A DNA stretch of 64,000 bases from an uncultured Pelagibacteraceae bacterium (GTDB lineage: Bacteria; Pseudomonadota; Alphaproteobacteria; Pelagibacterales; Pelagibacteraceae). The translations under genes were made by a program, and so were the position numbers. Where the stretch lies: NCBI GenBank assembly GCA_902622805.1, contig CACNRG010000004.1, positions 18,720 to 82,719 of the forward strand, read 5' to 3'. The notes under the pieces are model-generated. The model did no database searches and had not been told where the DNA came from. It saw only the letters and a list, made by a program, of their open reading frames with translations. Below, piece after piece: positions 1 to 64,000 of this stretch (position 1 is its first letter; each line of letters begins with the position of its first letter).

Positions 1-1
1 T

Positions 2-1111
2 GGTGGTTTAGACTCAAGTTTATTATTAAGTTATTTGAAAAATTATAAACCAGATATAAATACTTATATTTCAGGGTTTGATGTTGAGGGTTATGATGAA
101 TTTAAATATGCAGAAATTGTTGCAAATCATTTAGGTCTTAGCAATCCTAATAAAATTCATATTAATCAAAATGACTATATAGACTCTATAAAAGAAACTA
201 TTATTCATAAGGGTGAACCAATATCTGTTCCGCATGAAAATGCATTTTTTAAAATGTCAAATTTTATGAAAAAAAATATATCTGTTGTAATTTCTGGGGA
301 AGGTGCAGATGAAATGTTTGCAGGCTATGGAAGAATATTTAGAAGCCCACACGATTATTATATGTCAAAAAAACCTTTATTAGGTAGATTTATAAATTAT
401 TCTACAAATAATGAGATAACGCAAAAATTTGACAATCCAATAGATCATTTTTTATTTAGATACGCATGGTTTTCCAATAAAGAAAAAAATGAATTTTTAA
501 ATTCAGATATAACTAATAATAAATACAATAATTATACTTTTGAATATATTGAATCGTTATTTAAAAAAGTTGAACATTTAAATTACTATCAATCAATTTA
601 TTATTTGCTAGGTAAATTACATCTACCAAATTTATTAAATAGATTGGATAGAATGACTATGGCAGCATCTGTAGAAGCCAGAGTACCATTTTTGGATGTA
701 AATTTAGTTGAATTTGCATCTAAACTACCAATTAAATACAAACTTAAATGGAAAAATCAGATATATAAATTTTTATCTAAGTTTTATAATAGTGAGAGTA
801 TTAGTGAAGTATTTGACACTCCAAAATATATACTTAAACATTTAGCTGAGAAGAAACTTCCAAAATCAATTATCTATAGAAAAAAAATGGGTTTTCCAGT
901 TCCTTTAAATAATTGGTCAAATAAAAAATTTGGTGAATATGCTCATGATATTCTTATAAGTTCTAATTCAAAGTCTAAGGATATTTTCAATATGTCAAAT
1001 GTAAAAAAATTTATTGAAAAAAAAAATTATGATGCAAAAGAAGATTTAGATGGAAAAAAAATTTGGATGATGGTTAATTTTGAGCTTTGGCTTCAACAAC
1101 AGAGCTTTTAG
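2..1111 (+). CDS. asnB: Asparagine synthase (glutamine-hydrolysing) family, C-terminal part; 5' end lies outside the window
   Basis: Frame is open from base 2 (GGLDSSLLLSYLKNYK..., PP-loop SGGxDSS type); later ISGEGADEMFAGYGR and LDRMTMAASVEARVPFLD motifs typical of the Asn synthase domain. Confidence 0.9.
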   Translation, partial: GGLDSSLLLSYLKNYKPDINTYISGFDVEGYDEFKYAEIVANHLGLSNPNKIHINQNDYIDSIKETIIHKGEPISVPHENAFFKMSNFMKKNISVVISGEGADEMFAGYGRIFRSPHDYYMSKKPLLGRFINYSTNNEITQKFDNPIDHFLFRYAWFSNKEKNEFLNSDITNNKYNNYTFEYIESLFKKVEHLNYYQSIYYLLGKLHLPNLLNRLDRMTMAASVEARVPFLDVNLVEFASKLPIKYKLKWKNQIYKFLSKFYNSESISEVFDTPKYILKHLAEKKLPKSIIYRKKMGFPVPLNNWSNKKFGEYAHDILISSNSKSKDIFNMSNVKKFIEKKNYDAKEDLDGKKIWMMVNFELWLQQQSF

Positions 1112-1114
1112 AAG

Positions 1115-1492
1115 TTATTCAAGATTTTTTTTTAAAAATTGATTTAGATTATCTATATTTCCATCATAATGATGGGTAACTATATTATTTAACTTTGCTG
1201 ACTCAACTGCTTTAATATTGTGCTCAAGATATATTACATTCTCAGCTTTAATTTTAAATTTTGATAAAAATTTTTGATAATATATTGGATTAGTTTTTTC
1301 TGGATTATGTTTAAGAGAAAATATTTCATCAGATATATTTTTTAAAAATATTTTTTTTTCTTCATCATTAGCGTTAGTAAGAATAATCTTTTTATTATCA
1401 TACTTATTGATTAATTTATAAATATTATTATTAATATTACCCTTTAAATCGACTAGACAACCAACAGCATCAATAGCTAAAATCTTTTTCAT
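1115..1492 (-). CDS. HAD-like hydrolase family protein (atypical)
   Basis: N-terminal ILAIDAVGCLVD resembles HAD motif I; later IILTNAN (motif II-like) and VIYLEHNIKAVESAKLNNI (motif IV-like region). Confidence 0.5.
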   Translation of the reverse strand: MKKILAIDAVGCLVDLKGNINNNIYKLINKYDNKKIILTNANDEEKKIFLKNISDEIFSLKHNPEKTNPIYYQKFLSKFKIKAENVIYLEHNIKAVESAKLNNIVTHHYDGNIDNLNQFLKKNLE

Positions 1493-1670
1493 TTAAATTA
1501 CGTGTATTTGTATATAAAAGTTATACTTTATCTATTCTAACTTTTTTACAAATTTATTTATTTCAAAGAAAATATACTTGAGATTTTATTAATTTTGACC
1601 ATAAAATTTTTAAAATTTATAATTTGATTATTGTTTATTAGAATTATTAAATTATAACCTACTTACACCC

Positions 1671-4289
1671 ATGAATAGTGATAAATATATACATTCTGAA
1701 GTAGAAGATGACATTTACTCTTATTGGGAAAAAAATAATTTATTTAAACCCAAAAAAAATACGAAGAAATTTTCAATAGTCATTCCACCACCTAATGTAA
1801 CAGGAAGTTTACATATGGGACATGCGCTAAATAATTCAATCCAAGATCTTTTAGTACGCTATTATAGAATGAATAATTATGAAACTTTATGGCAACCAGG
1901 AACAGATCATGCTGGTATAGCTACTCAAGCACTTGTTGAAAAAAAATTAGAAAAAGAAAATTTAAAGAAAAATGATCTTGGTCGTGAAAAATTTATTGAA
2001 AAAGTTTGGGAATGGAAAAATCAGTATGGCAATATAATTATAAATCAACTTAAAAAACTTGGTTGTTCATGTGACTGGTCAAGAAATGCTTTTACAATGG
2101 ATGAAAATTTATCTAAGTCTGTTATAAAAGTTTTTGTTGAATTACATAAAAAAAAATTAATTTATAAAGCTGAAAAACTAGTTAATTGGGATACTGTATT
2201 AAAAACTGCAATATCTGATTTAGAAGTAGATCAAAGGGAGATGAATTCCAAGCTCTATTATATTAAATATCCATTAGACAAGTCCAAAGAATTTATAACT
2301 ATTGCAACAACTAGACCAGAAACTATGCTTGGGGATACGGCAATAGCTGTAAATCCAAAAGATATAAGATTTAAAAAATATGTTGGTAAAACAGTGACCA
2401 TTCCAATTGTCGATAGAAAAATCAGAGTTATAAAAGATGATTACGCTGATCCAGAACAAGGAACAGGCGCTCTTAAAATAACACCAGCACATGATTTTAA
2501 TGATTATGATGTTGGTAAAAGAAATAATTTAGAAATTATAAATATATTTACTGAAGAAGGTAAAATTAATAAAAATGCACCTAATGCTTATATTGGTTTA
2601 GATAGATTTGAAGCCCGAAGTAAAATTTTACAAGAATTAAAAGAAAAAAATTTTTTTGTTAAAGAAGAGAATATTAAAAATAAAGTACCTTATGGTGATA
2701 GGTCAAATTCAATTATTGAACCATTTTTGACAGAACAATGGTTTGTTAATGCAAAAAAATTATCAATTAAAGCAAAAAAAATAGTCAAATCAAAAAAAAC
2801 AAATTTCTTTCCTGTAAATTGGTCAAAAACATATTTTCAGTGGATGAACAATATTGAACCATGGTGTGTTTCAAGACAACTTTGGTGGGGGCATCAAATT
2901 CCAGCTTGGTATGGACCTGACAAAAAAATATTTGTTGCAATAAATGAACTGGAAGCAAAAAAAAATGCTAAAAAATTTTATAAAAAAGATGTTATTTTGA
3001 TGAGAGATCCAGATGTATTAGATACTTGGTTTTCATCTGGATTATGGCCTTTTGCAACACTAGGTTGGCCTGATAAAAAAGATTTTATTAAAAAATTTTA
3101 CCCTACAACAGTTTTAGTAACAGGTTTTGACATCATTTTTTTTTGGGTGGCAAGAATGATGATGTTTGGAATGGAGTTTTTAAATAAAGAACCATTTAAA
3201 GATATTTATGTTCATGCTTTAGTTAGAGATGAAAAAGGACAAAAAATGTCTAAATCAAAAGGTAATGTAATTGATCCTTTAGATTTAATAGATAAATACA
3301 GCGCAGATGCTTTAAGATTTACTCTACTTTCCATGGCATCACCAGGTACAGATGTCAAACTTTCTGAAGATAGAGTTAAGGGATATAGAAATTTTTTAAA
3401 TAAATTATGGAATGCAAATAATTTTCTAATAACTAATAAGTGTGATTTTAGCAAAACAGACAAAATACCAAAAATAACATTAAATATTAATAAATGGATT
3501 CACTCACAACTTATTGAAACAAAGGAAAAAATAGAAAAAAATCTTAAAGATTATAGGTTTGATGAAGCCGCTAGAAACGCTTACCAATTTGTTTGGCATT
3601 CATTTTGTGATTGGTACATCGAATTATCAAAAACTATTTTATTTTCTGATAATGAAAAAAATAAAAAAGAAGTAAAAGAAGTTTCAGCATATATATTCAA
3701 ACAAATTCTTGTTATTCTTCATCCATTTATTCCATTTGTTACTGAAAAAATTTGGCTTAGAAATAAATTTGATAGATTAAATAAGAATTTTCTTATGCAT
3801 GCTAATTGGCCTACTGAAAAATACAAAAAAGATCGATCTACTAAAGATGTTGAAAAAATTATTAATGTTATTTCTGAGCTAAGATCATTCAAAAATGAGC
3901 TAAATGTAAGTCCAGGCTCTTATATTGATATCTCAATCAATAAAAAGAATAAAAATTTTATGAGTAATAATGAGATAACTTTAAAAAAACTTGGTCGTAT
4001 TAATAATTTTTTTGATAAAGATCAAGGAAGACCATCTGCAACTTTAGTTATTTCTGGAGATGTATTTAAGATATATTTTGATGAAAATATAGACCTCAAT
4101 TTGATAAAAGAAAATTTAGTTAAAAGACAAAACAAATACCGTGACGAAATGCATAAAATATCTCAACGATTATCAAATAAAGGATTTACAGATAAAGCAC
4201 CAAAAAATATTGTTGAACAAGAAAAAACTAACTATAGTAATTTAAAAAATGATATCAAAAAAATATCTTTAACAATTGAAAGTTTATAA
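1671..4289 (+). CDS. valS: Valyl-tRNA synthetase
   Basis: HMGHALN (HIGH-type), KMSKSKGN (KMSKS), [13 protein letters not shown], long class I aaRS with ValRS C-terminal coiled coil. Confidence 0.97.
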
Positions 4290-6007
4290 TGCGGAAGTTT
4301 GATAAGAAAAAATTGCCTAGTAGACACACATCTTTAGGAGCTGATAGAGCTCCACATAGATCATTTTATTATGCTATGGGAGAAACTGAAAAAGACGTGT
4401 CCAAACCGTTTATAGGTGTAGTATCAACATGGAATGAGGCTGCTCCTTGTAATATAGCTCTTATGAGACAGGCTCAATCAGTTAAAAAAGGTGTTAGAGC
4501 ATCAGGTGGAACTCCAAGAGAATTTTGCACAATTACTGTTACAGACGGTATTGCAATGGGTCATGAGGGTATGAAATCATCATTAATTTCAAGAGAAGTA
4601 ATTGCAGATTCAGCAGAACTTACTGTTAGAGGTCATTGTTATGATGCTTTAGTTGGTATCGCAGGTTGTGATAAATCTTTACCTGGTTTAATGATGTCTA
4701 TGGTCCGATTAAATGTTCCAAGTGTTTTTATTTATGGTGGCTCAATACTACCCGGAAAATACAAAGGTAAAGATGTAACTGTGGTAGATGTTTTTGAAGC
4801 TGTTGGAAAACATTCTTCAGGACAAATGTCAGCAAAAGAATTAAGAAAATTAGAATTAGTTGCATGTCCTACTGCTGGTGCTTGTGGAGGTCAATTCACT
4901 GCAAACACGATGGCATGTGTGTCAGAGGCAATCGGTCTAGCATTACCTTATTCAGCAGGAACTCCCGCTCCTTACGAAGAAAGAGACAAATATGCAAAAG
5001 ATAGTGGTAAAATGGTAATGGAATTATTAGCAAAAAAAATCAAACCAAGAGATATTGTAACAAGAAAAGCTTTAGAAAATGCTGCAACAATAGTCGCGGC
5101 AACAGGTGGCTCAACTAATGCTGCTTTACATTTACCAGCTATTGCAAATGAAGCTGGAATTAAATTTGATTTAATGGATGTTGCAAAAATTTTTAAAAAA
5201 ACTCCATATCTTGCTGATTTAAAACCAGGTGGAAAATATGTAGCAAAAGATATGTGGTTAGCTGGTGGCGTGCCAATGTTGTTAAAAACTCTTTATGATG
5301 GTGGTTATATTCATGGCGACTGCATGACAGTTACTGGTAAAACAATGAAAGAAAATTTAAAGAAAATTAAATTTAATCCTAAACAAAAAGTTTTAAGAGC
5401 ATATAATAAACCATTATCGCCTGATGGCGGTGTAGTTGGATTAAAAGGTAATTTAGCACCTGAAGGTGGAATTGTTAAAATTGCTGGACTTAAAAAATTA
5501 CAATTCACTGGAAGAGCAAGATGTTTTGATAATGAGGAAAGTGCAATGAAAGCAGTTCAAAGCAGAAAATACAAAGATGGAGATGTAATTATCATTAGAT
5601 ATGAGGGGCCTGTAGGTGGACCAGGTATGAGAGAAATGCTTTCTACAACTGGTGCAATTTATGGACAAGGTAAAGGTGAGAAAGTTGCTTTAATAACTGA
5701 TGGTAGGTTCTCTGGAGCCACTAGAGGCTTCTGTGTAGGTCATGTGGGCCCAGAAGCAGCTTTAGGAGGTCCCATAGCGTTATTGAAAAACGGAGATATG
5801 ATTGATATTGATGCTAAAAAGGGAACTATTAATGTTAGGTTAACTAAGTCACAATTATCTTCAAGAAAAAAAAGATGGAAGGCTAGAAAATCTGATTTTG
5901 GATCAGGTACTCTTTGGAAATATGCTCAAACAGTTGGACCTGCATATTTAGGAGCGCCAACTCATCCAGGCAAGAAAAAAGAAGTCAAGGATTATTCAAA
6001 AACCTGA
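4289..6007 (+). CDS. ilvD: Dihydroxy-acid dehydratase
   Basis: [44 protein letters not shown] motifs; full length. Confidence 0.97.
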
Positions 6008-7200
6008 TGAAAATTCGTCCAGTCATTTTATGTGGTGGATCAGGAACAAGACTTTGGCCTAATACTAAAAAACATCAGGCTAAACAATTCATAGATTTTG
6101 GTAACTGGACTTTATTTGGAAAAACCCTTGAAAGAGTAAAAGCATCTATATTTGACTCACCAATTATTAGTACTAATACAAAATATCTTAAACAAGTAAG
6201 GCACCATTTAAAAAAATATAAAATAAGTAAATTTAAAATAGTTTTAGAACCAGCTAAAAGAAATACAGCGCCAGCTATATTAAGTACGGCATTGATAAAA
6301 GATATTCCTAATAATCAACCATTAATGTACTTTGCATCTGATCATTTAATAGAGAAGGTGGGAACTTTTAATAAAGCAATAAAAAAAAATCAAAAAAAAT
6401 TAACCCAAAATAATATTTTTATATTTGGAATTAAACCCACCATACCCTCAAGTGAGTTAGGTTATTTTTTAACAAATAATAACAAAGTTTCAAAATTTGT
6501 TGAAAAACCTAATGAGATTAAAGCTAAACAAATCATTAGAAAAAAAGGTTTTTGGAATTCTGGAATGTTTTATTTGAGAAAAGAATCCGTAATCAATAAT
6601 TTTAAAAAATATCAACCTAATATTTATCAAAACTGCAAAAAATCTATATTAAATTCTAAATATAAAAATAATGTATATTATTTAAACAAAAAATCATTTG
6701 TTAAAGCAACTGCGAAATCATTTGACTACGCAATTTTAGAAAAAATTAAGGATATTTACGCGATTAAATTGAATATTCCTTGGTCTGATTTAGGATCTTG
6801 GAAAGAAATCTGTAAAATGTATGGAAGAAACAAAAGACATTATTATAAAAAGAAAAATGTATTTCATCGACCTTGGGGAAAATATGTAAATTTATTCAAT
6901 GGTAAAGAGTTCTTAATTAAGGAAATATATGTAAAACCAAAAGGCATATTAAGTCTTCAAAAACATCATCATAGAGCTGAACATTGGGTAGTTACACAAG
7001 GTAAACCTAAAATTACTTTAAATAAAAAATATTTTACTATGAAACCTGATGAAACTATTTTCATACCCTTAGGTGCGATACATAGAATAGAAAATCCTTA
7101 TAATAAACCAGTAAAAATTATTGAAGCTCAGTTGGGATCAATTTTAAAAGAGTCTGATATTGTTCGATTTAAAGATGTATATGGAAGAGTAACAATTTGA
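6007..7200 (+). CDS. manC: Mannose-1-phosphate guanylyltransferase / mannose-6-phosphate isomerase type II (compact)
   Basis: RPVILCGGSGTRLWP, FVEKP, WNSGMF, and C-terminal cupin RPWGKY...LQKHHHRAEHWVV. Start taken at the ATG at 6007 (ATGA overlap with ilvD stop), not the ORF-track start 5914. Confidence 0.9.
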   Translation: MKIRPVILCGGSGTRLWPNTKKHQAKQFIDFGNWTLFGKTLERVKASIFDSPIISTNTKYLKQVRHHLKKYKISKFKIVLEPAKRNTAPAILSTALIKDIPNNQPLMYFASDHLIEKVGTFNKAIKKNQKKLTQNNIFIFGIKPTIPSSELGYFLTNNNKVSKFVEKPNEIKAKQIIRKKGFWNSGMFYLRKESVINNFKKYQPNIYQNCKKSILNSKYKNNVYYLNKKSFVKATAKSFDYAILEKIKDIYAIKLNIPWSDLGSWKEICKMYGRNKRHYYKKKNVFHRPWGKYVNLFNGKEFLIKEIYVKPKGILSLQKHHHRAEHWVVTQGKPKITLNKKYFTMKPDETIFIPLGAIHRIENPYNKPVKIIEAQLGSILKESDIVRFKDVYGRVTI

Positions 7201-7315
7201 TTAATTTTTGAAAAAAGATCATTAAATTAGTTATATTCATTTAAAAATATCTTTAATAAGGCAATTAAATAATATAAATAAAAAAATTAAATTTCAATTT
7301 TAGACTTTAATTTTA

Positions 7316-8215
7316 ATGAATAATTACAAAAATGAAAAAGCCAGATCTGTTTCTTTGGAAAAAGTAAAAGATTATTGGAAAGGTAAAAATATACCTCAAA
7401 TTTGGTATACAAATATGGAGCCTGGCTCAGTAGCATATTATAATAATACCTCAAAACAAAGATACGAATTATATTTTCCTTATCTAAAAGAGTCAGCTGA
7501 ATTTCAATACCATCGTAATGAAAAAGTTCTTGAAGTAGGAGTTGGAATGGGCACAGATCTTATTGAATACTCAAAGTTTGGAGCTAAAGTTTATGGAATA
7601 GATTTAGGAGCTGATCAGATAGAATTGTCAAAAAAAATGTTTGATACACTTCAATTACCTTACGAGGAGCTTAAAGTTGCCTCAGTAGAAAAATTACCTT
7701 ATCAAGATAATTTTTTTGATCTAGTTTACTCTTTTGGAGTTATTCATCATACTCCAAACATTAATGCTGCTGTTGATGAAATATATAGAGTATTAAAGCC
7801 AGGAGGTAGAGCTATAATAATGATTTATTCTCGTGGTTGGAAACATTATTTAAAAAGATGTTTTATACACGGTTTCTTAAAATTAAAAATTTTTAAATAT
7901 AAGTTTGATTGGCAAAAAGTATATAATGAAGTATCTGAAGTAAATGGTTTTTCACCTTTGACACAAATTTTGTCAAGAAGACAGGTAACTAAATTATTTA
8001 GCAATTTTTATATTGAGGAAATTAATAAGAAGCGTTTAGGAGAATTTTTTGAATATAAGCCTTATAATACAATTAAGTTACCAAATTTTTTTCTAAATAT
8101 ATTTACTCTTTTTGGTCTTGAAAGATTATTGGGTGAAAATTTTATCATTAAAGTTCAAAAATCTCCAAAAAAAGAAAAAGGTAAAATAAGTGAAGTTATT
8201 TGGAAAAATTATTAA
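7316..8215 (+). CDS. Class I SAM-dependent methyltransferase
   Basis: VLEVGVGMGTDLIEYSKFGAKVYGIDLG and YRVLKPGGRAIIMIYS motifs. Confidence 0.88.
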   Translation: MNNYKNEKARSVSLEKVKDYWKGKNIPQIWYTNMEPGSVAYYNNTSKQRYELYFPYLKESAEFQYHRNEKVLEVGVGMGTDLIEYSKFGAKVYGIDLGADQIELSKKMFDTLQLPYEELKVASVEKLPYQDNFFDLVYSFGVIHHTPNINAAVDEIYRVLKPGGRAIIMIYSRGWKHYLKRCFIHGFLKLKIFKYKFDWQKVYNEVSEVNGFSPLTQILSRRQVTKLFSNFYIEEINKKRLGEFFEYKPYNTIKLPNFFLNIFTLFGLERLLGENFIIKVQKSPKKEKGKISEVIWKNY

Positions 8216-8278
8216 TGTTTAATCTTCTTTTAGACACAATATATCACTTAATCTAAATTTTTTTTTGAGAATTATTAA

Positions 8279-8920
8279 ATGAGTTCAAAAATTAATAAAA
8301 GTGAGTCAGATCAGAAGACAAGAATACGAACTAGATCTGAGCTAGATATTAGAAGAAAAGAATTTATAGAAATCTGTGTTTTATTAGATTCTCTAAATAT
8401 AAGATACTTTTTGCTTGGTGGTATATTATTAGGTGCAATCAGAAATAATGATTTTATATCCTGGGATTGGGATGTTGAAATTTGTGTATTTTCAAAAGAT
8501 GTTTTTAATAATAAAATATTATTAACAGAAATTAATGCATCTCATTTCAAAATAATTAAACAAGATGATAAATTACTTTCTTTTAAGTTAGATCTTTTGG
8601 GAAAACTACCAAAAGAAGTTTCTTGCTACTCAATTATGGGATGGAATCATGATAAAAAAAAAGAAATATTTTGGAGAAAAAATTTCAAAATACCTGAACA
8701 TTTTTTACTTAATATGAAAAAAATTCAATTATTTGATAAATTTCATTATGCCCCATATCCACCAGAAGATTATTTAACTCATCAATACGGTGATTGGAAA
8801 ACACCTATGCAAACAAGTGATAAGGATATCTATCTTTCAAAGGAATATTATCAATATAGCAAGCCTAAAGAATATTTAAAAAATATATTTAAATATTTAA
8901 AAAATTTTTTTAATAAATGA
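8279..8920 (+). CDS. LicD/fukutin-like nucleotidyltransferase-fold protein
   Basis: YFLLGGILLGAIRNNDFISWDWDVEICV resembles the LicD LxGxLLGxxRxxxFIxWDxDxD signature. Confidence 0.7.
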   Translation: MSSKINKSESDQKTRIRTRSELDIRRKEFIEICVLLDSLNIRYFLLGGILLGAIRNNDFISWDWDVEICVFSKDVFNNKILLTEINASHFKIIKQDDKLLSFKLDLLGKLPKEVSCYSIMGWNHDKKKEIFWRKNFKIPEHFLLNMKKIQLFDKFHYAPYPPEDYLTHQYGDWKTPMQTSDKDIYLSKEYYQYSKPKEYLKNIFKYLKNFFNK

Positions 8921-8952
8921 TGTTAAAATAATAGGGTAAATTTATTGATGAC

Positions 8953-9876
8953 CTATATATTAGTTTTTATTTCTTCATAATAAGGAAATAGATCATTAAT
9001 AATTTTCTCAAATTCATCTTTTTCTTTTTGTTTCCAGTCTTTATAAAAATATTTTATTTCACTTCCTTTATTTGGTGCTTTATTTATTACATTTAAAAAT
9101 TCTGTTTTTTTCATCTTATTTCTCAAATCAAATTTTTTTGAGAGTTTTTCATAAATCTCATAATTTTGATCGACATCTTCCAATTTAATATAATATTTTT
9201 GGGTATTATTTATATTTTTAAAATCAGAATATATTAATCTATTGATGGTACACCAATACCATGTAATTTTTCCTATTCTTGACAATGTTTTCCATTCATC
9301 TAAATATCCATCATTGGGAATTATTCTTGAAAATGATCTATAAAGATTATTTGTAATATCTATTATTGGACTATTAAAATCTTTGTTTTTATCACTATGC
9401 ATATACCATCCTTTTTTGTGTAAAGACTCAATAGTTTTTATTGGGTTTCTTATATTAAAAAAAATACACTCTGGTTTTAACTCATTAGTGACCTCTCTTA
9501 CTCCAACCGACCAATATGGAGATGAAATATAACTATTTTGAAATAAAGCCATATCCCTTTTGTAGGATAATTTGATCAAATTAAAAAAACCATATTTAGA
9601 AATTGGAAGTTTATAATATGTTATGTATCTATAAAACGCCTCATAATCAGCAAATCTTTCTGCTGATCCTATCCAATTTTTGTGACTATTAAATAATTTA
9701 GAAAACCAATTTTGTCCACTTCTTCCAGATCCAAAGCTTAAAAAAAGTTTATTATTTTTTGTTCTATTAAAGTCTTCATATTTAATCAATTCGTCATAAG
9801 TGGGTCTTTTATATTTTTTTGCTTCTACCGAATGATTGAATATTTTAGATTTAAATCTATAAATTAAATTTTTCAT
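8953..9876 (-). CDS. Sulfotransferase-like protein
   Basis: FLSFGSGRSGQNWFSKLF (PAPS 5'-phosphosulfate-loop-like) and FFNIRNPIKTIESL (3'-phosphate-binding-like) motifs. Confidence 0.6.
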   Translation of the reverse strand: MKNLIYRFKSKIFNHSVEAKKYKRPTYDELIKYEDFNRTKNNKLFLSFGSGRSGQNWFSKLFNSHKNWIGSAERFADYEAFYRYITYYKLPISKYGFFNLIKLSYKRDMALFQNSYISSPYWSVGVREVTNELKPECIFFNIRNPIKTIESLHKKGWYMHSDKNKDFNSPIIDITNNLYRSFSRIIPNDGYLDEWKTLSRIGKITWYWCTINRLIYSDFKNINNTQKYYIKLEDVDQNYEIYEKLSKKFDLRNKMKKTEFLNVINKAPNKGSEIKYFYKDWKQKEKDEFEKIINDLFPYYEEIKTNI

Positions 9877-9999
9877 AAAATGTTTATCTTTAAATTTCGA
9901 GAAATTAATAAGTTTGAATATATTACATTAAGATTTAATATCTATATAATATTGATATAATATAAATTTATTAACTTAACATAAATATATTTAAATAAT

Positions 10000-10485
10000 A
10001 TGGTAATTTGGATTATTGGTTTATCAGGAAGTGGCAAAACATATTTAGCAAAAAAAATTTTTAAAGAACTTGCAAGAAAAAACAAAAAATGTTTTTTAGT
10101 TGATGGTGACGTAGTAAGAAAATATATTTCATATGATTTAGGTTATTCAATTAAAGACAGAAAAATGAATTCTAAAATCATTACTGATTTATGTAAATTT
10201 TTAGAAATAAATGGATATATCGTAATTTGCTCAATTTTATCTATTTTTCCTATGCATCAAAAAAATAACAGAAAAAAATTTAGTAAATATATTCAAATTT
10301 ATTTAAAATCTGATCTTACTAAATTGATTAAGATAAATTCTAAAAAAGTTTATTCAAAAAAAAATGTTGTTGGGAAAGATATAAAGTTTCCCATTCCTTA
10401 TAAATCCCATTTCATTTTAGATAGATCAAATCTTAAAAAATATAAATATTACTACAGTAAAATTTTAGACAAAATTAGCAAATAA
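10000..10485 (+). CDS. Adenylyl-sulfate kinase (CysC)-like P-loop kinase
   Basis: IIGLSGSGKT Walker A, LVDGDVVRKYISYDLGYSIKDR matches CysC DGDxxRxxxxxDLGFSxxDR; the region after IVICS diverges. Confidence 0.75.
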   Translation: MVIWIIGLSGSGKTYLAKKIFKELARKNKKCFLVDGDVVRKYISYDLGYSIKDRKMNSKIITDLCKFLEINGYIVICSILSIFPMHQKNNRKKFSKYIQIYLKSDLTKLIKINSKKVYSKKNVVGKDIKFPIPYKSHFILDRSNLKKYKYYYSKILDKISK

Positions 10486-10559
10486 AGGTAATTATTTTTT
10501 ACTTGAATAATTAAATTTTCTATGTGTAGTAGATATAAAGATTCATAATTTTTAAAAAC

Positions 10560-11246
10560 ATGGATAATTTAATCACACTTGCACAAGAGGAACAAATAGT
10601 AAGAAATATCACTCTTATTCAATTTACTATTTCATTATTTTTGTCACTTATCCTGAATTTAATTTTAGCAAAATTTTACAAGTATTTTAATGATAGCTAT
10701 TCCAATCCTACATCTGTAATTGAGACAATTGTTTTAGTGGGTATTATAATAACATTGATTATGGTAATTATTGGTTCAAACATAGCTCGAGCCTTTGCTC
10801 TAGTGGGAGCAATGTCGATAGTAAGATTTAGGAACCCTTTAAAAAATCCCAAAGATTTAGTTTACATTTTTGCATCTATAGCAATTGGAATGGCTTGTGG
10901 AACCTTTTTTTATGAGTATGCAATTATATTTTTAGTTATATTCATTATAGGAAACTATATTTTGAAGGGTTCAAAATCTACAAAAGAAAATAAAAATTTT
11001 AGAATTATTAAAATTAAGATAAAGTTAGAAGATAATAACTTTTTAAAAAGTTTATTTACTAAACACAAACTAAATGAAAAATTAATAAATTCCTCAAGCT
11101 TTTCCTACAATGAAGAACAATATTTAGATCAAGTATTTGAAATAAATTTTAAAAATGAAAAAGATTATGATGAATTTTTAAATATTATTAATAGTAAAAA
11201 AATTGAATATAACACTTTATTAGGTGAAGCTAATTCTGGTATTTAA
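10560..11246 (+). CDS. DUF4956 family membrane protein
   Basis: Multiple TM helices, ARAFALVGAMSIVRFRNPLKNPKDLVYIFASIAIGMACG signature, soluble C-terminal tail. Confidence 0.75.
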   Translation: MDNLITLAQEEQIVRNITLIQFTISLFLSLILNLILAKFYKYFNDSYSNPTSVIETIVLVGIIITLIMVIIGSNIARAFALVGAMSIVRFRNPLKNPKDLVYIFASIAIGMACGTFFYEYAIIFLVIFIIGNYILKGSKSTKENKNFRIIKIKIKLEDNNFLKSLFTKHKLNEKLINSSSFSYNEEQYLDQVFEINFKNEKDYDEFLNIINSKKIEYNTLLGEANSGI

Positions 11247-13936
11247 TGCTATTAAGAATTTTGGTATCAACAATAGTTTTAATTTTTGTTTTATTATCAT
11301 TTTTAGTTCATGATAATTATAAAAACTTATATAAATATCGTGATTTTTCTTATCCCTCCAGTTTAAAAAGAGATTTAATTTTTGAGGCTCTTTTAGATAC
11401 CAGATCTGACATCTATCGTACCTTTGATAAATTTTACTATAATGAGAATGATGAAAATAATATTAATAAAGTTTTTTTAAATATAAATAAAAAAGGTAAC
11501 TTTGAAAAAGCGAGAGATTATTGGCATGACAAAACTTTATTGGGAGACTTAACTAAAAATAATTATTTTCCTTCTACTATCAATTTTGACTCCACTAACA
11601 ATATATTTCAAAAATCTCAATTTAGATTTAGAGGTAAAAGTGATTGGCATTTAAGAATAGAAAAACCATCTTTAAGAGTCAAATTAAGGCATTATGAAAA
11701 TTACAATATGATGAAACACTTAAATTTAACTTTTCCAGAAGGAAGAGGGATTATTGAAAATTATTATGCAGATTTAATTTCAAGAAAAATTGGTTTAATT
11801 GGTCACTATGGTGAATTAGTTGAACTTTATATAAACAATTTGAACTTTGGAGTTTATCATTTGCATTCAAGAGAAGATGAGAACTTGATTAGAATAAATA
11901 AAAGAATGCCTGGACCTATATTATCTGGACAAAATTTAAAAATTGATAAATGGAATATTGATGATTTTAAGATAGTAAATCTAGAGAGTATTTCAAGAAA
12001 CAAAGATATTTTTCATAAAATGATTAATGAAATAAATAAACCAAACAAAGATATCGAGGATTGGAATAGATTGTGGAAACTCATCAACTTTGAACAAACA
12101 GCTAAACATGTAGCTTTAAATGCAATTCTATTGAATTTACATAATGATTATTGGCATAATCATGAATTTTTTTATGATAAAACTCTTGGAAGAATAGAAC
12201 CAATATTAAATGATACATTATCACTTGGAACATATGTTTACCCAAGAGGCTATGATAGATTTTCTTTTAAAACATTTATGAGTGAAGAAAAGGCAGATCA
12301 TAGAATACCTATAAATCAAAAAACAAACCCTTTTTTTAATAAAATTATTTCTGATACAAATTTTTATCATAGAAAGAACCAGATAATTTTATCTTTAATT
12401 AATGATCAATTAAGTGTTAAGAATCAATCAAAACTTATATCAAATATTTATAATCATATTGATAATGCCGTTTATAGAGATAAGCATAAAAGATATTTAG
12501 CTCAGAGATTAAATGGTCCCCAAATAGCAAAATCTTCAAACTATGAATATGAAATTTATAAAAAGAATATTTTTGAATTTATAAAAAAAAGAAATTTATT
12601 TCTTAAAGATAAATTAAGTGAAAATTCACTATTGTTCAGTTTAATTGAATTAAAAGAATTCCAAAATCAAAAGTTTATTAAAATTCAATATAAAGGTGAA
12701 TTACCATTAGAATTAGAAAAAACATTTTCGAATGAAATAAAACTTTATGTGCCTTCAAGTAAAAAATTTATGAAACCTGATTTTGAATATATTACATTTC
12801 ATACCGGTTTAGAAATAATTAGAAATAATGATATGTTTACTAATGCTAAATTAGGAAAAGATATTTTTCATGATCATCACTATGTTCCAGCTTATCAAAC
12901 TTATTTATTAAAAGTAGATGACAATTTTGATAAAAATAAATTTAAAAATCTGCTTCAAAGTAAAAAGAATGTTAATTTTGAAGAAATTTTAATAGATAAA
13001 CAATTATCAATAAATGATATCGAATATAATAAATCTACTATACATGTTTGGAATAAAGAGAAACCTTTGAAACAAGATATTGTTTTTGAGAAAGGTGATC
13101 ACGATATAAAAGAAGATATTTTTGTTAATAAAAATCAAAGATTGATTATTAAAGATGGCTCAAATCTTTTTTTATGGCCTGGTGTATCAATTTTTTCAGA
13201 GGGTAAAGTTAATATAGATGGAAATCAGTTGGGTGTTGTTTTAAAAAATAAATTTTCAAATCAACCATGGGGAAATTTATCTATTATTGGTGAGCACACA
13301 AATGGAAGCTATATAAAGAATACTACTATTAAAGGTGGATCAGCAAAAGATATTGATAATATTCTTTTTTCAGGAATGATTAATTTTTTTTGGAACAAAG
13401 ATATTTTATTAAAAGATTTAATTATTAGTAATAATTCAATAGGAGATGATACAATTCATTTCACAAAAAGCCATGGTAATATAATTAATTTAGAAATTTC
13501 CAACTGTCTCAGCGACTGCATTGATATGGACCATTCAATTTATGAGATTGAAAATCTAATTTGTACTGATAGTTTAAATGATGGTCTTGATTTAATGGAG
13601 TCAATAGTGAGTGCAAATAATCTCAATTTTTCGAAAAATATGGATAAATCAATTTCAGTTGGTGAGGCCTCTAAATTAACCGTTAATAAAATAACAATTA
13701 CGGAGTCAAATATTGGTGTAGCATCAAAAGATGATTCGAATGTTGATCTTACCAATGTAATGATTGAAAATTCAAATATTGGTTTAGATTCTTACAGAAA
13801 AAATACTAGATATAAATCATCTGGCAAAATTAGTTTAAAAGATTATAAATTAATTAATAATAAATTAGATCTTAAATTTATAGATCCATCTAATATTAAT
13901 TTTAATTTTAAAGAGTTAAATTACATTAAAAATTAA
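11246..13936 (+). CDS. CotH-like kinase-fold protein with N-terminal TM anchor and C-terminal right-handed beta-helix
   Basis: N-terminal hydrophobic anchor; QFRFRGKSDWHLRIEKPSLRVKLR ... MMKHLNLTFPEGRGIIENYYADLISRKIGLIGHYGELVELYINNLNFGVYHLHSRED resembles CotH; C-terminal repeating rungs (GDDTIHF/SDCIDMD/NDGLDLM/NIGVASK/NIGLDSY). Confidence 0.7.
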   Translation: MLLRILVSTIVLIFVLLSFLVHDNYKNLYKYRDFSYPSSLKRDLIFEALLDTRSDIYRTFDKFYYNENDENNINKVFLNINKKGNFEKARDYWHDKTLLGDLTKNNYFPSTINFDSTNNIFQKSQFRFRGKSDWHLRIEKPSLRVKLRHYENYNMMKHLNLTFPEGRGIIENYYADLISRKIGLIGHYGELVELYINNLNFGVYHLHSREDENLIRINKRMPGPILSGQNLKIDKWNIDDFKIVNLESISRNKDIFHKMINEINKPNKDIEDWNRLWKLINFEQTAKHVALNAILLNLHNDYWHNHEFFYDKTLGRIEPILNDTLSLGTYVYPRGYDRFSFKTFMSEEKADHRIPINQKTNPFFNKIISDTNFYHRKNQIILSLINDQLSVKNQSKLISNIYNHIDNAVYRDKHKRYLAQRLNGPQIAKSSNYEYEIYKKNIFEFIKKRNLFLKDKLSENSLLFSLIELKEFQNQKFIKIQYKGELPLELEKTFSNEIKLYVPSSKKFMKPDFEYITFHTGLEIIRNNDMFTNAKLGKDIFHDHHYVPAYQTYLLKVDDNFDKNKFKNLLQSKKNVNFEEILIDKQLSINDIEYNKSTIHVWNKEKPLKQDIVFEKGDHDIKEDIFVNKNQRLIIKDGSNLFLWPGVSIFSEGKVNIDGNQLGVVLKNKFSNQPWGNLSIIGEHTNGSYIKNTTIKGGSAKDIDNILFSGMINFFWNKDILLKDLIISNNSIGDDTIHFTKSHGNIINLEISNCLSDCIDMDHSIYEIENLICTDSLNDGLDLMESIVSANNLNFSKNMDKSISVGEASKLTVNKITITESNIGVASKDDSNVDLTNVMIENSNIGLDSYRKNTRYKSSGKISLKDYKLINNKLDLKFIDPSNINFNFKELNYIKN

Positions 13937-14625
13937 TGAACTACTTCGAAAGATTTGAAAAAAAATTCTTAATTACATTAGATCAAAAAGAAAAAATAAA
14001 AAATAAGTTTAGTAATATTTTTATTTCAGAATTTAAAAGAGGCTATAGTTGTTATTCATTATATTTTGATGATCTAAATTTTTCTACTTTAAAACAAAAA
14101 CAAGAAGGCCTAACCGAAAGACATAAGATAAGACTTAGAGGCTATTTTCATGATATGAAAGATAAAATTAAACAATGGCATCTTGAAATAAAGTCAAAAA
14201 AAAATAATATAGTAAAAAAAAAGAAAATTACTTTTGGAAATCACGAGGTTAAGCAAAATTTACTAAAAAAAAATTATTCTTTTTTTACAAAAAATTTTTT
14301 TGAGACATCAAGAACATATTACCAACCTACTTATATAACATTTTATCATAGAGATGCATTGATTAGTAATATTTTACCTCATTGTAGAATTACATTTGAC
14401 ACAAACATAAGATGCTTTAAATACAGTAATGATTTATTTGGAAAAACAAACATTAACCAAAACTATATTTTAAATCCAAATAGAATATTACTTGAACTAA
14501 AATATACAAATTTTTTACCTAAATTTATTTCTGATTATTTTGTTCATTTAAATCTTGAACAAGTTACTTTTTCAAAATATGTCGATGGTTATGAGCAATA
14601 TAGAATAAATCCAATTAATACTTAA
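13936..14625 (+). CDS. VTC-domain (polyphosphate polymerase-like) protein
   Basis: FERFEKKFLI start, YSCYSLYFDD, RHKIRLRGY, HLEIKSKKNN, ILLELKYTN and C-terminal FSKYVDGYE match VTC/CYTH-like triphosphate tunnel layout. Confidence 0.75.
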   Translation: MNYFERFEKKFLITLDQKEKIKNKFSNIFISEFKRGYSCYSLYFDDLNFSTLKQKQEGLTERHKIRLRGYFHDMKDKIKQWHLEIKSKKNNIVKKKKITFGNHEVKQNLLKKNYSFFTKNFFETSRTYYQPTYITFYHRDALISNILPHCRITFDTNIRCFKYSNDLFGKTNINQNYILNPNRILLELKYTNFLPKFISDYFVHLNLEQVTFSKYVDGYEQYRINPINT

Positions 14626-14677
14626 TCCTGAATAAAAAAAGTTTGTAAATTTTAAGTAAATAATATTTAATAGTTTT

Positions 14678-15676
14678 ATGAGCACTGTTTCATTATCTTT
14701 AGAAGAAATTTTTGATTTAGCTAAAAAAACCTTATTAGCTAATGGTTGCGATGACGAAACCGCATTAATATTATCTGAATTGATAAAAAATGCTGAAAGA
14801 GATGGTTCTGTATCTCATGGTTTATTTAGATTACCTGCTTATGTTTCTGGTCTTAAAAGTGGAAAAATAAATGGGAAAGGTAGACCAGAAGTTAAGAAAA
14901 TTTCATCATCAGTTATCAAAGTATTAGGAAATAATTGTCTTGCTCCAGTAGTTCTTTCAAAAGGAATTCCGGAACTTATTAAAACTGCGAAAGAAAATGG
15001 TGTTGCAGTATTAGCAATTACTAATTCTCATCATATGGCTGCTATGTGGCCTGAAACAGAAAAATTAGCAGAAAACGGTCTTGTTGCATTTGCTTGCACT
15101 TCATATAAACCCGCAGTTGCTCCTGCAGGTGCTTCTAAAGCATTATTCGGAACTAATCCAATTTCATTTGCTTGGCCAAGACCTGAAAAAACTCCTGTCG
15201 TTTATGATATGGCAACTGCATCAATGGCTATGGGTGAAGTACAAGTTGCTAAAAGAGAGGGTCACGAAGTACCTCTTGGAACAGGACTTACTAAAGATGG
15301 AAAGGAGACAACCAAACCAGACGAAATAATAGATGGAGGTGTATTATTACCATTTGGAGGTTACAAAGGATCTGCTATTGCAATGATGGTTGAATTATTA
15401 GCTGGAGCATTAGTTGGTGATAATTTTAGTTATGAAACAGCAGCGAAAGATAATAATGATGGTGGTCCTCCAAGTGGGGGAGAATTTATTTTAGCTATCT
15501 GTCCTGATAAAACAGCAGGAACAGAATGGCAAAAACATTCAGAAGAATTTTTTAAAAAGATGAAATCAATGGGTGAAGTAAGATTACCTGGAGAAAGACG
15601 TCATAAGAATAGAATAGATACAGGCCCAAGAAATATTAACGAAGAATTAGTAAATAAAATTAAATCTTTAAGCTAA
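14678..15676 (+). CDS. Malate/L-lactate dehydrogenase family (Ldh_2) oxidoreductase
   Basis: ERDGSVSHGLFRLPAYV, ITNSHHMAAMWPETEKLAENGLVAFACTS, ALFGTNPISFAWP motifs. Confidence 0.85.
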   Translation: MSTVSLSLEEIFDLAKKTLLANGCDDETALILSELIKNAERDGSVSHGLFRLPAYVSGLKSGKINGKGRPEVKKISSSVIKVLGNNCLAPVVLSKGIPELIKTAKENGVAVLAITNSHHMAAMWPETEKLAENGLVAFACTSYKPAVAPAGASKALFGTNPISFAWPRPEKTPVVYDMATASMAMGEVQVAKREGHEVPLGTGLTKDGKETTKPDEIIDGGVLLPFGGYKGSAIAMMVELLAGALVGDNFSYETAAKDNNDGGPPSGGEFILAICPDKTAGTEWQKHSEEFFKKMKSMGEVRLPGERRHKNRIDTGPRNINEELVNKIKSLS

Positions 15677-16444
15677 AATAATCTCAATTGGTGTATGATC
15701 TGAGGGCTTTTCTCTTCCACGTGGTTCTTTATTTATATTAATATTTTTTATGTTTTCTAAAATTGAGTTTGATACCAAAAAGTGATCTATACGCATTCCA
15801 TTATTTTTTTGCCAAGCACCTCTCATATAATCCCAAAAAGTATATCCTTCTTTGTCAACATTAAAATGACGATAAACATCGTTAAAACCAAGATTAATCA
15901 TTTCCCTAAATTTTTTTCTTATTTCAAGTCGGTATAAAGCATCGTCTTCAAAATTTTTAACATTATATACATCTTCAGCTGATGGAATGATGTTAAAATC
16001 ACCAGCTAAAATAATTTTAGAATTTTTTTTTGTTAAAGTTTTTAATTGTTTTATTAATTTATCAAGCCAATTTTTTTTATAATTATATTTTTCTGTATCT
16101 ACAGGATTACCATTAGGGGTATAAATATTAATTAATTGTATATTTTTTTTCTTATATTCAAATTCAGCTGAAATTATTCTCGATTGCTTTAACTTATCCT
16201 TAATTAAATCTGTTTTGACATTTTTTAATTTATTTTTTGATATAATTGCAACACCATTATAACTTTTTTGACCAAAAACATGACTTTCATAGTCCATTGA
16301 GGAAAAATCATCATACGGAAAATTAATATCCTCAGTTTTGATTTCCTGCATCATTAAAATATCAGGTTTATATTTTAATAAATAGCTTTTGATGTTTTCA
16401 ATTCTTGCTCTTACAGAGTTTACATTCCAGGATGAAATGAGCAT
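15668..16444 (-). CDS. xthA: Exodeoxyribonuclease III
   Basis: MLISSWNVNSVRAR, LMMQEIKTED, LAGDFNI, RIDHFLVS, SDHTPI motifs. Start chosen at 16444 (MLISSWNV), overlapping the upstream stop. Confidence 0.93.
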   Translation of the reverse strand: MLISSWNVNSVRARIENIKSYLLKYKPDILMMQEIKTEDINFPYDDFSSMDYESHVFGQKSYNGVAIISKNKLKNVKTDLIKDKLKQSRIISAEFEYKKKNIQLINIYTPNGNPVDTEKYNYKKNWLDKLIKQLKTLTKKNSKIILAGDFNIIPSAEDVYNVKNFEDDALYRLEIRKKFREMINLGFNDVYRHFNVDKEGYTFWDYMRGAWQKNNGMRIDHFLVSNSILENIKNININKEPRGREKPSDHTPIEIILA

Positions 16445-16761
16445 TAAAGCGAGAAAGAAACTCCACAACCACATGAAGATTTGGTTTGCGGATTAGAAAT
16501 TTTGAATTGTTCACCAATTAGTTCAGAAACATAATCAATCTCAGACCCTTTAAGTAAATCAGCTGAAGTTTTATCAATTAAAATATTTTGGTAATTTAAA
16601 TCGTCATCTTTTTTTGATTTGTCAAAAGTAAATTCATATTGAAAACCAGAACATCCACCACCTTTAATAGCGATTCTGAAGAATGATCCTTTATCTTTTT
16701 TTGATAACAAATTATCTATTTGTTTTAAAGCTTTATCCGTAAATTTAATTTCTTTAATCAT
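16444..16761 (-). CDS. erpA: HesB/IscA-type iron-sulfur cluster insertion protein
   Basis: IAIKGGGCSGFQYEF and C-terminal SSCGCGVSF cysteine motifs. Confidence 0.85.
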   Translation of the reverse strand: MIKEIKFTDKALKQIDNLLSKKDKGSFFRIAIKGGGCSGFQYEFTFDKSKKDDDLNYQNILIDKTSADLLKGSEIDYVSELIGEQFKISNPQTKSSCGCGVSFSL

Positions 16762-16811
16762 GTCTGAACACTGGTATTACTAATATAATACTAAATTATT
16801 TAAATTAAAGG

Positions 16812-17930
16812 ATGAAAAAAGACACTTTGTTAGGCGTATTTAAAAGTAAAGGTAGACTTAATAAAGAAGCTAATTCAAAATACAGATCTCCTTTTCAACG
16901 TGATAGAGATCGTATAATTCACAGCGCATCATTTAGAAGATTAAAGCATAAAACCCAAGTATTTGTTAATACTGAAGGGGATCATTTTAGGACCAGAATC
17001 ACACATTCAATTGAAGTTGCTCAAATAGCAAGATCAATTACTAAGTATTTAAAATTAAATGAAGATTTAGCTGAAACTTTAAGTCTTGCTCATGATTTAG
17101 GACATACGCCATTTGGTCATGCAGGAGAAGATGCTCTAGATGAATGTATGCAAGATTATGGAGGTTTTGATCATAATCTTCAGACACTAAGAATAGTTAT
17201 GTTTTTAGAGAATAAATATTTTAAATTTGCTGGACTAAACTTAACTCTTGAAACTTTAGAAGGACTTTTAAAACATAACGGACCAGTAGATGATTTAGGT
17301 ATGGTGAATAAACTAATAGGTTTAAAAGTTTTCAAAAATAAGATTAATTTTAATACTTATCCATCATTAGAAGCTCAAATATCAGCTATATCAGATGATA
17401 TTGCATATAATAATCATGATATTCAGGATGGAATTAAAGCCAATTTATTTAAACTTGAGGAATTAGTTGAAATAGATTTTTTTAATAACATTTATCAAAA
17501 ATATAAAAAAAAAATTAATAAAAAAAATTATAAAATTACCATTTACCAAATCATAAGAGACTCAATAGATATTATGATTAGAGACTTATTAAGGAATACG
17601 GAAAAAAATATTAGAAAATTTAAAATTAAGTCATTAAAAGATGTATCAAAATCAAATCAATTAATTGTTTCTTTCTCAGATAAAATACAAAATTCAGAAC
17701 AAAAAATCAGAGCATTTTTAAGACATAGAATGTATGACAATAAATCAGTGCTAAGTAAGAATCAAAGAGGCAAAATGATAATTAAGAAATTATTCAAAAT
17801 AATTAAATCAAATCCCAGAAAATTTCTGACTAAAGAGCAATTGACTAAAGACAAATATAGAGCTATTTCAGATTTTATATCTGGTATGACAGATAGATAT
17901 GCAATTAACCTTTATAACGATAATAAATGA
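16812..17930 (+). CDS. dgt: Deoxyguanosinetriphosphate triphosphohydrolase-like protein
   Basis: RSPFQRDRDRIIHSASFRRLKHKTQVF, RITHSIEVAQIAR, LAHDLGHTPFGHAGE (HD motif). Confidence 0.92.
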   Translation: MKKDTLLGVFKSKGRLNKEANSKYRSPFQRDRDRIIHSASFRRLKHKTQVFVNTEGDHFRTRITHSIEVAQIARSITKYLKLNEDLAETLSLAHDLGHTPFGHAGEDALDECMQDYGGFDHNLQTLRIVMFLENKYFKFAGLNLTLETLEGLLKHNGPVDDLGMVNKLIGLKVFKNKINFNTYPSLEAQISAISDDIAYNNHDIQDGIKANLFKLEELVEIDFFNNIYQKYKKKINKKNYKITIYQIIRDSIDIMIRDLLRNTEKNIRKFKIKSLKDVSKSNQLIVSFSDKIQNSEQKIRAFLRHRMYDNKSVLSKNQRGKMIIKKLFKIIKSNPRKFLTKEQLTKDKYRAISDFISGMTDRYAINLYNDNK

Positions 17931-19660
17931 ATATTTTTGAATTATATTTAGATAAAATTAAATCAATTATTGTTGAGCTAAGTAAAAAAAATCAACTTAT
18001 AATTCCAGAAACTTTTAGTAGTATAAATGCTGAAATACCACCTCGAAAATTTGATTCTGATATTTCAACTAATGTTGCAATGGTCTTATCTAAACTAAAT
18101 GAAACTTCACCAATACAATTAGCAGAAAAACTTGCAGTTGAAATTAAAAATGGTGATGATCAAATCGAAACTGTATCTATCGTTAAACCTGGTTTCATAA
18201 ACATTAAATTTAAGCCATCTTTTTGGTCAAACTTTATTAAAGAAATTATTAATAACGCTGAAAAATTTGGAATTAATGAAAAAGAGAAAAAAAATAATTA
18301 TTTAGTTGAATTCGTGTCAGCCAACCCAACAGGACCTTTGCATGTCGGTCACTGTAGAGGTGCTATTTTAGGTGATGTCATATCTAATGTGTTAATATTT
18401 AATAAACACAAGGTTACAAAAGAGTATTATGTAAATGATTATGGGAACCAAATTATAAATTTTACAAAATCTGTATACTTTAGAATTAGGGAAGTAAAAT
18501 TTAATGAAGCATTCCCTCAAGACAATCCTGATTTATATCCAGGTGATTACTTAACTGATTTTGCTAAAAATATAGTTTCTGAGAATTCGGACCTAAATTT
18601 TGATAATTATGATCAAATAAGCGATAAGTTGACAGCTTTATCTATAGAACAAGCACTACTTTTAATCAAAAAAAACCTTAAGAGCTTAGGAATTAACCAT
18701 GATAGTTTTGTTAGTGAAAAAAGCATTGTTTTAAACAATGAAGTAGAGAATGTAATAAAATTTTTAGAAAAGAATAAATTTGTATACAAAGGTAAAATTA
18801 AAGCTCCAGCTGGTGAAGATGATAAAAACTGGATAGAACGAGAACAGTTACTTTTTAAATCAACTGATTTTGGTGACGACAAAGATAGAGCATTACAAAA
18901 ATCAGATGGAGCATGGACTTATTTTGCAAGTGATGTAGCTTATCATAAAAATAAAGTAGATCGTAAATTTGATTATTTAATAAATATACTTGGTGCAGAT
19001 CATGCTGGCTATATCAAAAGAATTTCGTCCTCAGTTGAAGCTCTATCAGGAAAAAAAGATAAATTAATTTGTAAAATTAGTCAGCTTGTAAAATTAATTA
19101 AAGATAACAAACCATTTAAGATGTCCAAAAGAAAAGGTGACTACATTACAGTTGATGATTTAATTAAAGAAGTTGGAAAAGATGCAACTCGATTTATAAT
19201 GTTAAATAGAAGTAGTGATGTTGAATTAGACTTTGACTTTGACAAAGTAAAAGAAAAATCAAGAGATAATCATTTATATTACGTTCAATATTGTTATGCT
19301 CGAATTTCATCTGTATTTAGACATATAAATAAGAATTTAGAATCAGAAATAAAACCAGATAAATCTAATCTTGAATATACAATTGATGAAATTACTATAT
19401 TAAAAAAATTATCTGAATGGCCAAAATGTATAGACACTGCCTCAAAAAAACTAGAACCACATAGAATTCCAGTTTATCTTTATGAATTAGCTTCTCAATT
19501 CCACTCTTATTGGAACCTTGGAAAAGATAACCCTGAAAAAAGATTTATTAATAAAGAAAATAAAATTTCAAATGATAAATTAGTTTTTTTAAAGGTAATT
19601 TCTAATGTAATTAGATCTGGCATGAATATTATTGGAGTTGAAACTCCTGAAAAAATGTAA
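17927..19660 (+). CDS. argS: Arginyl-tRNA synthetase
   Basis: EFVSANPTGPLHVGHCRGAILGD, GADHAGYIKR, PFKMSKRKGDYIT. Confidence 0.97.
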   Translation: MNIFELYLDKIKSIIVELSKKNQLIIPETFSSINAEIPPRKFDSDISTNVAMVLSKLNETSPIQLAEKLAVEIKNGDDQIETVSIVKPGFINIKFKPSFWSNFIKEIINNAEKFGINEKEKKNNYLVEFVSANPTGPLHVGHCRGAILGDVISNVLIFNKHKVTKEYYVNDYGNQIINFTKSVYFRIREVKFNEAFPQDNPDLYPGDYLTDFAKNIVSENSDLNFDNYDQISDKLTALSIEQALLLIKKNLKSLGINHDSFVSEKSIVLNNEVENVIKFLEKNKFVYKGKIKAPAGEDDKNWIEREQLLFKSTDFGDDKDRALQKSDGAWTYFASDVAYHKNKVDRKFDYLINILGADHAGYIKRISSSVEALSGKKDKLICKISQLVKLIKDNKPFKMSKRKGDYITVDDLIKEVGKDATRFIMLNRSSDVELDFDFDKVKEKSRDNHLYYVQYCYARISSVFRHINKNLESEIKPDKSNLEYTIDEITILKKLSEWPKCIDTASKKLEPHRIPVYLYELASQFHSYWNLGKDNPEKRFINKENKISNDKLVFLKVISNVIRSGMNIIGVETPEKM

Positions 19661-19926
19661 TGATTAAAGAAATAAAATATTTGATTTTTTTATTAATAAT
19701 CATTCTTTTCTTTTTTTTTACAGCAAAATATTATTTTTCGGATGAAAATAAAAAAAAATCTTATCGATCTTTTACCAATATAGATAAAAAAATCGAATTA
19801 TATTCAAAAAAATTACCAGTCTTAGAAGATGATACACAAAATATTATTGAATATGTTAAAAATACTCAAACTAAAAAAAAGAAAAAATATCGTTTTTGGG
19901 AATTATTAGATAAAAATGATAAATAG
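19660..19926 (+). CDS. Small membrane-anchored protein in the argS-nagZ interval
   Basis: 88-aa ORF with N-terminal TM helix, overlaps both neighbours by a few bases. Confidence 0.6.
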   Translation: MIKEIKYLIFLLIIILFFFFTAKYYFSDENKKKSYRSFTNIDKKIELYSKKLPVLEDDTQNIIEYVKNTQTKKKKKYRFWELLDKNDK

Positions 19927-20863
19927 AAAATGTTTTATTATAGGAATTAAGGGAAAAAAATTAAGTTCACAAGAAATTTATTTTTTAAAAAAATATAAAC
20001 CTTGGGGGATAATTTTATTTTCAAGAAATTGTAAAAACATCGTGCAAATTCAAAAATTAACATCACATATTAAAAAGATATTTAAAGATAAGAATTATCC
20101 TATCATGATTGATCAAGAGGGTGGTAGGGTTAATAGATTAAATGATATAATTTCATTTGAAAATTTTACTTCTGAACACTTTGGAAAAATTTTTATAAAA
20201 GATAAAAAAAGATTCAATATTTCATATAAATTATTTGTAGATAAGACTAGTTTTGTTTTAAAAAAATTAGGTATAAATATAAACACTGTACCAGTGCTAG
20301 ATCTAAGATACAAAGGTAGCTCGAATATAGTAGGAGATCGTTCCTTTTCAAAAAATACTAAAATCGTATCTGATATTGGAGATTTATGTATAAAATATTT
20401 TAGTAAAAATTCAATTGGAACTGTTATAAAACATATACCAGGTCATGGCTTAGCAAAAGTAGACAGCCACCTTTTCACGCCAACTGTAAACAAAAGCTTA
20501 GCCTTTTTAAAAAAGAATGATTTTAAAGCATTTAAAGAAAAAAAATCATTATTTGCCATGACTGCTCATGTTATTTTTAAAAAAATTGATCCAGAAAATA
20601 CAGCTACACATTCTAAAAAATTAATAAAAATTATAAGAAATCACATCAAATTTAAAAATTTAATTATTACCGATGATTTATCTATGAAAAGCTTAAAAGG
20701 TACTGTAGCGGAAAATACGAAAAAAGCTTTTGAAGCTGGTTGTGATTTTGTTCTTCATTGTAATGGAAATCTAAATGAAATGATTTTTGTGGCTGAAAAT
20801 TCACCTAAAGTGAATTCTTTTGTTCTAAAAAAAACAACAGAATTTTATAAAAATTTAAGTTAG
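19916..20863 (+). CDS. nagZ: Beta-N-acetylhexosaminidase (glycoside hydrolase family 3)
   Basis: PWGIILFSRNC, MIDQEGGRVNRL, KHIPGHGLAKVDSH, ITDDLSMKSL. Confidence 0.92.
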   Translation: MINRKCFIIGIKGKKLSSQEIYFLKKYKPWGIILFSRNCKNIVQIQKLTSHIKKIFKDKNYPIMIDQEGGRVNRLNDIISFENFTSEHFGKIFIKDKKRFNISYKLFVDKTSFVLKKLGININTVPVLDLRYKGSSNIVGDRSFSKNTKIVSDIGDLCIKYFSKNSIGTVIKHIPGHGLAKVDSHLFTPTVNKSLAFLKKNDFKAFKEKKSLFAMTAHVIFKKIDPENTATHSKKLIKIIRNHIKFKNLIITDDLSMKSLKGTVAENTKKAFEAGCDFVLHCNGNLNEMIFVAENSPKVNSFVLKKTTEFYKNLS

Positions 20864-20872
20864 TATTATAAA

Positions 20873-21610
20873 ATGATCGAATCCAATAATCTTTTATTTG
20901 AAGTAGATGTAGATAATTATAAAGGACCGCTGGAAATACTTTTAGATTTAGCAAAATCACAAAAAGTTAATCTTGAAAATATATCAATTACAAAATTAGC
21001 AGACCAATTTAATAATTACATTTCGAATAAAAAAAATTTAAATTTAGAGATTGCATCTGAATATCTTTTAATGGCTACTTGGTTAGCTTACCTTAAATCT
21101 AAATTGTTATTACCTAGCACACCAGAAGAGGAATTTAAAATTCAAGAAGTTGCAGAAAAATTAAAACTTCAACTAAAAAAATTAGAACTTATTCGATTAT
21201 TATCTGACCAAATGTTAAAAAGAAAAAGATTAGGTCGTGAGATTAGAACTAGAGGCATGAAAGGCAAAATTAGATCAATATATAGTTCAGAATATAAATT
21301 AAATTTATACGAACTTTTAAAAACTTATTCATTCATATTAATGACTAAAGATTTTCAAAGAGTTAATATTCCTAAATTACCAGTATTTACTGCTGAGGAT
21401 GGTGTTAAAACAATTAGAGATTTCTTTGGGAAATTAATTGACTGGAAAAATATGGAGGATTTAATACCTGATAATTTCAAAAATGGCAAAAAATTTAAAA
21501 AAACTGGTAAAGCAGGAATTTTTGCTGGCTCTCTAGAACTTGCAAAAGAAGGAAATCTTAAAATAAAACAAGACAAATTATTTGATGATATTTATATTAA
21601 AGAAATTTAA
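20873..21610 (+). CDS. scpA: Segregation and condensation protein A
   Basis: LLFEVDVDNYKGPLEILLDLAKSQKVNLENISI, YLLMATWLAYLKSKLLLP. Confidence 0.9.
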   Translation: MIESNNLLFEVDVDNYKGPLEILLDLAKSQKVNLENISITKLADQFNNYISNKKNLNLEIASEYLLMATWLAYLKSKLLLPSTPEEEFKIQEVAEKLKLQLKKLELIRLLSDQMLKRKRLGREIRTRGMKGKIRSIYSSEYKLNLYELLKTYSFILMTKDFQRVNIPKLPVFTAEDGVKTIRDFFGKLIDWKNMEDLIPDNFKNGKKFKKTGKAGIFAGSLELAKEGNLKIKQDKLFDDIYIKEI

Positions 21611-22311
21611 TGAATAAAAAAAAAATAGAAAATAAAAATAACATTGTAAATTTTCCTTCAAAATTATCTTCAATTGAAAAAGAGATAGAAGCTATAATTT
21701 TTGCAGCTGCAGAGCCTTTAGATATTGATACAATTGAAAGCAAACTTTCTAAAAAGACAAATATTTTAAAGTTATTAAACAAACTTCAATTAGAATATTC
21801 TAATCGAGGAATTAATTTGGTTTGTATTTCAAAAAAATGGTCTTTTAGAACTTCTCCAAATTTGTCAAATTTGATGAAACAAGAAAAAACTGTTGAAAAA
21901 AAATTATCTAAAGCGGCTGTGGAAACTCTCGCAATCATAGTTTATCATCAACCTGTCACAAGAGCTGAAATTGAAGAAATAAGAGGTGTTGCATTTGGAA
22001 CTAATACAATCGAAATTTTAATGGAGCTGAATTGGGTTAAGCCGGGCGGCCGTAAAAACGTTCCAGGAAAACCCATTCTTTATGTAACCACTGAGGAATT
22101 TTTAAGTCATTTTAATCTTCAAAAACTCTCAGATTTACCAACAGTAGACGAATTAGGAGCTGCTGGTTTAATTGATGCTTCCAATGTTGATAACGCAATA
22201 TTTGGAACAGGAAAATTTTATAAAGAAAAACAAGACGAAAAAAAAGAAGATATTTATTCAAATATTGATGAAATGTTAAACAGTACTTTGAATGAAGGTG
22301 ATAATAAATAA
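21610..22311 (+). CDS. scpB: Segregation and condensation protein B
   Basis: KEIEAIIFAAAEPLDID, LSKAAVETLAIIVYHQPVTRAEIEEIRGV, GRKNVPGKPILYVTTEEFLSHF. Confidence 0.93.
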   Translation: MNKKKIENKNNIVNFPSKLSSIEKEIEAIIFAAAEPLDIDTIESKLSKKTNILKLLNKLQLEYSNRGINLVCISKKWSFRTSPNLSNLMKQEKTVEKKLSKAAVETLAIIVYHQPVTRAEIEEIRGVAFGTNTIEILMELNWVKPGGRKNVPGKPILYVTTEEFLSHFNLQKLSDLPTVDELGAAGLIDASNVDNAIFGTGKFYKEKQDEKKEDIYSNIDEMLNSTLNEGDNK

Positions 22312-22354
22312 AAAGTCACTTTTAAAACTTTTCTAAACAGGCTATAAGCTATTT

Positions 22355-22555
22355 ATGAGTATAGGAATTTGGCAAATAGCAATAGTTGTTATCTTAGTGG
22401 TCTTGTTGTTTGGAAGAGGCAAAATATCCAGTTTGATGGGTGACGTTGCAAAAGGAATTAAAAGTTTCAAAAAAGGTATGGCGACTGATTCTACAGATGA
22501 TCCAGAACCTAAAAATATTTCTGAAGACAATCAAGATAGCAAAAACAAAGATTAA
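22355..22555 (+). CDS. tatA: Sec-independent protein translocase TatA
   Basis: Single TM with [26 protein letters not shown]; followed by tatB, tatC. Confidence 0.92.
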
Positions 22556-22560
22556 ATCAC

Positions 22561-22782
22561 ATGCCTACTATTGGTTGGTTTGAGATCTTAATTGTAGTTG
22601 CAATTGCTATAATTGTATTAGGTCCAAAAGATTTTCCTATTATGCTTAAAAAAGTCGGTTCATGGATTGGAAGTACAAAAAAATATATAAATAATATTCA
22701 AAGTGAAGTTTCTAATATTGATCTAGAGGATAATACAATCAAAAATAAAGATAATAAAAAAGAAAAAAATAAAGATGCATAA
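22561..22782 (+). CDS. tatB: Sec-independent protein translocase TatB
   Basis: GWFEILIVVAIAIIVLGPKDFP, position between tatA and tatC. Confidence 0.88.
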   Translation: MPTIGWFEILIVVAIAIIVLGPKDFPIMLKKVGSWIGSTKKYINNIQSEVSNIDLEDNTIKNKDNKKEKNKDA

Positions 22783-23545
22783 AGAAGATCAAGAAAGTGG
22801 TTTTTTTAGCCATTTGGCTGAACTTAGAAAAAGATTAATAAATAGTTTTATCTTTTTAATTGTTTTTTTTATAGGTTGTTATTTTTTTGCAGAAAATATT
22901 TACGCCTTTTTAGTTGAACCTTACGCTCAAGCTGTAAAAGATGATGGAACTAACAGAAGACTTATATTTACTGCTTTACAAGAAACTTTTTTAACATACT
23001 TAAAAGTATCTTTTTTTGTTGCATTCTTTGTTACTTGTCCATTTATACTTGTGCAAATTTGGAAATTTATTGCCCCAGGGCTTTATAAACATGAAAAAGT
23101 AGCAATTCTTCCATACTTAATTTTAACACCAATTTTATTTTTCTTAGGTGGAATGCTAGTTTATTATTTGATAATGCCGCTTGCGATAAAATTTTTTTTA
23201 TCTTTTGAGAGTTCTGGCTTATCTACAAATTTACCAATTCAGTTGGAAGCAAAAGTCAATGAGTATCTATCTCTGGTTATGAAATTAATATTTGCATTTG
23301 GAATAAGTTTTCAATTACCTGTAGTTTTAAGTCTTTTAGCAAGAGTAGGGATTGTTGACTCTCATTTTTTAAAAACCAGAAGAAAATATGTTATAGTTGT
23401 TATTTTTGCTGCTGCAGCATTGTTAACTCCACCTGATCCAATAACTCAAATAGGTTTAGCTATACCATTACTTATACTGTATGAATTATCTATTTTTTCT
23501 GTAAAATTTATTGAAAATAAACAATTAGAAAAAGAAGATGCATAA
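22775..23545 (+). CDS. tatC: Sec-independent protein translocase TatC
   Basis: SHLAELRKRLI, polytopic, PEPxxF-like and LTPPDPITQ motif. Confidence 0.95.
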   Translation: MHKEDQESGFFSHLAELRKRLINSFIFLIVFFIGCYFFAENIYAFLVEPYAQAVKDDGTNRRLIFTALQETFLTYLKVSFFVAFFVTCPFILVQIWKFIAPGLYKHEKVAILPYLILTPILFFLGGMLVYYLIMPLAIKFFLSFESSGLSTNLPIQLEAKVNEYLSLVMKLIFAFGISFQLPVVLSLLARVGIVDSHFLKTRRKYVIVVIFAAAALLTPPDPITQIGLAIPLLILYELSIFSVKFIENKQLEKEDA

Positions 23546-24797
23546 TATAAAAGAAATACGTAAAGACTTTAATAATTTTAAAAAATTACTTAAGGGACGT
23601 AATATTGATATTGATATTGATAATATTAAAAATTTAGACGAAAAAAATAGAAAATTAATTCAAAAAAAAGAAAGTTTAGAAAATGAAAAAAAAGAAATTT
23701 CAAAATCTAAAGATGAGACTTTATTCAATAAATCAAAAAAAATATCAAATGAATTAGAATCTATATCTAGAAAGCAAAAAAATATCAAATCAGATTTAGA
23801 CAAAATTTTATCCAATATTCCTAACATACCTCACTTAGATGTTCCTGATGGAACGGATGAGAAAGATAATATAGAAATTTCTAAATCAGGTTCTATTCCA
23901 AATTTCAATTTCAAACCAAAATCACATTATGAACTTGGAGAAAATTTGAATATGCTCGATTTTGATCTTGCTACAAAAACAACTGGATCGAGATTTGTTT
24001 TTGTAAAAGATAAATTAGCCTTATTAGAAAGAGCTTTGTCTAATTTTATGCTAGATAAACATATTTTAAAAAATGGCTACAGTGAAATTTCACCACCATT
24101 AATGGCGTCTGAAATGAGCATGTATGGTACTGGACAATTACCTAAGTTTGAAAATGATCAGTTTGAAATAAAATTTGATGGTCAATCAGATAGGAAATTT
24201 TTAATACCAACTGCAGAAGTTATTTTAACTAATATTGTTAAAGATAAGATTATTGATCTTAAAAAATTACCTATGCGATTTGTAGCATCAACTCCTTGTT
24301 TTAGAAAAGAGGCAGGAAGTTATGGAAAAGATACAAAAGGAATGATACGACAACATCAATTTTATAAAGTTGAGATGGTAAGTATAGTTGAAAAAGAAAA
24401 ATGTTTAGATGAACTTGAAAGAATGACTAAATGTGCTACAGGGATTTTAGATGATCTTGGTTTACCTTATAGAAAAATGATATTATGTAGCGGAGATATG
24501 GGGTTTAGTGCAGAAAAAACCTATGATATTGAAGTTTGGTTACCTTCAGAAAATAATTATAGAGAAATTTCCTCTTGCTCTTCTTGCTCTACTTTTCAAG
24601 CATTAAGGATGAAAGCTAGATATAAAGATCATAAAAAAGAAATGCATAATGTTGGAACTTTAAATGGAAGCGGTTTGGCTGTTGGCAGAACCTTAATAGC
24701 AGTTATGGAAAACTATCAAGAAAGTGATGGCTCAATCAGTATTCCGGAAAAATTAAGACCATACATGAATAATTTACAAAAAATATCATTGAATTAA
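23538..24797 (+). CDS. serS: Seryl-tRNA synthetase
   Basis: N-terminal coiled coil, TAEVILTNIVKD, FRKEAGSYGKDTKGMIRQHQFYKVE, SSCSTFQALRM, NGSGLAVGRTL. Confidence 0.96.
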   Translation: MHNIKEIRKDFNNFKKLLKGRNIDIDIDNIKNLDEKNRKLIQKKESLENEKKEISKSKDETLFNKSKKISNELESISRKQKNIKSDLDKILSNIPNIPHLDVPDGTDEKDNIEISKSGSIPNFNFKPKSHYELGENLNMLDFDLATKTTGSRFVFVKDKLALLERALSNFMLDKHILKNGYSEISPPLMASEMSMYGTGQLPKFENDQFEIKFDGQSDRKFLIPTAEVILTNIVKDKIIDLKKLPMRFVASTPCFRKEAGSYGKDTKGMIRQHQFYKVEMVSIVEKEKCLDELERMTKCATGILDDLGLPYRKMILCSGDMGFSAEKTYDIEVWLPSENNYREISSCSSCSTFQALRMKARYKDHKKEMHNVGTLNGSGLAVGRTLIAVMENYQESDGSISIPEKLRPYMNNLQKISLN

Positions 24798-24851
24798 AGT
24801 TGTTTTAATTTCTTAAGTAGTATAAATAATCACCTAATATAAAGGAGTATT

Positions 24852-25139
24852 ATGGAAGGTTCAGGAATAGGTCAGTTTATCCCACTAATTTTGATTTTTG
24901 TAATTTTTTATTTTTTTCTTATAAGACCACAACAAAAAAAAGTTAAAGAACATAAAGCCATGGTAGAGGCTTTAAAAAGAGGTGATAAAGTAATTACATC
25001 AGGTGGTATCACTGGTACAGTAGAAAGAATAATTGATAACGACAAAGTTGAGGTTGAAATTGCTGAAAATGTTAAAGTGGAAATTGTTAAAACTACTGGT
25101 ATTCAAGCGTTACTAAATAATACAGAAATAAAGAAATAA
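24852..25139 (+). CDS. yajC: Preprotein translocase subunit YajC
   Basis: FFLIRPQQKKVKEHKAMVEALKRGDKVITSGGI; aaaggag just upstream. Confidence 0.93.
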   Translation: MEGSGIGQFIPLILIFVIFYFFLIRPQQKKVKEHKAMVEALKRGDKVITSGGITGTVERIIDNDKVEVEIAENVKVEIVKTTGIQALLNNTEIKK

Positions 25140-25158
25140 TTTAAGTAATTTTTAAGGA

Positions 25159-26712
25159 ATGTTATATTTTTCCAAGTTAAGAATAATATTCATTTCATTA
25201 ATTTGTTTATTTTTCATCTTAATTGCATCCAACAACTTTTTAGACTCTACTAAAAGATTTATTGATAAAAAAATTAATCTCGGCCTTGATTTACAGGGAG
25301 GATCTTATTTATTACTTGAAATTGATAATTCACCAGTAATAGAGCAAAAACTTCAAAATACCTCCACCTTAATTAGAACCTACTTTAAAGAAAAAGGTAT
25401 TCGAATTGGTAATTTAAACTTAACTAATGATAAAATAATTTTTTTTGTTGAAGAAAAATTTAAACAAGAGGTAATTGATGACTTTAAAGATGAAAATAGT
25501 AATATTAATCCATACTACCCAAGATTTAAGTCTCATCAATTTGATATAAATGATAATGGAAGTTCTCTTGAACTTAGTTTTTCAAATCAAGGTCTTGTTG
25601 AATTAAAAACTTCTTCACAAGATCAAGCTTTAGAAATAGTGAGAAGAAGAATAGATGAAATAGGCACTAATGAACCCAATATTCTTAAAAGAGGTAACGA
25701 CCGTGTTTTAGTAGAATTACCTGGTTTAGATGACCCAATGAGAATTAAATCTTTATTAGGTAAAACTGCAAATCTAACATTTCAATTCGTATCAAATGAT
25801 AATCAAGATTCCTTTGGTGTTGAAAAACTTCAACATGAAAATGGTTTAGATGAAGATTTTGTTAGTAAAAGAATTATTTTAAGTGGAGATAATTTACTAG
25901 ACGCTCAACCCAGGATGAACAATCAAACCAATGAAACAGTTGTTACATTTACCCTTGACAGAGTAGGAGCAAAAAGATTTGGCAAAGCCTCATCATCAAA
26001 TATTGGAAGACAATTAGCAATTATTTTAGATGGTAAAATAATAAGTGCTCCAGTAATAAGAGATACTATCGCAAGTGGAAATGGACAAATTAGTGGAGGT
26101 TTTACATTTCAATCTGCAACAGATTTAGCTTTATTATTAAGATCTGGAGCTTTACCAGCACCATTAAACATTATTGAAGAGAGAACCGTTGGCCCAGATT
26201 TAGGACAAGATTCCATCGATGCAGGAATTATTGCTTTAGTAATTGGTTTTATTCTTGTGATTATCTTCATGTTTATTAAATACAAAATATTTGGTTTAAT
26301 AAGTAACATCACTCTTATAACAAATCTTATAATACTCTTGGGAATTTTAACTCTTTTTGAAGCAACATTAACATTACCAGGCATTGCTGGAATTATTCTA
26401 ACTGTTGGTATGGCTGTTGATGCAAATGTTTTAATATTTGAAAGAATTAAAGAAGAACTTAAAAATGAAAAAAATAATATTATTGCATTTGACAGTGGTT
26501 ACACTAGATCAAGAACTGCAATTCTAGATGCAAATATAACGACATTGTTAGCTGCAACCATATTATTTTTTATGGGTTCTGGACCTATTAAAGGATTTTC
26601 AGTCACTTTAGGTATTGGTATATTTTCGACCTTATTTTCAGTTTATTTTATAGCAAGATTATTTACAGCAATTTATGTTTCAAAAAATAAAGATAAAGAG
26701 ATTTTAATATAA
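25159..26712 (+). CDS. secD: Protein translocase subunit SecD
   Basis: NLGLDLQGGSYLLLEID, VELPG, GMAVDANVLIFERIKEE. Confidence 0.96.
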   Translation: MLYFSKLRIIFISLICLFFILIASNNFLDSTKRFIDKKINLGLDLQGGSYLLLEIDNSPVIEQKLQNTSTLIRTYFKEKGIRIGNLNLTNDKIIFFVEEKFKQEVIDDFKDENSNINPYYPRFKSHQFDINDNGSSLELSFSNQGLVELKTSSQDQALEIVRRRIDEIGTNEPNILKRGNDRVLVELPGLDDPMRIKSLLGKTANLTFQFVSNDNQDSFGVEKLQHENGLDEDFVSKRIILSGDNLLDAQPRMNNQTNETVVTFTLDRVGAKRFGKASSSNIGRQLAIILDGKIISAPVIRDTIASGNGQISGGFTFQSATDLALLLRSGALPAPLNIIEERTVGPDLGQDSIDAGIIALVIGFILVIIFMFIKYKIFGLISNITLITNLIILLGILTLFEATLTLPGIAGIILTVGMAVDANVLIFERIKEELKNEKNNIIAFDSGYTRSRTAILDANITTLLAATILFFMGSGPIKGFSVTLGIGIFSTLFSVYFIARLFTAIYVSKNKDKEILI

Positions 26713-27602
26713 TGATTAGATTTAACAGATTTTATAATCAATTTAATTTGATGTCATTTATTCTAATTATTATCTCTTTGACACTCTTGATCTTCAAAGG
26801 TTTAAATTTTGGTATAGATTTTAAAGGAGGGATATTAATTGAATTAAGATCATCAGAAGATAAGATTAAAGTTTCTAGTTTGAGAGATAATCTTAGCCAA
26901 ATGAATTTGGGAGACATATCAGTTAAGAAATTTGGAAATGACCAAGATTATTTAATAAAGTTTGAGAATAAAGATAATAAAAAAAAAATAGTTGAGGAAA
27001 TAAAGTCTAATTTAGATAAATCTTTTGGAAATAATTTTGATTTTAGAAGAGTAGAAAATGTTGGTCCTAAAGTAAGTGCAGAATTATTAAAAGCAGGAAT
27101 AATTGCAATAAGTGCTTCATTAGCAATAATGTTAATCTATATTTGGATAAGATTTGAATGGCAGTTTAGCCTTGGGGCAATAATTGCTTTATTTCATGAT
27201 GTAATAATAACACTAGGTTTGTTTTCACTTTTAGGTTTAGAAATTAATTTATCAATTATTGCAGCTATTTTAACAATAGTAGGTTACTCTATGAATGATA
27301 CAGTTGTTATTTTTGATAGGGTAAGAGAAAATTTGAGAAAATATTCTGATATAAAAATTTTTGAATTAACGAACATTTCAATTAATGAAACTTTATCAAG
27401 AACATTGATTACCTCTATAACAACTTTATTAGCTTTATTTTCAATATTTTTATTTGGAGGTGAAATTCTTAAAGGTTTTTCACTTGCAATGATATTTGGT
27501 GTTATTCTTGGAACTTACTCATCCATATATATTGCTAATACAATATTAGTAAGACTTAATGTATCACAAAAAACTATTTTAAAAGAAGAAGAAAAAATTT
27601 AA
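26712..27602 (+). CDS. secF: Protein translocase subunit SecF
   Basis: LNFGIDFKGGILIE, GYSMNDTVVIFDRVREN. Confidence 0.95.
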   Translation: MIRFNRFYNQFNLMSFILIIISLTLLIFKGLNFGIDFKGGILIELRSSEDKIKVSSLRDNLSQMNLGDISVKKFGNDQDYLIKFENKDNKKKIVEEIKSNLDKSFGNNFDFRRVENVGPKVSAELLKAGIIAISASLAIMLIYIWIRFEWQFSLGAIIALFHDVIITLGLFSLLGLEINLSIIAAILTIVGYSMNDTVVIFDRVRENLRKYSDIKIFELTNISINETLSRTLITSITTLLALFSIFLFGGEILKGFSLAMIFGVILGTYSSIYIANTILVRLNVSQKTILKEEEKI

Positions 27603-28201
27603 TAAAGATTTTGAGCTGCTACCATTGAAAGTAACATTGGAAGTGATAGTAAAGTATTCATTCTTGAGAATAACATTGCTATTTTAGCAGATCTCACTTT
27701 TATTTCTGGATCACAATTAACAATACCTAGAGCTTTTTTTTGATTTGGCCAGATTATAAACCACACATTTGATGCCATAATAATTCCTAACCACATCCCA
27801 ATCCCAATTGCTGTATGTTTTGGAATTCCTGAATAGATGCTTAAGGTTAAAACATCATAGAAGTAGCCATTGATTAAGGATAGGGCAAAACCAGATAAAA
27901 TAGTGAAAAAAGCTGCCCATCTAAAATAAAATAATGCTGCAGGAGCAATCACCTTACCAATCGCAGGTTTTTGCTCATCTGGAATTTTTGACATGTTTGG
28001 TATTTGAATAAAGTTAAAATACCATAATAAACCAATCCACATTATTGCTACAACTACATGAATAAATCTACACAACCAACTCCAAAATATAGTGTCAAAT
28101 GCGAAACCGTCATTTAGAAAAAATAATAAAAGAAATAATAGAATTGTTAGAGAAAAGGAGGCATATACCGTTTTTGATAACGATGATAATAATTTCAACA
28201 T
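27599..28201 (-). CDS. PuuD-like (urate hydroxylase family) membrane protein
   Basis: Polytopic, FIHVVVAIMWIGLLWYFNFIQ, HTAIGIGMWLGIIMASNVWFIIWPNQKKALG. Confidence 0.65.
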   Translation of the reverse strand: MLKLLSSLSKTVYASFSLTILLFLLLFFLNDGFAFDTIFWSWLCRFIHVVVAIMWIGLLWYFNFIQIPNMSKIPDEQKPAIGKVIAPAALFYFRWAAFFTILSGFALSLINGYFYDVLTLSIYSGIPKHTAIGIGMWLGIIMASNVWFIIWPNQKKALGIVNCDPEIKVRSAKIAMLFSRMNTLLSLPMLLSMVAAQNLY

Positions 28202-28274
28202 TAATAAAAAAATTATATACTAAAAAAGATTTTATTATAATATAAAATTAAAAAAATAATTTATATAAAATATT

Positions 28275-28871
28275 ATGGACTTTAAATTACCAAAATTAGA
28301 TTATTCAAATGACGCACTTTCACCAATAATGTCAGAAGAAACTTTAGATCTACATCACGGTAAGCATCATCAAACTTATATAACAAATTTAAATAATTTT
28401 ATAAAAGATACAGATATGGCAAACATGTCATTAGAGGAAGTTATTACAAAAAGCTCTAAAGATAAATCTAAAACTGGAATATTCAATAATGCAAGCCAAC
28501 ATTGGAACCATAATCTTTTTTGGAAATGTATGAAACCAAATGGTGGTGGAAATATTCCCTCTAAACTTGAAAAAAGAATTACTACTGATTTTGGAAGCGT
28601 AGAACAATTCAAGAAAGATTTTAAACAAGCAGGTATTACTCAATTTGGCTCTGGATGGTGTTGGTTATCTATAAATTCTGAGGGGAAACTTGTTGTTTCA
28701 AAAACAGCTAATGCAGCAAATCCTTTGATTGAAAATATGAAACCTATTTTAGGCTGTGATGTGTGGGAACATTCTTATTATATAGATTATAGAAATCGAA
28801 GACCAGAATATTTAGATAAATTTGTTGATAATTTAATCAATTGGGAATTTGTAGAATCTTTATTAGATTGA
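28275..28871 (+). CDS. sodB: Superoxide dismutase (Fe/Mn type)
   Basis: LDLHHGKHHQTYITNLN, ASQHWNHNLFW, DVWEHSYYIDYRNRRPEYLDKF. Confidence 0.96.
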   Translation: MDFKLPKLDYSNDALSPIMSEETLDLHHGKHHQTYITNLNNFIKDTDMANMSLEEVITKSSKDKSKTGIFNNASQHWNHNLFWKCMKPNGGGNIPSKLEKRITTDFGSVEQFKKDFKQAGITQFGSGWCWLSINSEGKLVVSKTANAANPLIENMKPILGCDVWEHSYYIDYRNRRPEYLDKFVDNLINWEFVESLLD

Positions 28872-28884
28872 AGGACGATTTAAT

Positions 28885-29301
28885 TTATATTTTTATTTTT
28901 CTCGCGTGAATGAAAGATTTTATACATTGAATTAAGAAAATAGTTCCAGTTAATAACATCATTAATTTTGAAAGGTCAGCCCAATAATTTTCAAAAAAAT
29001 TTCCAGAGGTTATCGACCTAATAATATCTAAACCTCCTAAGAAAATAATTAAACCAAAAAAAACAACAATATGCATAAATAATTTTTTTTTTGAACTAAA
29101 TTTGATAGATGAATAGGCAAATATTAAAATTGGAATTCCTAAAAAAGATGGTATATACGACGTAAAAGAATTACTTTCACTTAATAGACTTATAATAATA
29201 CCCCATATTATTAAAAATAAACCATATAGAATAGACAAATTTTCTATTTTCATTCCAAATGTTTTAAATTCTGCCTTGTCTTGATTTAGATCATTTTCCA
29301 T
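28885..29301 (-). CDS. Hypothetical membrane protein
   Basis: 138-aa ORF with about four predicted TM segments; no family recognised. Confidence 0.6.
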   Translation of the reverse strand: MENDLNQDKAEFKTFGMKIENLSILYGLFLIIWGIIISLLSESNSFTSYIPSFLGIPILIFAYSSIKFSSKKKLFMHIVVFFGLIIFLGGLDIIRSITSGNFFENYWADLSKLMMLLTGTIFLIQCIKSFIHARKIKI

Positions 29302-29318
29302 AATTAGAATATATTTAA

Positions 29319-29465
29319 TTAGCTCAAATTAATCAAACTAATTCCTGTTATAAAAAATATTATTAACCAAATTAAACCTTTAATCAAAAAAAAAGTAAAT
29401 CCACCAATAAGAAAAATTTTTCCTATTTTCTTATTTTTAAAAATTTTTTTAAATAATCTTTTCAA
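29319..29465 (-). CDS. Candidate small membrane protein (48 aa, TTG start) immediately downstream of uvrA
   Basis: Manual translation of the minus strand: (M)[50 protein letters not shown] overlaps the uvrA TGA stop; basic N-terminus then hydrophobic segment. Confidence 0.5.
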
Positions 29466-32320
29466 TTTGTTAATAATGGTTTTAAAAATTTTCCTGTATA
29501 GCTTGAATTAATTCTACATATTTCTTCAGGTTTTCCCTCAGCTATAATTTTACCACCTTTGACACCACCTTCAGGACCCATATCTACAATATAATCAGCA
29601 GTTTTAATTACATCTAAATTATGCTCAATAACAACCACAGTATTTCCTAATGCAACAAAAGTGTGAAGAATTTCTAAAAGTTTTTTAATATCGTGTTGAT
29701 GAAGACCTGTCGTTGGTTCATCTAGAATATACATCGTTCGACCAGTAGATCTTTTGGACAATTCTTTTGCTAATTTAATTCTTTGAGCTTCACCACCTGA
29801 TAATGTCGTAGCTTGTTGCCCTATTTTTATATATCCAAGTCCAACTTTCTTAAGAGTTAATAATTTTGACTTTATATTTGATATATTTTCAAAATATTCG
29901 CATCCTTCATCTACAGTCATGTTCAAAACATCTGCAATACTTTTATCTTTAAATTTTATTTCTAATGTCTCTCTATTATATCTTGTGCCCTTACATTCAT
30001 CACATTGTATATAAACATCTGGCAAAAAGTGCATTTCATAAGTTATAACACCGTCACCTTCACAAGCTTCACATCTTCCACCTTTAACATTAAATGAAAA
30101 ACGACCTGGTTTATAACCTCTTGTTTTAGACTCGGGCAAACCAGTGAACCAATCCCTTATGGGACCAAATGCCCCTGTGTAAGTTGCTGGGTTTGATCTT
30201 GGAGTTCTACCAATTGGAGATTGGTCAATATCAATAATCTTATCAACTAATTCAGTTCCCTTAAATCCTTTGAATGGTTTAGGAATTTTTCGTGATTTAT
30301 TATTATTTAATGTAAGATTTAAAGCATTGTAAAGTGTTTGTAAAATAAGTGTAGATTTTCCAGATCCTGAAACTCCAGTAACACATGTTAAACTTCCTAA
30401 TGGTATCTTTAAGTTTACATTGTCTAAGTTATTACCTGTTGCTCCTGATATTTCTAAAAATCTTCCATTTTTTGCTAATCTTCTTTTTACAGGTACGTTA
30501 ATCTTGTACTTATTAGATAAATATTTTCCAGTAATACTATCATTGTTATTACAGATATCTTTAAATGAACCTTGTGCAACTATTTCACCACCTTTATTCC
30601 CTGCTTCAGGACCAAGATCGATAATATGATCTGCATTTTCCATAGTCTCAGTGTCGTGCTCTACTACAATAACTGTGTTTCCTAAATCTCTTAGTCTTTT
30701 AAGAGCACTTATTAATTTAACATTATCTTTTTGATGAAGACCGATTGATGGTTCATCAAGAACATATAATACTCCTGTTAAACCCGACCCGATCTGAGAG
30801 GCTAATCTAATTCTTTGCGCTTCACCTCCAGACAAAGTACCAGATTCTCTCGATAAAGTTAGATAATCTAATCCAACATTTAATAAGAAGGTTAATCTTT
30901 CATTAATTTCTTTTAAAATATGTTCTGCAATTTTAATTTGCCTTTTATTTAGATTATTGTTCAAATTTTTGAACCACGCAGCAGCATCTAGAATAGATTT
31001 TTCAGTTACTTCACTAATATGTAGTCCATCAATTTTAACACATAAGGCTTCATCTTTAAGTCTATATCCGCTACATCTTTCACATTTTGTATCAGACTGA
31101 TATTGTGAAATTTCTTCTCTCTTCCAATCACTATCAGTCTCTAAATATCTTCTCTCTAGATTATTAATTACACCCTCAAAAGTCTTTTTATGAGAGTATT
31201 TTTCATAACCATCATCATAGGTAAATTTTATTTCCTCATCATCAGAGCCATAGAGGATAATATCTTTAATTTTTTTTGATAATTTTATCCATTTGTCTTC
31301 TAAAGAAAAATTGTAATGTTTGGCAAGTGACGCTAGGGTTTGGGCATAATATAATGTCGTAGTTTTAGCCCAAGGCTCAATTGCACCATCGGCAATACTT
31401 TTTTTTTCATTTGGAATTACTAAATTAGGATCAACATTCAATTTAACTCCTATCCCCTCACACTCTTCGCAGGCTCCAAATGGACTATTAAAAGAAAATA
31501 ATCTGGGTTCAATTTCTTCAATTGTAAATCCGCTTTCAGGACAGGCAAATTTTGTAGAGAATATTAATTTCTCAATTTTTCTAAATTTTTTAGGTAATGT
31601 TTCATCTTCATATTCAACAAATATTAAACCATTTGCTAAATTTACTGCTGTTTCAATACCTTCTGCTAATCTATTTCCTAAAGAAGAATTTAGAACAATT
31701 CTATCAACTAAAATTGAAATATCATGTTTAACTTTTTTGTTAATATCAGGTACTTTTTCAATATCATACAGATTTTCATCAATCTTAATTTTTCTGAAAC
31801 CCCTTTTTTTAAAGTTTAAAATTTCTTTTTTGTATTCACCCTTTCTTCCTCTAACAACAGGAGCATATAAATATATAGTTGCCTTTTTTGGTAATTCTTT
31901 AATTTTATCTACAATTTGAGTTATTGTTTGCGAAGTAATAGGTTTGCCAGTAAATGGTGAATAGGGTACCCCAGCTCTTGCAAATAAAACTCTCATATAA
32001 TCATAAATTTCAGTAACAGTAGCTACAGTTGATCTTGGATTTTTAGACGTATTTTTCTGTTCTATAGAAATTGCTGGACTTAGACCCTCTATGAGATCTA
32101 CGTTAGGTTTTTTCATTTTGTCTAAAAATTGTCTTGCATAAGCTGATAAACTCTCAACATATCGTCTTTGGCCCTCTGCATAAACGGTGTCAAAGGCCAA
32201 TGAAGATTTCCCAGATCCAGATAATCCAGTAATAACCACAAACTTATCTTTAGGTATCTCTAGAGAAATATTTTTTAAATTATGCTCTTTAGCACCCTTA
32301 ATAACTATCTTTTTGATCAT
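29462..32320 (-). CDS. uvrA: Excinuclease ABC subunit A
   Basis: Two ABC domains ([25 protein letters not shown]), zinc-finger CxxC motifs, [11 protein letters not shown]; full length. Confidence 0.98.
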
Positions 32321-32410
32321 AAATTTTCTTGCTATGGATTAATATAATTAATATTCAGAGCAATATGTGGTATAAATTTAAATTAATTAACATTCAAATT
32401 TTAAAATATT

Positions 32411-32866
32411 ATGGCTGGAAGTTTAAATAAAGTTCTTTTAATTGGTCGATTAGGCGCAGACCCCGAAGTTAAACAAATGGTTAATGGCAAGAGTGTCGCT
32501 AGAATAAGTCTTGCTACAAGCCAATCTTGGAAAGATAAGAATACAGGTGAAAAAAAAGAGAAAACTGAATGGCACCGTGTGGTTGTATTTAATGAGGGCT
32601 TAGTAAGTGTTGTTCAACAATATTTAAAAAAAGGTGCGCAAATTTACGTTGAAGGTCAACTCACTACTAGAAAGTGGAAAGATGAGCAATCTGGTCAAGA
32701 TAAATTTTCAACTGAAATAGTAATTCAAGGTTATAATTCTTCACTAACAATGTTAGGAGGAGGAAATTCAGGAGGAGGAATTCAAAATGACAACAATCAG
32801 TCATCAACTTCTCTTGAAGATACTTCTCAAGTGTCAAATGACATGGATGATGAGATTCCATTTTAA
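32411..32866 (+). CDS. ssb: Single-stranded DNA-binding protein
   Basis: [27 protein letters not shown], acidic C-terminal tip MDDEIPF. Confidence 0.97.
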
Positions 32867-32871
32867 TTTTC

Positions 32872-35451
32872 ATGGAAAAAACTGAAGTCTCAAAAGATAA
32901 AAAAATAAAACTCATTTCAATGCATGATGAGATGAGCTCATCATATCTTTCATATGCAATGAGCGTTATAGTAAGTAGGGCTCTTCCTGACGTTAGGGAT
33001 GGTCTCAAACCTGTTCATAGAAGAATACTTTATGCAATGTACAAAGGAGGTTATGATTGGTCTAAACAATTTAGAAAATCTGCAAGAATAGTTGGTGATG
33101 TTATAGGTAAGTATCATCCACATGGTGATCAATCTGTCTATGATGCTTTGGTTAGAATGGTTCAAGATTTCTCTATGAGCTTACCTCTTGTTGACGGTCA
33201 GGGCAATTTTGGTTCTATTGATGGTGATCCAGCTGCAGCCATGAGATATACAGAAACACGTTTATCTAAAGTATCTCAATATCTAATAGATGATATTGAA
33301 AAAAATACCGTAGATTTTAAAAATAATTATGACGAAACAGAAAAGGAACCAACTGTTTTACCTTCTCAATATCCAAACCTACTTGTAAATGGAGCAGGTG
33401 GAATTGCTGTTGGAATGGCCACTAGTATACCACCACATAATTTAGGTGAAATAATAAATGGAACTTTAGCCCTTATTGAAAATAAAGATATCAAAATTAA
33501 AGAATTAATGAAACATATACCTGGTCCAGATTTTCCAACAGGTGGAGTTATAATTGGAAAAGATATTATAAAACAAGGTTATAACAAGGGTAGAGGGTCA
33601 TTCAAAATAAGAGGTGAAATTACAATAGAAACTCAAAAAAATGGAAGAGAAAGACTAATTATTAACTCAATTCCCTATCAAGTTAATAAGTCAGTTTTAA
33701 ATGAAAGAATTGCTCAATTAGTTAGAGAAAAAAAAATAGAAGGTATTAAAGATATTCGTGATGAGTCTAATAGAGAAGGTATAAGAGTTTCTATTGACTT
33801 AAGAAATGGTGTTGAGCCTGAAACAATTAAAAGACAGCTTTATAAAAATACTCAAATTGAAAGTTCATTTGGTTTTAATACTTTAGCAATTGTTGAAGGA
33901 AAACCAAAGACGTGTAATCTTAAAGAATTTTTAGAAAACTTTTTAAATTTTAGAGAAGATGTTGTAATTAAAAAAACTAAATTTGATTTAAAAAAAGCTG
34001 AGGAAAGAGCACATATATTAATTGGTTTATCAGTTTCAGTTGAAAATTTAGATAAAGTTATTAAAATTATTAGAAATTCGAAAAATCCAGATGATGCTAA
34101 AAAATCAATTTTAAGCACTAAATGGAAAATTAGCAAATCACAAAAAATGATTTCTCTTATTGAGGGAAAAAAATCGAAAAATATTTACAGTTTAACTGAA
34201 CCACAAGTAGTAGCTATACTTGAATTAAGATTACAAAAATTAACTGCTCTTGGAATAAATGAAATCGAGCTAGAAATAAAAAAATTATCTGATTTAATTA
34301 CAAAATTTAAAAAGATTATTTCCTCTAAAAAAGAATTATTAAAAGTAATTAGTGAAGAATTAAGAAATATAAAAGAAAAATTTTCTATTCCGAGAAGAAC
34401 TAAAATCATTGATGCAGTATTAAATTATGATATTGAAGAGACTATTCAAAAACAATCAGTTTTAATCACTGTAACGCTCCAAGGATACATAAAGCGCGGT
34501 TCTTTAAATAGTGTTAAAACTCAAAAAAGAGGTGGAAAAGGTAAAACTGGTATAACTACAAGAAACGAGGATTCAGTTGTACAAACTTTATCTGTAGATA
34601 CTCACACATCAGTTTTATTTTTTTCAACGGAAGGTCTTGTATATAGAATTAAAGCTTGGAAAATACCCGAAGGTTCTGCATCATCTAAAGGCAAATCGTT
34701 GTTTAATCTTTTACCATTAAAAAATCATCAATCAATAAGCTCAATTATGCCTTTTCCAGATAGTGATGAAAATTTAGATAATTATCAAATAATTTTTGCT
34801 ACAGCTAAAGGCAAAGTGAGAAAAAATAGTTTAGAAGATTTTTCGTCAATAAATACATCTGGTAAAATTGCTATGAAATTAGATAATAATGATAGAATTG
34901 TTGGTGTAAAAATTTGTAAAGAAAATCAAGATGTAATTTTAAGTACCAAGTTTGGTAAATGTATTAGATTTGAGTCAAAAAAATTAAGAATTTTCAAAGG
35001 TAGATCATCAAAAGGAATTAAAGGAATAGAACTTTCTCCACATGATGAAATTGTATCTTTATCAATAATAAATAATGACAAAATTAGTAAAAATGGCAAA
35101 AAATCTAAAGATGAAAAATCAGAACTTAAAGCAGGGGAAAAATTTATTCTTTCAATAACCGAAAACGGTTATGGTAAAAAAACATCACATTATGATTACC
35201 GAGTAACTAATAGAGGTGGAAAAGGAATTATCGGCATTGTAAATTCTCCAAGAAATGGAAATATATCTTCTTCATTCCCTGTATTTGAAGGAGATGAAAT
35301 TATGATATCAACTAATAAAGGTAGAGTAATAAGAGTAGCCGTAAAAGAAATCAGAACAGCAGGAAGGAACACTCAAGGGGTAAGAATTATAAAATTATCA
35401 GGTGATGAAAAAGTTGTTTCTGCAATAAAAATTGAGGATAATTTGATATAA
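32872..35451 (+). CDS. gyrA: DNA gyrase subunit A
   Basis: [57 protein letters not shown]. Confidence 0.98.
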
Positions 35452-35942
35452 TGTCTAAAGTTGCAATATATCCTGGAACATTTGATCCAATTACATTTGG
35501 TCATATTGATGTGATTAAGAAGTCTTTAAGATTATTTGAAAAGATTATCGTAGCTGTTTCTGATGGTGAAAATAAGAAATATTTATTTGATGCTGATGAA
35601 AGAATAGAAATTGTAAAAAAAGCTTTATTTTCTGATTTAAAATTAAACAAAAATAAAATTATGGTAATATCCTTCTCATCTCTTACAACAGATTTATGTA
35701 AGAAATATAAATCAAACATTATACTTAGAGGGTTAAGAGCAGCATCAGACTTTGAGTATGAATTCCAGTTAGCTGGTATGAATAGAAAACTTAATAATAA
35801 TATAGAAACACTTTTTTTAATGTCTGATGTGGAAAATCAAATTATTTCCTCAAAATTTGTTAAAGAAATTATTAAATTAGGTGGAGATATTAAAAAATTC
35901 ACTACAAAAAGCACAATTAAATCTTTAAAAGAAAAAATATGA
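35451..35942 (+). CDS. coaD: Phosphopantetheine adenylyltransferase
   Basis: AIYPGTFDPITFGHIDVI, ILRGLRAASDFEYEFQLAGMN. Confidence 0.95.
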   Translation: MSKVAIYPGTFDPITFGHIDVIKKSLRLFEKIIVAVSDGENKKYLFDADERIEIVKKALFSDLKLNKNKIMVISFSSLTTDLCKKYKSNIILRGLRAASDFEYEFQLAGMNRKLNNNIETLFLMSDVENQIISSKFVKEIIKLGGDIKKFTTKSTIKSLKEKI

Positions 35943-36499
35943 TTAAATTTTTTTTAAATACAATAATATTTTTTTTAATAATAACCAACCAATCAATTGC
36001 AGAGGAGAACCTAATGATTTTAAAACTAAAAGATGGAAATGTTAAAATAGAACTGTTTCCAGATGTAGCACCAAAACATGTAAAAAGAATTAAAGAATTA
36101 GCAGATAGTGGTAAATATGATAATGTTGTGTTTCATAGAGTCATAGATGGTTTTATGGCTCAAACTGGTGATGTTAAATTTGGAAATTCAAGTTCCAAAG
36201 ATTTTGATTTAAGAAGAGCAGGAATGGGTGGGTCTGACTTACCCGATTTAACACAAGAATTTAACAATCTTCCCCATGATAGAGGAACTCTATCTATGGC
36301 TCGATCATCGGATCCTAATAGTGCAAATAGTCAATTTTTTATATGCTTTAAGCCTGCACCGTTTTTAGATAAACAATACACTGTTTTTGGAAAAGTAATT
36401 GAAGGTATGGAGTATGTAGATAAGATTAAAAAAGGTGATGAAAACAACAATGGTGCCGTATCAGATCCTGATAAAATCGTAAGTTTTAAATCTTTATAA
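35939..36499 (+). CDS. Peptidyl-prolyl cis-trans isomerase (cyclophilin type), with N-terminal signal-like segment
   Basis: VVFHRVIDGFMAQTGDV, RGTLSMARSSDPNSANSQFFICF; hydrophobic N-terminus. Confidence 0.92.
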   Translation: MIKFFLNTIIFFLIITNQSIAEENLMILKLKDGNVKIELFPDVAPKHVKRIKELADSGKYDNVVFHRVIDGFMAQTGDVKFGNSSSKDFDLRRAGMGGSDLPDLTQEFNNLPHDRGTLSMARSSDPNSANSQFFICFKPAPFLDKQYTVFGKVIEGMEYVDKIKKGDENNNGAVSDPDKIVSFKSL

Positions 36500-36506
36500 A
36501 TAGTTA

Positions 36507-37619
36507 ATGGCATTAAAAGATTTTGCCTTCAAAATATTAAAAGAAGACAATTTCGCAAGATGTGGATTAATTCAGACTCATAGAGGCAATATACATACGC
36601 CAACTTTTATGCCTGTTGGAACTCAAGCTACTATTAAAGCTTGCAGAATTGAGGATATAAAAAAAACTGGTTCTGAAATAATTCTATCTAATACTTATCA
36701 TTTAATGATAAGACCAGGTGTTGATCGCATTAGAAATGCTGGTGGGCTTCATAAGTTTATGAATTGTGATTTACCAATATTGACTGACTCCGGAGGATTT
36801 CAAGTAATGTCTTTATCAAAACTAAACAAAATTGACAGAGAAAAAGGTGCAATATTTAATTCTCATGTTGATGGCAAAAAATTCTATTTAAGTCCTGAAG
36901 AGAGTATAAGAATTCAATTAGGACTTAATTCAGATATTATTATGATTATGGATGAGTGCCCAAAAAATACCTCTAATTATGAGATGATAAGAAAATCTAT
37001 GGAATTATCTCTATATTGGGCACAAAGATCAAAAATAGCTTTCGGGAAAAATTCTCACAAAGCTTTGTTTGGAATTATTCAGGGAGGTTTATTTAAAGAT
37101 TTAAGATTAAAATCTTTAAATGAACTAATGAAATTAGAATTTGATGGATATGCACTAGGTGGACTGGCTGTTGGTGAAAGTCAAAATGAAATGTTTCAAG
37201 TTTTAGATGATATAAAATATAGTTTACCTTCAGATAAACCACATTATTTAATGGGCGTTGGAACACCTTCAGATATATTAGGAGCTGTCAAAAGAGGAAT
37301 TGATATGTTTGATTGTGTATTGCCAACAAGGTCTGGAAGAACTGGTTTAGCTTTTACATGGGGAGGTAGAATAAATATTAAGAATAATAAGTATCAAAAT
37401 GATAATTCACCACTTGACCCAGAATGTGACAATTTAAACTTAAATAAATATTCTAAAAATTATTTGAACCATCTATTTAATACTAACGAGATATTAGCCT
37501 CAATGCTACTAACACTCCATAATATCAATTTTTATCAAGAATTAATGAGATCAATTCGTGAAAATATTCACAATGGTACGTTTGATGAATTTCATAATAA
37601 ATACATAGATAAGTTGTAA
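36507..37619 (+). CDS. tgt: Queuine tRNA-ribosyltransferase
   Basis: LTDSGGFQVMSL, GIIQGGLFKDLR, LMGVGTPSDILGAVKRGIDMFDCVLPTR. Confidence 0.96.
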   Translation: MALKDFAFKILKEDNFARCGLIQTHRGNIHTPTFMPVGTQATIKACRIEDIKKTGSEIILSNTYHLMIRPGVDRIRNAGGLHKFMNCDLPILTDSGGFQVMSLSKLNKIDREKGAIFNSHVDGKKFYLSPEESIRIQLGLNSDIIMIMDECPKNTSNYEMIRKSMELSLYWAQRSKIAFGKNSHKALFGIIQGGLFKDLRLKSLNELMKLEFDGYALGGLAVGESQNEMFQVLDDIKYSLPSDKPHYLMGVGTPSDILGAVKRGIDMFDCVLPTRSGRTGLAFTWGGRINIKNNKYQNDNSPLDPECDNLNLNKYSKNYLNHLFNTNEILASMLLTLHNINFYQELMRSIRENIHNGTFDEFHNKYIDKL

Positions 37620-37697
37620 TTTTTACGATTTTTAAAATTTCGGGTTTGAATTATTAAAATAATTCTATATATACAATTTTCATTCACTGGATGATGT

Positions 37698-37773
<76 letters not shown>

Positions 37774-37781
37774 CTAAAAAT

Positions 37782-38618
37782 TTAAATTTTAATTGGTGGG
37801 TAATCTAAGATTATCTCATTTGTCCACTCTGTTATTTTCTTTATTCTATTGTCTGCAGAAGGGTGTGTACTCATGAATTCTGGTGGAGCTTTTCCTTTAT
37901 TAAATTCTTTCATTCTTTCCCAGATTTTAACAGTTTCTCTAATGTCATATCCTGATAATGATGAAAAAATCATTCCTAAATAATCTGCTTCACTTTCCTG
38001 TTTTCGGTTAAATGGATTCATTATACCTAATTGAGATAACAAACCTACAGTATTCATACCAGTAGCTCTATTAACTTGAGATAATTTTCCACCACTAAAA
38101 ATATCAAGTAATTGAGTACTAGTATTTAGCAACACACCTCTGCTTGCTCTTTCAACAGAGTGTTTTGCAACAGCGTGAGCTATTTCATGACCCATAACAG
38201 CTGCTAAACCATTAGTATTTTTTGTTACATCAAGAATTCCAGTATAAACAGCAATTTTACCACCCGGCATACACCAAGCATTTCTAACTTTTTTATTATC
38301 AATTAATATGTACTCCCATTCAAAATTTATCGTTGGATCATTTAAATTTTCTTTATAAAAATATTCTCCAATAGCATTTTGCATTTTTTTTCCAATTTCT
38401 TTGATTTCGTTAAGTTTTTTTGTATCTGTACTTAGCTTTTCTTTTTCCTTAACTTTTTCATATATTTGGGCAGCTTGAGCATTTAACTTTGCTTCTGGTA
38501 TAATCTTTAATTGTCTTCTTTCAGTTATTGGTGCTGTAGAGCATGCGTTTAAAACAAAACCACAACAACCACATCCAACATATGATAAGAATTTTCTTCT
38601 ATCCATTTTCGATAACAT
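37782..38618 (-). CDS. M48 family metallopeptidase with Tat-like/lipoprotein signal
   Basis: VMGHEIAHAVAKHSVER (HExxH), ESEADYLG; N-terminus MDRRKFLSYVGCGCCGFVLNAC. Confidence 0.88.
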   Translation of the reverse strand: MLSKMDRRKFLSYVGCGCCGFVLNACSTAPITERRQLKIIPEAKLNAQAAQIYEKVKEKEKLSTDTKKLNEIKEIGKKMQNAIGEYFYKENLNDPTINFEWEYILIDNKKVRNAWCMPGGKIAVYTGILDVTKNTNGLAAVMGHEIAHAVAKHSVERASRGVLLNTSTQLLDIFSGGKLSQVNRATGMNTVGLLSQLGIMNPFNRKQESEADYLGMIFSSLSGYDIRETVKIWERMKEFNKGKAPPEFMSTHPSADNRIKKITEWTNEIILDYPPIKI

Positions 38619-38638
38619 TGATAATATACATATTAATC

Positions 38639-38716
38639 ATGAATCTTAATAATAAAATTTTAATTATTTTATTCATAATTGCTATAGTTTTTGTAATATA
38701 TTCAAGTTTTAATTAA
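38639..38716 (+). CDS. Candidate 25-aa single-TM small protein directly preceding the DUF502 gene
   Basis: Manual translation MNLNNKILIILFIIAIVFVIYSSFN*; TAA at 38714-38716 abuts the ATG at 38717. Confidence 0.35.
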   Translation: MNLNNKILIILFIIAIVFVIYSSFN

Positions 38717-39334
38717 ATGGCAAAAAAACCTAAAAAAAAATCATTAGCTTTAATTCTTAGAAATTATTTTATTACGGGTGTTGTTGTTTTAATACCTATT
38801 GGTTTTACCCTTTATCTAAGTAAAATTTTGATAGGGCTTTCATCAAAAGTGTTACCTGAAAATATAAATCCTAATAGCTATCTTCCATTTGCTATACCGG
38901 GTATTGAAATAATCATTTCCTTGATTTTCATCACTTTTGTTGGAGGGTTATCTTTATCTTTTTTAGGTAAAAAAATACTTAAACTTATTGATGATCTTTT
39001 TAAAAGAATTCCTTTGTTAAGAACAATTTATTCAGCTATTTCTCAAATGACTGAAACTTTTTCACAAAAAGATAACGATAAAAAAAGTGTTGTCCTTGTA
39101 GAATATCCAAGAAAAGGTGTTTGGGCTGTTGGGTTTGCAACAAGAGAAAATACAACTGAGATGGCTACAAAAACTAATCAAAAATTAATTAATGTTTTTG
39201 TACCAACAACTCCAAATCCAACAAGTGGATTTTTACTAATGTTTCCAATTGATGAGGTTATATATTTGAATATGACTTTTGAAGAAGCTTCTAAGTTTAT
39301 TGTTTCTGCTGGCACATCATCTGGTAAAACCTAA
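38717..39334 (+). CDS. DUF502 family membrane protein
   Basis: Two TM segments, GVVVLIPIGFTLYLSKIL, VPTTPNPTSGFLLMFP motif. Confidence 0.85.
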   Translation: MAKKPKKKSLALILRNYFITGVVVLIPIGFTLYLSKILIGLSSKVLPENINPNSYLPFAIPGIEIIISLIFITFVGGLSLSFLGKKILKLIDDLFKRIPLLRTIYSAISQMTETFSQKDNDKKSVVLVEYPRKGVWAVGFATRENTTEMATKTNQKLINVFVPTTPNPTSGFLLMFPIDEVIYLNMTFEEASKFIVSAGTSSGKT

Positions 39335-39338
39335 ATTA

Positions 39339-41387
39339 CTAAACAATATCATTTATCACATCAGCTTGATCGTAAAGTTTCATCAAAGTTTTATATCTAT
39401 TTAACTGAATATCATTTTTTTCCATATATTTTATTTCTTTCTCAGCAAGTTCAAATAGATCGCTATGATGAATTGGATCAGCTAACTTAAAAATTTTTAT
39501 ACCACTTTGTTTAAATCCCAGTATATCACCAAAGCCTCTTAACTTCATATCTTCTTCTGAAATTTTAAATCCGTCAGTTGAAGATTTTAATATATTTAGT
39601 CTTTTTTTTGCATTTTCAGTTAATGATGATTTAAACATTAAAATACATGTGGATTGTTTATCCCCTCTACCAACTCTTCCTCTAAGTTGGTGTAGTTGAG
39701 ATAATCCAAATTTATTAGCATTTTCAATTATAATTATGTTAGCATTAGGAAAATCAATCCCAACCTCAATTATTGTTGTAGAAACAAGAATTTTTGTTTT
39801 TTGATTTAAAAAATTTCTCAATATTTTATCTTTTTCGACAGTATCAGTTTTTCCATGGAGTAAATCAACTTTATCTGGAAATTTTTTTTTTAAAAAATTA
39901 TATTTTTGTACAGCTGAAGCATGATCAAGTTTTTTTGATTCCTCTATTAAAGGACATACCCAAAAAATTTGATTTTCATTTTTAATTTCTTTTTGAATAA
40001 ATTTTAAAACTTCATCAATTTTACTATCAGGTTTACTATAAGTTTTGACTTGTTTTCTTAATTTAGGTTTTTCTCTAATTATTGATAAATCCATATCACC
40101 ATAAATAGTCATTGTTAAAGTTCTAGGTATGGGTGTAGCTGACATTAGTAATATATCACAGTTATCTCCACCTTTATCTGATAATTTTTTTCTTTGATTA
40201 ACTCCAAATTTATGTTGTTCATCAATTATTATTAATCCAAGTTTATTGAATATAATTTTTTTTTGAAATATTGAGTGAGTAGAAAAAATTATATCAATCT
40301 TTTTTTCTTTCAGTTTTTTAGTAATATCTTTTTTTTTACTATATTCGGTTTTACTTGAAAGAATTTCTAAATTTATACTTTTATCAAATATTTTATTTGC
40401 AAGATTAAAATGCTGCCTTGCTAAAATTTCAGTAGGTGCCATTAACGCAACTTGAAAACCCGATTTTACTACATTAGCAGCAGCACAAAGTGCAACGATA
40501 GTTTTTCCACTTCCAACATCACCCTGCAATAATCTAAACATTTTTTGACCTGATTTTAGATCAAAATTTATCTCACTAAGTGATTTGTTTTGGTCATTAG
40601 TAAGATTAAATTCTAATTTAGAAAATATCCTCTTTTGGAAAGTTAAGTCAAATACCTTTTTTTGCTTTTTAATTTTTTTTATATTTTTTCTTATTTCTGA
40701 ATGAACAAGAAAAGTTGATAAAATTTCATCATACGCAAGTCGTTTATAAAAATTTGATTTGTACTTCCCAACATTTTCAGGCTTATGTAGCTCTATAATA
40801 GATTTATTCCATGAAATATTATTAAATTTTGTAACTATGTTATTGTTATGCCATTCTTCTAAAATAGGAAGATTTGTTAAAATTTGGTTTATAATTTTGT
40901 TATAGACTTTCTCTGAAATTCCTTCTGTTAAAGAATATTTATTATGTTTGTTTTTGATTAAAGAGGCATCTTCAGATACATATTTTGGATTTGTTATTTG
41001 ATATTTATTTCTAAATTGACCAATTTTACCACTTACTGTCACTTCTTTATTCAATGGTAGAATTTTCTTTATGTATCCCTCATAACTATTAAAAAAGATA
41101 CATTCCATTTCACCTGTATCATCTTTACAGTATACTTTATTTGGTAAATTTCTTATTCTTGGAAAATTGTATTTATAAGGTATCAATGTAATAGTTTGAA
41201 TTTCACCTATCTTAAGATTTTTGATTTTTGTAGATTCACTTCTATCAGTAAATGATTTAGGCAGTCTCCATAGCAGGTCAAAAATATTATTAATCTTTTT
41301 TTTCTTAAGTATATTGTAAGTCTTAGCACCGACGCCTTTGAGTTTTTTAAGATCAGATAGAAGATAATTATATGTATTATTGATCAT
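39339..41387 (-). CDS. recG: ATP-dependent DNA helicase RecG
   Basis: LLQGDVGSGKTIVA, IIDEQHKFGVNQR, LMSATPIPRT, QLRGRVGRG. Confidence 0.97.
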   Translation of the reverse strand: MINNTYNYLLSDLKKLKGVGAKTYNILKKKKINNIFDLLWRLPKSFTDRSESTKIKNLKIGEIQTITLIPYKYNFPRIRNLPNKVYCKDDTGEMECIFFNSYEGYIKKILPLNKEVTVSGKIGQFRNKYQITNPKYVSEDASLIKNKHNKYSLTEGISEKVYNKIINQILTNLPILEEWHNNNIVTKFNNISWNKSIIELHKPENVGKYKSNFYKRLAYDEILSTFLVHSEIRKNIKKIKKQKKVFDLTFQKRIFSKLEFNLTNDQNKSLSEINFDLKSGQKMFRLLQGDVGSGKTIVALCAAANVVKSGFQVALMAPTEILARQHFNLANKIFDKSINLEILSSKTEYSKKKDITKKLKEKKIDIIFSTHSIFQKKIIFNKLGLIIIDEQHKFGVNQRKKLSDKGGDNCDILLMSATPIPRTLTMTIYGDMDLSIIREKPKLRKQVKTYSKPDSKIDEVLKFIQKEIKNENQIFWVCPLIEESKKLDHASAVQKYNFLKKKFPDKVDLLHGKTDTVEKDKILRNFLNQKTKILVSTTIIEVGIDFPNANIIIIENANKFGLSQLHQLRGRVGRGDKQSTCILMFKSSLTENAKKRLNILKSSTDGFKISEEDMKLRGFGDILGFKQSGIKIFKLADPIHHSDLFELAEKEIKYMEKNDIQLNRYKTLMKLYDQADVINDIV

Positions 41388-41409
41388 ATAGTATTATTAT
41401 AAATCAATA

Positions 41410-41673
41410 ATGAATAACGATATAGAAAATTTAAAAAAAAGATTAATTTATAGATCTCAGTACAGAGGTACTAAAGAAATGGATAAGTTAATAGGAAGCT
41501 TTGTTAAATCTAATATTGATAAATTAGATTTAATTCAGTTAAAGGAATTAGAAAAATTATTATCTATTGATGATGACACTCTATATAGATTTTACAATAA
41601 TCAAATTAAAACTTTACAAAATATTAGTCAGGAGCTTATTATATTATATAAATCACATATATATAAAAAATGA
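41410..41673 (+). CDS. sdhE: Succinate dehydrogenase assembly factor (SdhE/DUF339)
   Basis: LKKRLIYRSQYRGTKEMDKLIGSFV (RGxxE motif), divergent from recG. Confidence 0.88.
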   Translation: MNNDIENLKKRLIYRSQYRGTKEMDKLIGSFVKSNIDKLDLIQLKELEKLLSIDDDTLYRFYNNQIKTLQNISQELIILYKSHIYKK

Positions 41674-41763
41674 TGGCGGAGAGACTGGGATTCGAACCCA
41701 GGAAAGAGTTGCCCCTTTGCCGGTTTTCAAGACCGGTGCTTTCAACCGCTCAGCCATCTCTCC
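41674..41763 (-). tRNA. tRNA-Ser (anticodon UGA)
   Basis: Reverse complement GGAGAGATGGCTGAGCGGTTGAAAGCACCGGTCTTGAAAACCGGC...TCTCTCCGCCA; long variable arm, CCA encoded. Confidence 0.95.
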
Positions 41764-41847
41764 GTGAGCTAGGTTTTATAATTATAATTATTTAATTCAA
41801 CTATAAAATAGTCTATTAAAACCATAATTGTCTTCAAGTGATCAAAT

Positions 41848-42726
41848 ATGAATCAAGAATTTAATAAAGGACTTTTTTTAACCTCGTTAGGGTCTTTTTG
41901 GTGGGGATTTATTGGAGTAATCTATTTCAAATATCTAGAGTTTATAGGTTTCATCGAAATAGTCATTCATCGATGTGTTTGGACTGCTATGACACTAATC
42001 ATAACAACATTTTTTTTCTCAAAGTGGAATATTTTTTTTTCTATAATTTCAAATAAAAAATATTTAATAGGATTATTTTTTTCTGGTTTTTTAATTTTTA
42101 TTAATTGGGCAGTATGGATTTATGCAGTTGCAACAGATCGTTTAATAGACGCAAGTTTTGGATATTTTATTATGCCAATACTTAGTGTATTCTTGGGATA
42201 CATTTTTTTTAAAGAGAAATTAAATTCTAAAAGAATATTTTCTATATCAATTGTTATTTTATCAATTATCTTATTATTATTATTTAGCTTAAAATCTTTA
42301 CCTTGGGTTGGTCTAATCGTCGGTTTTAGCTGGGGATTTTATAATTTGATAAGAAAAAAGATCAATGTTGATACTGATGTAGGCTTATTAATTGAAAGTT
42401 TATTTATACTTCCATTTGCTTTAATTTCATTTTATTTTGTATATGAAAGTGGTCTAAATGATTTTTCATCCAATAATATTGGTTTATCATTATTTATATT
42501 ATTAGCAGGGCCAATGACAGTAATTCCACTATTTTTATATGTACGTGGTGTCGAATTAAGTGGGTTAGGCCCAGCAGGTATGATTTTTTATATTACACCA
42601 ACTTTACAATTTTTATTAGGTTACTTTTATTATGGTGAGCCTTTTTCAGTTATAAAATTAGGTAGTTTTATTTTGATCTGGATTGCAGTAATAATATATT
42701 TAAAGGATTTGTATGAAACTAATTAA
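41848..42726 (+). CDS. rarD: RarD-type EamA family transporter
   Basis: Polytopic; FWWGFIGVIYFKYLEFIGFIEIVIHRCVWT, NWAVWIYAVATDRLIDASFGYFIMPI. Confidence 0.88.
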   Translation: MNQEFNKGLFLTSLGSFWWGFIGVIYFKYLEFIGFIEIVIHRCVWTAMTLIITTFFFSKWNIFFSIISNKKYLIGLFFSGFLIFINWAVWIYAVATDRLIDASFGYFIMPILSVFLGYIFFKEKLNSKRIFSISIVILSIILLLLFSLKSLPWVGLIVGFSWGFYNLIRKKINVDTDVGLLIESLFILPFALISFYFVYESGLNDFSSNNIGLSLFILLAGPMTVIPLFLYVRGVELSGLGPAGMIFYITPTLQFLLGYFYYGEPFSVIKLGSFILIWIAVIIYLKDLYETN

Positions 42727-43714
42727 ATTTTTATTATTTTTTTTAATTTTAGTTATAAATTCTACTTATGCCTATAATGAAAATGATTTTAATAAATGGA
42801 AACTCGATTTTAAAAAACAAGCATTGAAAAATAATATTTCTGAAAATACATTTAATCTTGTCATGGTAAATGTAAGATATTTACCAAAAGTAATTGAATA
42901 TGATCGTTTTCAGCCCGAATTTTATGAAGATACAAAAACTTATATTGGAAAAAGAACATCCAAAAAAAAAGAAAAAAAAGGGATTGATTTCTACAATAAT
43001 AATAAAGATTTAATTGATTTAGTAGAAGAAGAATTTAATATCGAAAAAGAACTTTTACTTGCTCTAATGGGTATTGAGACTAATTTTGGAACATACGTAG
43101 GTAAAATGGATATTCTCTCATCATTAGCAACTTTAAGTTATGATGAAAGAAGATCTGAATTTTTTACAAATGAACTAATCACCTTATTAAAATTAATAGA
43201 AACTAAACAAATAGATCATCAAACTTTATACGGTTCATGGGCTGGGGCTTTTGGTTTTTTTCAATTTATGCCAAGCACAATAACAAATTATGCTATTGAT
43301 CATAATAAAGATGATAATATAAACCTTAAAGACAATGAAGATGCATATCCATCTGCGGCAAACTATTTAAAAAAGATTGGTTGGAAAAAAAACAACCCTT
43401 GTTTTTATCCAATTGAATTAAAAGAAAATATTCCAAAAAAATACTTAAACATTTCAGCAAAAAAACTCAAAAATAAGAAAAAAATAATTTTTTTTAAGAA
43501 ATATATTAAAAATCATTCAAAATTAAGTTTTTTAGATGAAAATTTAATCTCAGCAATCATAACCCCAGATAAAGATATTATTCCAGGTGCAGAAACACTC
43601 AATCCAGCCTATATTGTATTTGATAATTATGAAGTAATTTTAAAATGGAATAGATCTCTTAGATTTGCATTAGCCGTATGTACTTTAAAAAATAAATTTG
43701 AAAATGAAATATAG
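42713..43714 (+). CDS. Lytic murein transglycosylase (MltB/SLT_2 family)
   Basis: LLALMGIETNFGTYVGKMDILSSLATLSYDERR, YGSWAGAFGFFQFMPSTI. Confidence 0.88.
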   Translation: MKLIKFLLFFLILVINSTYAYNENDFNKWKLDFKKQALKNNISENTFNLVMVNVRYLPKVIEYDRFQPEFYEDTKTYIGKRTSKKKEKKGIDFYNNNKDLIDLVEEEFNIEKELLLALMGIETNFGTYVGKMDILSSLATLSYDERRSEFFTNELITLLKLIETKQIDHQTLYGSWAGAFGFFQFMPSTITNYAIDHNKDDNINLKDNEDAYPSAANYLKKIGWKKNNPCFYPIELKENIPKKYLNISAKKLKNKKKIIFFKKYIKNHSKLSFLDENLISAIITPDKDIIPGAETLNPAYIVFDNYEVILKWNRSLRFALAVCTLKNKFENEI

Positions 43715-44453
43715 AAATATAATTTTTATAATCTTTTTAATATTTATCATTGGTTGTGATCAGTATAATGTAAAAAAAACTAAAATTAATTTTAAACCAG
43801 AAAAGAAGTACAAAAATCTTGGTTTTTCTTTACTATATAATGAAGATTTGAATTTGAAAAAATTAGATCAAAGATCACTTGAAATATTTCATAAAAATCT
43901 TAAAGCTAAATCATTAGTAAAAATAACTAATCCTTTAAATGGTAAATCTTTAATAGCAGAAATTAAATCAAATAGAGTAAAATTCTCTAATTTTTATAAC
44001 TCAATAATCACTAATAGAATTGTTGAAGAACTAGAGATTGATCCTTCAGAACCTTATATTGAAATAATTTTGATCTCTAAAGATTCAACTTTCGTAGCTA
44101 GTAAGGCAAAAACTTTTGATGCTGAAAGAAAAGTTGCTCAAAAAGCACCTGTTGATGGAATTCAAATTAGTAGTCTGAATGAAATTACTAAAAATGAAAC
44201 TAAAAAAAAATCAATTAAAGAATTTTCATATTCTATAAAAATTGCTGATTTTTACTATAAAAAAAGTGCTTATTTAATGATTGATCGTATTAAAAATGAA
44301 ACAGGAATTAAATCTATTAAGCTAGTTGAACTTTCAAAAACAAATTACAGGGTATTATTAGGGCCTTTTAATGATATATATTCATTAAAAGAATCTTTTG
44401 AAAAAATGAATTCACTTAATTTTGAAAATTTAGAAATATTGAGCAATGTATAA
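43704..44453 (+). CDS. RlpA-like / SPOR-domain lipoprotein
   Basis: Lipobox IFIIGC, ASGxASY-replacement N-domain, C-terminal YSIKIADFYYKKSA...YRVLLGPFNDIYSLKES SPOR-like; start at second Met preferred. Confidence 0.65.
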   Translation: MKYRNIIFIIFLIFIIGCDQYNVKKTKINFKPEKKYKNLGFSLLYNEDLNLKKLDQRSLEIFHKNLKAKSLVKITNPLNGKSLIAEIKSNRVKFSNFYNSIITNRIVEELEIDPSEPYIEIILISKDSTFVASKAKTFDAERKVAQKAPVDGIQISSLNEITKNETKKKSIKEFSYSIKIADFYYKKSAYLMIDRIKNETGIKSIKLVELSKTNYRVLLGPFNDIYSLKESFEKMNSLNFENLEILSNV

Positions 44454-45597
44454 AAAATTTTATTTTTACCTTTTTTTTACATTTATTTTAATCTCTAATT
44501 CATATTCAAATATAGAAATCAAAGCAAGAACAGCAATACTTCAAGATTATCTATCAGGTGAAATTTTATATGAAAAAGATCCAGATAGATCAATATATCC
44601 TGCTTCTATGACTAAGATTATGACTTCTATAGTAGCTTTTGATTTGATTAAATCTGGAGATTTGAATTTGGAAGACAAGTTTATTGTATCTGAAAAAGCT
44701 TGGCGTTTATCCACTGCTGGTTATTCTTCAATGTTTATAATGGTTGGAGATGAAGTTTCAGTTGAAAATTTGCTAAGAGGTATAATTATTGCGTCTGGAA
44801 ATGATGCCTGTATAGCTCTTGCCGAAGGTATTGCTGGTACAGAAGAAGAGTTTGCAATTTTAATGACATCTAAGGCGAAAGAACTAGGTATGGAAAATAC
44901 TAATTTTTCAAATTCTTCCGGAATAAACGATCCAGATAATTATTCAACTGTTAAAGATATACTAAAAATGTCCAGATACTTAATTAAAGAGCATCCAGAA
45001 TTTTATGAATGGTTTGCTATTAAAGAGTTTGAATGGGATAGGACAGGGGGAGATCCCATAACACAAGGTAATAGGAATCCATTATTATACAAAAATATTG
45101 GAGCAGATGGTATTAAAACAGGTTACTTGGCTGTGGAAAGATATTCACTAGCCTCATCATTGGAAAGAAATGGTAGAAGATTAATTGCTGTAGGAAGTGG
45201 ATTTGAAACTAAAAATTCAAGATCAAGAGAAAGTACTAAACTTTTAACTTATGGACTTACAAATTTTGATTTAGTTGAAATTAATAATTCTGATAAATCC
45301 ATAGAAAAAATTGAAGTTTGGCTAGGTAAAGATGATTATGTTGATGTTTATGTAAATGAAAATATTTATAAAACTATTAAAAAAGCAAAAAAAAAATTAC
45401 TTAAAGTTTCTATTAAATATGAAGGTCCTATAGAAGCACCAATTAAAAAGGATGATAAAGTTGGTAAATTTAAAGTTGTATATGACGATGAATTAATAGC
45501 AGAATATGATCTTTTAGCCGCTAAAAATGTCGAGAAAGTAAATATATTTACTAGATTAATAAAGTCTTTGAACTATTTAATCTGGGGCGATGTCTAA
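44446..45597 (+). CDS. D-alanyl-D-alanine carboxypeptidase (PBP5/6-like)
   Basis: PASMTKIMT (SxxK), SGNDACIALAEG, GADGIKTGYL (KTG). Confidence 0.95.
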   Translation: MYKKFYFYLFFTFILISNSYSNIEIKARTAILQDYLSGEILYEKDPDRSIYPASMTKIMTSIVAFDLIKSGDLNLEDKFIVSEKAWRLSTAGYSSMFIMVGDEVSVENLLRGIIIASGNDACIALAEGIAGTEEEFAILMTSKAKELGMENTNFSNSSGINDPDNYSTVKDILKMSRYLIKEHPEFYEWFAIKEFEWDRTGGDPITQGNRNPLLYKNIGADGIKTGYLAVERYSLASSLERNGRRLIAVGSGFETKNSRSRESTKLLTYGLTNFDLVEINNSDKSIEKIEVWLGKDDYVDVYVNENIYKTIKKAKKKLLKVSIKYEGPIEAPIKKDDKVGKFKVVYDDELIAEYDLLAAKNVEKVNIFTRLIKSLNYLIWGDV

Positions 45598-46201
45598 AAA
45601 ATCTGTAATTGTTTTTGAGGGAATAGAGGGTAGTGGCAAAACTCACCATATCTCAATAGTAGCAAAATATTTAAAAAAAAAGAAAATAGATTTCATAAGA
45701 ATAAGAGAACCTGGTGGAAGTATCAATTCAGAAAAAATACGAAAACTAATCTTAAATAGAAAATCTAAATTTGATAGAATAACTGATTTACTCCTTTATC
45801 TTTCAGCAAGAAATGAAAATATTCAATTATTAAAGAAATTTTATAAAAAAAAGGTTATTTTAATAGATAGATTTATTGATTCTACAATAGCGTATCAACA
45901 TTATGGTTTTGGAGTTGATATTAGATTAATTAATTTTATTAATAATTTTATTTTAAAAAATTTTAAAGTCGATTACACATTTTTAAATATAGTAAATAAT
46001 AAAAATATGATTAAAAGATTAAAAATTAGAAAGTCTCTTAATAGATATGACAAATTCAACAAAAATTTTTACCAGAAAGTACAAAAAGGTTTTTTAAAAA
46101 TAGCAAGAAAAAATAAGAGAAAATATAAAATTATTGATTCAAATCTAGAAATTAAACATAATCAAAAAAAAATTATTCAGATAATAGATAAATTATTATG
46201 A
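45590..46201 (+). CDS. tmk: Thymidylate kinase
   Basis: VFEGIEGSGKTHHI, REPGGS, ILIDRFIDSTIAYQHYGFG. Confidence 0.93.
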   Translation: MSKKSVIVFEGIEGSGKTHHISIVAKYLKKKKIDFIRIREPGGSINSEKIRKLILNRKSKFDRITDLLLYLSARNENIQLLKKFYKKKVILIDRFIDSTIAYQHYGFGVDIRLINFINNFILKNFKVDYTFLNIVNNKNMIKRLKIRKSLNRYDKFNKNFYQKVQKGFLKIARKNKRKYKIIDSNLEIKHNQKKIIQIIDKLL

Positions 46202-47130
46202 ATAATCTAGAACCTTTCACTCAGACTAAACTTTATAATTTAGACTCGTATTTAAATGAATTAATAAAATTGTATAAAAAAAATATTTATCCAAATAAAA
46301 TTTTATTAAGTGGTCAAAAAGGTATTGGTAAATCAACCTTAGCTCTTCATTTTATAAACTATGTATTAACTTTAGATGAAGAATATAAATATGACATTCA
46401 AAATTTTAATATAAACATTGATAGTCCAGAATTTAAAACAATAAAAAATAAATCTAACACTAATTTATTAATAGTGGATGCTATTGATGATAAAAAGATA
46501 ATTGATATAAATCAAATAAGAGAACTTATAATTAATTTAAATAAGTCATCATTTAATAATAAACCACGATTTGTTTTGATCGATAATATTGAATTATTGA
46601 ACAAAAATTCAATCAATGCTTTATTAAAAATATTAGAAGAACCAAATGAAAATATTTATTTTATATTAATTCACAATAATCGAAAAATTTTATCTACTTT
46701 ATTATCAAGATGTATAAATTTTAAAATTAATCTATCAAATAAAGAATATTTACAAATTTCTAATCAGCTTTTAAATAACGATATAAACAACATAATTAGT
46801 AGTGATTTAATAAATTACTATTTTACTCCAGGTGAAATTTATCAATTATTCAAATTTTCTTCACAAAATAACTTTGATTTATCTAATATTAAACTAAAAA
46901 ATTTCCTTAAAATTTTAATAGAAGATGGTCATTACAAAAAAAATAATTTTATCAATGATATGATGTATAATTTTATAGAATTCTATTTTAGAAAATTAAA
47001 TTTATCTTTTTCAAATATAGTTTATGAAAAATACAGTTATTTTGTTAAAAAAATATTTGATACAAAAACATTTAATCTTGATAAAGAATCCTTGTTTATG
47101 GAATTCAATGAGGAAATTTTAAATGACTAA
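46198..47130 (+). CDS. holB: DNA polymerase III delta' subunit
   Basis: LLSGQKGIGKSTLALHF, RFVLIDNIELLNKNSINALLKILEEPNEN, between tmk and metG. Confidence 0.88.
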   Translation: MNNLEPFTQTKLYNLDSYLNELIKLYKKNIYPNKILLSGQKGIGKSTLALHFINYVLTLDEEYKYDIQNFNINIDSPEFKTIKNKSNTNLLIVDAIDDKKIIDINQIRELIINLNKSSFNNKPRFVLIDNIELLNKNSINALLKILEEPNENIYFILIHNNRKILSTLLSRCINFKINLSNKEYLQISNQLLNNDINNIISSDLINYYFTPGEIYQLFKFSSQNNFDLSNIKLKNFLKILIEDGHYKKNNFINDMMYNFIEFYFRKLNLSFSNIVYEKYSYFVKKIFDTKTFNLDKESLFMEFNEEILND

Positions 47131-48664
47131 AAATTTTTACATTACAACTCCAATATATTATCCATCAGCAAAACCACATATGGGTCACGCATATTCAAGT
47201 ATCATCGCTGATTTTTTTGCAAGATTTAAAAAGATAGATGGTTATGATGTGAATTTTCTAACAGGCACTGATGAACATGGTTTAAAGATTCAAAGAGCTG
47301 CAGAAAAAGCAGGTCTTGAAACATTGAAATTTTGTGACGACATTAGTGAAACATTTAGAAACTTATCAAAAACTCTTAACTTAACAAATACAGATTTTAT
47401 AAGAACAACTGAGGAACGACATAAAAAATCAGTTCAGAATTTATGGAAAGAATTACTTCAAAATGATGATATTTATTTATCCAAATATTCTGGTTGGTAT
47501 TCTGTTTCTGATGAAGCATTTTATAATGATGAAGAAATTGAAGAATTAGATGGTAACAAAATATCAAAATCTTCAAAATCTCCAGTAGAGTGGTTGGATG
47601 AAGAATCTTATTTTTTTAAACTATCAAAGTGGGAAAAACCTTTATTAAATTACTACGAAAATAATCCTGATTTTATTGCTCCGAAAGCTAGAAGAAATGA
47701 AGTTATAAGTTTTGTTAAAAGAGGATTAAAAGATTTATCTATAAGTAGAAAAAGTTTTTCATGGGGCATACAAGTGCCAAATAATGATGAGCACGTAATT
47801 TATGTATGGTTAGATGCATTAACAAACTATATCAGTGCATTAAATTACCCAGATAAAGATGATGCACTGTATAAAAAATTTTGGCCTGCAAATATTCATT
47901 TAATTGGTAAAGATATATTAAGATTTCATGCTATATATTGGCCAGCGTTTTTATTAGCTGCCAAATTACCTTTACCAAAAAAAATTTATGGCCATGGATG
48001 GATATTATCTGGAGAAGAAAAAATGTCCAAATCTAAAGGCAATATTTTAGATCCCATTGAAATAATAAATCAATATGGTTTGGATCCTTTAAGATATTAT
48101 TTAATTAAAGAAGTTTCTTTTGGTAATGATGGAAATATATCACAGAAAAGATTAGAAGATTGTATTAACAGTGATTTAGCAAATAATTTTGGAAATTTGT
48201 GTCAAAGAGTAACCACGTTTGCTTTAAGTAATTGTGAAGGCAAAATACCTAATCCTATTGAATTCAATAGTGATGATTTAAAAATTTTAAATAAATTTAG
48301 TGGTAATTTAAATTACATTAGAAATAAAATTGATGAATTAGATTTAAATTTTTATATTGAATTCATTGTAAACTCTTTATTTGAATCAAATAAATACTTT
48401 AATGATCAAGAACCTTGGAAAAAAAAAGATGATATTAAAAGATTAAACACAATTGTTTACACAACGCTTGAAATAGTTAGAAAAATAAGTTTTATGCTTT
48501 ATCCAATTATTCCCCAGTCTTCATTAAATGCTTTAAAAATTTTTTCAATTAATGAAGATCAAATAGATTTTTCATCAATAAATGATCATAATTATCTTAA
48601 AAGTGGAGACAGGATTAATAAAATAGATATATTATTTAAAAAAATTGAAAAAAAAAATGATTGA
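47123..48664 (+). CDS. metG: Methionyl-tRNA synthetase
   Basis: [47 protein letters not shown]. Confidence 0.97.
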   Translation: MTKNFYITTPIYYPSAKPHMGHAYSSIIADFFARFKKIDGYDVNFLTGTDEHGLKIQRAAEKAGLETLKFCDDISETFRNLSKTLNLTNTDFIRTTEERHKKSVQNLWKELLQNDDIYLSKYSGWYSVSDEAFYNDEEIEELDGNKISKSSKSPVEWLDEESYFFKLSKWEKPLLNYYENNPDFIAPKARRNEVISFVKRGLKDLSISRKSFSWGIQVPNNDEHVIYVWLDALTNYISALNYPDKDDALYKKFWPANIHLIGKDILRFHAIYWPAFLLAAKLPLPKKIYGHGWILSGEEKMSKSKGNILDPIEIINQYGLDPLRYYLIKEVSFGNDGNISQKRLEDCINSDLANNFGNLCQRVTTFALSNCEGKIPNPIEFNSDDLKILNKFSGNLNYIRNKIDELDLNFYIEFIVNSLFESNKYFNDQEPWKKKDDIKRLNTIVYTTLEIVRKISFMLYPIIPQSSLNALKIFSINEDQIDFSSINDHNYLKSGDRINKIDILFKKIEKKND

Positions 48665-49415
48665 TTCACATTGCCATCTAGATCATGAGCCCCTCTTTGA
48701 AAATATAGATGAGATTTTAAAGAGATCTAAAGATGCTGGTATTAAAAAATTACTGACAATTTGCACTACTTTAGAGAGCTTTAATAAGATTAAACATTTA
48801 GTAAAAAAGGATGAAATAATTTTTGGAACTTATGGTATTCATCCTCATGAAGCTAAAAATGATAAAGTTACTTCAGATTTAATTATTAAAGAAGTCAAAC
48901 AAACAAAAAAGATTATTGGTGTAGGGGAAACAGGTTTAGATTTTTATTACAATAATAGCGATAAATACGATCAAATTATAAGCTTTGAAGAACATATAAA
49001 TGCATCAATTGAACTAAATATACCTTTAATTATTCACTCAAGAAATGCAGAACAAGAAACTCTTGAAATATTGAATAAGTACAAAAATAGTAAATTAAAA
49101 ATTTTGATGCACTGTTTTACTGGATCAAAAAATTTTGCTGAAAATTTGATGGCTTTAGAAGCTTATTTTTCAGCAAGTGGAATTATTACATTTAAAAATT
49201 CATTAGAATTACAAGAAACTTTTAAATTTATCCCTTTAAATAAAATTCTTATTGAAACAGATAGCCCATATTTAGCACCAGTTCCTAATAGAGGTAAAAA
49301 AAATGAACCATCATTTGTAAAATATACAGCCCAAAAGCTTGCTGATATTAAAAAAATTTCTAACCTAGAATTAATCAAACATACAACTTCTAATTTTAAT
49401 AATTTGTTTTTTTGA
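48657..49415 (+). CDS. TatD family hydrolase
   Basis: MIDSHCHLDHE, GIHPHEA, GETGLDFYY, IETDSPYLAPVPNRGKKNEPSFV; start placed at MIDSHCH. Confidence 0.94.
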   Translation: MIDSHCHLDHEPLFENIDEILKRSKDAGIKKLLTICTTLESFNKIKHLVKKDEIIFGTYGIHPHEAKNDKVTSDLIIKEVKQTKKIIGVGETGLDFYYNNSDKYDQIISFEEHINASIELNIPLIIHSRNAEQETLEILNKYKNSKLKILMHCFTGSKNFAENLMALEAYFSASGIITFKNSLELQETFKFIPLNKILIETDSPYLAPVPNRGKKNEPSFVKYTAQKLADIKKISNLELIKHTTSNFNNLFF

Positions 49416-50185
49416 TGAAGTTTGTAATTTTAGGTTGTGGAAGCTCAATGGGTGTACCAAGACCTGATGGAAATTTTGGAAAATGCAATCCAAAAAATAA
49501 TAAAAATTATCGAACAAGATGTTCTGCTTTGATACAAACAAAAACTGAAACAGTTTTAATTGATACATCTCCAGACTTAAGACAACAATTGATTAAAAAT
49601 AAGATAAAAAAAATTGATAAAGTTTTTTATTCTCATTTACATGCTGATCAAACTCATGGAATTAATGATTTAAGAGTTTTTTATATTCAAAATAAAAAAA
49701 CCATACCTGTATATGCAGATCATCCTACTAGAAAATATTTGTTAAATACTTTCAGATATATTTTTGTTGGTAATAGTAAAGAGTATCCAGCAACACTAAA
49801 ATTAAATTCTTTAAGTAAAAATTTAACTATACTGGATGGTAAAAAAAAATTAAAAGTAAATTCAATCAAAGTAAAACATGGTAATGTAAATAGTATTTGC
49901 TACATTATTGATAAGAAAATAGCTTATATTAGCGATATAAGTGATTTCTCAAAAAAAGATTTTAGACATTTAAAAAACCTTAAATATTTAATTATTGATT
50001 GCTTATGGTTAAAATATCATCCTTCACATTTAAATTTAGAAAATACTCTTAAATATATAAGGTTATTCAAGCCTAAAAAGGCTGTATTAACTAATCTTCA
50101 TTCTGATTTAGATTATGATTTTTTAAAAAAAACGTTACCTAATAATATAATACCAGCATTTGATGGATTGACTATAAAATTATAA
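49412..50185 (+). CDS. MBL-fold metallo-hydrolase (PhnP-like)
   Basis: LGCGSSMGVPRPDGNFGKC, LIDTSPDLRQQL, SHLHADQTHGINDLR. Confidence 0.88.
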   Translation: MMKFVILGCGSSMGVPRPDGNFGKCNPKNNKNYRTRCSALIQTKTETVLIDTSPDLRQQLIKNKIKKIDKVFYSHLHADQTHGINDLRVFYIQNKKTIPVYADHPTRKYLLNTFRYIFVGNSKEYPATLKLNSLSKNLTILDGKKKLKVNSIKVKHGNVNSICYIIDKKIAYISDISDFSKKDFRHLKNLKYLIIDCLWLKYHPSHLNLENTLKYIRLFKPKKAVLTNLHSDLDYDFLKKTLPNNIIPAFDGLTIKL

Positions 50186-50722
50186 AATCTCTTCAATTTT
50201 ATATAATATTTTTTTCGACATGGGTTTTGTAAAAGAAGAAAATGTATCTTCAATTTTTCCCTCTTTATTAATAAGAATTTTGTGAAAATTCCATTTGGGA
50301 ATAGCTGATTTACCATGATTTTCTTTTGCCCATTTGAAAATTTCATGAGCATTTTCGCCTTTAACTTCTGTTATAGTTGTTAATGGAAAGTTAATGTTGA
50401 AATTTACTTCACAAAATTCTTTTATATCTGCATTGTTATTTTTTTCTTGATTAAATGAATTAGATGGAACTCCAAGAACTATCAAACCTTTTTCTTTATA
50501 TAGATCCCACAACTCCTGTAATTCATCATATTGTTTTGTAAAACCACAATAACTTGCTGTATTTACAACTAAGATAACTTTATTTTTGTATTCTTTAAAA
50601 TTTATTGTCTCACCACTTATGCTTTCTATACTGAAATTATAAATTTTTTTTTCGTAGTTAGCGGTAGCTGAAGTTTTAAAAAGAAACATTACTATAGATA
50701 ATATAAATATTAATTTTCTCAT
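50180..50722 (-). CDS. Glutathione peroxidase family protein (Cys type, signal peptide)
   Basis: ILVVNTASYCGFTKQYDELQELW, GVPSNSF, KWNFHKILI; N-terminal hydrophobic signal. Confidence 0.93.
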   Translation of the reverse strand: MRKLIFILSIVMFLFKTSATANYEKKIYNFSIESISGETINFKEYKNKVILVVNTASYCGFTKQYDELQELWDLYKEKGLIVLGVPSNSFNQEKNNNADIKEFCEVNFNINFPLTTITEVKGENAHEIFKWAKENHGKSAIPKWNFHKILINKEGKIEDTFSSFTKPMSKKILYKIEEIL

Positions 50723-51900
50723 TTGTTAGGTTTATTTGGGGTAAGTAATATCAAAAAGTAACCAAATAAAGTGGATAATAAGGACCCAGTTAATACCCCA
50801 ATTTTTACACCATCCATATATTGCATGTTTTCTGCAAAAGCTAAATTTCCAACAAACAAACTCATTGTAAAACCAATCCCAGTAAGAACTCCCACGCCAT
50901 AAAAATTATACCAACTTGTGTCGTTTGGCATTTGAGCTACTTTTAACTTTATAGATATATAAGAAAATAAGAAAACTCCCAATTGTTTACCTAAGAATAG
51001 TCCTAACACGATACCAAGAGGAACCTTATCTAATAACGAGGCAAAAGATAATCCTTCCAAAGATACCCCGGCATTTGCAAATGCAAATAAAGGCATTATT
51101 CCGAAAGCAACATATGGACTAATTCCATGTTCTATTTTTATTAATAAAGAAAAATCTTTTTCTTTTTTTCTATGAGGTATTGTCATAGCCAACAAAACAC
51201 CAGCAATAGTAGCATGGATACCAGAGTTATGAGTAAAATCCCAAAGGAAAAGTCCAACAATTAAATAAGGTAGAAAATTTTTAATATTAAATTTGTTAAT
51301 TAATAATAAAATAATAAAAGCTAATAACATTAAAGTTAAGTACTTAATACTTAAATCTCCAGAGTAGAATAGCGCAATAATTACTATGGCCCCTAAATCA
51401 TCAATAATAGCTAATGCAGTTAAAAATACTTTTAAAGATAAAGGAACTCTTTTACCTAACAAAGATAAGACTCCTAAAGAAAATGCAATATCCGTAGCAG
51501 ACGGAATTGCCCATCCATTCATAGTTTCACTATCTCCTAAATTTATAAAAACATAAAATAATGCTGGAACTAACATACCTCCCACAGCAGCTATTATTGG
51601 TAATAAGGCTTGTTTAATATTAGAGAGTTCGCCTTGCAAAAACTCTCTTTTAATTTCTAAAGTAACAAAAAAAAAGAAAATTGCCATTAAGGCATCATTA
51701 ATCCAATGTAATACAGATAATTTTAATCCAAAATTATTTACTCCTATAAATAAATATTTATTTAAAGAAGCGAAGTATAATTCTGCTAAATCGGAGTTAC
51801 TTATAATCAATGCTATTATTGCAGCAAATAATAATACAAGTCCACTTGCAGCCTCTAGTTTAAAGAACCATTTAAAGGGTTTCGAAATATGTATTAACAT
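50719..51900 (-). CDS. nhaA: Na+/H+ antiporter NhaA
   Basis: ALMAIFFFFVTLEIKREFLQGEL, GWAIPSATDIAFSLGVL, AIIDDLGAIVIIALFYS, GIGFTMSLFV. Confidence 0.96.
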   Translation of the reverse strand: MLIHISKPFKWFFKLEAASGLVLLFAAIIALIISNSDLAELYFASLNKYLFIGVNNFGLKLSVLHWINDALMAIFFFFVTLEIKREFLQGELSNIKQALLPIIAAVGGMLVPALFYVFINLGDSETMNGWAIPSATDIAFSLGVLSLLGKRVPLSLKVFLTALAIIDDLGAIVIIALFYSGDLSIKYLTLMLLAFIILLLINKFNIKNFLPYLIVGLFLWDFTHNSGIHATIAGVLLAMTIPHRKKEKDFSLLIKIEHGISPYVAFGIMPLFAFANAGVSLEGLSFASLLDKVPLGIVLGLFLGKQLGVFLFSYISIKLKVAQMPNDTSWYNFYGVGVLTGIGFTMSLFVGNLAFAENMQYMDGVKIGVLTGSLLSTLFGYFLILLTPNKPNK

Positions 51901-51903
51901 CTT

Positions 51904-52407
51904 TTAAATAAATAAATTTTTTAAAAATAAATAAATATCTTTTATAGTTTCAAATAGATTATACAAGATTATTTCAAGATCTGGAAAAATTACGCTAAGT
52001 GGAGATTTGAATGTATCTAATAATATAATTAATGAGGCAAAAGAAATTATTAATACTAAAAAATAAGATAAAAATTTACTTAAATTAAATGAACTTTTTT
52101 TATTTTTTAATTTTTTATTTAAATCATTTTCTTTTTTAATAGTATCATTATGAGTTGTTGGAATATTTTTTAAATCTTTTTCTTCTTTTTCAGAAGGTAT
52201 TTTATTATCAGTTTCTTTTTTATTTTTATCAATAAGATTATCAATTTTAGATATTTTAGTGGGTGGTTGTTCAGATGCTTTTTTTATTTCAGGCGTATAA
52301 AACCAGACATGATTACATGAACCACATTGAATAGTTCTTCCATTTTCTGGAATTAATGAAGAATCAACTTCAAATTTTTTTTTACAATTAATGCAAGTAA
52401 TAATCAT
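51904..52407 (-). CDS. Zinc-ribbon (MJ0042-type) domain membrane protein
   Basis: MIITCINCKKKFEVDSSLIPENGRTIQCGSCNHVW, low-complexity linker, one TM. Confidence 0.8.
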   Translation of the reverse strand: MIITCINCKKKFEVDSSLIPENGRTIQCGSCNHVWFYTPEIKKASEQPPTKISKIDNLIDKNKKETDNKIPSEKEEKDLKNIPTTHNDTIKKENDLNKKLKNKKSSFNLSKFLSYFLVLIISFASLIILLDTFKSPLSVIFPDLEIILYNLFETIKDIYLFLKNLFI

Positions 52408-52498
52408 TATTTTTTATAACATATTCTTTAATATACTCTTTTATTAATTAATCTTTATACTTTGCAATAATTAATAAGTGCTGTATTAGTACAATTTC

Positions 52499-52575
<77 letters not shown>

Positions 52576-52581
52576 TTTAAT

Positions 52582-53550
52582 ATGAAAATTTTAAAAATAT
52601 TTTACAGAAAATTATATTTTTTTTTATCTCTCTTAAGATATTTATATAAAGATTACATATTCCTCTTTTCTTTAAAAAAGAATAATCAAGATATTATTCT
52701 TGCAAATGTGATGAAATATAGTTCTCGACTAGAGAAATCAATTAACAGTAAAAAATTTGTTACTGGACGAGGTCTAGAATTATCTTCTAAGTTAATCAAG
52801 AAATTAGACCAAGCTTTTAAAAACAAGATGATAAATAATCAAATTTTATTTTCATTAGTTGTTTTAAAAAAATATGTTTTTTTACAAACTAATAATACTG
52901 ATAAGAATACAAAATTATTAAATGAATATAAATTATTTCTTAAAAAAAATAAATTGAATGAAGCAACTATTAATGATTATAAATCTAGAAAGTTACCTTA
53001 CAATAAAACAAAAAATATAAAATCATTTTCTGAATTAAATAAATTAAGAAGAAGCGTAAGATATTTTTCTACAAAAAAAGTAAACTTAAAAGATATTTAT
53101 AAAGCACTTGAAATATCACAAAATACACCTTCTGTTTGTAATAGACAAGGGTGGAAAGTTTTTTTATTTAATAAAAAGAAAGATATAGATTTTTTTAGAA
53201 CAATTCACAAAGGATTTTCAGATAAAAAAAATCAGCCTTTAAATTGTTTAATTTTGATCACATTTAATAAAAATTTTTTTGAGTACCCAATTGAGAGAAA
53301 TCAGGGTTATACAGATTCTGGACTATTCAGTATGTCTTTAGTTTATGCACTAGCGGATATGGGCTATGCTACTTGCACATTAAACATTAATAATTTAACT
53401 CACAAAAATGAATATTTATTAAGAAAGAGATTTTCAATTTCAAAAAATTTATCTCTAGTAATGTTTATTGCAGTCGGTCATTATTTGAAACTTAATATCA
53501 CACCAGTATCTGTTAAAAATAAAGTTAAAGATTTTGTAATTAAAAAATGA
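52582..53550 (+). CDS. Nitroreductase family protein with long N-terminal extension
   Basis: LRRSVRYFSTKKVNLKDIYKALEISQNTPSVCNRQGWKVFLF and LVYALADMGYATCTLNI; about 150 aa precede the domain. Confidence 0.8.
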   Translation: MKILKIFYRKLYFFLSLLRYLYKDYIFLFSLKKNNQDIILANVMKYSSRLEKSINSKKFVTGRGLELSSKLIKKLDQAFKNKMINNQILFSLVVLKKYVFLQTNNTDKNTKLLNEYKLFLKKNKLNEATINDYKSRKLPYNKTKNIKSFSELNKLRRSVRYFSTKKVNLKDIYKALEISQNTPSVCNRQGWKVFLFNKKKDIDFFRTIHKGFSDKKNQPLNCLILITFNKNFFEYPIERNQGYTDSGLFSMSLVYALADMGYATCTLNINNLTHKNEYLLRKRFSISKNLSLVMFIAVGHYLKLNITPVSVKNKVKDFVIKK

Positions 53551-53736
53551 AATTTTTTTCAATAATTGTAAAAACTATCGTATATTCTTTAGTTCAAGCA
53601 TAAAATTAGGTTAATATTAGCTATAGATTAATTTAATATTTTCTAGTATCACCAAATATATTCAATTTAATATGATTTAATTTAATAAGATTTGGAACTA
53701 AAATTAATGTTTTTGATCTTACTAATCCGATCTTTT

Positions 53737-54018
53737 ATGAAAAAAGCAAAAATTTATATACCTAATAAAAATCCAATGCAGTCTGGAACTGGTAAATCTA
53801 ATAAATGGGTTTTGGAATATGAAACTAAAAATCCTACAAATAATCCCTTAATGGGATGGGAAAGTTCATCTGATACGTATTCTGAGCTTAAATTAGAATT
53901 TTCATCAAAAGAGTTAGCAGTCAATTACGCCAAAAAAAGAAAAATTGATTTTGAATTAATAGAGTCAAAAAAAAGAAAAACTGTTAAAAAATCTTATGCT
54001 GATAATTTTCTAAAATAA
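53737..54018 (+). CDS. ETC complex I subunit-like (NDUFS4-type) protein
   Basis: AKIYIPNKNPMQSGTGKSNKWVLEYE...NPLMGWESSSDT...FSSKELAVNYAKKRKIDFEL; start at MKKAKIY rather than 53692. Confidence 0.85.
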   Translation: MKKAKIYIPNKNPMQSGTGKSNKWVLEYETKNPTNNPLMGWESSSDTYSELKLEFSSKELAVNYAKKRKIDFELIESKKRKTVKKSYADNFLK

Positions 54019-54021
54019 TTA

Positions 54022-55014
54022 ATGTTTAAATTTTTCACAGATAAAAGATGGTATTTATGGAGTATTGGTGGAACTTTACTGATCTTAATGGCCACCTGGT
54101 ATCAGGTTCAACTTGATGTTAAAATTAATGAATGGTTTGGAGAATTTTATGATACTTTGCAAAAAGCTCTCACAAATCCTAATTCTGTATCTGAAAAAGA
54201 GTTTATCGCATATCTTTTTACATTTGCTAAAATTGCTGCAATATATATTTTAGTCGTTATTTTCAGTGATTATTTTACTAGCCATTGGACATTTAGATGG
54301 AGAACTGCAATGGCAGATTTTTATCATGACAAATGGACTGATGCGTCTTCGATAGAGGGAGCATCACAAAGAGTTCAAGAGGATACACTTAAATTTGCAA
54401 GAATAATGGAAGGATTAGGGGCTGAGTTACTTAGAAGTGTAATGACATTAATTGCTTTTACACCAATTTTATGGGGTTTATCTAAAAGTATTACTGTATT
54501 ACCATGGATTGGTGAAGTTGATCATGCTTTAGTTTGGGTTGCAATCATATCGGCATTGGGTGGAACAATAATACTAGCAAGTGTAGGAATTAAACTTCCA
54601 GGAATTGAATATGACATTCAAAAAGAGGAAGCTGCTTATAGAAAAGAATTAGTCTTAGGAGAAGATTTCAAAGAAAGTGCACAACCTGCAAAAATAACAG
54701 ATCTCTATGGAGGTGTTAGAAAGATCCACTATAAAATGTATTTTCATTACCTTTATTTTAATGCTGTTAAATGGAGCTATTTACAAGGTATGGTAATTGT
54801 TCCATATTTAGCATTAGCTCCAACAATTGTAACTGGTGCAATAACTCTTGGTTTTGTTCAACAGATTATAAGAGCATTTGGCCGTGTTGAAACATCACTA
54901 CAATATTTAGTTAGAAGCTGGCCAATTATAGTTGAATTAATTTCAGTATGGAAAAGATTAAGAGAATTTGAATCAAAATTAGAGAATAATATTTCTATTG
55001 AAACTTCAAGATAA
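54022..55014 (+). CDS. SbmA/BacA-like transporter
   Basis: WYQVQLDVKINEWFGEFYDTLQKAL, HWTFRWRTAMADFYHDKW, ASQRVQEDTLKFARIMEGLG. Confidence 0.88.
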   Translation: MFKFFTDKRWYLWSIGGTLLILMATWYQVQLDVKINEWFGEFYDTLQKALTNPNSVSEKEFIAYLFTFAKIAAIYILVVIFSDYFTSHWTFRWRTAMADFYHDKWTDASSIEGASQRVQEDTLKFARIMEGLGAELLRSVMTLIAFTPILWGLSKSITVLPWIGEVDHALVWVAIISALGGTIILASVGIKLPGIEYDIQKEEAAYRKELVLGEDFKESAQPAKITDLYGGVRKIHYKMYFHYLYFNAVKWSYLQGMVIVPYLALAPTIVTGAITLGFVQQIIRAFGRVETSLQYLVRSWPIIVELISVWKRLREFESKLENNISIETSR

Positions 55015-55979
55015 TGTCATTAGACAAAAAATATATTGATCAATTTATAAATGTAACTTCCAAAGCCGCTATAGCATCCTTCCATTTAGTTGGTAAAAAA
55101 GATAAAATTGCAGCAGATCAAGCGGCTGTTGATACTATGAGAACTGAACTAAATAAGATTGATATGACAGGTGAAATAGTGATAGGAGAGGGTAGTTTAG
55201 ATGAAGCTCCAATGTTGTTCACTGGTGAAATACTGGGTAGGAAAAATGGTCCAAAATTTGATATAGCCGTAGACCCTTTAGAGGGAACAAATTTTGCAGC
55301 GAATAATTTACCTGGAGCGTTATCTGTAATAGCTGTTGCTGAAAAAGGAAATTTATTAAAAGCACCAGAAACTTATATGCATAAAATTGCAACAGCAAAG
55401 GTTGAGAAAGGACTAATTGATCTTGATTATCCTATAAAAAAAAATATTGAAAATTTAGCTGAATTTAAAAATACAACACCTTCTAATTTAACAGCATGTA
55501 TATTAGATCGCCCTAGACATAAAAAAATTATTGAAGATTTATTAAAATTAAAAGTTAAGATTAAATTAATAACTGACGGTGATGTAGCTGGAGCTCTTCT
55601 AGTAACAAAACCAATTTATAATGTAGATATTTTCCTAGGAATCGGTGGAGGTCCAGAGGGGGTATTAGCAGCAGCTGCATTAGATGCCTATGATTGTCAT
55701 TTTCAAGGTAAATTTATTTTTGACAATGAGAAAGATATCAATGATGCCAAAATAATGGGTATTGATGATTTAAATAAAAAATATGAAATTAAAGAAATTA
55801 TTAAGGGGGATACAATTTTTTGTGCATCAGCAATAACAGATACTATGGCTATGAAAGGAGTAATTCCTGAGGATAACGATTATTATATAACTGAAACTTT
55901 AATTGCTCATAAACTAACAATGAATAACAATTTGAGTATTGAAAAAAGAAGGATGTTATTTGATTATCCTAAAAATTAA
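55014..55979 (+). CDS. glpX: Fructose-1,6-bisphosphatase class II
   Basis: GEIVIGEGSLDEAPMLFTGE, IAVDPLEGTN, ITDGDVAGAL, GGGPEGVLAAAAL. Confidence 0.95.
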   Translation: MSLDKKYIDQFINVTSKAAIASFHLVGKKDKIAADQAAVDTMRTELNKIDMTGEIVIGEGSLDEAPMLFTGEILGRKNGPKFDIAVDPLEGTNFAANNLPGALSVIAVAEKGNLLKAPETYMHKIATAKVEKGLIDLDYPIKKNIENLAEFKNTTPSNLTACILDRPRHKKIIEDLLKLKVKIKLITDGDVAGALLVTKPIYNVDIFLGIGGGPEGVLAAAALDAYDCHFQGKFIFDNEKDINDAKIMGIDDLNKKYEIKEIIKGDTIFCASAITDTMAMKGVIPEDNDYYITETLIAHKLTMNNNLSIEKRRMLFDYPKN

Positions 55980-55982
55980 AAA

Positions 55983-57677
55983 ATGATCTCAGTTTCTGGT
56001 AGGAAATGGCAAGAAATAAAGGTAAATAACAAAATAGTTGAAAAAATTCAACAAGATCACAATTTTTCAACCATATTATCAAAATTAATTGTTTCAAGAA
56101 AATTCAATGATAATGAAATATATTTGATAGAAAATCATTTATCATTATCAAATGTTTTTTTAAACAATCAAGATTTCATTAAATCTACAGAACTAGTCAA
56201 ATCTGCAATTAAAAATAAGGAAAAAATTTGTATCTTAGGTGACTATGATGTTGATGGATCAGCAGCTACGTCTTTATTAGTTAAATTTTTTGAAAATATT
56301 AATCATCCCTATTTTTATTATATACCTGACAGAGAAAAAGACGGTTATGGTGCGAGTACAAAATTATTTAAAAAATTGATTTTAAAAAAACCACGATTAG
56401 TAATAATGGTTGATTGTGGATCAACCTCATTAAAAGCTGTAGATTTTTTAAACAAGAATAATATAAAATCCCTAATTATAGATCATCATGAAATTTCAAG
56501 GCCGCTACCAAAAGCGAATATGATTATTAATCCAAAAAAAGATAACGGCTATATTGAGTATGATTATTTATGTGCAACATCATTGACGTATTTTTTCTTA
56601 GAAATGTTGGTGAATAATATTAGATGTAAAATCAATTTAAGGAAATATTTAATATATGTTTTACTAGCAACAGTTTGTGATGTTATGCCATTAAGAAAAT
56701 TAAATCGATTAATAGCAATAATTGCCTTAAAGGAATTTGATATTAATAAAAATTTTGCTTTTAAAGAGTTATATAGATTGAATAAAAGAAATAATAAAAT
56801 AAATATTGATGACTTAGGTTTCTTGATTGGTCCAATACTAAATTCTGGAGGTAGATTAGGTAAATCATTTTATGCAGTTGATTTATTATCTTCAGAAAAT
56901 AACAAGAATATTACACAAAGATCACTAGATTTAATAAAACTTAACGAAAAACGTAAAAAAATTGAATATTCTACTTTGAAATCTATTGATTTTGATAAGA
57001 TAGAAAAAGATAACAAAAAAATTGTTTTTTATTATGAACCAAATATTAATGAGGGTTTATTAGGGATAATAGCAGCAAGACTGAAAGATCATTTCAATAA
57101 ACCCTCTATTGTAATAACTAAGTCTCATAACCTTTTAAAAAGTTCAGCAAGATCTACACACAATTATAATATTGGTAGAGCTATAAAAAAATCATTAGAT
57201 CTTAATATAATTCTTAATGGAGGTGGGCATAGTATGGCAGCAGGTTTTACATTAAAAAAATCAAATTTATCAATTTTTAAAGATTTTATTCTTAAAGATT
57301 TTTCAAAATCTAATAAATCTTTAGATCCAACTTTAGAATATACTTCTCAAGTATCCTCAACTGTCATTAATAAAAATTTTTTTGACGATATTAAAAAAAT
57401 TGAACCCTTTGGAAGTGAAAACCCTTTACCAATATTTCTATTTAAAGATCTAAAGGTCGTCAGATCATCTGTGTTGAATGAAAAACATATTTCTTGTATA
57501 CTAAAGTCAAAGATAGGCTTTTCAATTAAATCAATTTCCTTTCATTCTTTGAATAGCAAAATTGGAGAGCATTTATTAAATTATAAAAAATATTTTAATG
57601 TTATAGGTCAAATTAATGAATATTTTATAAATAGTAAAAAAAGGCATCAATTAATAATTAAAGATATAACCTTGTGA
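55983..57677 (+). CDS. recJ: Single-stranded-DNA-specific exonuclease RecJ
   Basis: ICILGDYDVDGSAATSLL, VDCGSTS, IIDHHE, GPILNSGGRLG, NGGGHSMAAGFT. Confidence 0.95.
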   Translation: MISVSGRKWQEIKVNNKIVEKIQQDHNFSTILSKLIVSRKFNDNEIYLIENHLSLSNVFLNNQDFIKSTELVKSAIKNKEKICILGDYDVDGSAATSLLVKFFENINHPYFYYIPDREKDGYGASTKLFKKLILKKPRLVIMVDCGSTSLKAVDFLNKNNIKSLIIDHHEISRPLPKANMIINPKKDNGYIEYDYLCATSLTYFFLEMLVNNIRCKINLRKYLIYVLLATVCDVMPLRKLNRLIAIIALKEFDINKNFAFKELYRLNKRNNKINIDDLGFLIGPILNSGGRLGKSFYAVDLLSSENNKNITQRSLDLIKLNEKRKKIEYSTLKSIDFDKIEKDNKKIVFYYEPNINEGLLGIIAARLKDHFNKPSIVITKSHNLLKSSARSTHNYNIGRAIKKSLDLNIILNGGGHSMAAGFTLKKSNLSIFKDFILKDFSKSNKSLDPTLEYTSQVSSTVINKNFFDDIKKIEPFGSENPLPIFLFKDLKVVRSSVLNEKHISCILKSKIGFSIKSISFHSLNSKIGEHLLNYKKYFNVIGQINEYFINSKKRHQLIIKDITL

Positions 57678-57728
57678 TTTATTATAGACTTGATAAATAA
57701 GGACTTTTCAAATAAAAGACCTCAAAAT

Positions 57729-57803
57729 GGTCCCTTCGTCTATCGGTTAGGACACGTGGTTTTCATCCTCGAAAGAGGGGTTCGATTCCCCTAGGGACCG
57801 CCA
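57729..57803 (+). tRNA. tRNA-Glu (anticodon UUC)
   Basis: GGTCCCT TC GTC...GAC A CGTGG TTTTCAT CCTCG AAAG AGGGG TTCGATT CCCCT AGGGACC G CCA; CCA encoded. Confidence 0.94.
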
Positions 57804-57808
57804 TAAAT

Positions 57809-58087
57809 ATGCATTTTGTTTATCTTATTGTGACAAAAAAAGAGCATAAATTAATATCATATGTTGGTTATACAAATAATCTTAAAAAAAGGTTAAATCT
57901 ACATAATAGCTCTAAAGGGGCTAAATTTACTAGGGGAAGAAAATGGAAACTTATTTATTTCAAAAAATTCAAAAGTAAAAATATTGCTTTAAAAGAGGAG
58001 TTTAAATTAAAAAAAAACTATAATTTCAGAAAGAGAATCAAAGAAAATTATACTAAGAATGAAAATATCTATTCTATTACCATATAA
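57809..58087 (+). CDS. GIY-YIG nuclease family protein
   Basis: HFVYLIVTKKEHKLISYVGYTNNLKKRLNLHNSSKGAKFTRGRKWKLIYFKKF. Confidence 0.9.
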   Translation: MHFVYLIVTKKEHKLISYVGYTNNLKKRLNLHNSSKGAKFTRGRKWKLIYFKKFKSKNIALKEEFKLKKNYNFRKRIKENYTKNENIYSITI

Positions 58088-60176
58088 AGAAAATTTTTCT
58101 TCGAATTATGCCGGAGCTGTTTCGTTATTTGTAAATGATACAATCAAAAATAGTAAGTATTTTAAGAACTCTTATATTTTTGGAAATATGCCTTACAAAA
58201 AAGCATTTCTTAAAAATTATATGAATATTGAATTAGATAAATCTTTAGTTCAAAGCAATAGTAAAGTTTATGTTTATAAATTTCTTGAAAAAGAAAAATT
58301 AATTAATTCAGATATAATAGAAATACATAATAGACCAAATTATATTCAATATCTTAAACATATCAATAACAAGAAGATAATTTTATATTTTCATAATGAT
58401 CCATTGTCTATGAATGGATCAAAATCGGTTAAGGATAGAATTTTTTTATTAAATAATATTGATAAGATTTTATTTAACAGTGAATGGTCTCAAGAAAGAT
58501 TTTTTATAGGTATATCGAATAAATCTTTATTGAAACAAAAAACCTCAGTTTGTTATCAATCAACTAATAGAGTTAAAATAGATTTTAGTAAAAAAAAGAA
58601 ACTTATATCATTCATTGGAAAGCTAAATACAGCTAAAGGATATGATATTTTTGGACAAACTATTGTTAGAATATTAGATAAATATAAAAATTGGAAAGCA
58701 TTAGTTATAGGCGATGAAAGAAGAGAGAAACTTATTTTTAGTCATAAAAATTTATTAGTAAAAGGCTATACTAAACATGATAAGGTTTTAAATAAATTAA
58801 AAGATGTAAGTATTTCTGTTGTGTGTTCAAGATGGGAAGAACCATTTGGTAGAACTAGTCTTGAAGCTGCGAGCAGAGGCTCTGCCGTAATTATAAGTAA
58901 TAGAGGTGGTCTACCAGAAACATCAAAAAATGCCATTATATTGAAAGAACTTTCTTCTAATGAACTATATACGCAAATAGAAAAACTTATTTTAGATAAA
59001 AATGAATTATTAAAAATACAAAAATTAAATTATAAAAATTTCATTTTTGATCATGTTTATATTTCTAAAATTATTGATAATATCAGAGAAGGTTTTTCAA
59101 ATATAAATTTATTTTTTGTAAAAAAAAATAAGAAAATAAAGATAATGCATATTACAAATTTTAATGAAAGATTTAACGGAAGACTACATTACAATACAGG
59201 TAGAAGGATAAATAATGGATTTATAAGAAATCAACACAATGTTTTATCCTTAAGTGATAGAGACATCATTCATAACAACAAAACCATTAGAGACATAAAC
59301 GGTAAAAAAACATTACAGAATAAAATACTTGAAACATTTAATAACTTCAAACCAGATTGCATAATTTTAGGACACGCAGATCGCGTTGAAAGAACAACAT
59401 TAAATAAAATAAAAGATATAAACAAAAATCTTAAAATTTCACAATGGTTTTTAGATCCATTATCAAAATATGGTCCAGATCATAAAACTAATAAAGATAG
59501 AATATTAGATAAGATTGACTTAATCGATAATACTTTTTTAACTACAGACCCTAATTCTTTATCTTTTAAATTACCAAATTCTTATTTTATTCCTAATCCA
59601 TGTGATCAAGCTTTTGAAGTTTTAACTAATTACAAAAAAAATTGTAATTATGATGTTTTCTTTGCTATGAGTCACGGCGTTCATCGTGGAGAACTAAAAT
59701 CTGGTAAAAATGATGATAGAGAAGTTTTTATAAACAAAGTTATCAAAAAAAACCCAAGTTTGAAATTTGATGTTTATGGTATGAATAATGTTCAGCCAAT
59801 TTGGGCGGATCAATTTATAAATAGAATATCTAATTCTTATATGGGAATAAACCTAAGTAGAGGAAAACCAATAAAATATTATAGTAGTGATAGAATTGTT
59901 CAAATTATAGGGAATGGCTTATTAACTTTTATAGATAAAAAAACATTTCTAAGTGATTTTTTTTCTAATAATGAGGTGATTTTTTATAATAATTTAGAAG
60001 ATTTAAGTGAAAAACTAAACAAATATAAAAGAGATACAAAAAAAGGAAAAAATATTGCAAAAAATGGTAGAAATAAGTATTTCAAATATTTTAATTCAAA
60101 TTTAGTTTCAGAATATATATTAAAAAAAACATTCGATTTAAAATCAGCAAATAAATTCTTATGGGATAATAAATAG
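58059..60176 (+). CDS. Two-domain glycosyltransferase (GT4-like N-terminal, CgeB/Glyco_trans_1_2-like C-terminal)
   Basis: N-terminal FIGKLNTAKGYDIF...SRWEEPFGRTSLEAASRGSAVIISNRGGLPE; C-terminal SYMGINLSRGKPIKYYSSDRIVQIIGNGLLTFIDKKT. Confidence 0.8.
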   Translation: MKISILLPYKENFSSNYAGAVSLFVNDTIKNSKYFKNSYIFGNMPYKKAFLKNYMNIELDKSLVQSNSKVYVYKFLEKEKLINSDIIEIHNRPNYIQYLKHINNKKIILYFHNDPLSMNGSKSVKDRIFLLNNIDKILFNSEWSQERFFIGISNKSLLKQKTSVCYQSTNRVKIDFSKKKKLISFIGKLNTAKGYDIFGQTIVRILDKYKNWKALVIGDERREKLIFSHKNLLVKGYTKHDKVLNKLKDVSISVVCSRWEEPFGRTSLEAASRGSAVIISNRGGLPETSKNAIILKELSSNELYTQIEKLILDKNELLKIQKLNYKNFIFDHVYISKIIDNIREGFSNINLFFVKKNKKIKIMHITNFNERFNGRLHYNTGRRINNGFIRNQHNVLSLSDRDIIHNNKTIRDINGKKTLQNKILETFNNFKPDCIILGHADRVERTTLNKIKDINKNLKISQWFLDPLSKYGPDHKTNKDRILDKIDLIDNTFLTTDPNSLSFKLPNSYFIPNPCDQAFEVLTNYKKNCNYDVFFAMSHGVHRGELKSGKNDDREVFINKVIKKNPSLKFDVYGMNNVQPIWADQFINRISNSYMGINLSRGKPIKYYSSDRIVQIIGNGLLTFIDKKTFLSDFFSNNEVIFYNNLEDLSEKLNKYKRDTKKGKNIAKNGRNKYFKYFNSNLVSEYILKKTFDLKSANKFLWDNK

Positions 60177-60180
60177 ATTA

Positions 60181-60705
60181 ATGAAGTTAATTAAGACATC
60201 AATTCCAGGACCTTTAATAGTTAAGACTAATATCTATAAGGACAAACGAGGTTTCCTAAAAGAAACTTATCAAAAAAAAATTTTTAAAAATAAAGATTTC
60301 CCATTTGATATAATGTCATATTCAAAAAAAAATGTATTACGTGGATTGCATTTACAAATAAAAAAACCACAAGCTAAATTCATTACTGTAACACATGGAA
60401 AAATTTTAGATGTTGTCGTTGATTTAAGAAAAAAATCTAAATTTTTCGGTAAACATATGACATTAAAAATTTCTGATAAAAGTGATTTTTCATTTTATAT
60501 ACCTGAAGGATTTGCACATGGTTTCATTTGCTTAAGCTCAAGTTGTACTGTGAATTATAAATGTTCTGAATATAGACATTCTGAATTTGAAAGAACTTTA
60601 CTTTGGAATGATGAAAATTTAAAAATCAATTGGAATATTAAAAAACCTATAATTTCTGATAAAGATAAAAATGGTAAAAATCTTATTTTTTTTAAAAATT
60701 TGTAA
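60181..60705 (+). CDS. rfbC: dTDP-4-dehydrorhamnose 3,5-epimerase family
   Basis: DKRGFLKETYQK, KNVLRGLHLQIKKPQAKFITVTHGKILDVVVDLR, YIPEGFAHGF. Confidence 0.93.
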   Translation: MKLIKTSIPGPLIVKTNIYKDKRGFLKETYQKKIFKNKDFPFDIMSYSKKNVLRGLHLQIKKPQAKFITVTHGKILDVVVDLRKKSKFFGKHMTLKISDKSDFSFYIPEGFAHGFICLSSSCTVNYKCSEYRHSEFERTLLWNDENLKINWNIKKPIISDKDKNGKNLIFFKNL

Positions 60706-61451
60706 TGAAATTTGAAGAAAAAATAAAAAACAAATTTTTATATTCAAAAGGATCTAATTTATTTAAATTTTTATACTTTAATTTTCAATTTTTTAAATCA
60801 AAGATAAAACCTAGAATAATTAATGCTAATTGGGGGGTAGATATTATTGTTGATAGTATATTTAGACGTAAAAAAAAAGGTACATATATAGATGTAGGAT
60901 GCCATCATCCACTAATAAATAATAATACCTATTTATTATATAAAAGAGGCTGGTCTGGAATTAATATAGATCTTGATTTCAATTCAATTGAAATGTTTAA
61001 TTATTTTAGACCTGATGATGACAATCAAAAAATAGCGTTATCAGACAAAAAAAGTATAAGTAATTTGTATTTTTTTCATAATAGAGCTCCTAAAAATACT
61101 TTAAGTAAAAACAATAGTCTTGGTGCAAAAAAAATATTAAAGATTAATACAGACACTTTAGATAATGTAATTAAGAAATCAAAATTAAGAATTAAAGAAA
61201 TAGATTTTTTGAGTGTAGATGTTGAGGGAAATGAATTTAATGTTCTTAAAGGTTTAAATTTTAAAAGATATAAACCTAAAGTTATTTGTCTTGAATTAAT
61301 AAATAAAAATAAAAATTTTTTTTATGAGCAAAAAATTGAAGATATACAAAAATCAAAAATTTATAAATTTATGATTAAAAGGAAATACAAATTAGCTAAT
61401 TGGATACACGATGATTTAATTTTTATTTCAAATTCCTTATTAAAAAAATAA
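60705..61451 (+). CDS. FkbM family methyltransferase
   Basis: GTYIDVGCHHPLINNNTYLLYKRGWSGINIDLD...IDFLSVDVEGNEFNVLKGLNF. Confidence 0.88.
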   Translation: MKFEEKIKNKFLYSKGSNLFKFLYFNFQFFKSKIKPRIINANWGVDIIVDSIFRRKKKGTYIDVGCHHPLINNNTYLLYKRGWSGINIDLDFNSIEMFNYFRPDDDNQKIALSDKKSISNLYFFHNRAPKNTLSKNNSLGAKKILKINTDTLDNVIKKSKLRIKEIDFLSVDVEGNEFNVLKGLNFKRYKPKVICLELINKNKNFFYEQKIEDIQKSKIYKFMIKRKYKLANWIHDDLIFISNSLLKK

Positions 61452-62333
61452 ATGATATCTATAACAATACCCTCATTTAATAACGTAAAATATCTTAAAC
61501 TTTGTATAGATAGTATAGAAAAAAATTCTTATTTTAATAACGAAATATTGATACATATTAATGATGGCTCCGATGGTACTCTTGAATTTATCAAACAAAA
61601 AAAATTAAAATTTACACATTCACCATTTAATGAAGGTCTTTGTATTGGCATGAATAAAGCCAGTAAGCTCAGTTCATTTGATTATATACTTTATGCTCAT
61701 GATGATATGTATTTTTTACCAAAATGGGACTTATTTTTAATAGAGGAAATTAAATTACTTAAAACCGATAAATTTTATCTATCAAGTATAATGATAAATG
61801 GCGATCCGAAACTTAATGGTCATCTAAATCTTAATGCTGGAGATACAATTGATAATTTTAACGAAAAATATCTTTTAGAAAATTATTTAAATTTGAAACA
61901 TGATGATTTTCAAGGTTCTACTTGGGCACCTCATCTAGTTCATAAAAATCTTTGGAATGAAGTAGGTGGGTTTAGTGAAGAATTTTCTCCAGGACTAGGG
62001 TCTGATCCTGACTTTAATATGAAATTGTGGAAATCAGGAGTAAGAATTTTTAAATGTCTCAATAAATCAAGAGTTTATCATTTTGGATCAATAACTATTC
62101 ATAAAAAAAAATCTTCGCTTAAAAAAAAACATGGGTCAATTGCTAATAAAATTTTTTTATTAAAATGGGGGATTACTATAAAATTCTTTAAACGATATTA
62201 TCTAAAGTCACATATTTTACATAATGAAAAGCTTATAGAGCCTAATAAAAATATTTTATATTACATAGATTTGCTAAAGAATAAACTTTCATATTATTAC
62301 CATAAAATATTTTCATCTATAAAATTAAAATGA
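61452..62333 (+). CDS. Glycosyltransferase family 2 protein
   Basis: ISITIPSFNNVKYLKLCIDSIEKN, HINDGSDGTLEFI, YAHDDMYFLPKWD. Confidence 0.9.
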   Translation: MISITIPSFNNVKYLKLCIDSIEKNSYFNNEILIHINDGSDGTLEFIKQKKLKFTHSPFNEGLCIGMNKASKLSSFDYILYAHDDMYFLPKWDLFLIEEIKLLKTDKFYLSSIMINGDPKLNGHLNLNAGDTIDNFNEKYLLENYLNLKHDDFQGSTWAPHLVHKNLWNEVGGFSEEFSPGLGSDPDFNMKLWKSGVRIFKCLNKSRVYHFGSITIHKKKSSLKKKHGSIANKIFLLKWGITIKFFKRYYLKSHILHNEKLIEPNKNILYYIDLLKNKLSYYYHKIFSSIKLK

Positions 62334-63334
62334 ATATCTTATTTTATTGTCCATTTAAATTTGATCTTAATTCAAAAAAAATATCATCATTAGGTGGTAT
62401 TGAAAGTTTAAATATAGATTTATGTAAAGAACTTGCAAAAAAGAAAATTTTTAAAATATTCTTAGCAACTCATTGCAAAAAAAAAATTGAAAAAAAAAAT
62501 CTTATAAATATACCAATTAAAAAAATTCTTGATAATAAAGATAATATAAAATTTGATATAATAATAAGTTCAAATGATCCAAATATTTTTAATAGATTTA
62601 AATTTTCAAAAAAAATATTATGGATGCATAATACGTTATCAATTGAAAAATCATTAAGAAAAAAAAAATTTTTTTCAATAATAAAAAATAAAATATCTGC
62701 AGTCTTTGTAAGCAAATATTTAAAAGATAAAACTTCAAAAATTTATTTTTTTAATAAAAGAATAATAATTAATAATTTTTTATCTAAAAAATTTCAAATA
62801 CAAAATTTAAATTATAAACGTAAAAAAATAATTGTATGGTCTGTACAAAGAGAGAGGGGTTTAGATAATACAATTCAAATGTGGATCAAAAAAATATATC
62901 CAAAAAATCCAAAATTAAATTTTTATATCTATGGTGTAGATAAAAATAAGTATAAAAATAAAATAAAATATTTGAAAAATTTTAATATTCATTTTTTTGG
63001 AAGAGTCTCTAAAGATAAATTAAGAAATATATATACTAAATCTTTAGCAATGATATGCCTTGGATATGATGAAACATTTTGTCTTAACGCGCTTGAAGCT
63101 AATGCTTGTGGTTTACCATTGCTTACTTTTGGAAAAACAGCTTTAAAAGATTATGCGATAAATAATTATAATAGTTTTATTATAAAAAATTTTTATGATT
63201 TATCCAAAAAAATTGAATTAATTTCAAATGAAAAAATTAATCAGAAAGTTATTATCAACTCTTTTAATAAAGCACAAAAATATAGATTAGAAAAAATTGT
63301 CAAATTATGGATAAACCTAATTAAGAAAATATGA
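62330..63334 (+). CDS. Glycosyltransferase family 1/4-like protein
   Basis: IIVWSVQRERGLDNTIQMW, FFGRVSKDKLRNIYTKSLAMICLGYDETFCLNALEANACGLPLLTFGKTALKD. Confidence 0.82.
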   Translation: MNILFYCPFKFDLNSKKISSLGGIESLNIDLCKELAKKKIFKIFLATHCKKKIEKKNLINIPIKKILDNKDNIKFDIIISSNDPNIFNRFKFSKKILWMHNTLSIEKSLRKKKFFSIIKNKISAVFVSKYLKDKTSKIYFFNKRIIINNFLSKKFQIQNLNYKRKKIIVWSVQRERGLDNTIQMWIKKIYPKNPKLNFYIYGVDKNKYKNKIKYLKNFNIHFFGRVSKDKLRNIYTKSLAMICLGYDETFCLNALEANACGLPLLTFGKTALKDYAINNYNSFIIKNFYDLSKKIELISNEKINQKVIINSFNKAQKYRLEKIVKLWINLIKKI

Positions 63335-64000
63335 ACATTTTTAATGATATTACTCTTATTATTGTTTGTTTTAATAGTGAAAAACTTATTCAAAAAAACT
63401 TGAATGAACTTAAAAAATTTAAAATAATCATAATTGATAATTCTCAATCAAAAAAAACTTTTGATTTAGTTAAAGATTTACCAAATATTAATTATTTACA
63501 AACAGATAAGAATCTTGGCTATGGCCAGGCTAACAATTTAGGTGTTAATAAAGCAACAACACCTTTTATAATGATATTAAATCCAGATATTTTAATTAAT
63601 GTAGAAGCAATTAAGATTTTATATGAAAGATTTAATTTATATAAAAACATAGGAATATTGGCTCCTAGTTTGTACGATAATAATCAGAAAAGAAGATCTA
63701 ATGGTTCTATTTCTCGTTTAAAAAATAATATTTCAAGAATATCCACTTTAACAAATAAAAATCTTGCTGAGGGTGATACATGTTATGATTTTGTTGTAGG
63801 TTGTTCTCTTTTCATGCGTAAAGATTTTTTCCAAAGTATTGGTGGTTTTGATGCTAAATTCTTTATGTATTTTGAAGATAATGATCTCTGTGATCGTGTT
63901 TATAAAAATAATAAGTGTGTTATTGAAATCCCAGATGCAAAAATGATACATATGCAAGGATTATCATCTTATGTTAATTTTTTAAGTAGTACAAAACTAT
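63331..64000 (+). CDS. Glycosyltransferase family 2 protein, 3' end outside window
   Basis: Manual translation MNIFNDITLIIVCFNSEKLIQKNL...IIIIDNSQSKKTF...KNLGYGQANNLGVNKATTPFIMILNPDILI...GGFDAKFFMYFEDNDLCDRV; ATGA overlap with previous stop; missing from ORF track because it runs off the edge. Confidence 0.88.
   Translation, partial: MNIFNDITLIIVCFNSEKLIQKNLNELKKFKIIIIDNSQSKKTFDLVKDLPNINYLQTDKNLGYGQANNLGVNKATTPFIMILNPDILINVEAIKILYERFNLYKNIGILAPSLYDNNQKRRSNGSISRLKNNISRISTLTNKNLAEGDTCYDFVVGCSLFMRKDFFQSIGGFDAKFFMYFEDNDLCDRVYKNNKCVIEIPDAKMIHMQGLSSYVNFLSSTKL

Follow-up and report, generated by a model that had tools for sequence, protein, structure and literature searches.

A DUF4956, CotH-beta-helix and VTC gene trio of Pelagibacteraceae and other marine bacteria: a possible envelope module for phosphate polymers

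Three genes lie end to end on the forward strand of the window, as we call the whole 64,000-nucleotide stretch of Pelagibacteraceae DNA analysed in this study. The genes, the domains of the middle protein and the slot that holds the trio are listed below.

7201..14677, no strand assigned: variable slot holding the trio; left flank valS-ilvD-manC, right flank ldh2-xthA-erpA-dgt
10560..11246, forward strand: DUF4956 gene, 228 aa (PF16316, 52.8 bits against a Pfam cut-off of 30.6)
11246..13936, forward strand: CotH-beta-helix gene, 896 aa, membrane-anchored at its N-terminus and predicted to lie on the periplasmic side (PF08757, 43.7 bits against a cut-off of 23.8)
11249..11335, forward strand: membrane anchor, a hydrophobic helix at the N-terminus (residues 2-30 in the AF2 model; mean hydropathy 3.09 over 17 residues)
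11624..12598, forward strand: CotH kinase-like domain, residues 127-451 (B. subtilis D228 position, H299; D251 equivalent, D323)
13076..13909, forward strand: right-handed beta-helix domain, residues 611-888 (AF2, Foldseek and invariant residues)
13936..14625, forward strand: VTC gene, 229 aa, polyphosphate-polymerase-type tunnel protein (PF09359, 101.8 bits against a cut-off of 23)

The initial annotation placed three reading frames here, joined by 1-nt TAATG overlaps, and the coordinates and both junctions are exactly as it claimed; its assignment of the proteins to DUF4956, CotH and VTC was upheld by an HMM search, in which all three exceed the Pfam cut-offs. It also took the arrangement to imply one functional unit. 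Within the window, however, a 1-nt overlap occurs in 8 of 41 same-strand neighbour pairs and an overlap of any length in 23 of 41, and among relatives the intergenic gaps within the trio range from about -65 to +31, and a few are longer. Because TAATG junctions are common in the window, conservation, and not the junctions, represents the real evidence for a unit. A survey of gene neighbourhoods provides this evidence: all three genes are present in 82 of 93 distinct related loci and are strictly contiguous in 76, an adjacency above chance. The 11 loci in which not all three genes were called comprise nine that are cut by a contig end, one with VTC in another frame and one (L151) that truly lacks both partners. 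Moreover, the three genes have a common history (Mantel rho 0.82-0.88 among them; 0 of 500 permutations), and VTC and DUF4956 occur in an identical set of 7 of 200 Pseudomonadota genomes, in which they are direct neighbours or are separated by CotH alone. Therefore, the claim of one functional unit is almost certainly correct, although the overlaps by themselves are weak evidence for it.

The genome scan used the beta-helix part of the middle protein as its query. Among 197 genomes of the order, 21 have VTC, about a tenth. The trio had been called unexpected in a streamlined pelagic genome; this description of the genome is correct (it has its genus code in common with Pelagibacteraceae genomes), and the trio is uncommon yet not exceptional. 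In genomes G020 and G003 the flanks of the slot enclose different DNA (13.8 and 11 kb, respectively) that has no match to the trio; the slot of G062 measures 2.6 kb, and the trio of that genome is found at another site. No relative was found in the viral contigs searched, and a tblastn search of plasmids with CotH and VTC of Marinomonas as queries returned none; thus, carriage by phage or plasmid is not supported. A recent foreign origin was considered from base composition and set aside, as the GC difference is not striking (0.232 for the trio, against a window mean of 0.262 with a standard deviation of 0.023 per 4 kb). Nothing among the ORFs of the 100 loci matches the APS-kinase-like or sulfotransferase-like neighbours, which are therefore not part of the unit.

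The VTC protein consists of the VTC domain alone, with no SPX domain, membrane span or signal peptide. Its residues K10, R66, R68, K86, E187 and K214 correspond to K200, R264, R266, K281, E426 and K458 of Vtc4 and are invariant in all 83 sequences aligned; R264 and R266 of Vtc4 are required for polyphosphate synthesis (PMC8749416). Single-sequence searches of the PDB returned no matches, and profiles were needed: the VTC profile matches Vtc4 structures (E 4e-16) and finds Vtc subunit structures, and none of the tripolyphosphatase structures. In addition, R6 and K189 are basic at positions of the tunnel exit where, in our matching of three of the four patch positions, the tripolyphosphatase AtTTM3 (PMC4641920) has Glu residues of its acidic patch. 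The tunnel pocket is nevertheless mixed, because E8 is acidic at another such position. With the polymerase-type tunnel intact, the earlier claim of a polyphosphate-type polymerase holds at the level of sequence, and the protein appears somewhat more apt to make polyphosphate than not. No activity of any bacterial VTC was shown in the literature that we found, and in S. intermedius the deletion of VTC had no clear phenotype, whereas the deletions of DUF4956 and CotH did (PMC12345266). A role for VTC as a replacement for PPK was also considered and rejected, since PPK1 presence follows no clear pattern (3 of 16 genomes with the trio vs 6 of 16 without). Neither PPK1 nor PPK2 was detected in the majority of the SAR11 genomes with the trio that were tested, among them the genome of the window, which is 82% complete.

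The DUF4956 protein has five predicted membrane helices (residues 19-142) followed by a C-terminal beta-alpha-beta-beta-alpha-beta domain of ACT-like type (residues 148-223; AF2 pLDDT of the protein, 81), for which Foldseek returned ACT/Lrp-type matches, all weak. G83, A84, S86, R89, R91, F104 and G110 are invariant. The Pfam DUF4956 family matches 19 of 19 relatives at E<0.01; MgtC (PF02308) matches 4 of the 19 at that threshold and reaches 24.3 bits on the window protein, under its cut-off of 31.4, and one relative matches PRK09977 below the cut-off. DUF4956 had been described as having no assigned function, and to this description a resemblance to MgtC/SapB with an ACT-like domain can now be added as a clue. 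No channel fold was recognised in the protein. Given the co-occurrence of the two genes, DUF4956 is very probably the membrane partner of VTC.

The middle protein had been described as CotH-like and envelope-anchored, and an exported partner is indeed predicted from the anchor or signal at its N-terminus: a hydrophobic stretch is present there in 75 of 83 homologs, and there is no second membrane span. Foldseek places the AF2 model with CotH (5jd9, E 1.2e-11, TM 0.70 of target). The equivalent of D251 is kept in 92 of 94 aligned rows, whereas 90 of the 94 have His at the position of D228. Every canonical CotH row in the comparison, one of them VTC-linked, retains this catalytic Asp, and the D228Q mutant of B. 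subtilis CotH is inactive (PMC7821199). Conservation in the family does not extend to the paired Lys residues. The loss of the catalytic Asp, together with the replacement of an otherwise conserved Glu by Ser in the window protein, weakens the suggestion that the module phosphorylates a surface protein. The domain lacks the D228-type Asp and would be located where ATP is scarce, and it is therefore unlikely to act as an ordinary ATP kinase.

The beta-helix that had been proposed is supported by the AlphaFold2 model (pLDDT mostly >90 over residues 611-868), by Foldseek and by Pfam Beta_helix calls in 4 of 21 relatives, although Pfam gives no call in the window protein itself. Fourteen of its positions are invariant in 94 of 94 rows (D735, D757, D760, D762, D779, D782, D800, K801, S804, G806, E807, K828, D829 and K852). 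The beta-helix represents the most constrained surface and is probably the acting part. No carbohydrate-active family, including GH28, PL6 and the epimerases, scores above its Pfam cut-off, and no PDB profile matches; the similarity to such beta-helix enzymes is one of fold only. An assignment to GH28 from motif resemblance was dropped because profile support was absent. That the protein acts on a glycan is a reasonable possibility, slightly short of an even chance.

In 8 of 93 loci the trio is linked to an inorganic pyrophosphatase that bears an export signal, either fused to the CotH-beta-helix protein (L086, L090, L107, L109 and L129) or encoded next to it (L047, L050 and L097); the window trio lacks it. 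The separate pyrophosphatases have signal-like starts. On the tree, the linkage in 7 rows takes 7 changes to explain, and the trio has thus gained an exported pyrophosphatase repeatedly. In addition, of the three VTC-DUF4956 pairs that lack CotH, two have a PHO4 phosphate transporter alongside, and one of these two also has a phytase-like gene. The exported pyrophosphatase and the PHO4 neighbours support a link between the trio and phosphate chemistry, and the repeated fusion with the former ties the trio to extracytoplasmic phosphate.

We tentatively propose that the trio is a self-standing, horizontally transferable envelope module for phosphate polymers, for which we infer the direction of the polymer and its acceptor. 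A cytoplasmic VTC with an intact tunnel would make polyphosphate from ATP, and DUF4956, its MgtC/ACT-like and near-obligate partner, would anchor, gate or pass the product at the inner membrane. The CotH-beta-helix protein, which by its predicted topology is anchored at or secreted to the periplasmic side, would receive phosphate or polyphosphate and either use it on an envelope glycan or protein or bind it there. The exported pyrophosphatase, where the gene is associated, may clear pyrophosphate that arises outside or make Pi available again to be taken up. That polymer or phosphate crosses the membrane at all is somewhat less likely than not. Points against the proposal are the mixed pocket of VTC, the lack of a recognised channel fold in DUF4956, the small share of loci with a linked pyrophosphatase, the occurrence of the trio in only about a tenth of the genomes of the order and the absence of a constant glycan neighbour.

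The same genes could instead constitute a glycan-tailoring module in which phosphate is regulatory only: the beta-helix would cleave, epimerise or bind exopolysaccharide, the CotH domain would be a scaffold, and VTC and DUF4956 would sense or adjust the phosphate or nucleotide state to set the output. Beyond CotH, the Foldseek neighbours of the middle protein (NosD, AlgE4 epimerase, GH87, PL6 and GH28) agree with this reading, as do the manC and LicD-type genes in the slot of the window and the S. intermedius deletions of DUF4956 and CotH, which shift Pel amounts in opposite directions (PMC12345266). By our own reading of the sequences, genes of sugar-nucleotide type also stand near the trio more often than any other family, in 35 of 100 loci, but the neighbours vary, and many loci lie amid metabolic genes, as in guaA-trio-sfsA of Marinomonas. 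The below-threshold scores of the carbohydrate-active families also count against a glycan-tailoring module, which offers no reason why an exported pyrophosphatase has been gained repeatedly. We consider it unlikely.

Two further readings appear considerably less probable. A classical CotH kinase module, phosphorylating a surface protein with ATP while VTC supplies or buffers phosphate, would fit the CotH fold and the retained D251 equivalent, but it is contradicted by the His at the D228 position, the unconserved paired Lys and the predicted extracytoplasmic location. Alternatively, the VTC-type protein could be a tripolyphosphatase or other triphosphate-tunnel hydrolase, and the module would degrade phosphate polymers; the tunnel family does include hydrolases, and E8 is in keeping with them, whereas the polymerase-like R6 and K189, the invariant K458 equivalent and the structures matched by the profile all argue for the opposite activity.

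A bolder and rather improbable extension of the phosphate-polymer proposal is an extracytoplasmic system of ocean plankton, in which VTC would make polyphosphate, DUF4956 would pass it out, the CotH-beta-helix protein would hold it or use it in place of ATP as an extracellular phosphate donor, and the exported pyrophosphatase would recover Pi. A labile extracellular phosphate buffer has been reported for SAR11 and Prochlorococcus (PMC4525184), and the trio, if this extension is true, could contribute to such a buffer in those cells that possess the genes; as a general cause it is excluded, because only about a tenth of the genomes of the order have the trio. Confirmed export of polyphosphate would reveal a bacterial counterpart of the synthesis-coupled translocation of yeast and a phosphate-handling system for phosphate-poor oceans.

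The trio is known as an accessory of Gram-positive pel operons (PLoS Pathog 2020, mBio 2025; PMC7112168, PMC12345266), and in S. intermedius it comprises SIR_1592 (MgtC+ACT), SIR_1593 (polyphosphate polymerase) and SIR_1594 (CotH+FN3). The same three families thus occur together, with DUF4956 represented there by an MgtC-type membrane part with an ACT domain. The mBio 2025 paper reports that the synteny was not found outside pel. However, the trio stands apart from pel in many marine lineages, including records of Pelagibacteraceae, SAR86, roseobacters, Marinomonas, Prochlorococcus and Actinomarina; PelG is absent from 25 of 26 genomes with the trio or pair and, in the remaining one, does not share a contig with the trio. 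Because the trio occurs without a polysaccharide operon, its own chemistry can be tested. The marine order is DUF4956-CotH-VTC, and compared with the pel-accessory CotH, the marine protein has a beta-helix in place of FN3, has lost the D228 Asp and may be joined by a pyrophosphatase. In C. perfringens, NELoc-2 combines VTC, CotH and a chitin-synthase-like gene (PMC2879425), so that VTC and CotH are likewise clustered, in a different context; the 'tubulin/FtsZ' membrane genes beside VTC at that locus may be DUF4956.

The yeast VTC complex (Vtc4) shares the tunnel domain, the same catalytic residues and a membrane partner alongside, and differs from the marine protein, whose chain has neither SPX nor a membrane span; none of our tests matched DUF4956 to the membrane domain of Vtc1. 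Members of DUF4956 have weak Pfam and NCBIfam matches to MgtC/SapB, and both have a membrane part with an ACT-like end, but the scores of DUF4956 lie below the curated cut-offs, and it is genetically linked to VTC. The CotH kinase of B. subtilis and B. cereus (5jd9) has the same domain fold and D251 equivalent, whereas the marine domain has His for D228, a fusion to a beta-helix and predicted export. The CotH-beta-helix fusion, the change of D228 to His, the intact tunnel residues of VTC and the fused or adjacent exported pyrophosphatase are the new features of the marine trio.

According to the initial annotation, three ORFs joined by 1-nt TAATG overlaps form one functional unit. The sequence does contain these ORFs, with TAATG at 11246 and 13936, and each product exceeds the curated Pfam cut-off of the family originally proposed for it:

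10560-11246, plus strand, DUF4956 protein
11246-13936, plus strand, CotH-beta-helix protein
13936-14625, plus strand, VTC protein
7316-10485, not part of the trio: methyltransferase, LicD-like, P-loop protein and APS-kinase-like gene, which take up the rest of its variable slot

A 1-nt overlap is ordinary in this compact genome: 8 of the 41 same-strand neighbour pairs in the window have one; in relatives, most gaps within the trio are about -65 to +31 nt. The slot is flanked by valS-ilvD-manC and ldh2-xthA-erpA-dgt, and the same flanks enclose 11 kb of other DNA in genome G003 and 13.8 kb in G020. The P-loop protein of the slot, which has no Pfam match, resembles a sulfotransferase.

Of 197 genomes of the order Pelagibacterales, 21 have VTC, 25 have DUF4956 and 11 have a CotH that Pfam detects. 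Every VTC genome except one also carries DUF4956, and in this exception and most DUF4956-only genomes the contig with the match is short or ends there. A CotH-type gene adjoins VTC in 20 loci from 18 of these genomes, even where Pfam fails to detect CotH; one gene intervenes once, the CotH-type gene is inverted only in locus L058, and the sole locus without a DUF4956 match stops at a contig end. A scan of named genomes with the beta-helix part as query added 80 loci, and the resulting 100 include seven duplicate pairs, leaving 93 distinct loci. The co-occurrence expected of a unit was found: all three genes are present in 82 of the 93 and strictly contiguous in 76. Contig ends truncate nine of the 11 incomplete loci; in the Brevirhabdus locus VTC is read in another frame, and the Deltaproteobacteria locus L151 has neither partner gene. 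Pairwise distances among the three proteins correlate at rho 0.82-0.88, a level that none of 500 permutations reached. In a set of 200 genomes spanning the phylum, the same 7 carry both VTC and DUF4956 over the cut-off (about 4e-13 by hypergeometric count, relatedness ignored). CotH occurs in 19 of the 200, of which five carry VTC; therefore, VTC-DUF4956 forms the core of the module and CotH is a frequent third member. One Pelagibacteraceae genome (G044) holds three diverged trio copies (L051, L052, L053).

Rows from other lineages are dispersed in the tree (nine changes, at least eight forced by starred branches), which points to repeated transfer of the trio between lineages. Some of these rows are single-cell or metagenome bins that could be mis-binned. 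Marinomonas sp. MED121, like Brevirhabdus pacifica DSM 27767, is a named strain.

A profile of 21 VTC relatives matched yeast Vtc4 structures (E 4e-16). All 83 rows keep the equivalents of K200, R264, R266, K281, E426 and K458 (numbered from full-length chain 8i6v_E), two of which, Arg264 and Arg266, are essential in yeast (PMC8749416). In a plant tripolyphosphatase, Glu replaces four basic Vtc4 residues (PMC4641920). At the positions compared with that enzyme, the window's protein has basic R6 and K189 and acidic E8, and its pocket would thus be mostly, not wholly, polymerase-like.

The AF2 model of the DUF4956 protein (pLDDT 81) combines five membrane helices with a beta-alpha-beta-beta-alpha-beta domain, which weakly matches ACT- and Lrp-type domains in Foldseek. 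MgtC matches of DUF4956 proteins fall below the cut-off and agree with the published description of the Streptococcus intermedius protein SIR_1592 as MgtC plus ACT (PMC12345266).

The CotH-beta-helix model (mean pLDDT 65, low between domains) retrieved Bacillus cereus CotH (E 1.2e-11), followed by beta-helix proteins, and most members begin with an anchor or signal-like stretch. Among 94 rows (about six duplicates), the beta-helix has 14 invariant positions, including eight Asp, three Lys and one Glu; because they are spaced about 22 residues apart, we suggest that they stack on one face. The kinase domain is conserved far less. The equivalent of the catalytic D228, whose replacement in D228Q inactivates B. 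subtilis CotH (PMC7821199), is His in 90 of the 94 rows, and Asp is kept by every canonical CotH row compared, including one that is adjacent to VTC and DUF4956 (L174/L183). Genome G233 carries both types: a canonical CotH-VTC-DUF4956-HlyD set on contig C8 (L183), with the Asp, and a beta-helix trio on C14 (L160), without it.

A family-I inorganic pyrophosphatase is linked to the module in 8 of 93 loci, and a PHO4 phosphate transporter comes next after two of the three VTC-DUF4956 pairs without CotH:

L086, L090, L107, L109, L129: CotH-beta-helix with the pyrophosphatase as C-terminal fusion
L050, L097: pyrophosphatase gene between CotH and VTC
L047: pyrophosphatase gene just upstream of DUF4956
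L184 (G279): DUF4956-VTC pair, then PHO4 transporter
L186 (G295): DUF4956-VTC pair, then PHO4 transporter and phytase-like gene

The linked pyrophosphatases score 100-116 bits in Pfam with the GDGDxxD motif intact, and the separate ones begin with signal-like stretches. Because seven changes are needed for the seven loci placed in the tree, the link was gained repeatedly or often lost; apparently, a pyrophosphatase with an export signal was joined to or placed beside the CotH-beta-helix gene several times independently. The best-supported mechanism is that the trio would handle a phosphate polymer across the membrane.

Neighbours vary across relatives, with sugar-nucleotide-type genes frequent and no family constant. 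Two further proteins were observed: in the loci nearest the window's, a TPR-like protein with a membrane anchor (about 345 aa, no Pfam match), and elsewhere an additional, shorter protein of about 535 aa that matches the CotH profile:

L042:10546-11595, minus strand, TPR-like protein between DUF4956 and CotH
L044:7822-8844, plus strand, TPR-like protein between DUF4956 and CotH
L043:19151-19927, minus strand, TPR-like protein beside CotH
L086:3916-5526 and L090:3887-5494, shorter CotH-profile protein directly upstream of DUF4956

The analysis confirms the trio as a conserved, transferable unit whose families are already known. Streptococcal, clostridial and bifidobacterial pel operons carry cotH, polyphosphate polymerase and DUF4956 as accessory genes (PMC7112168). 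In S. intermedius, deletion of the DUF4956 or CotH gene altered Pel and aggregation, and deletion of the VTC gene had no clear effect on either (PMC12345266). PelG is missing from 25 of the 26 trio or pair genomes tested. The S. intermedius authors report that they detected no such synteny outside pel (PMC12345266). Our survey found it widely there. Relative to the open-access literature, the new element is a stand-alone marine form with a beta-helix, an altered kinase site and a recurrent exported pyrophosphatase.
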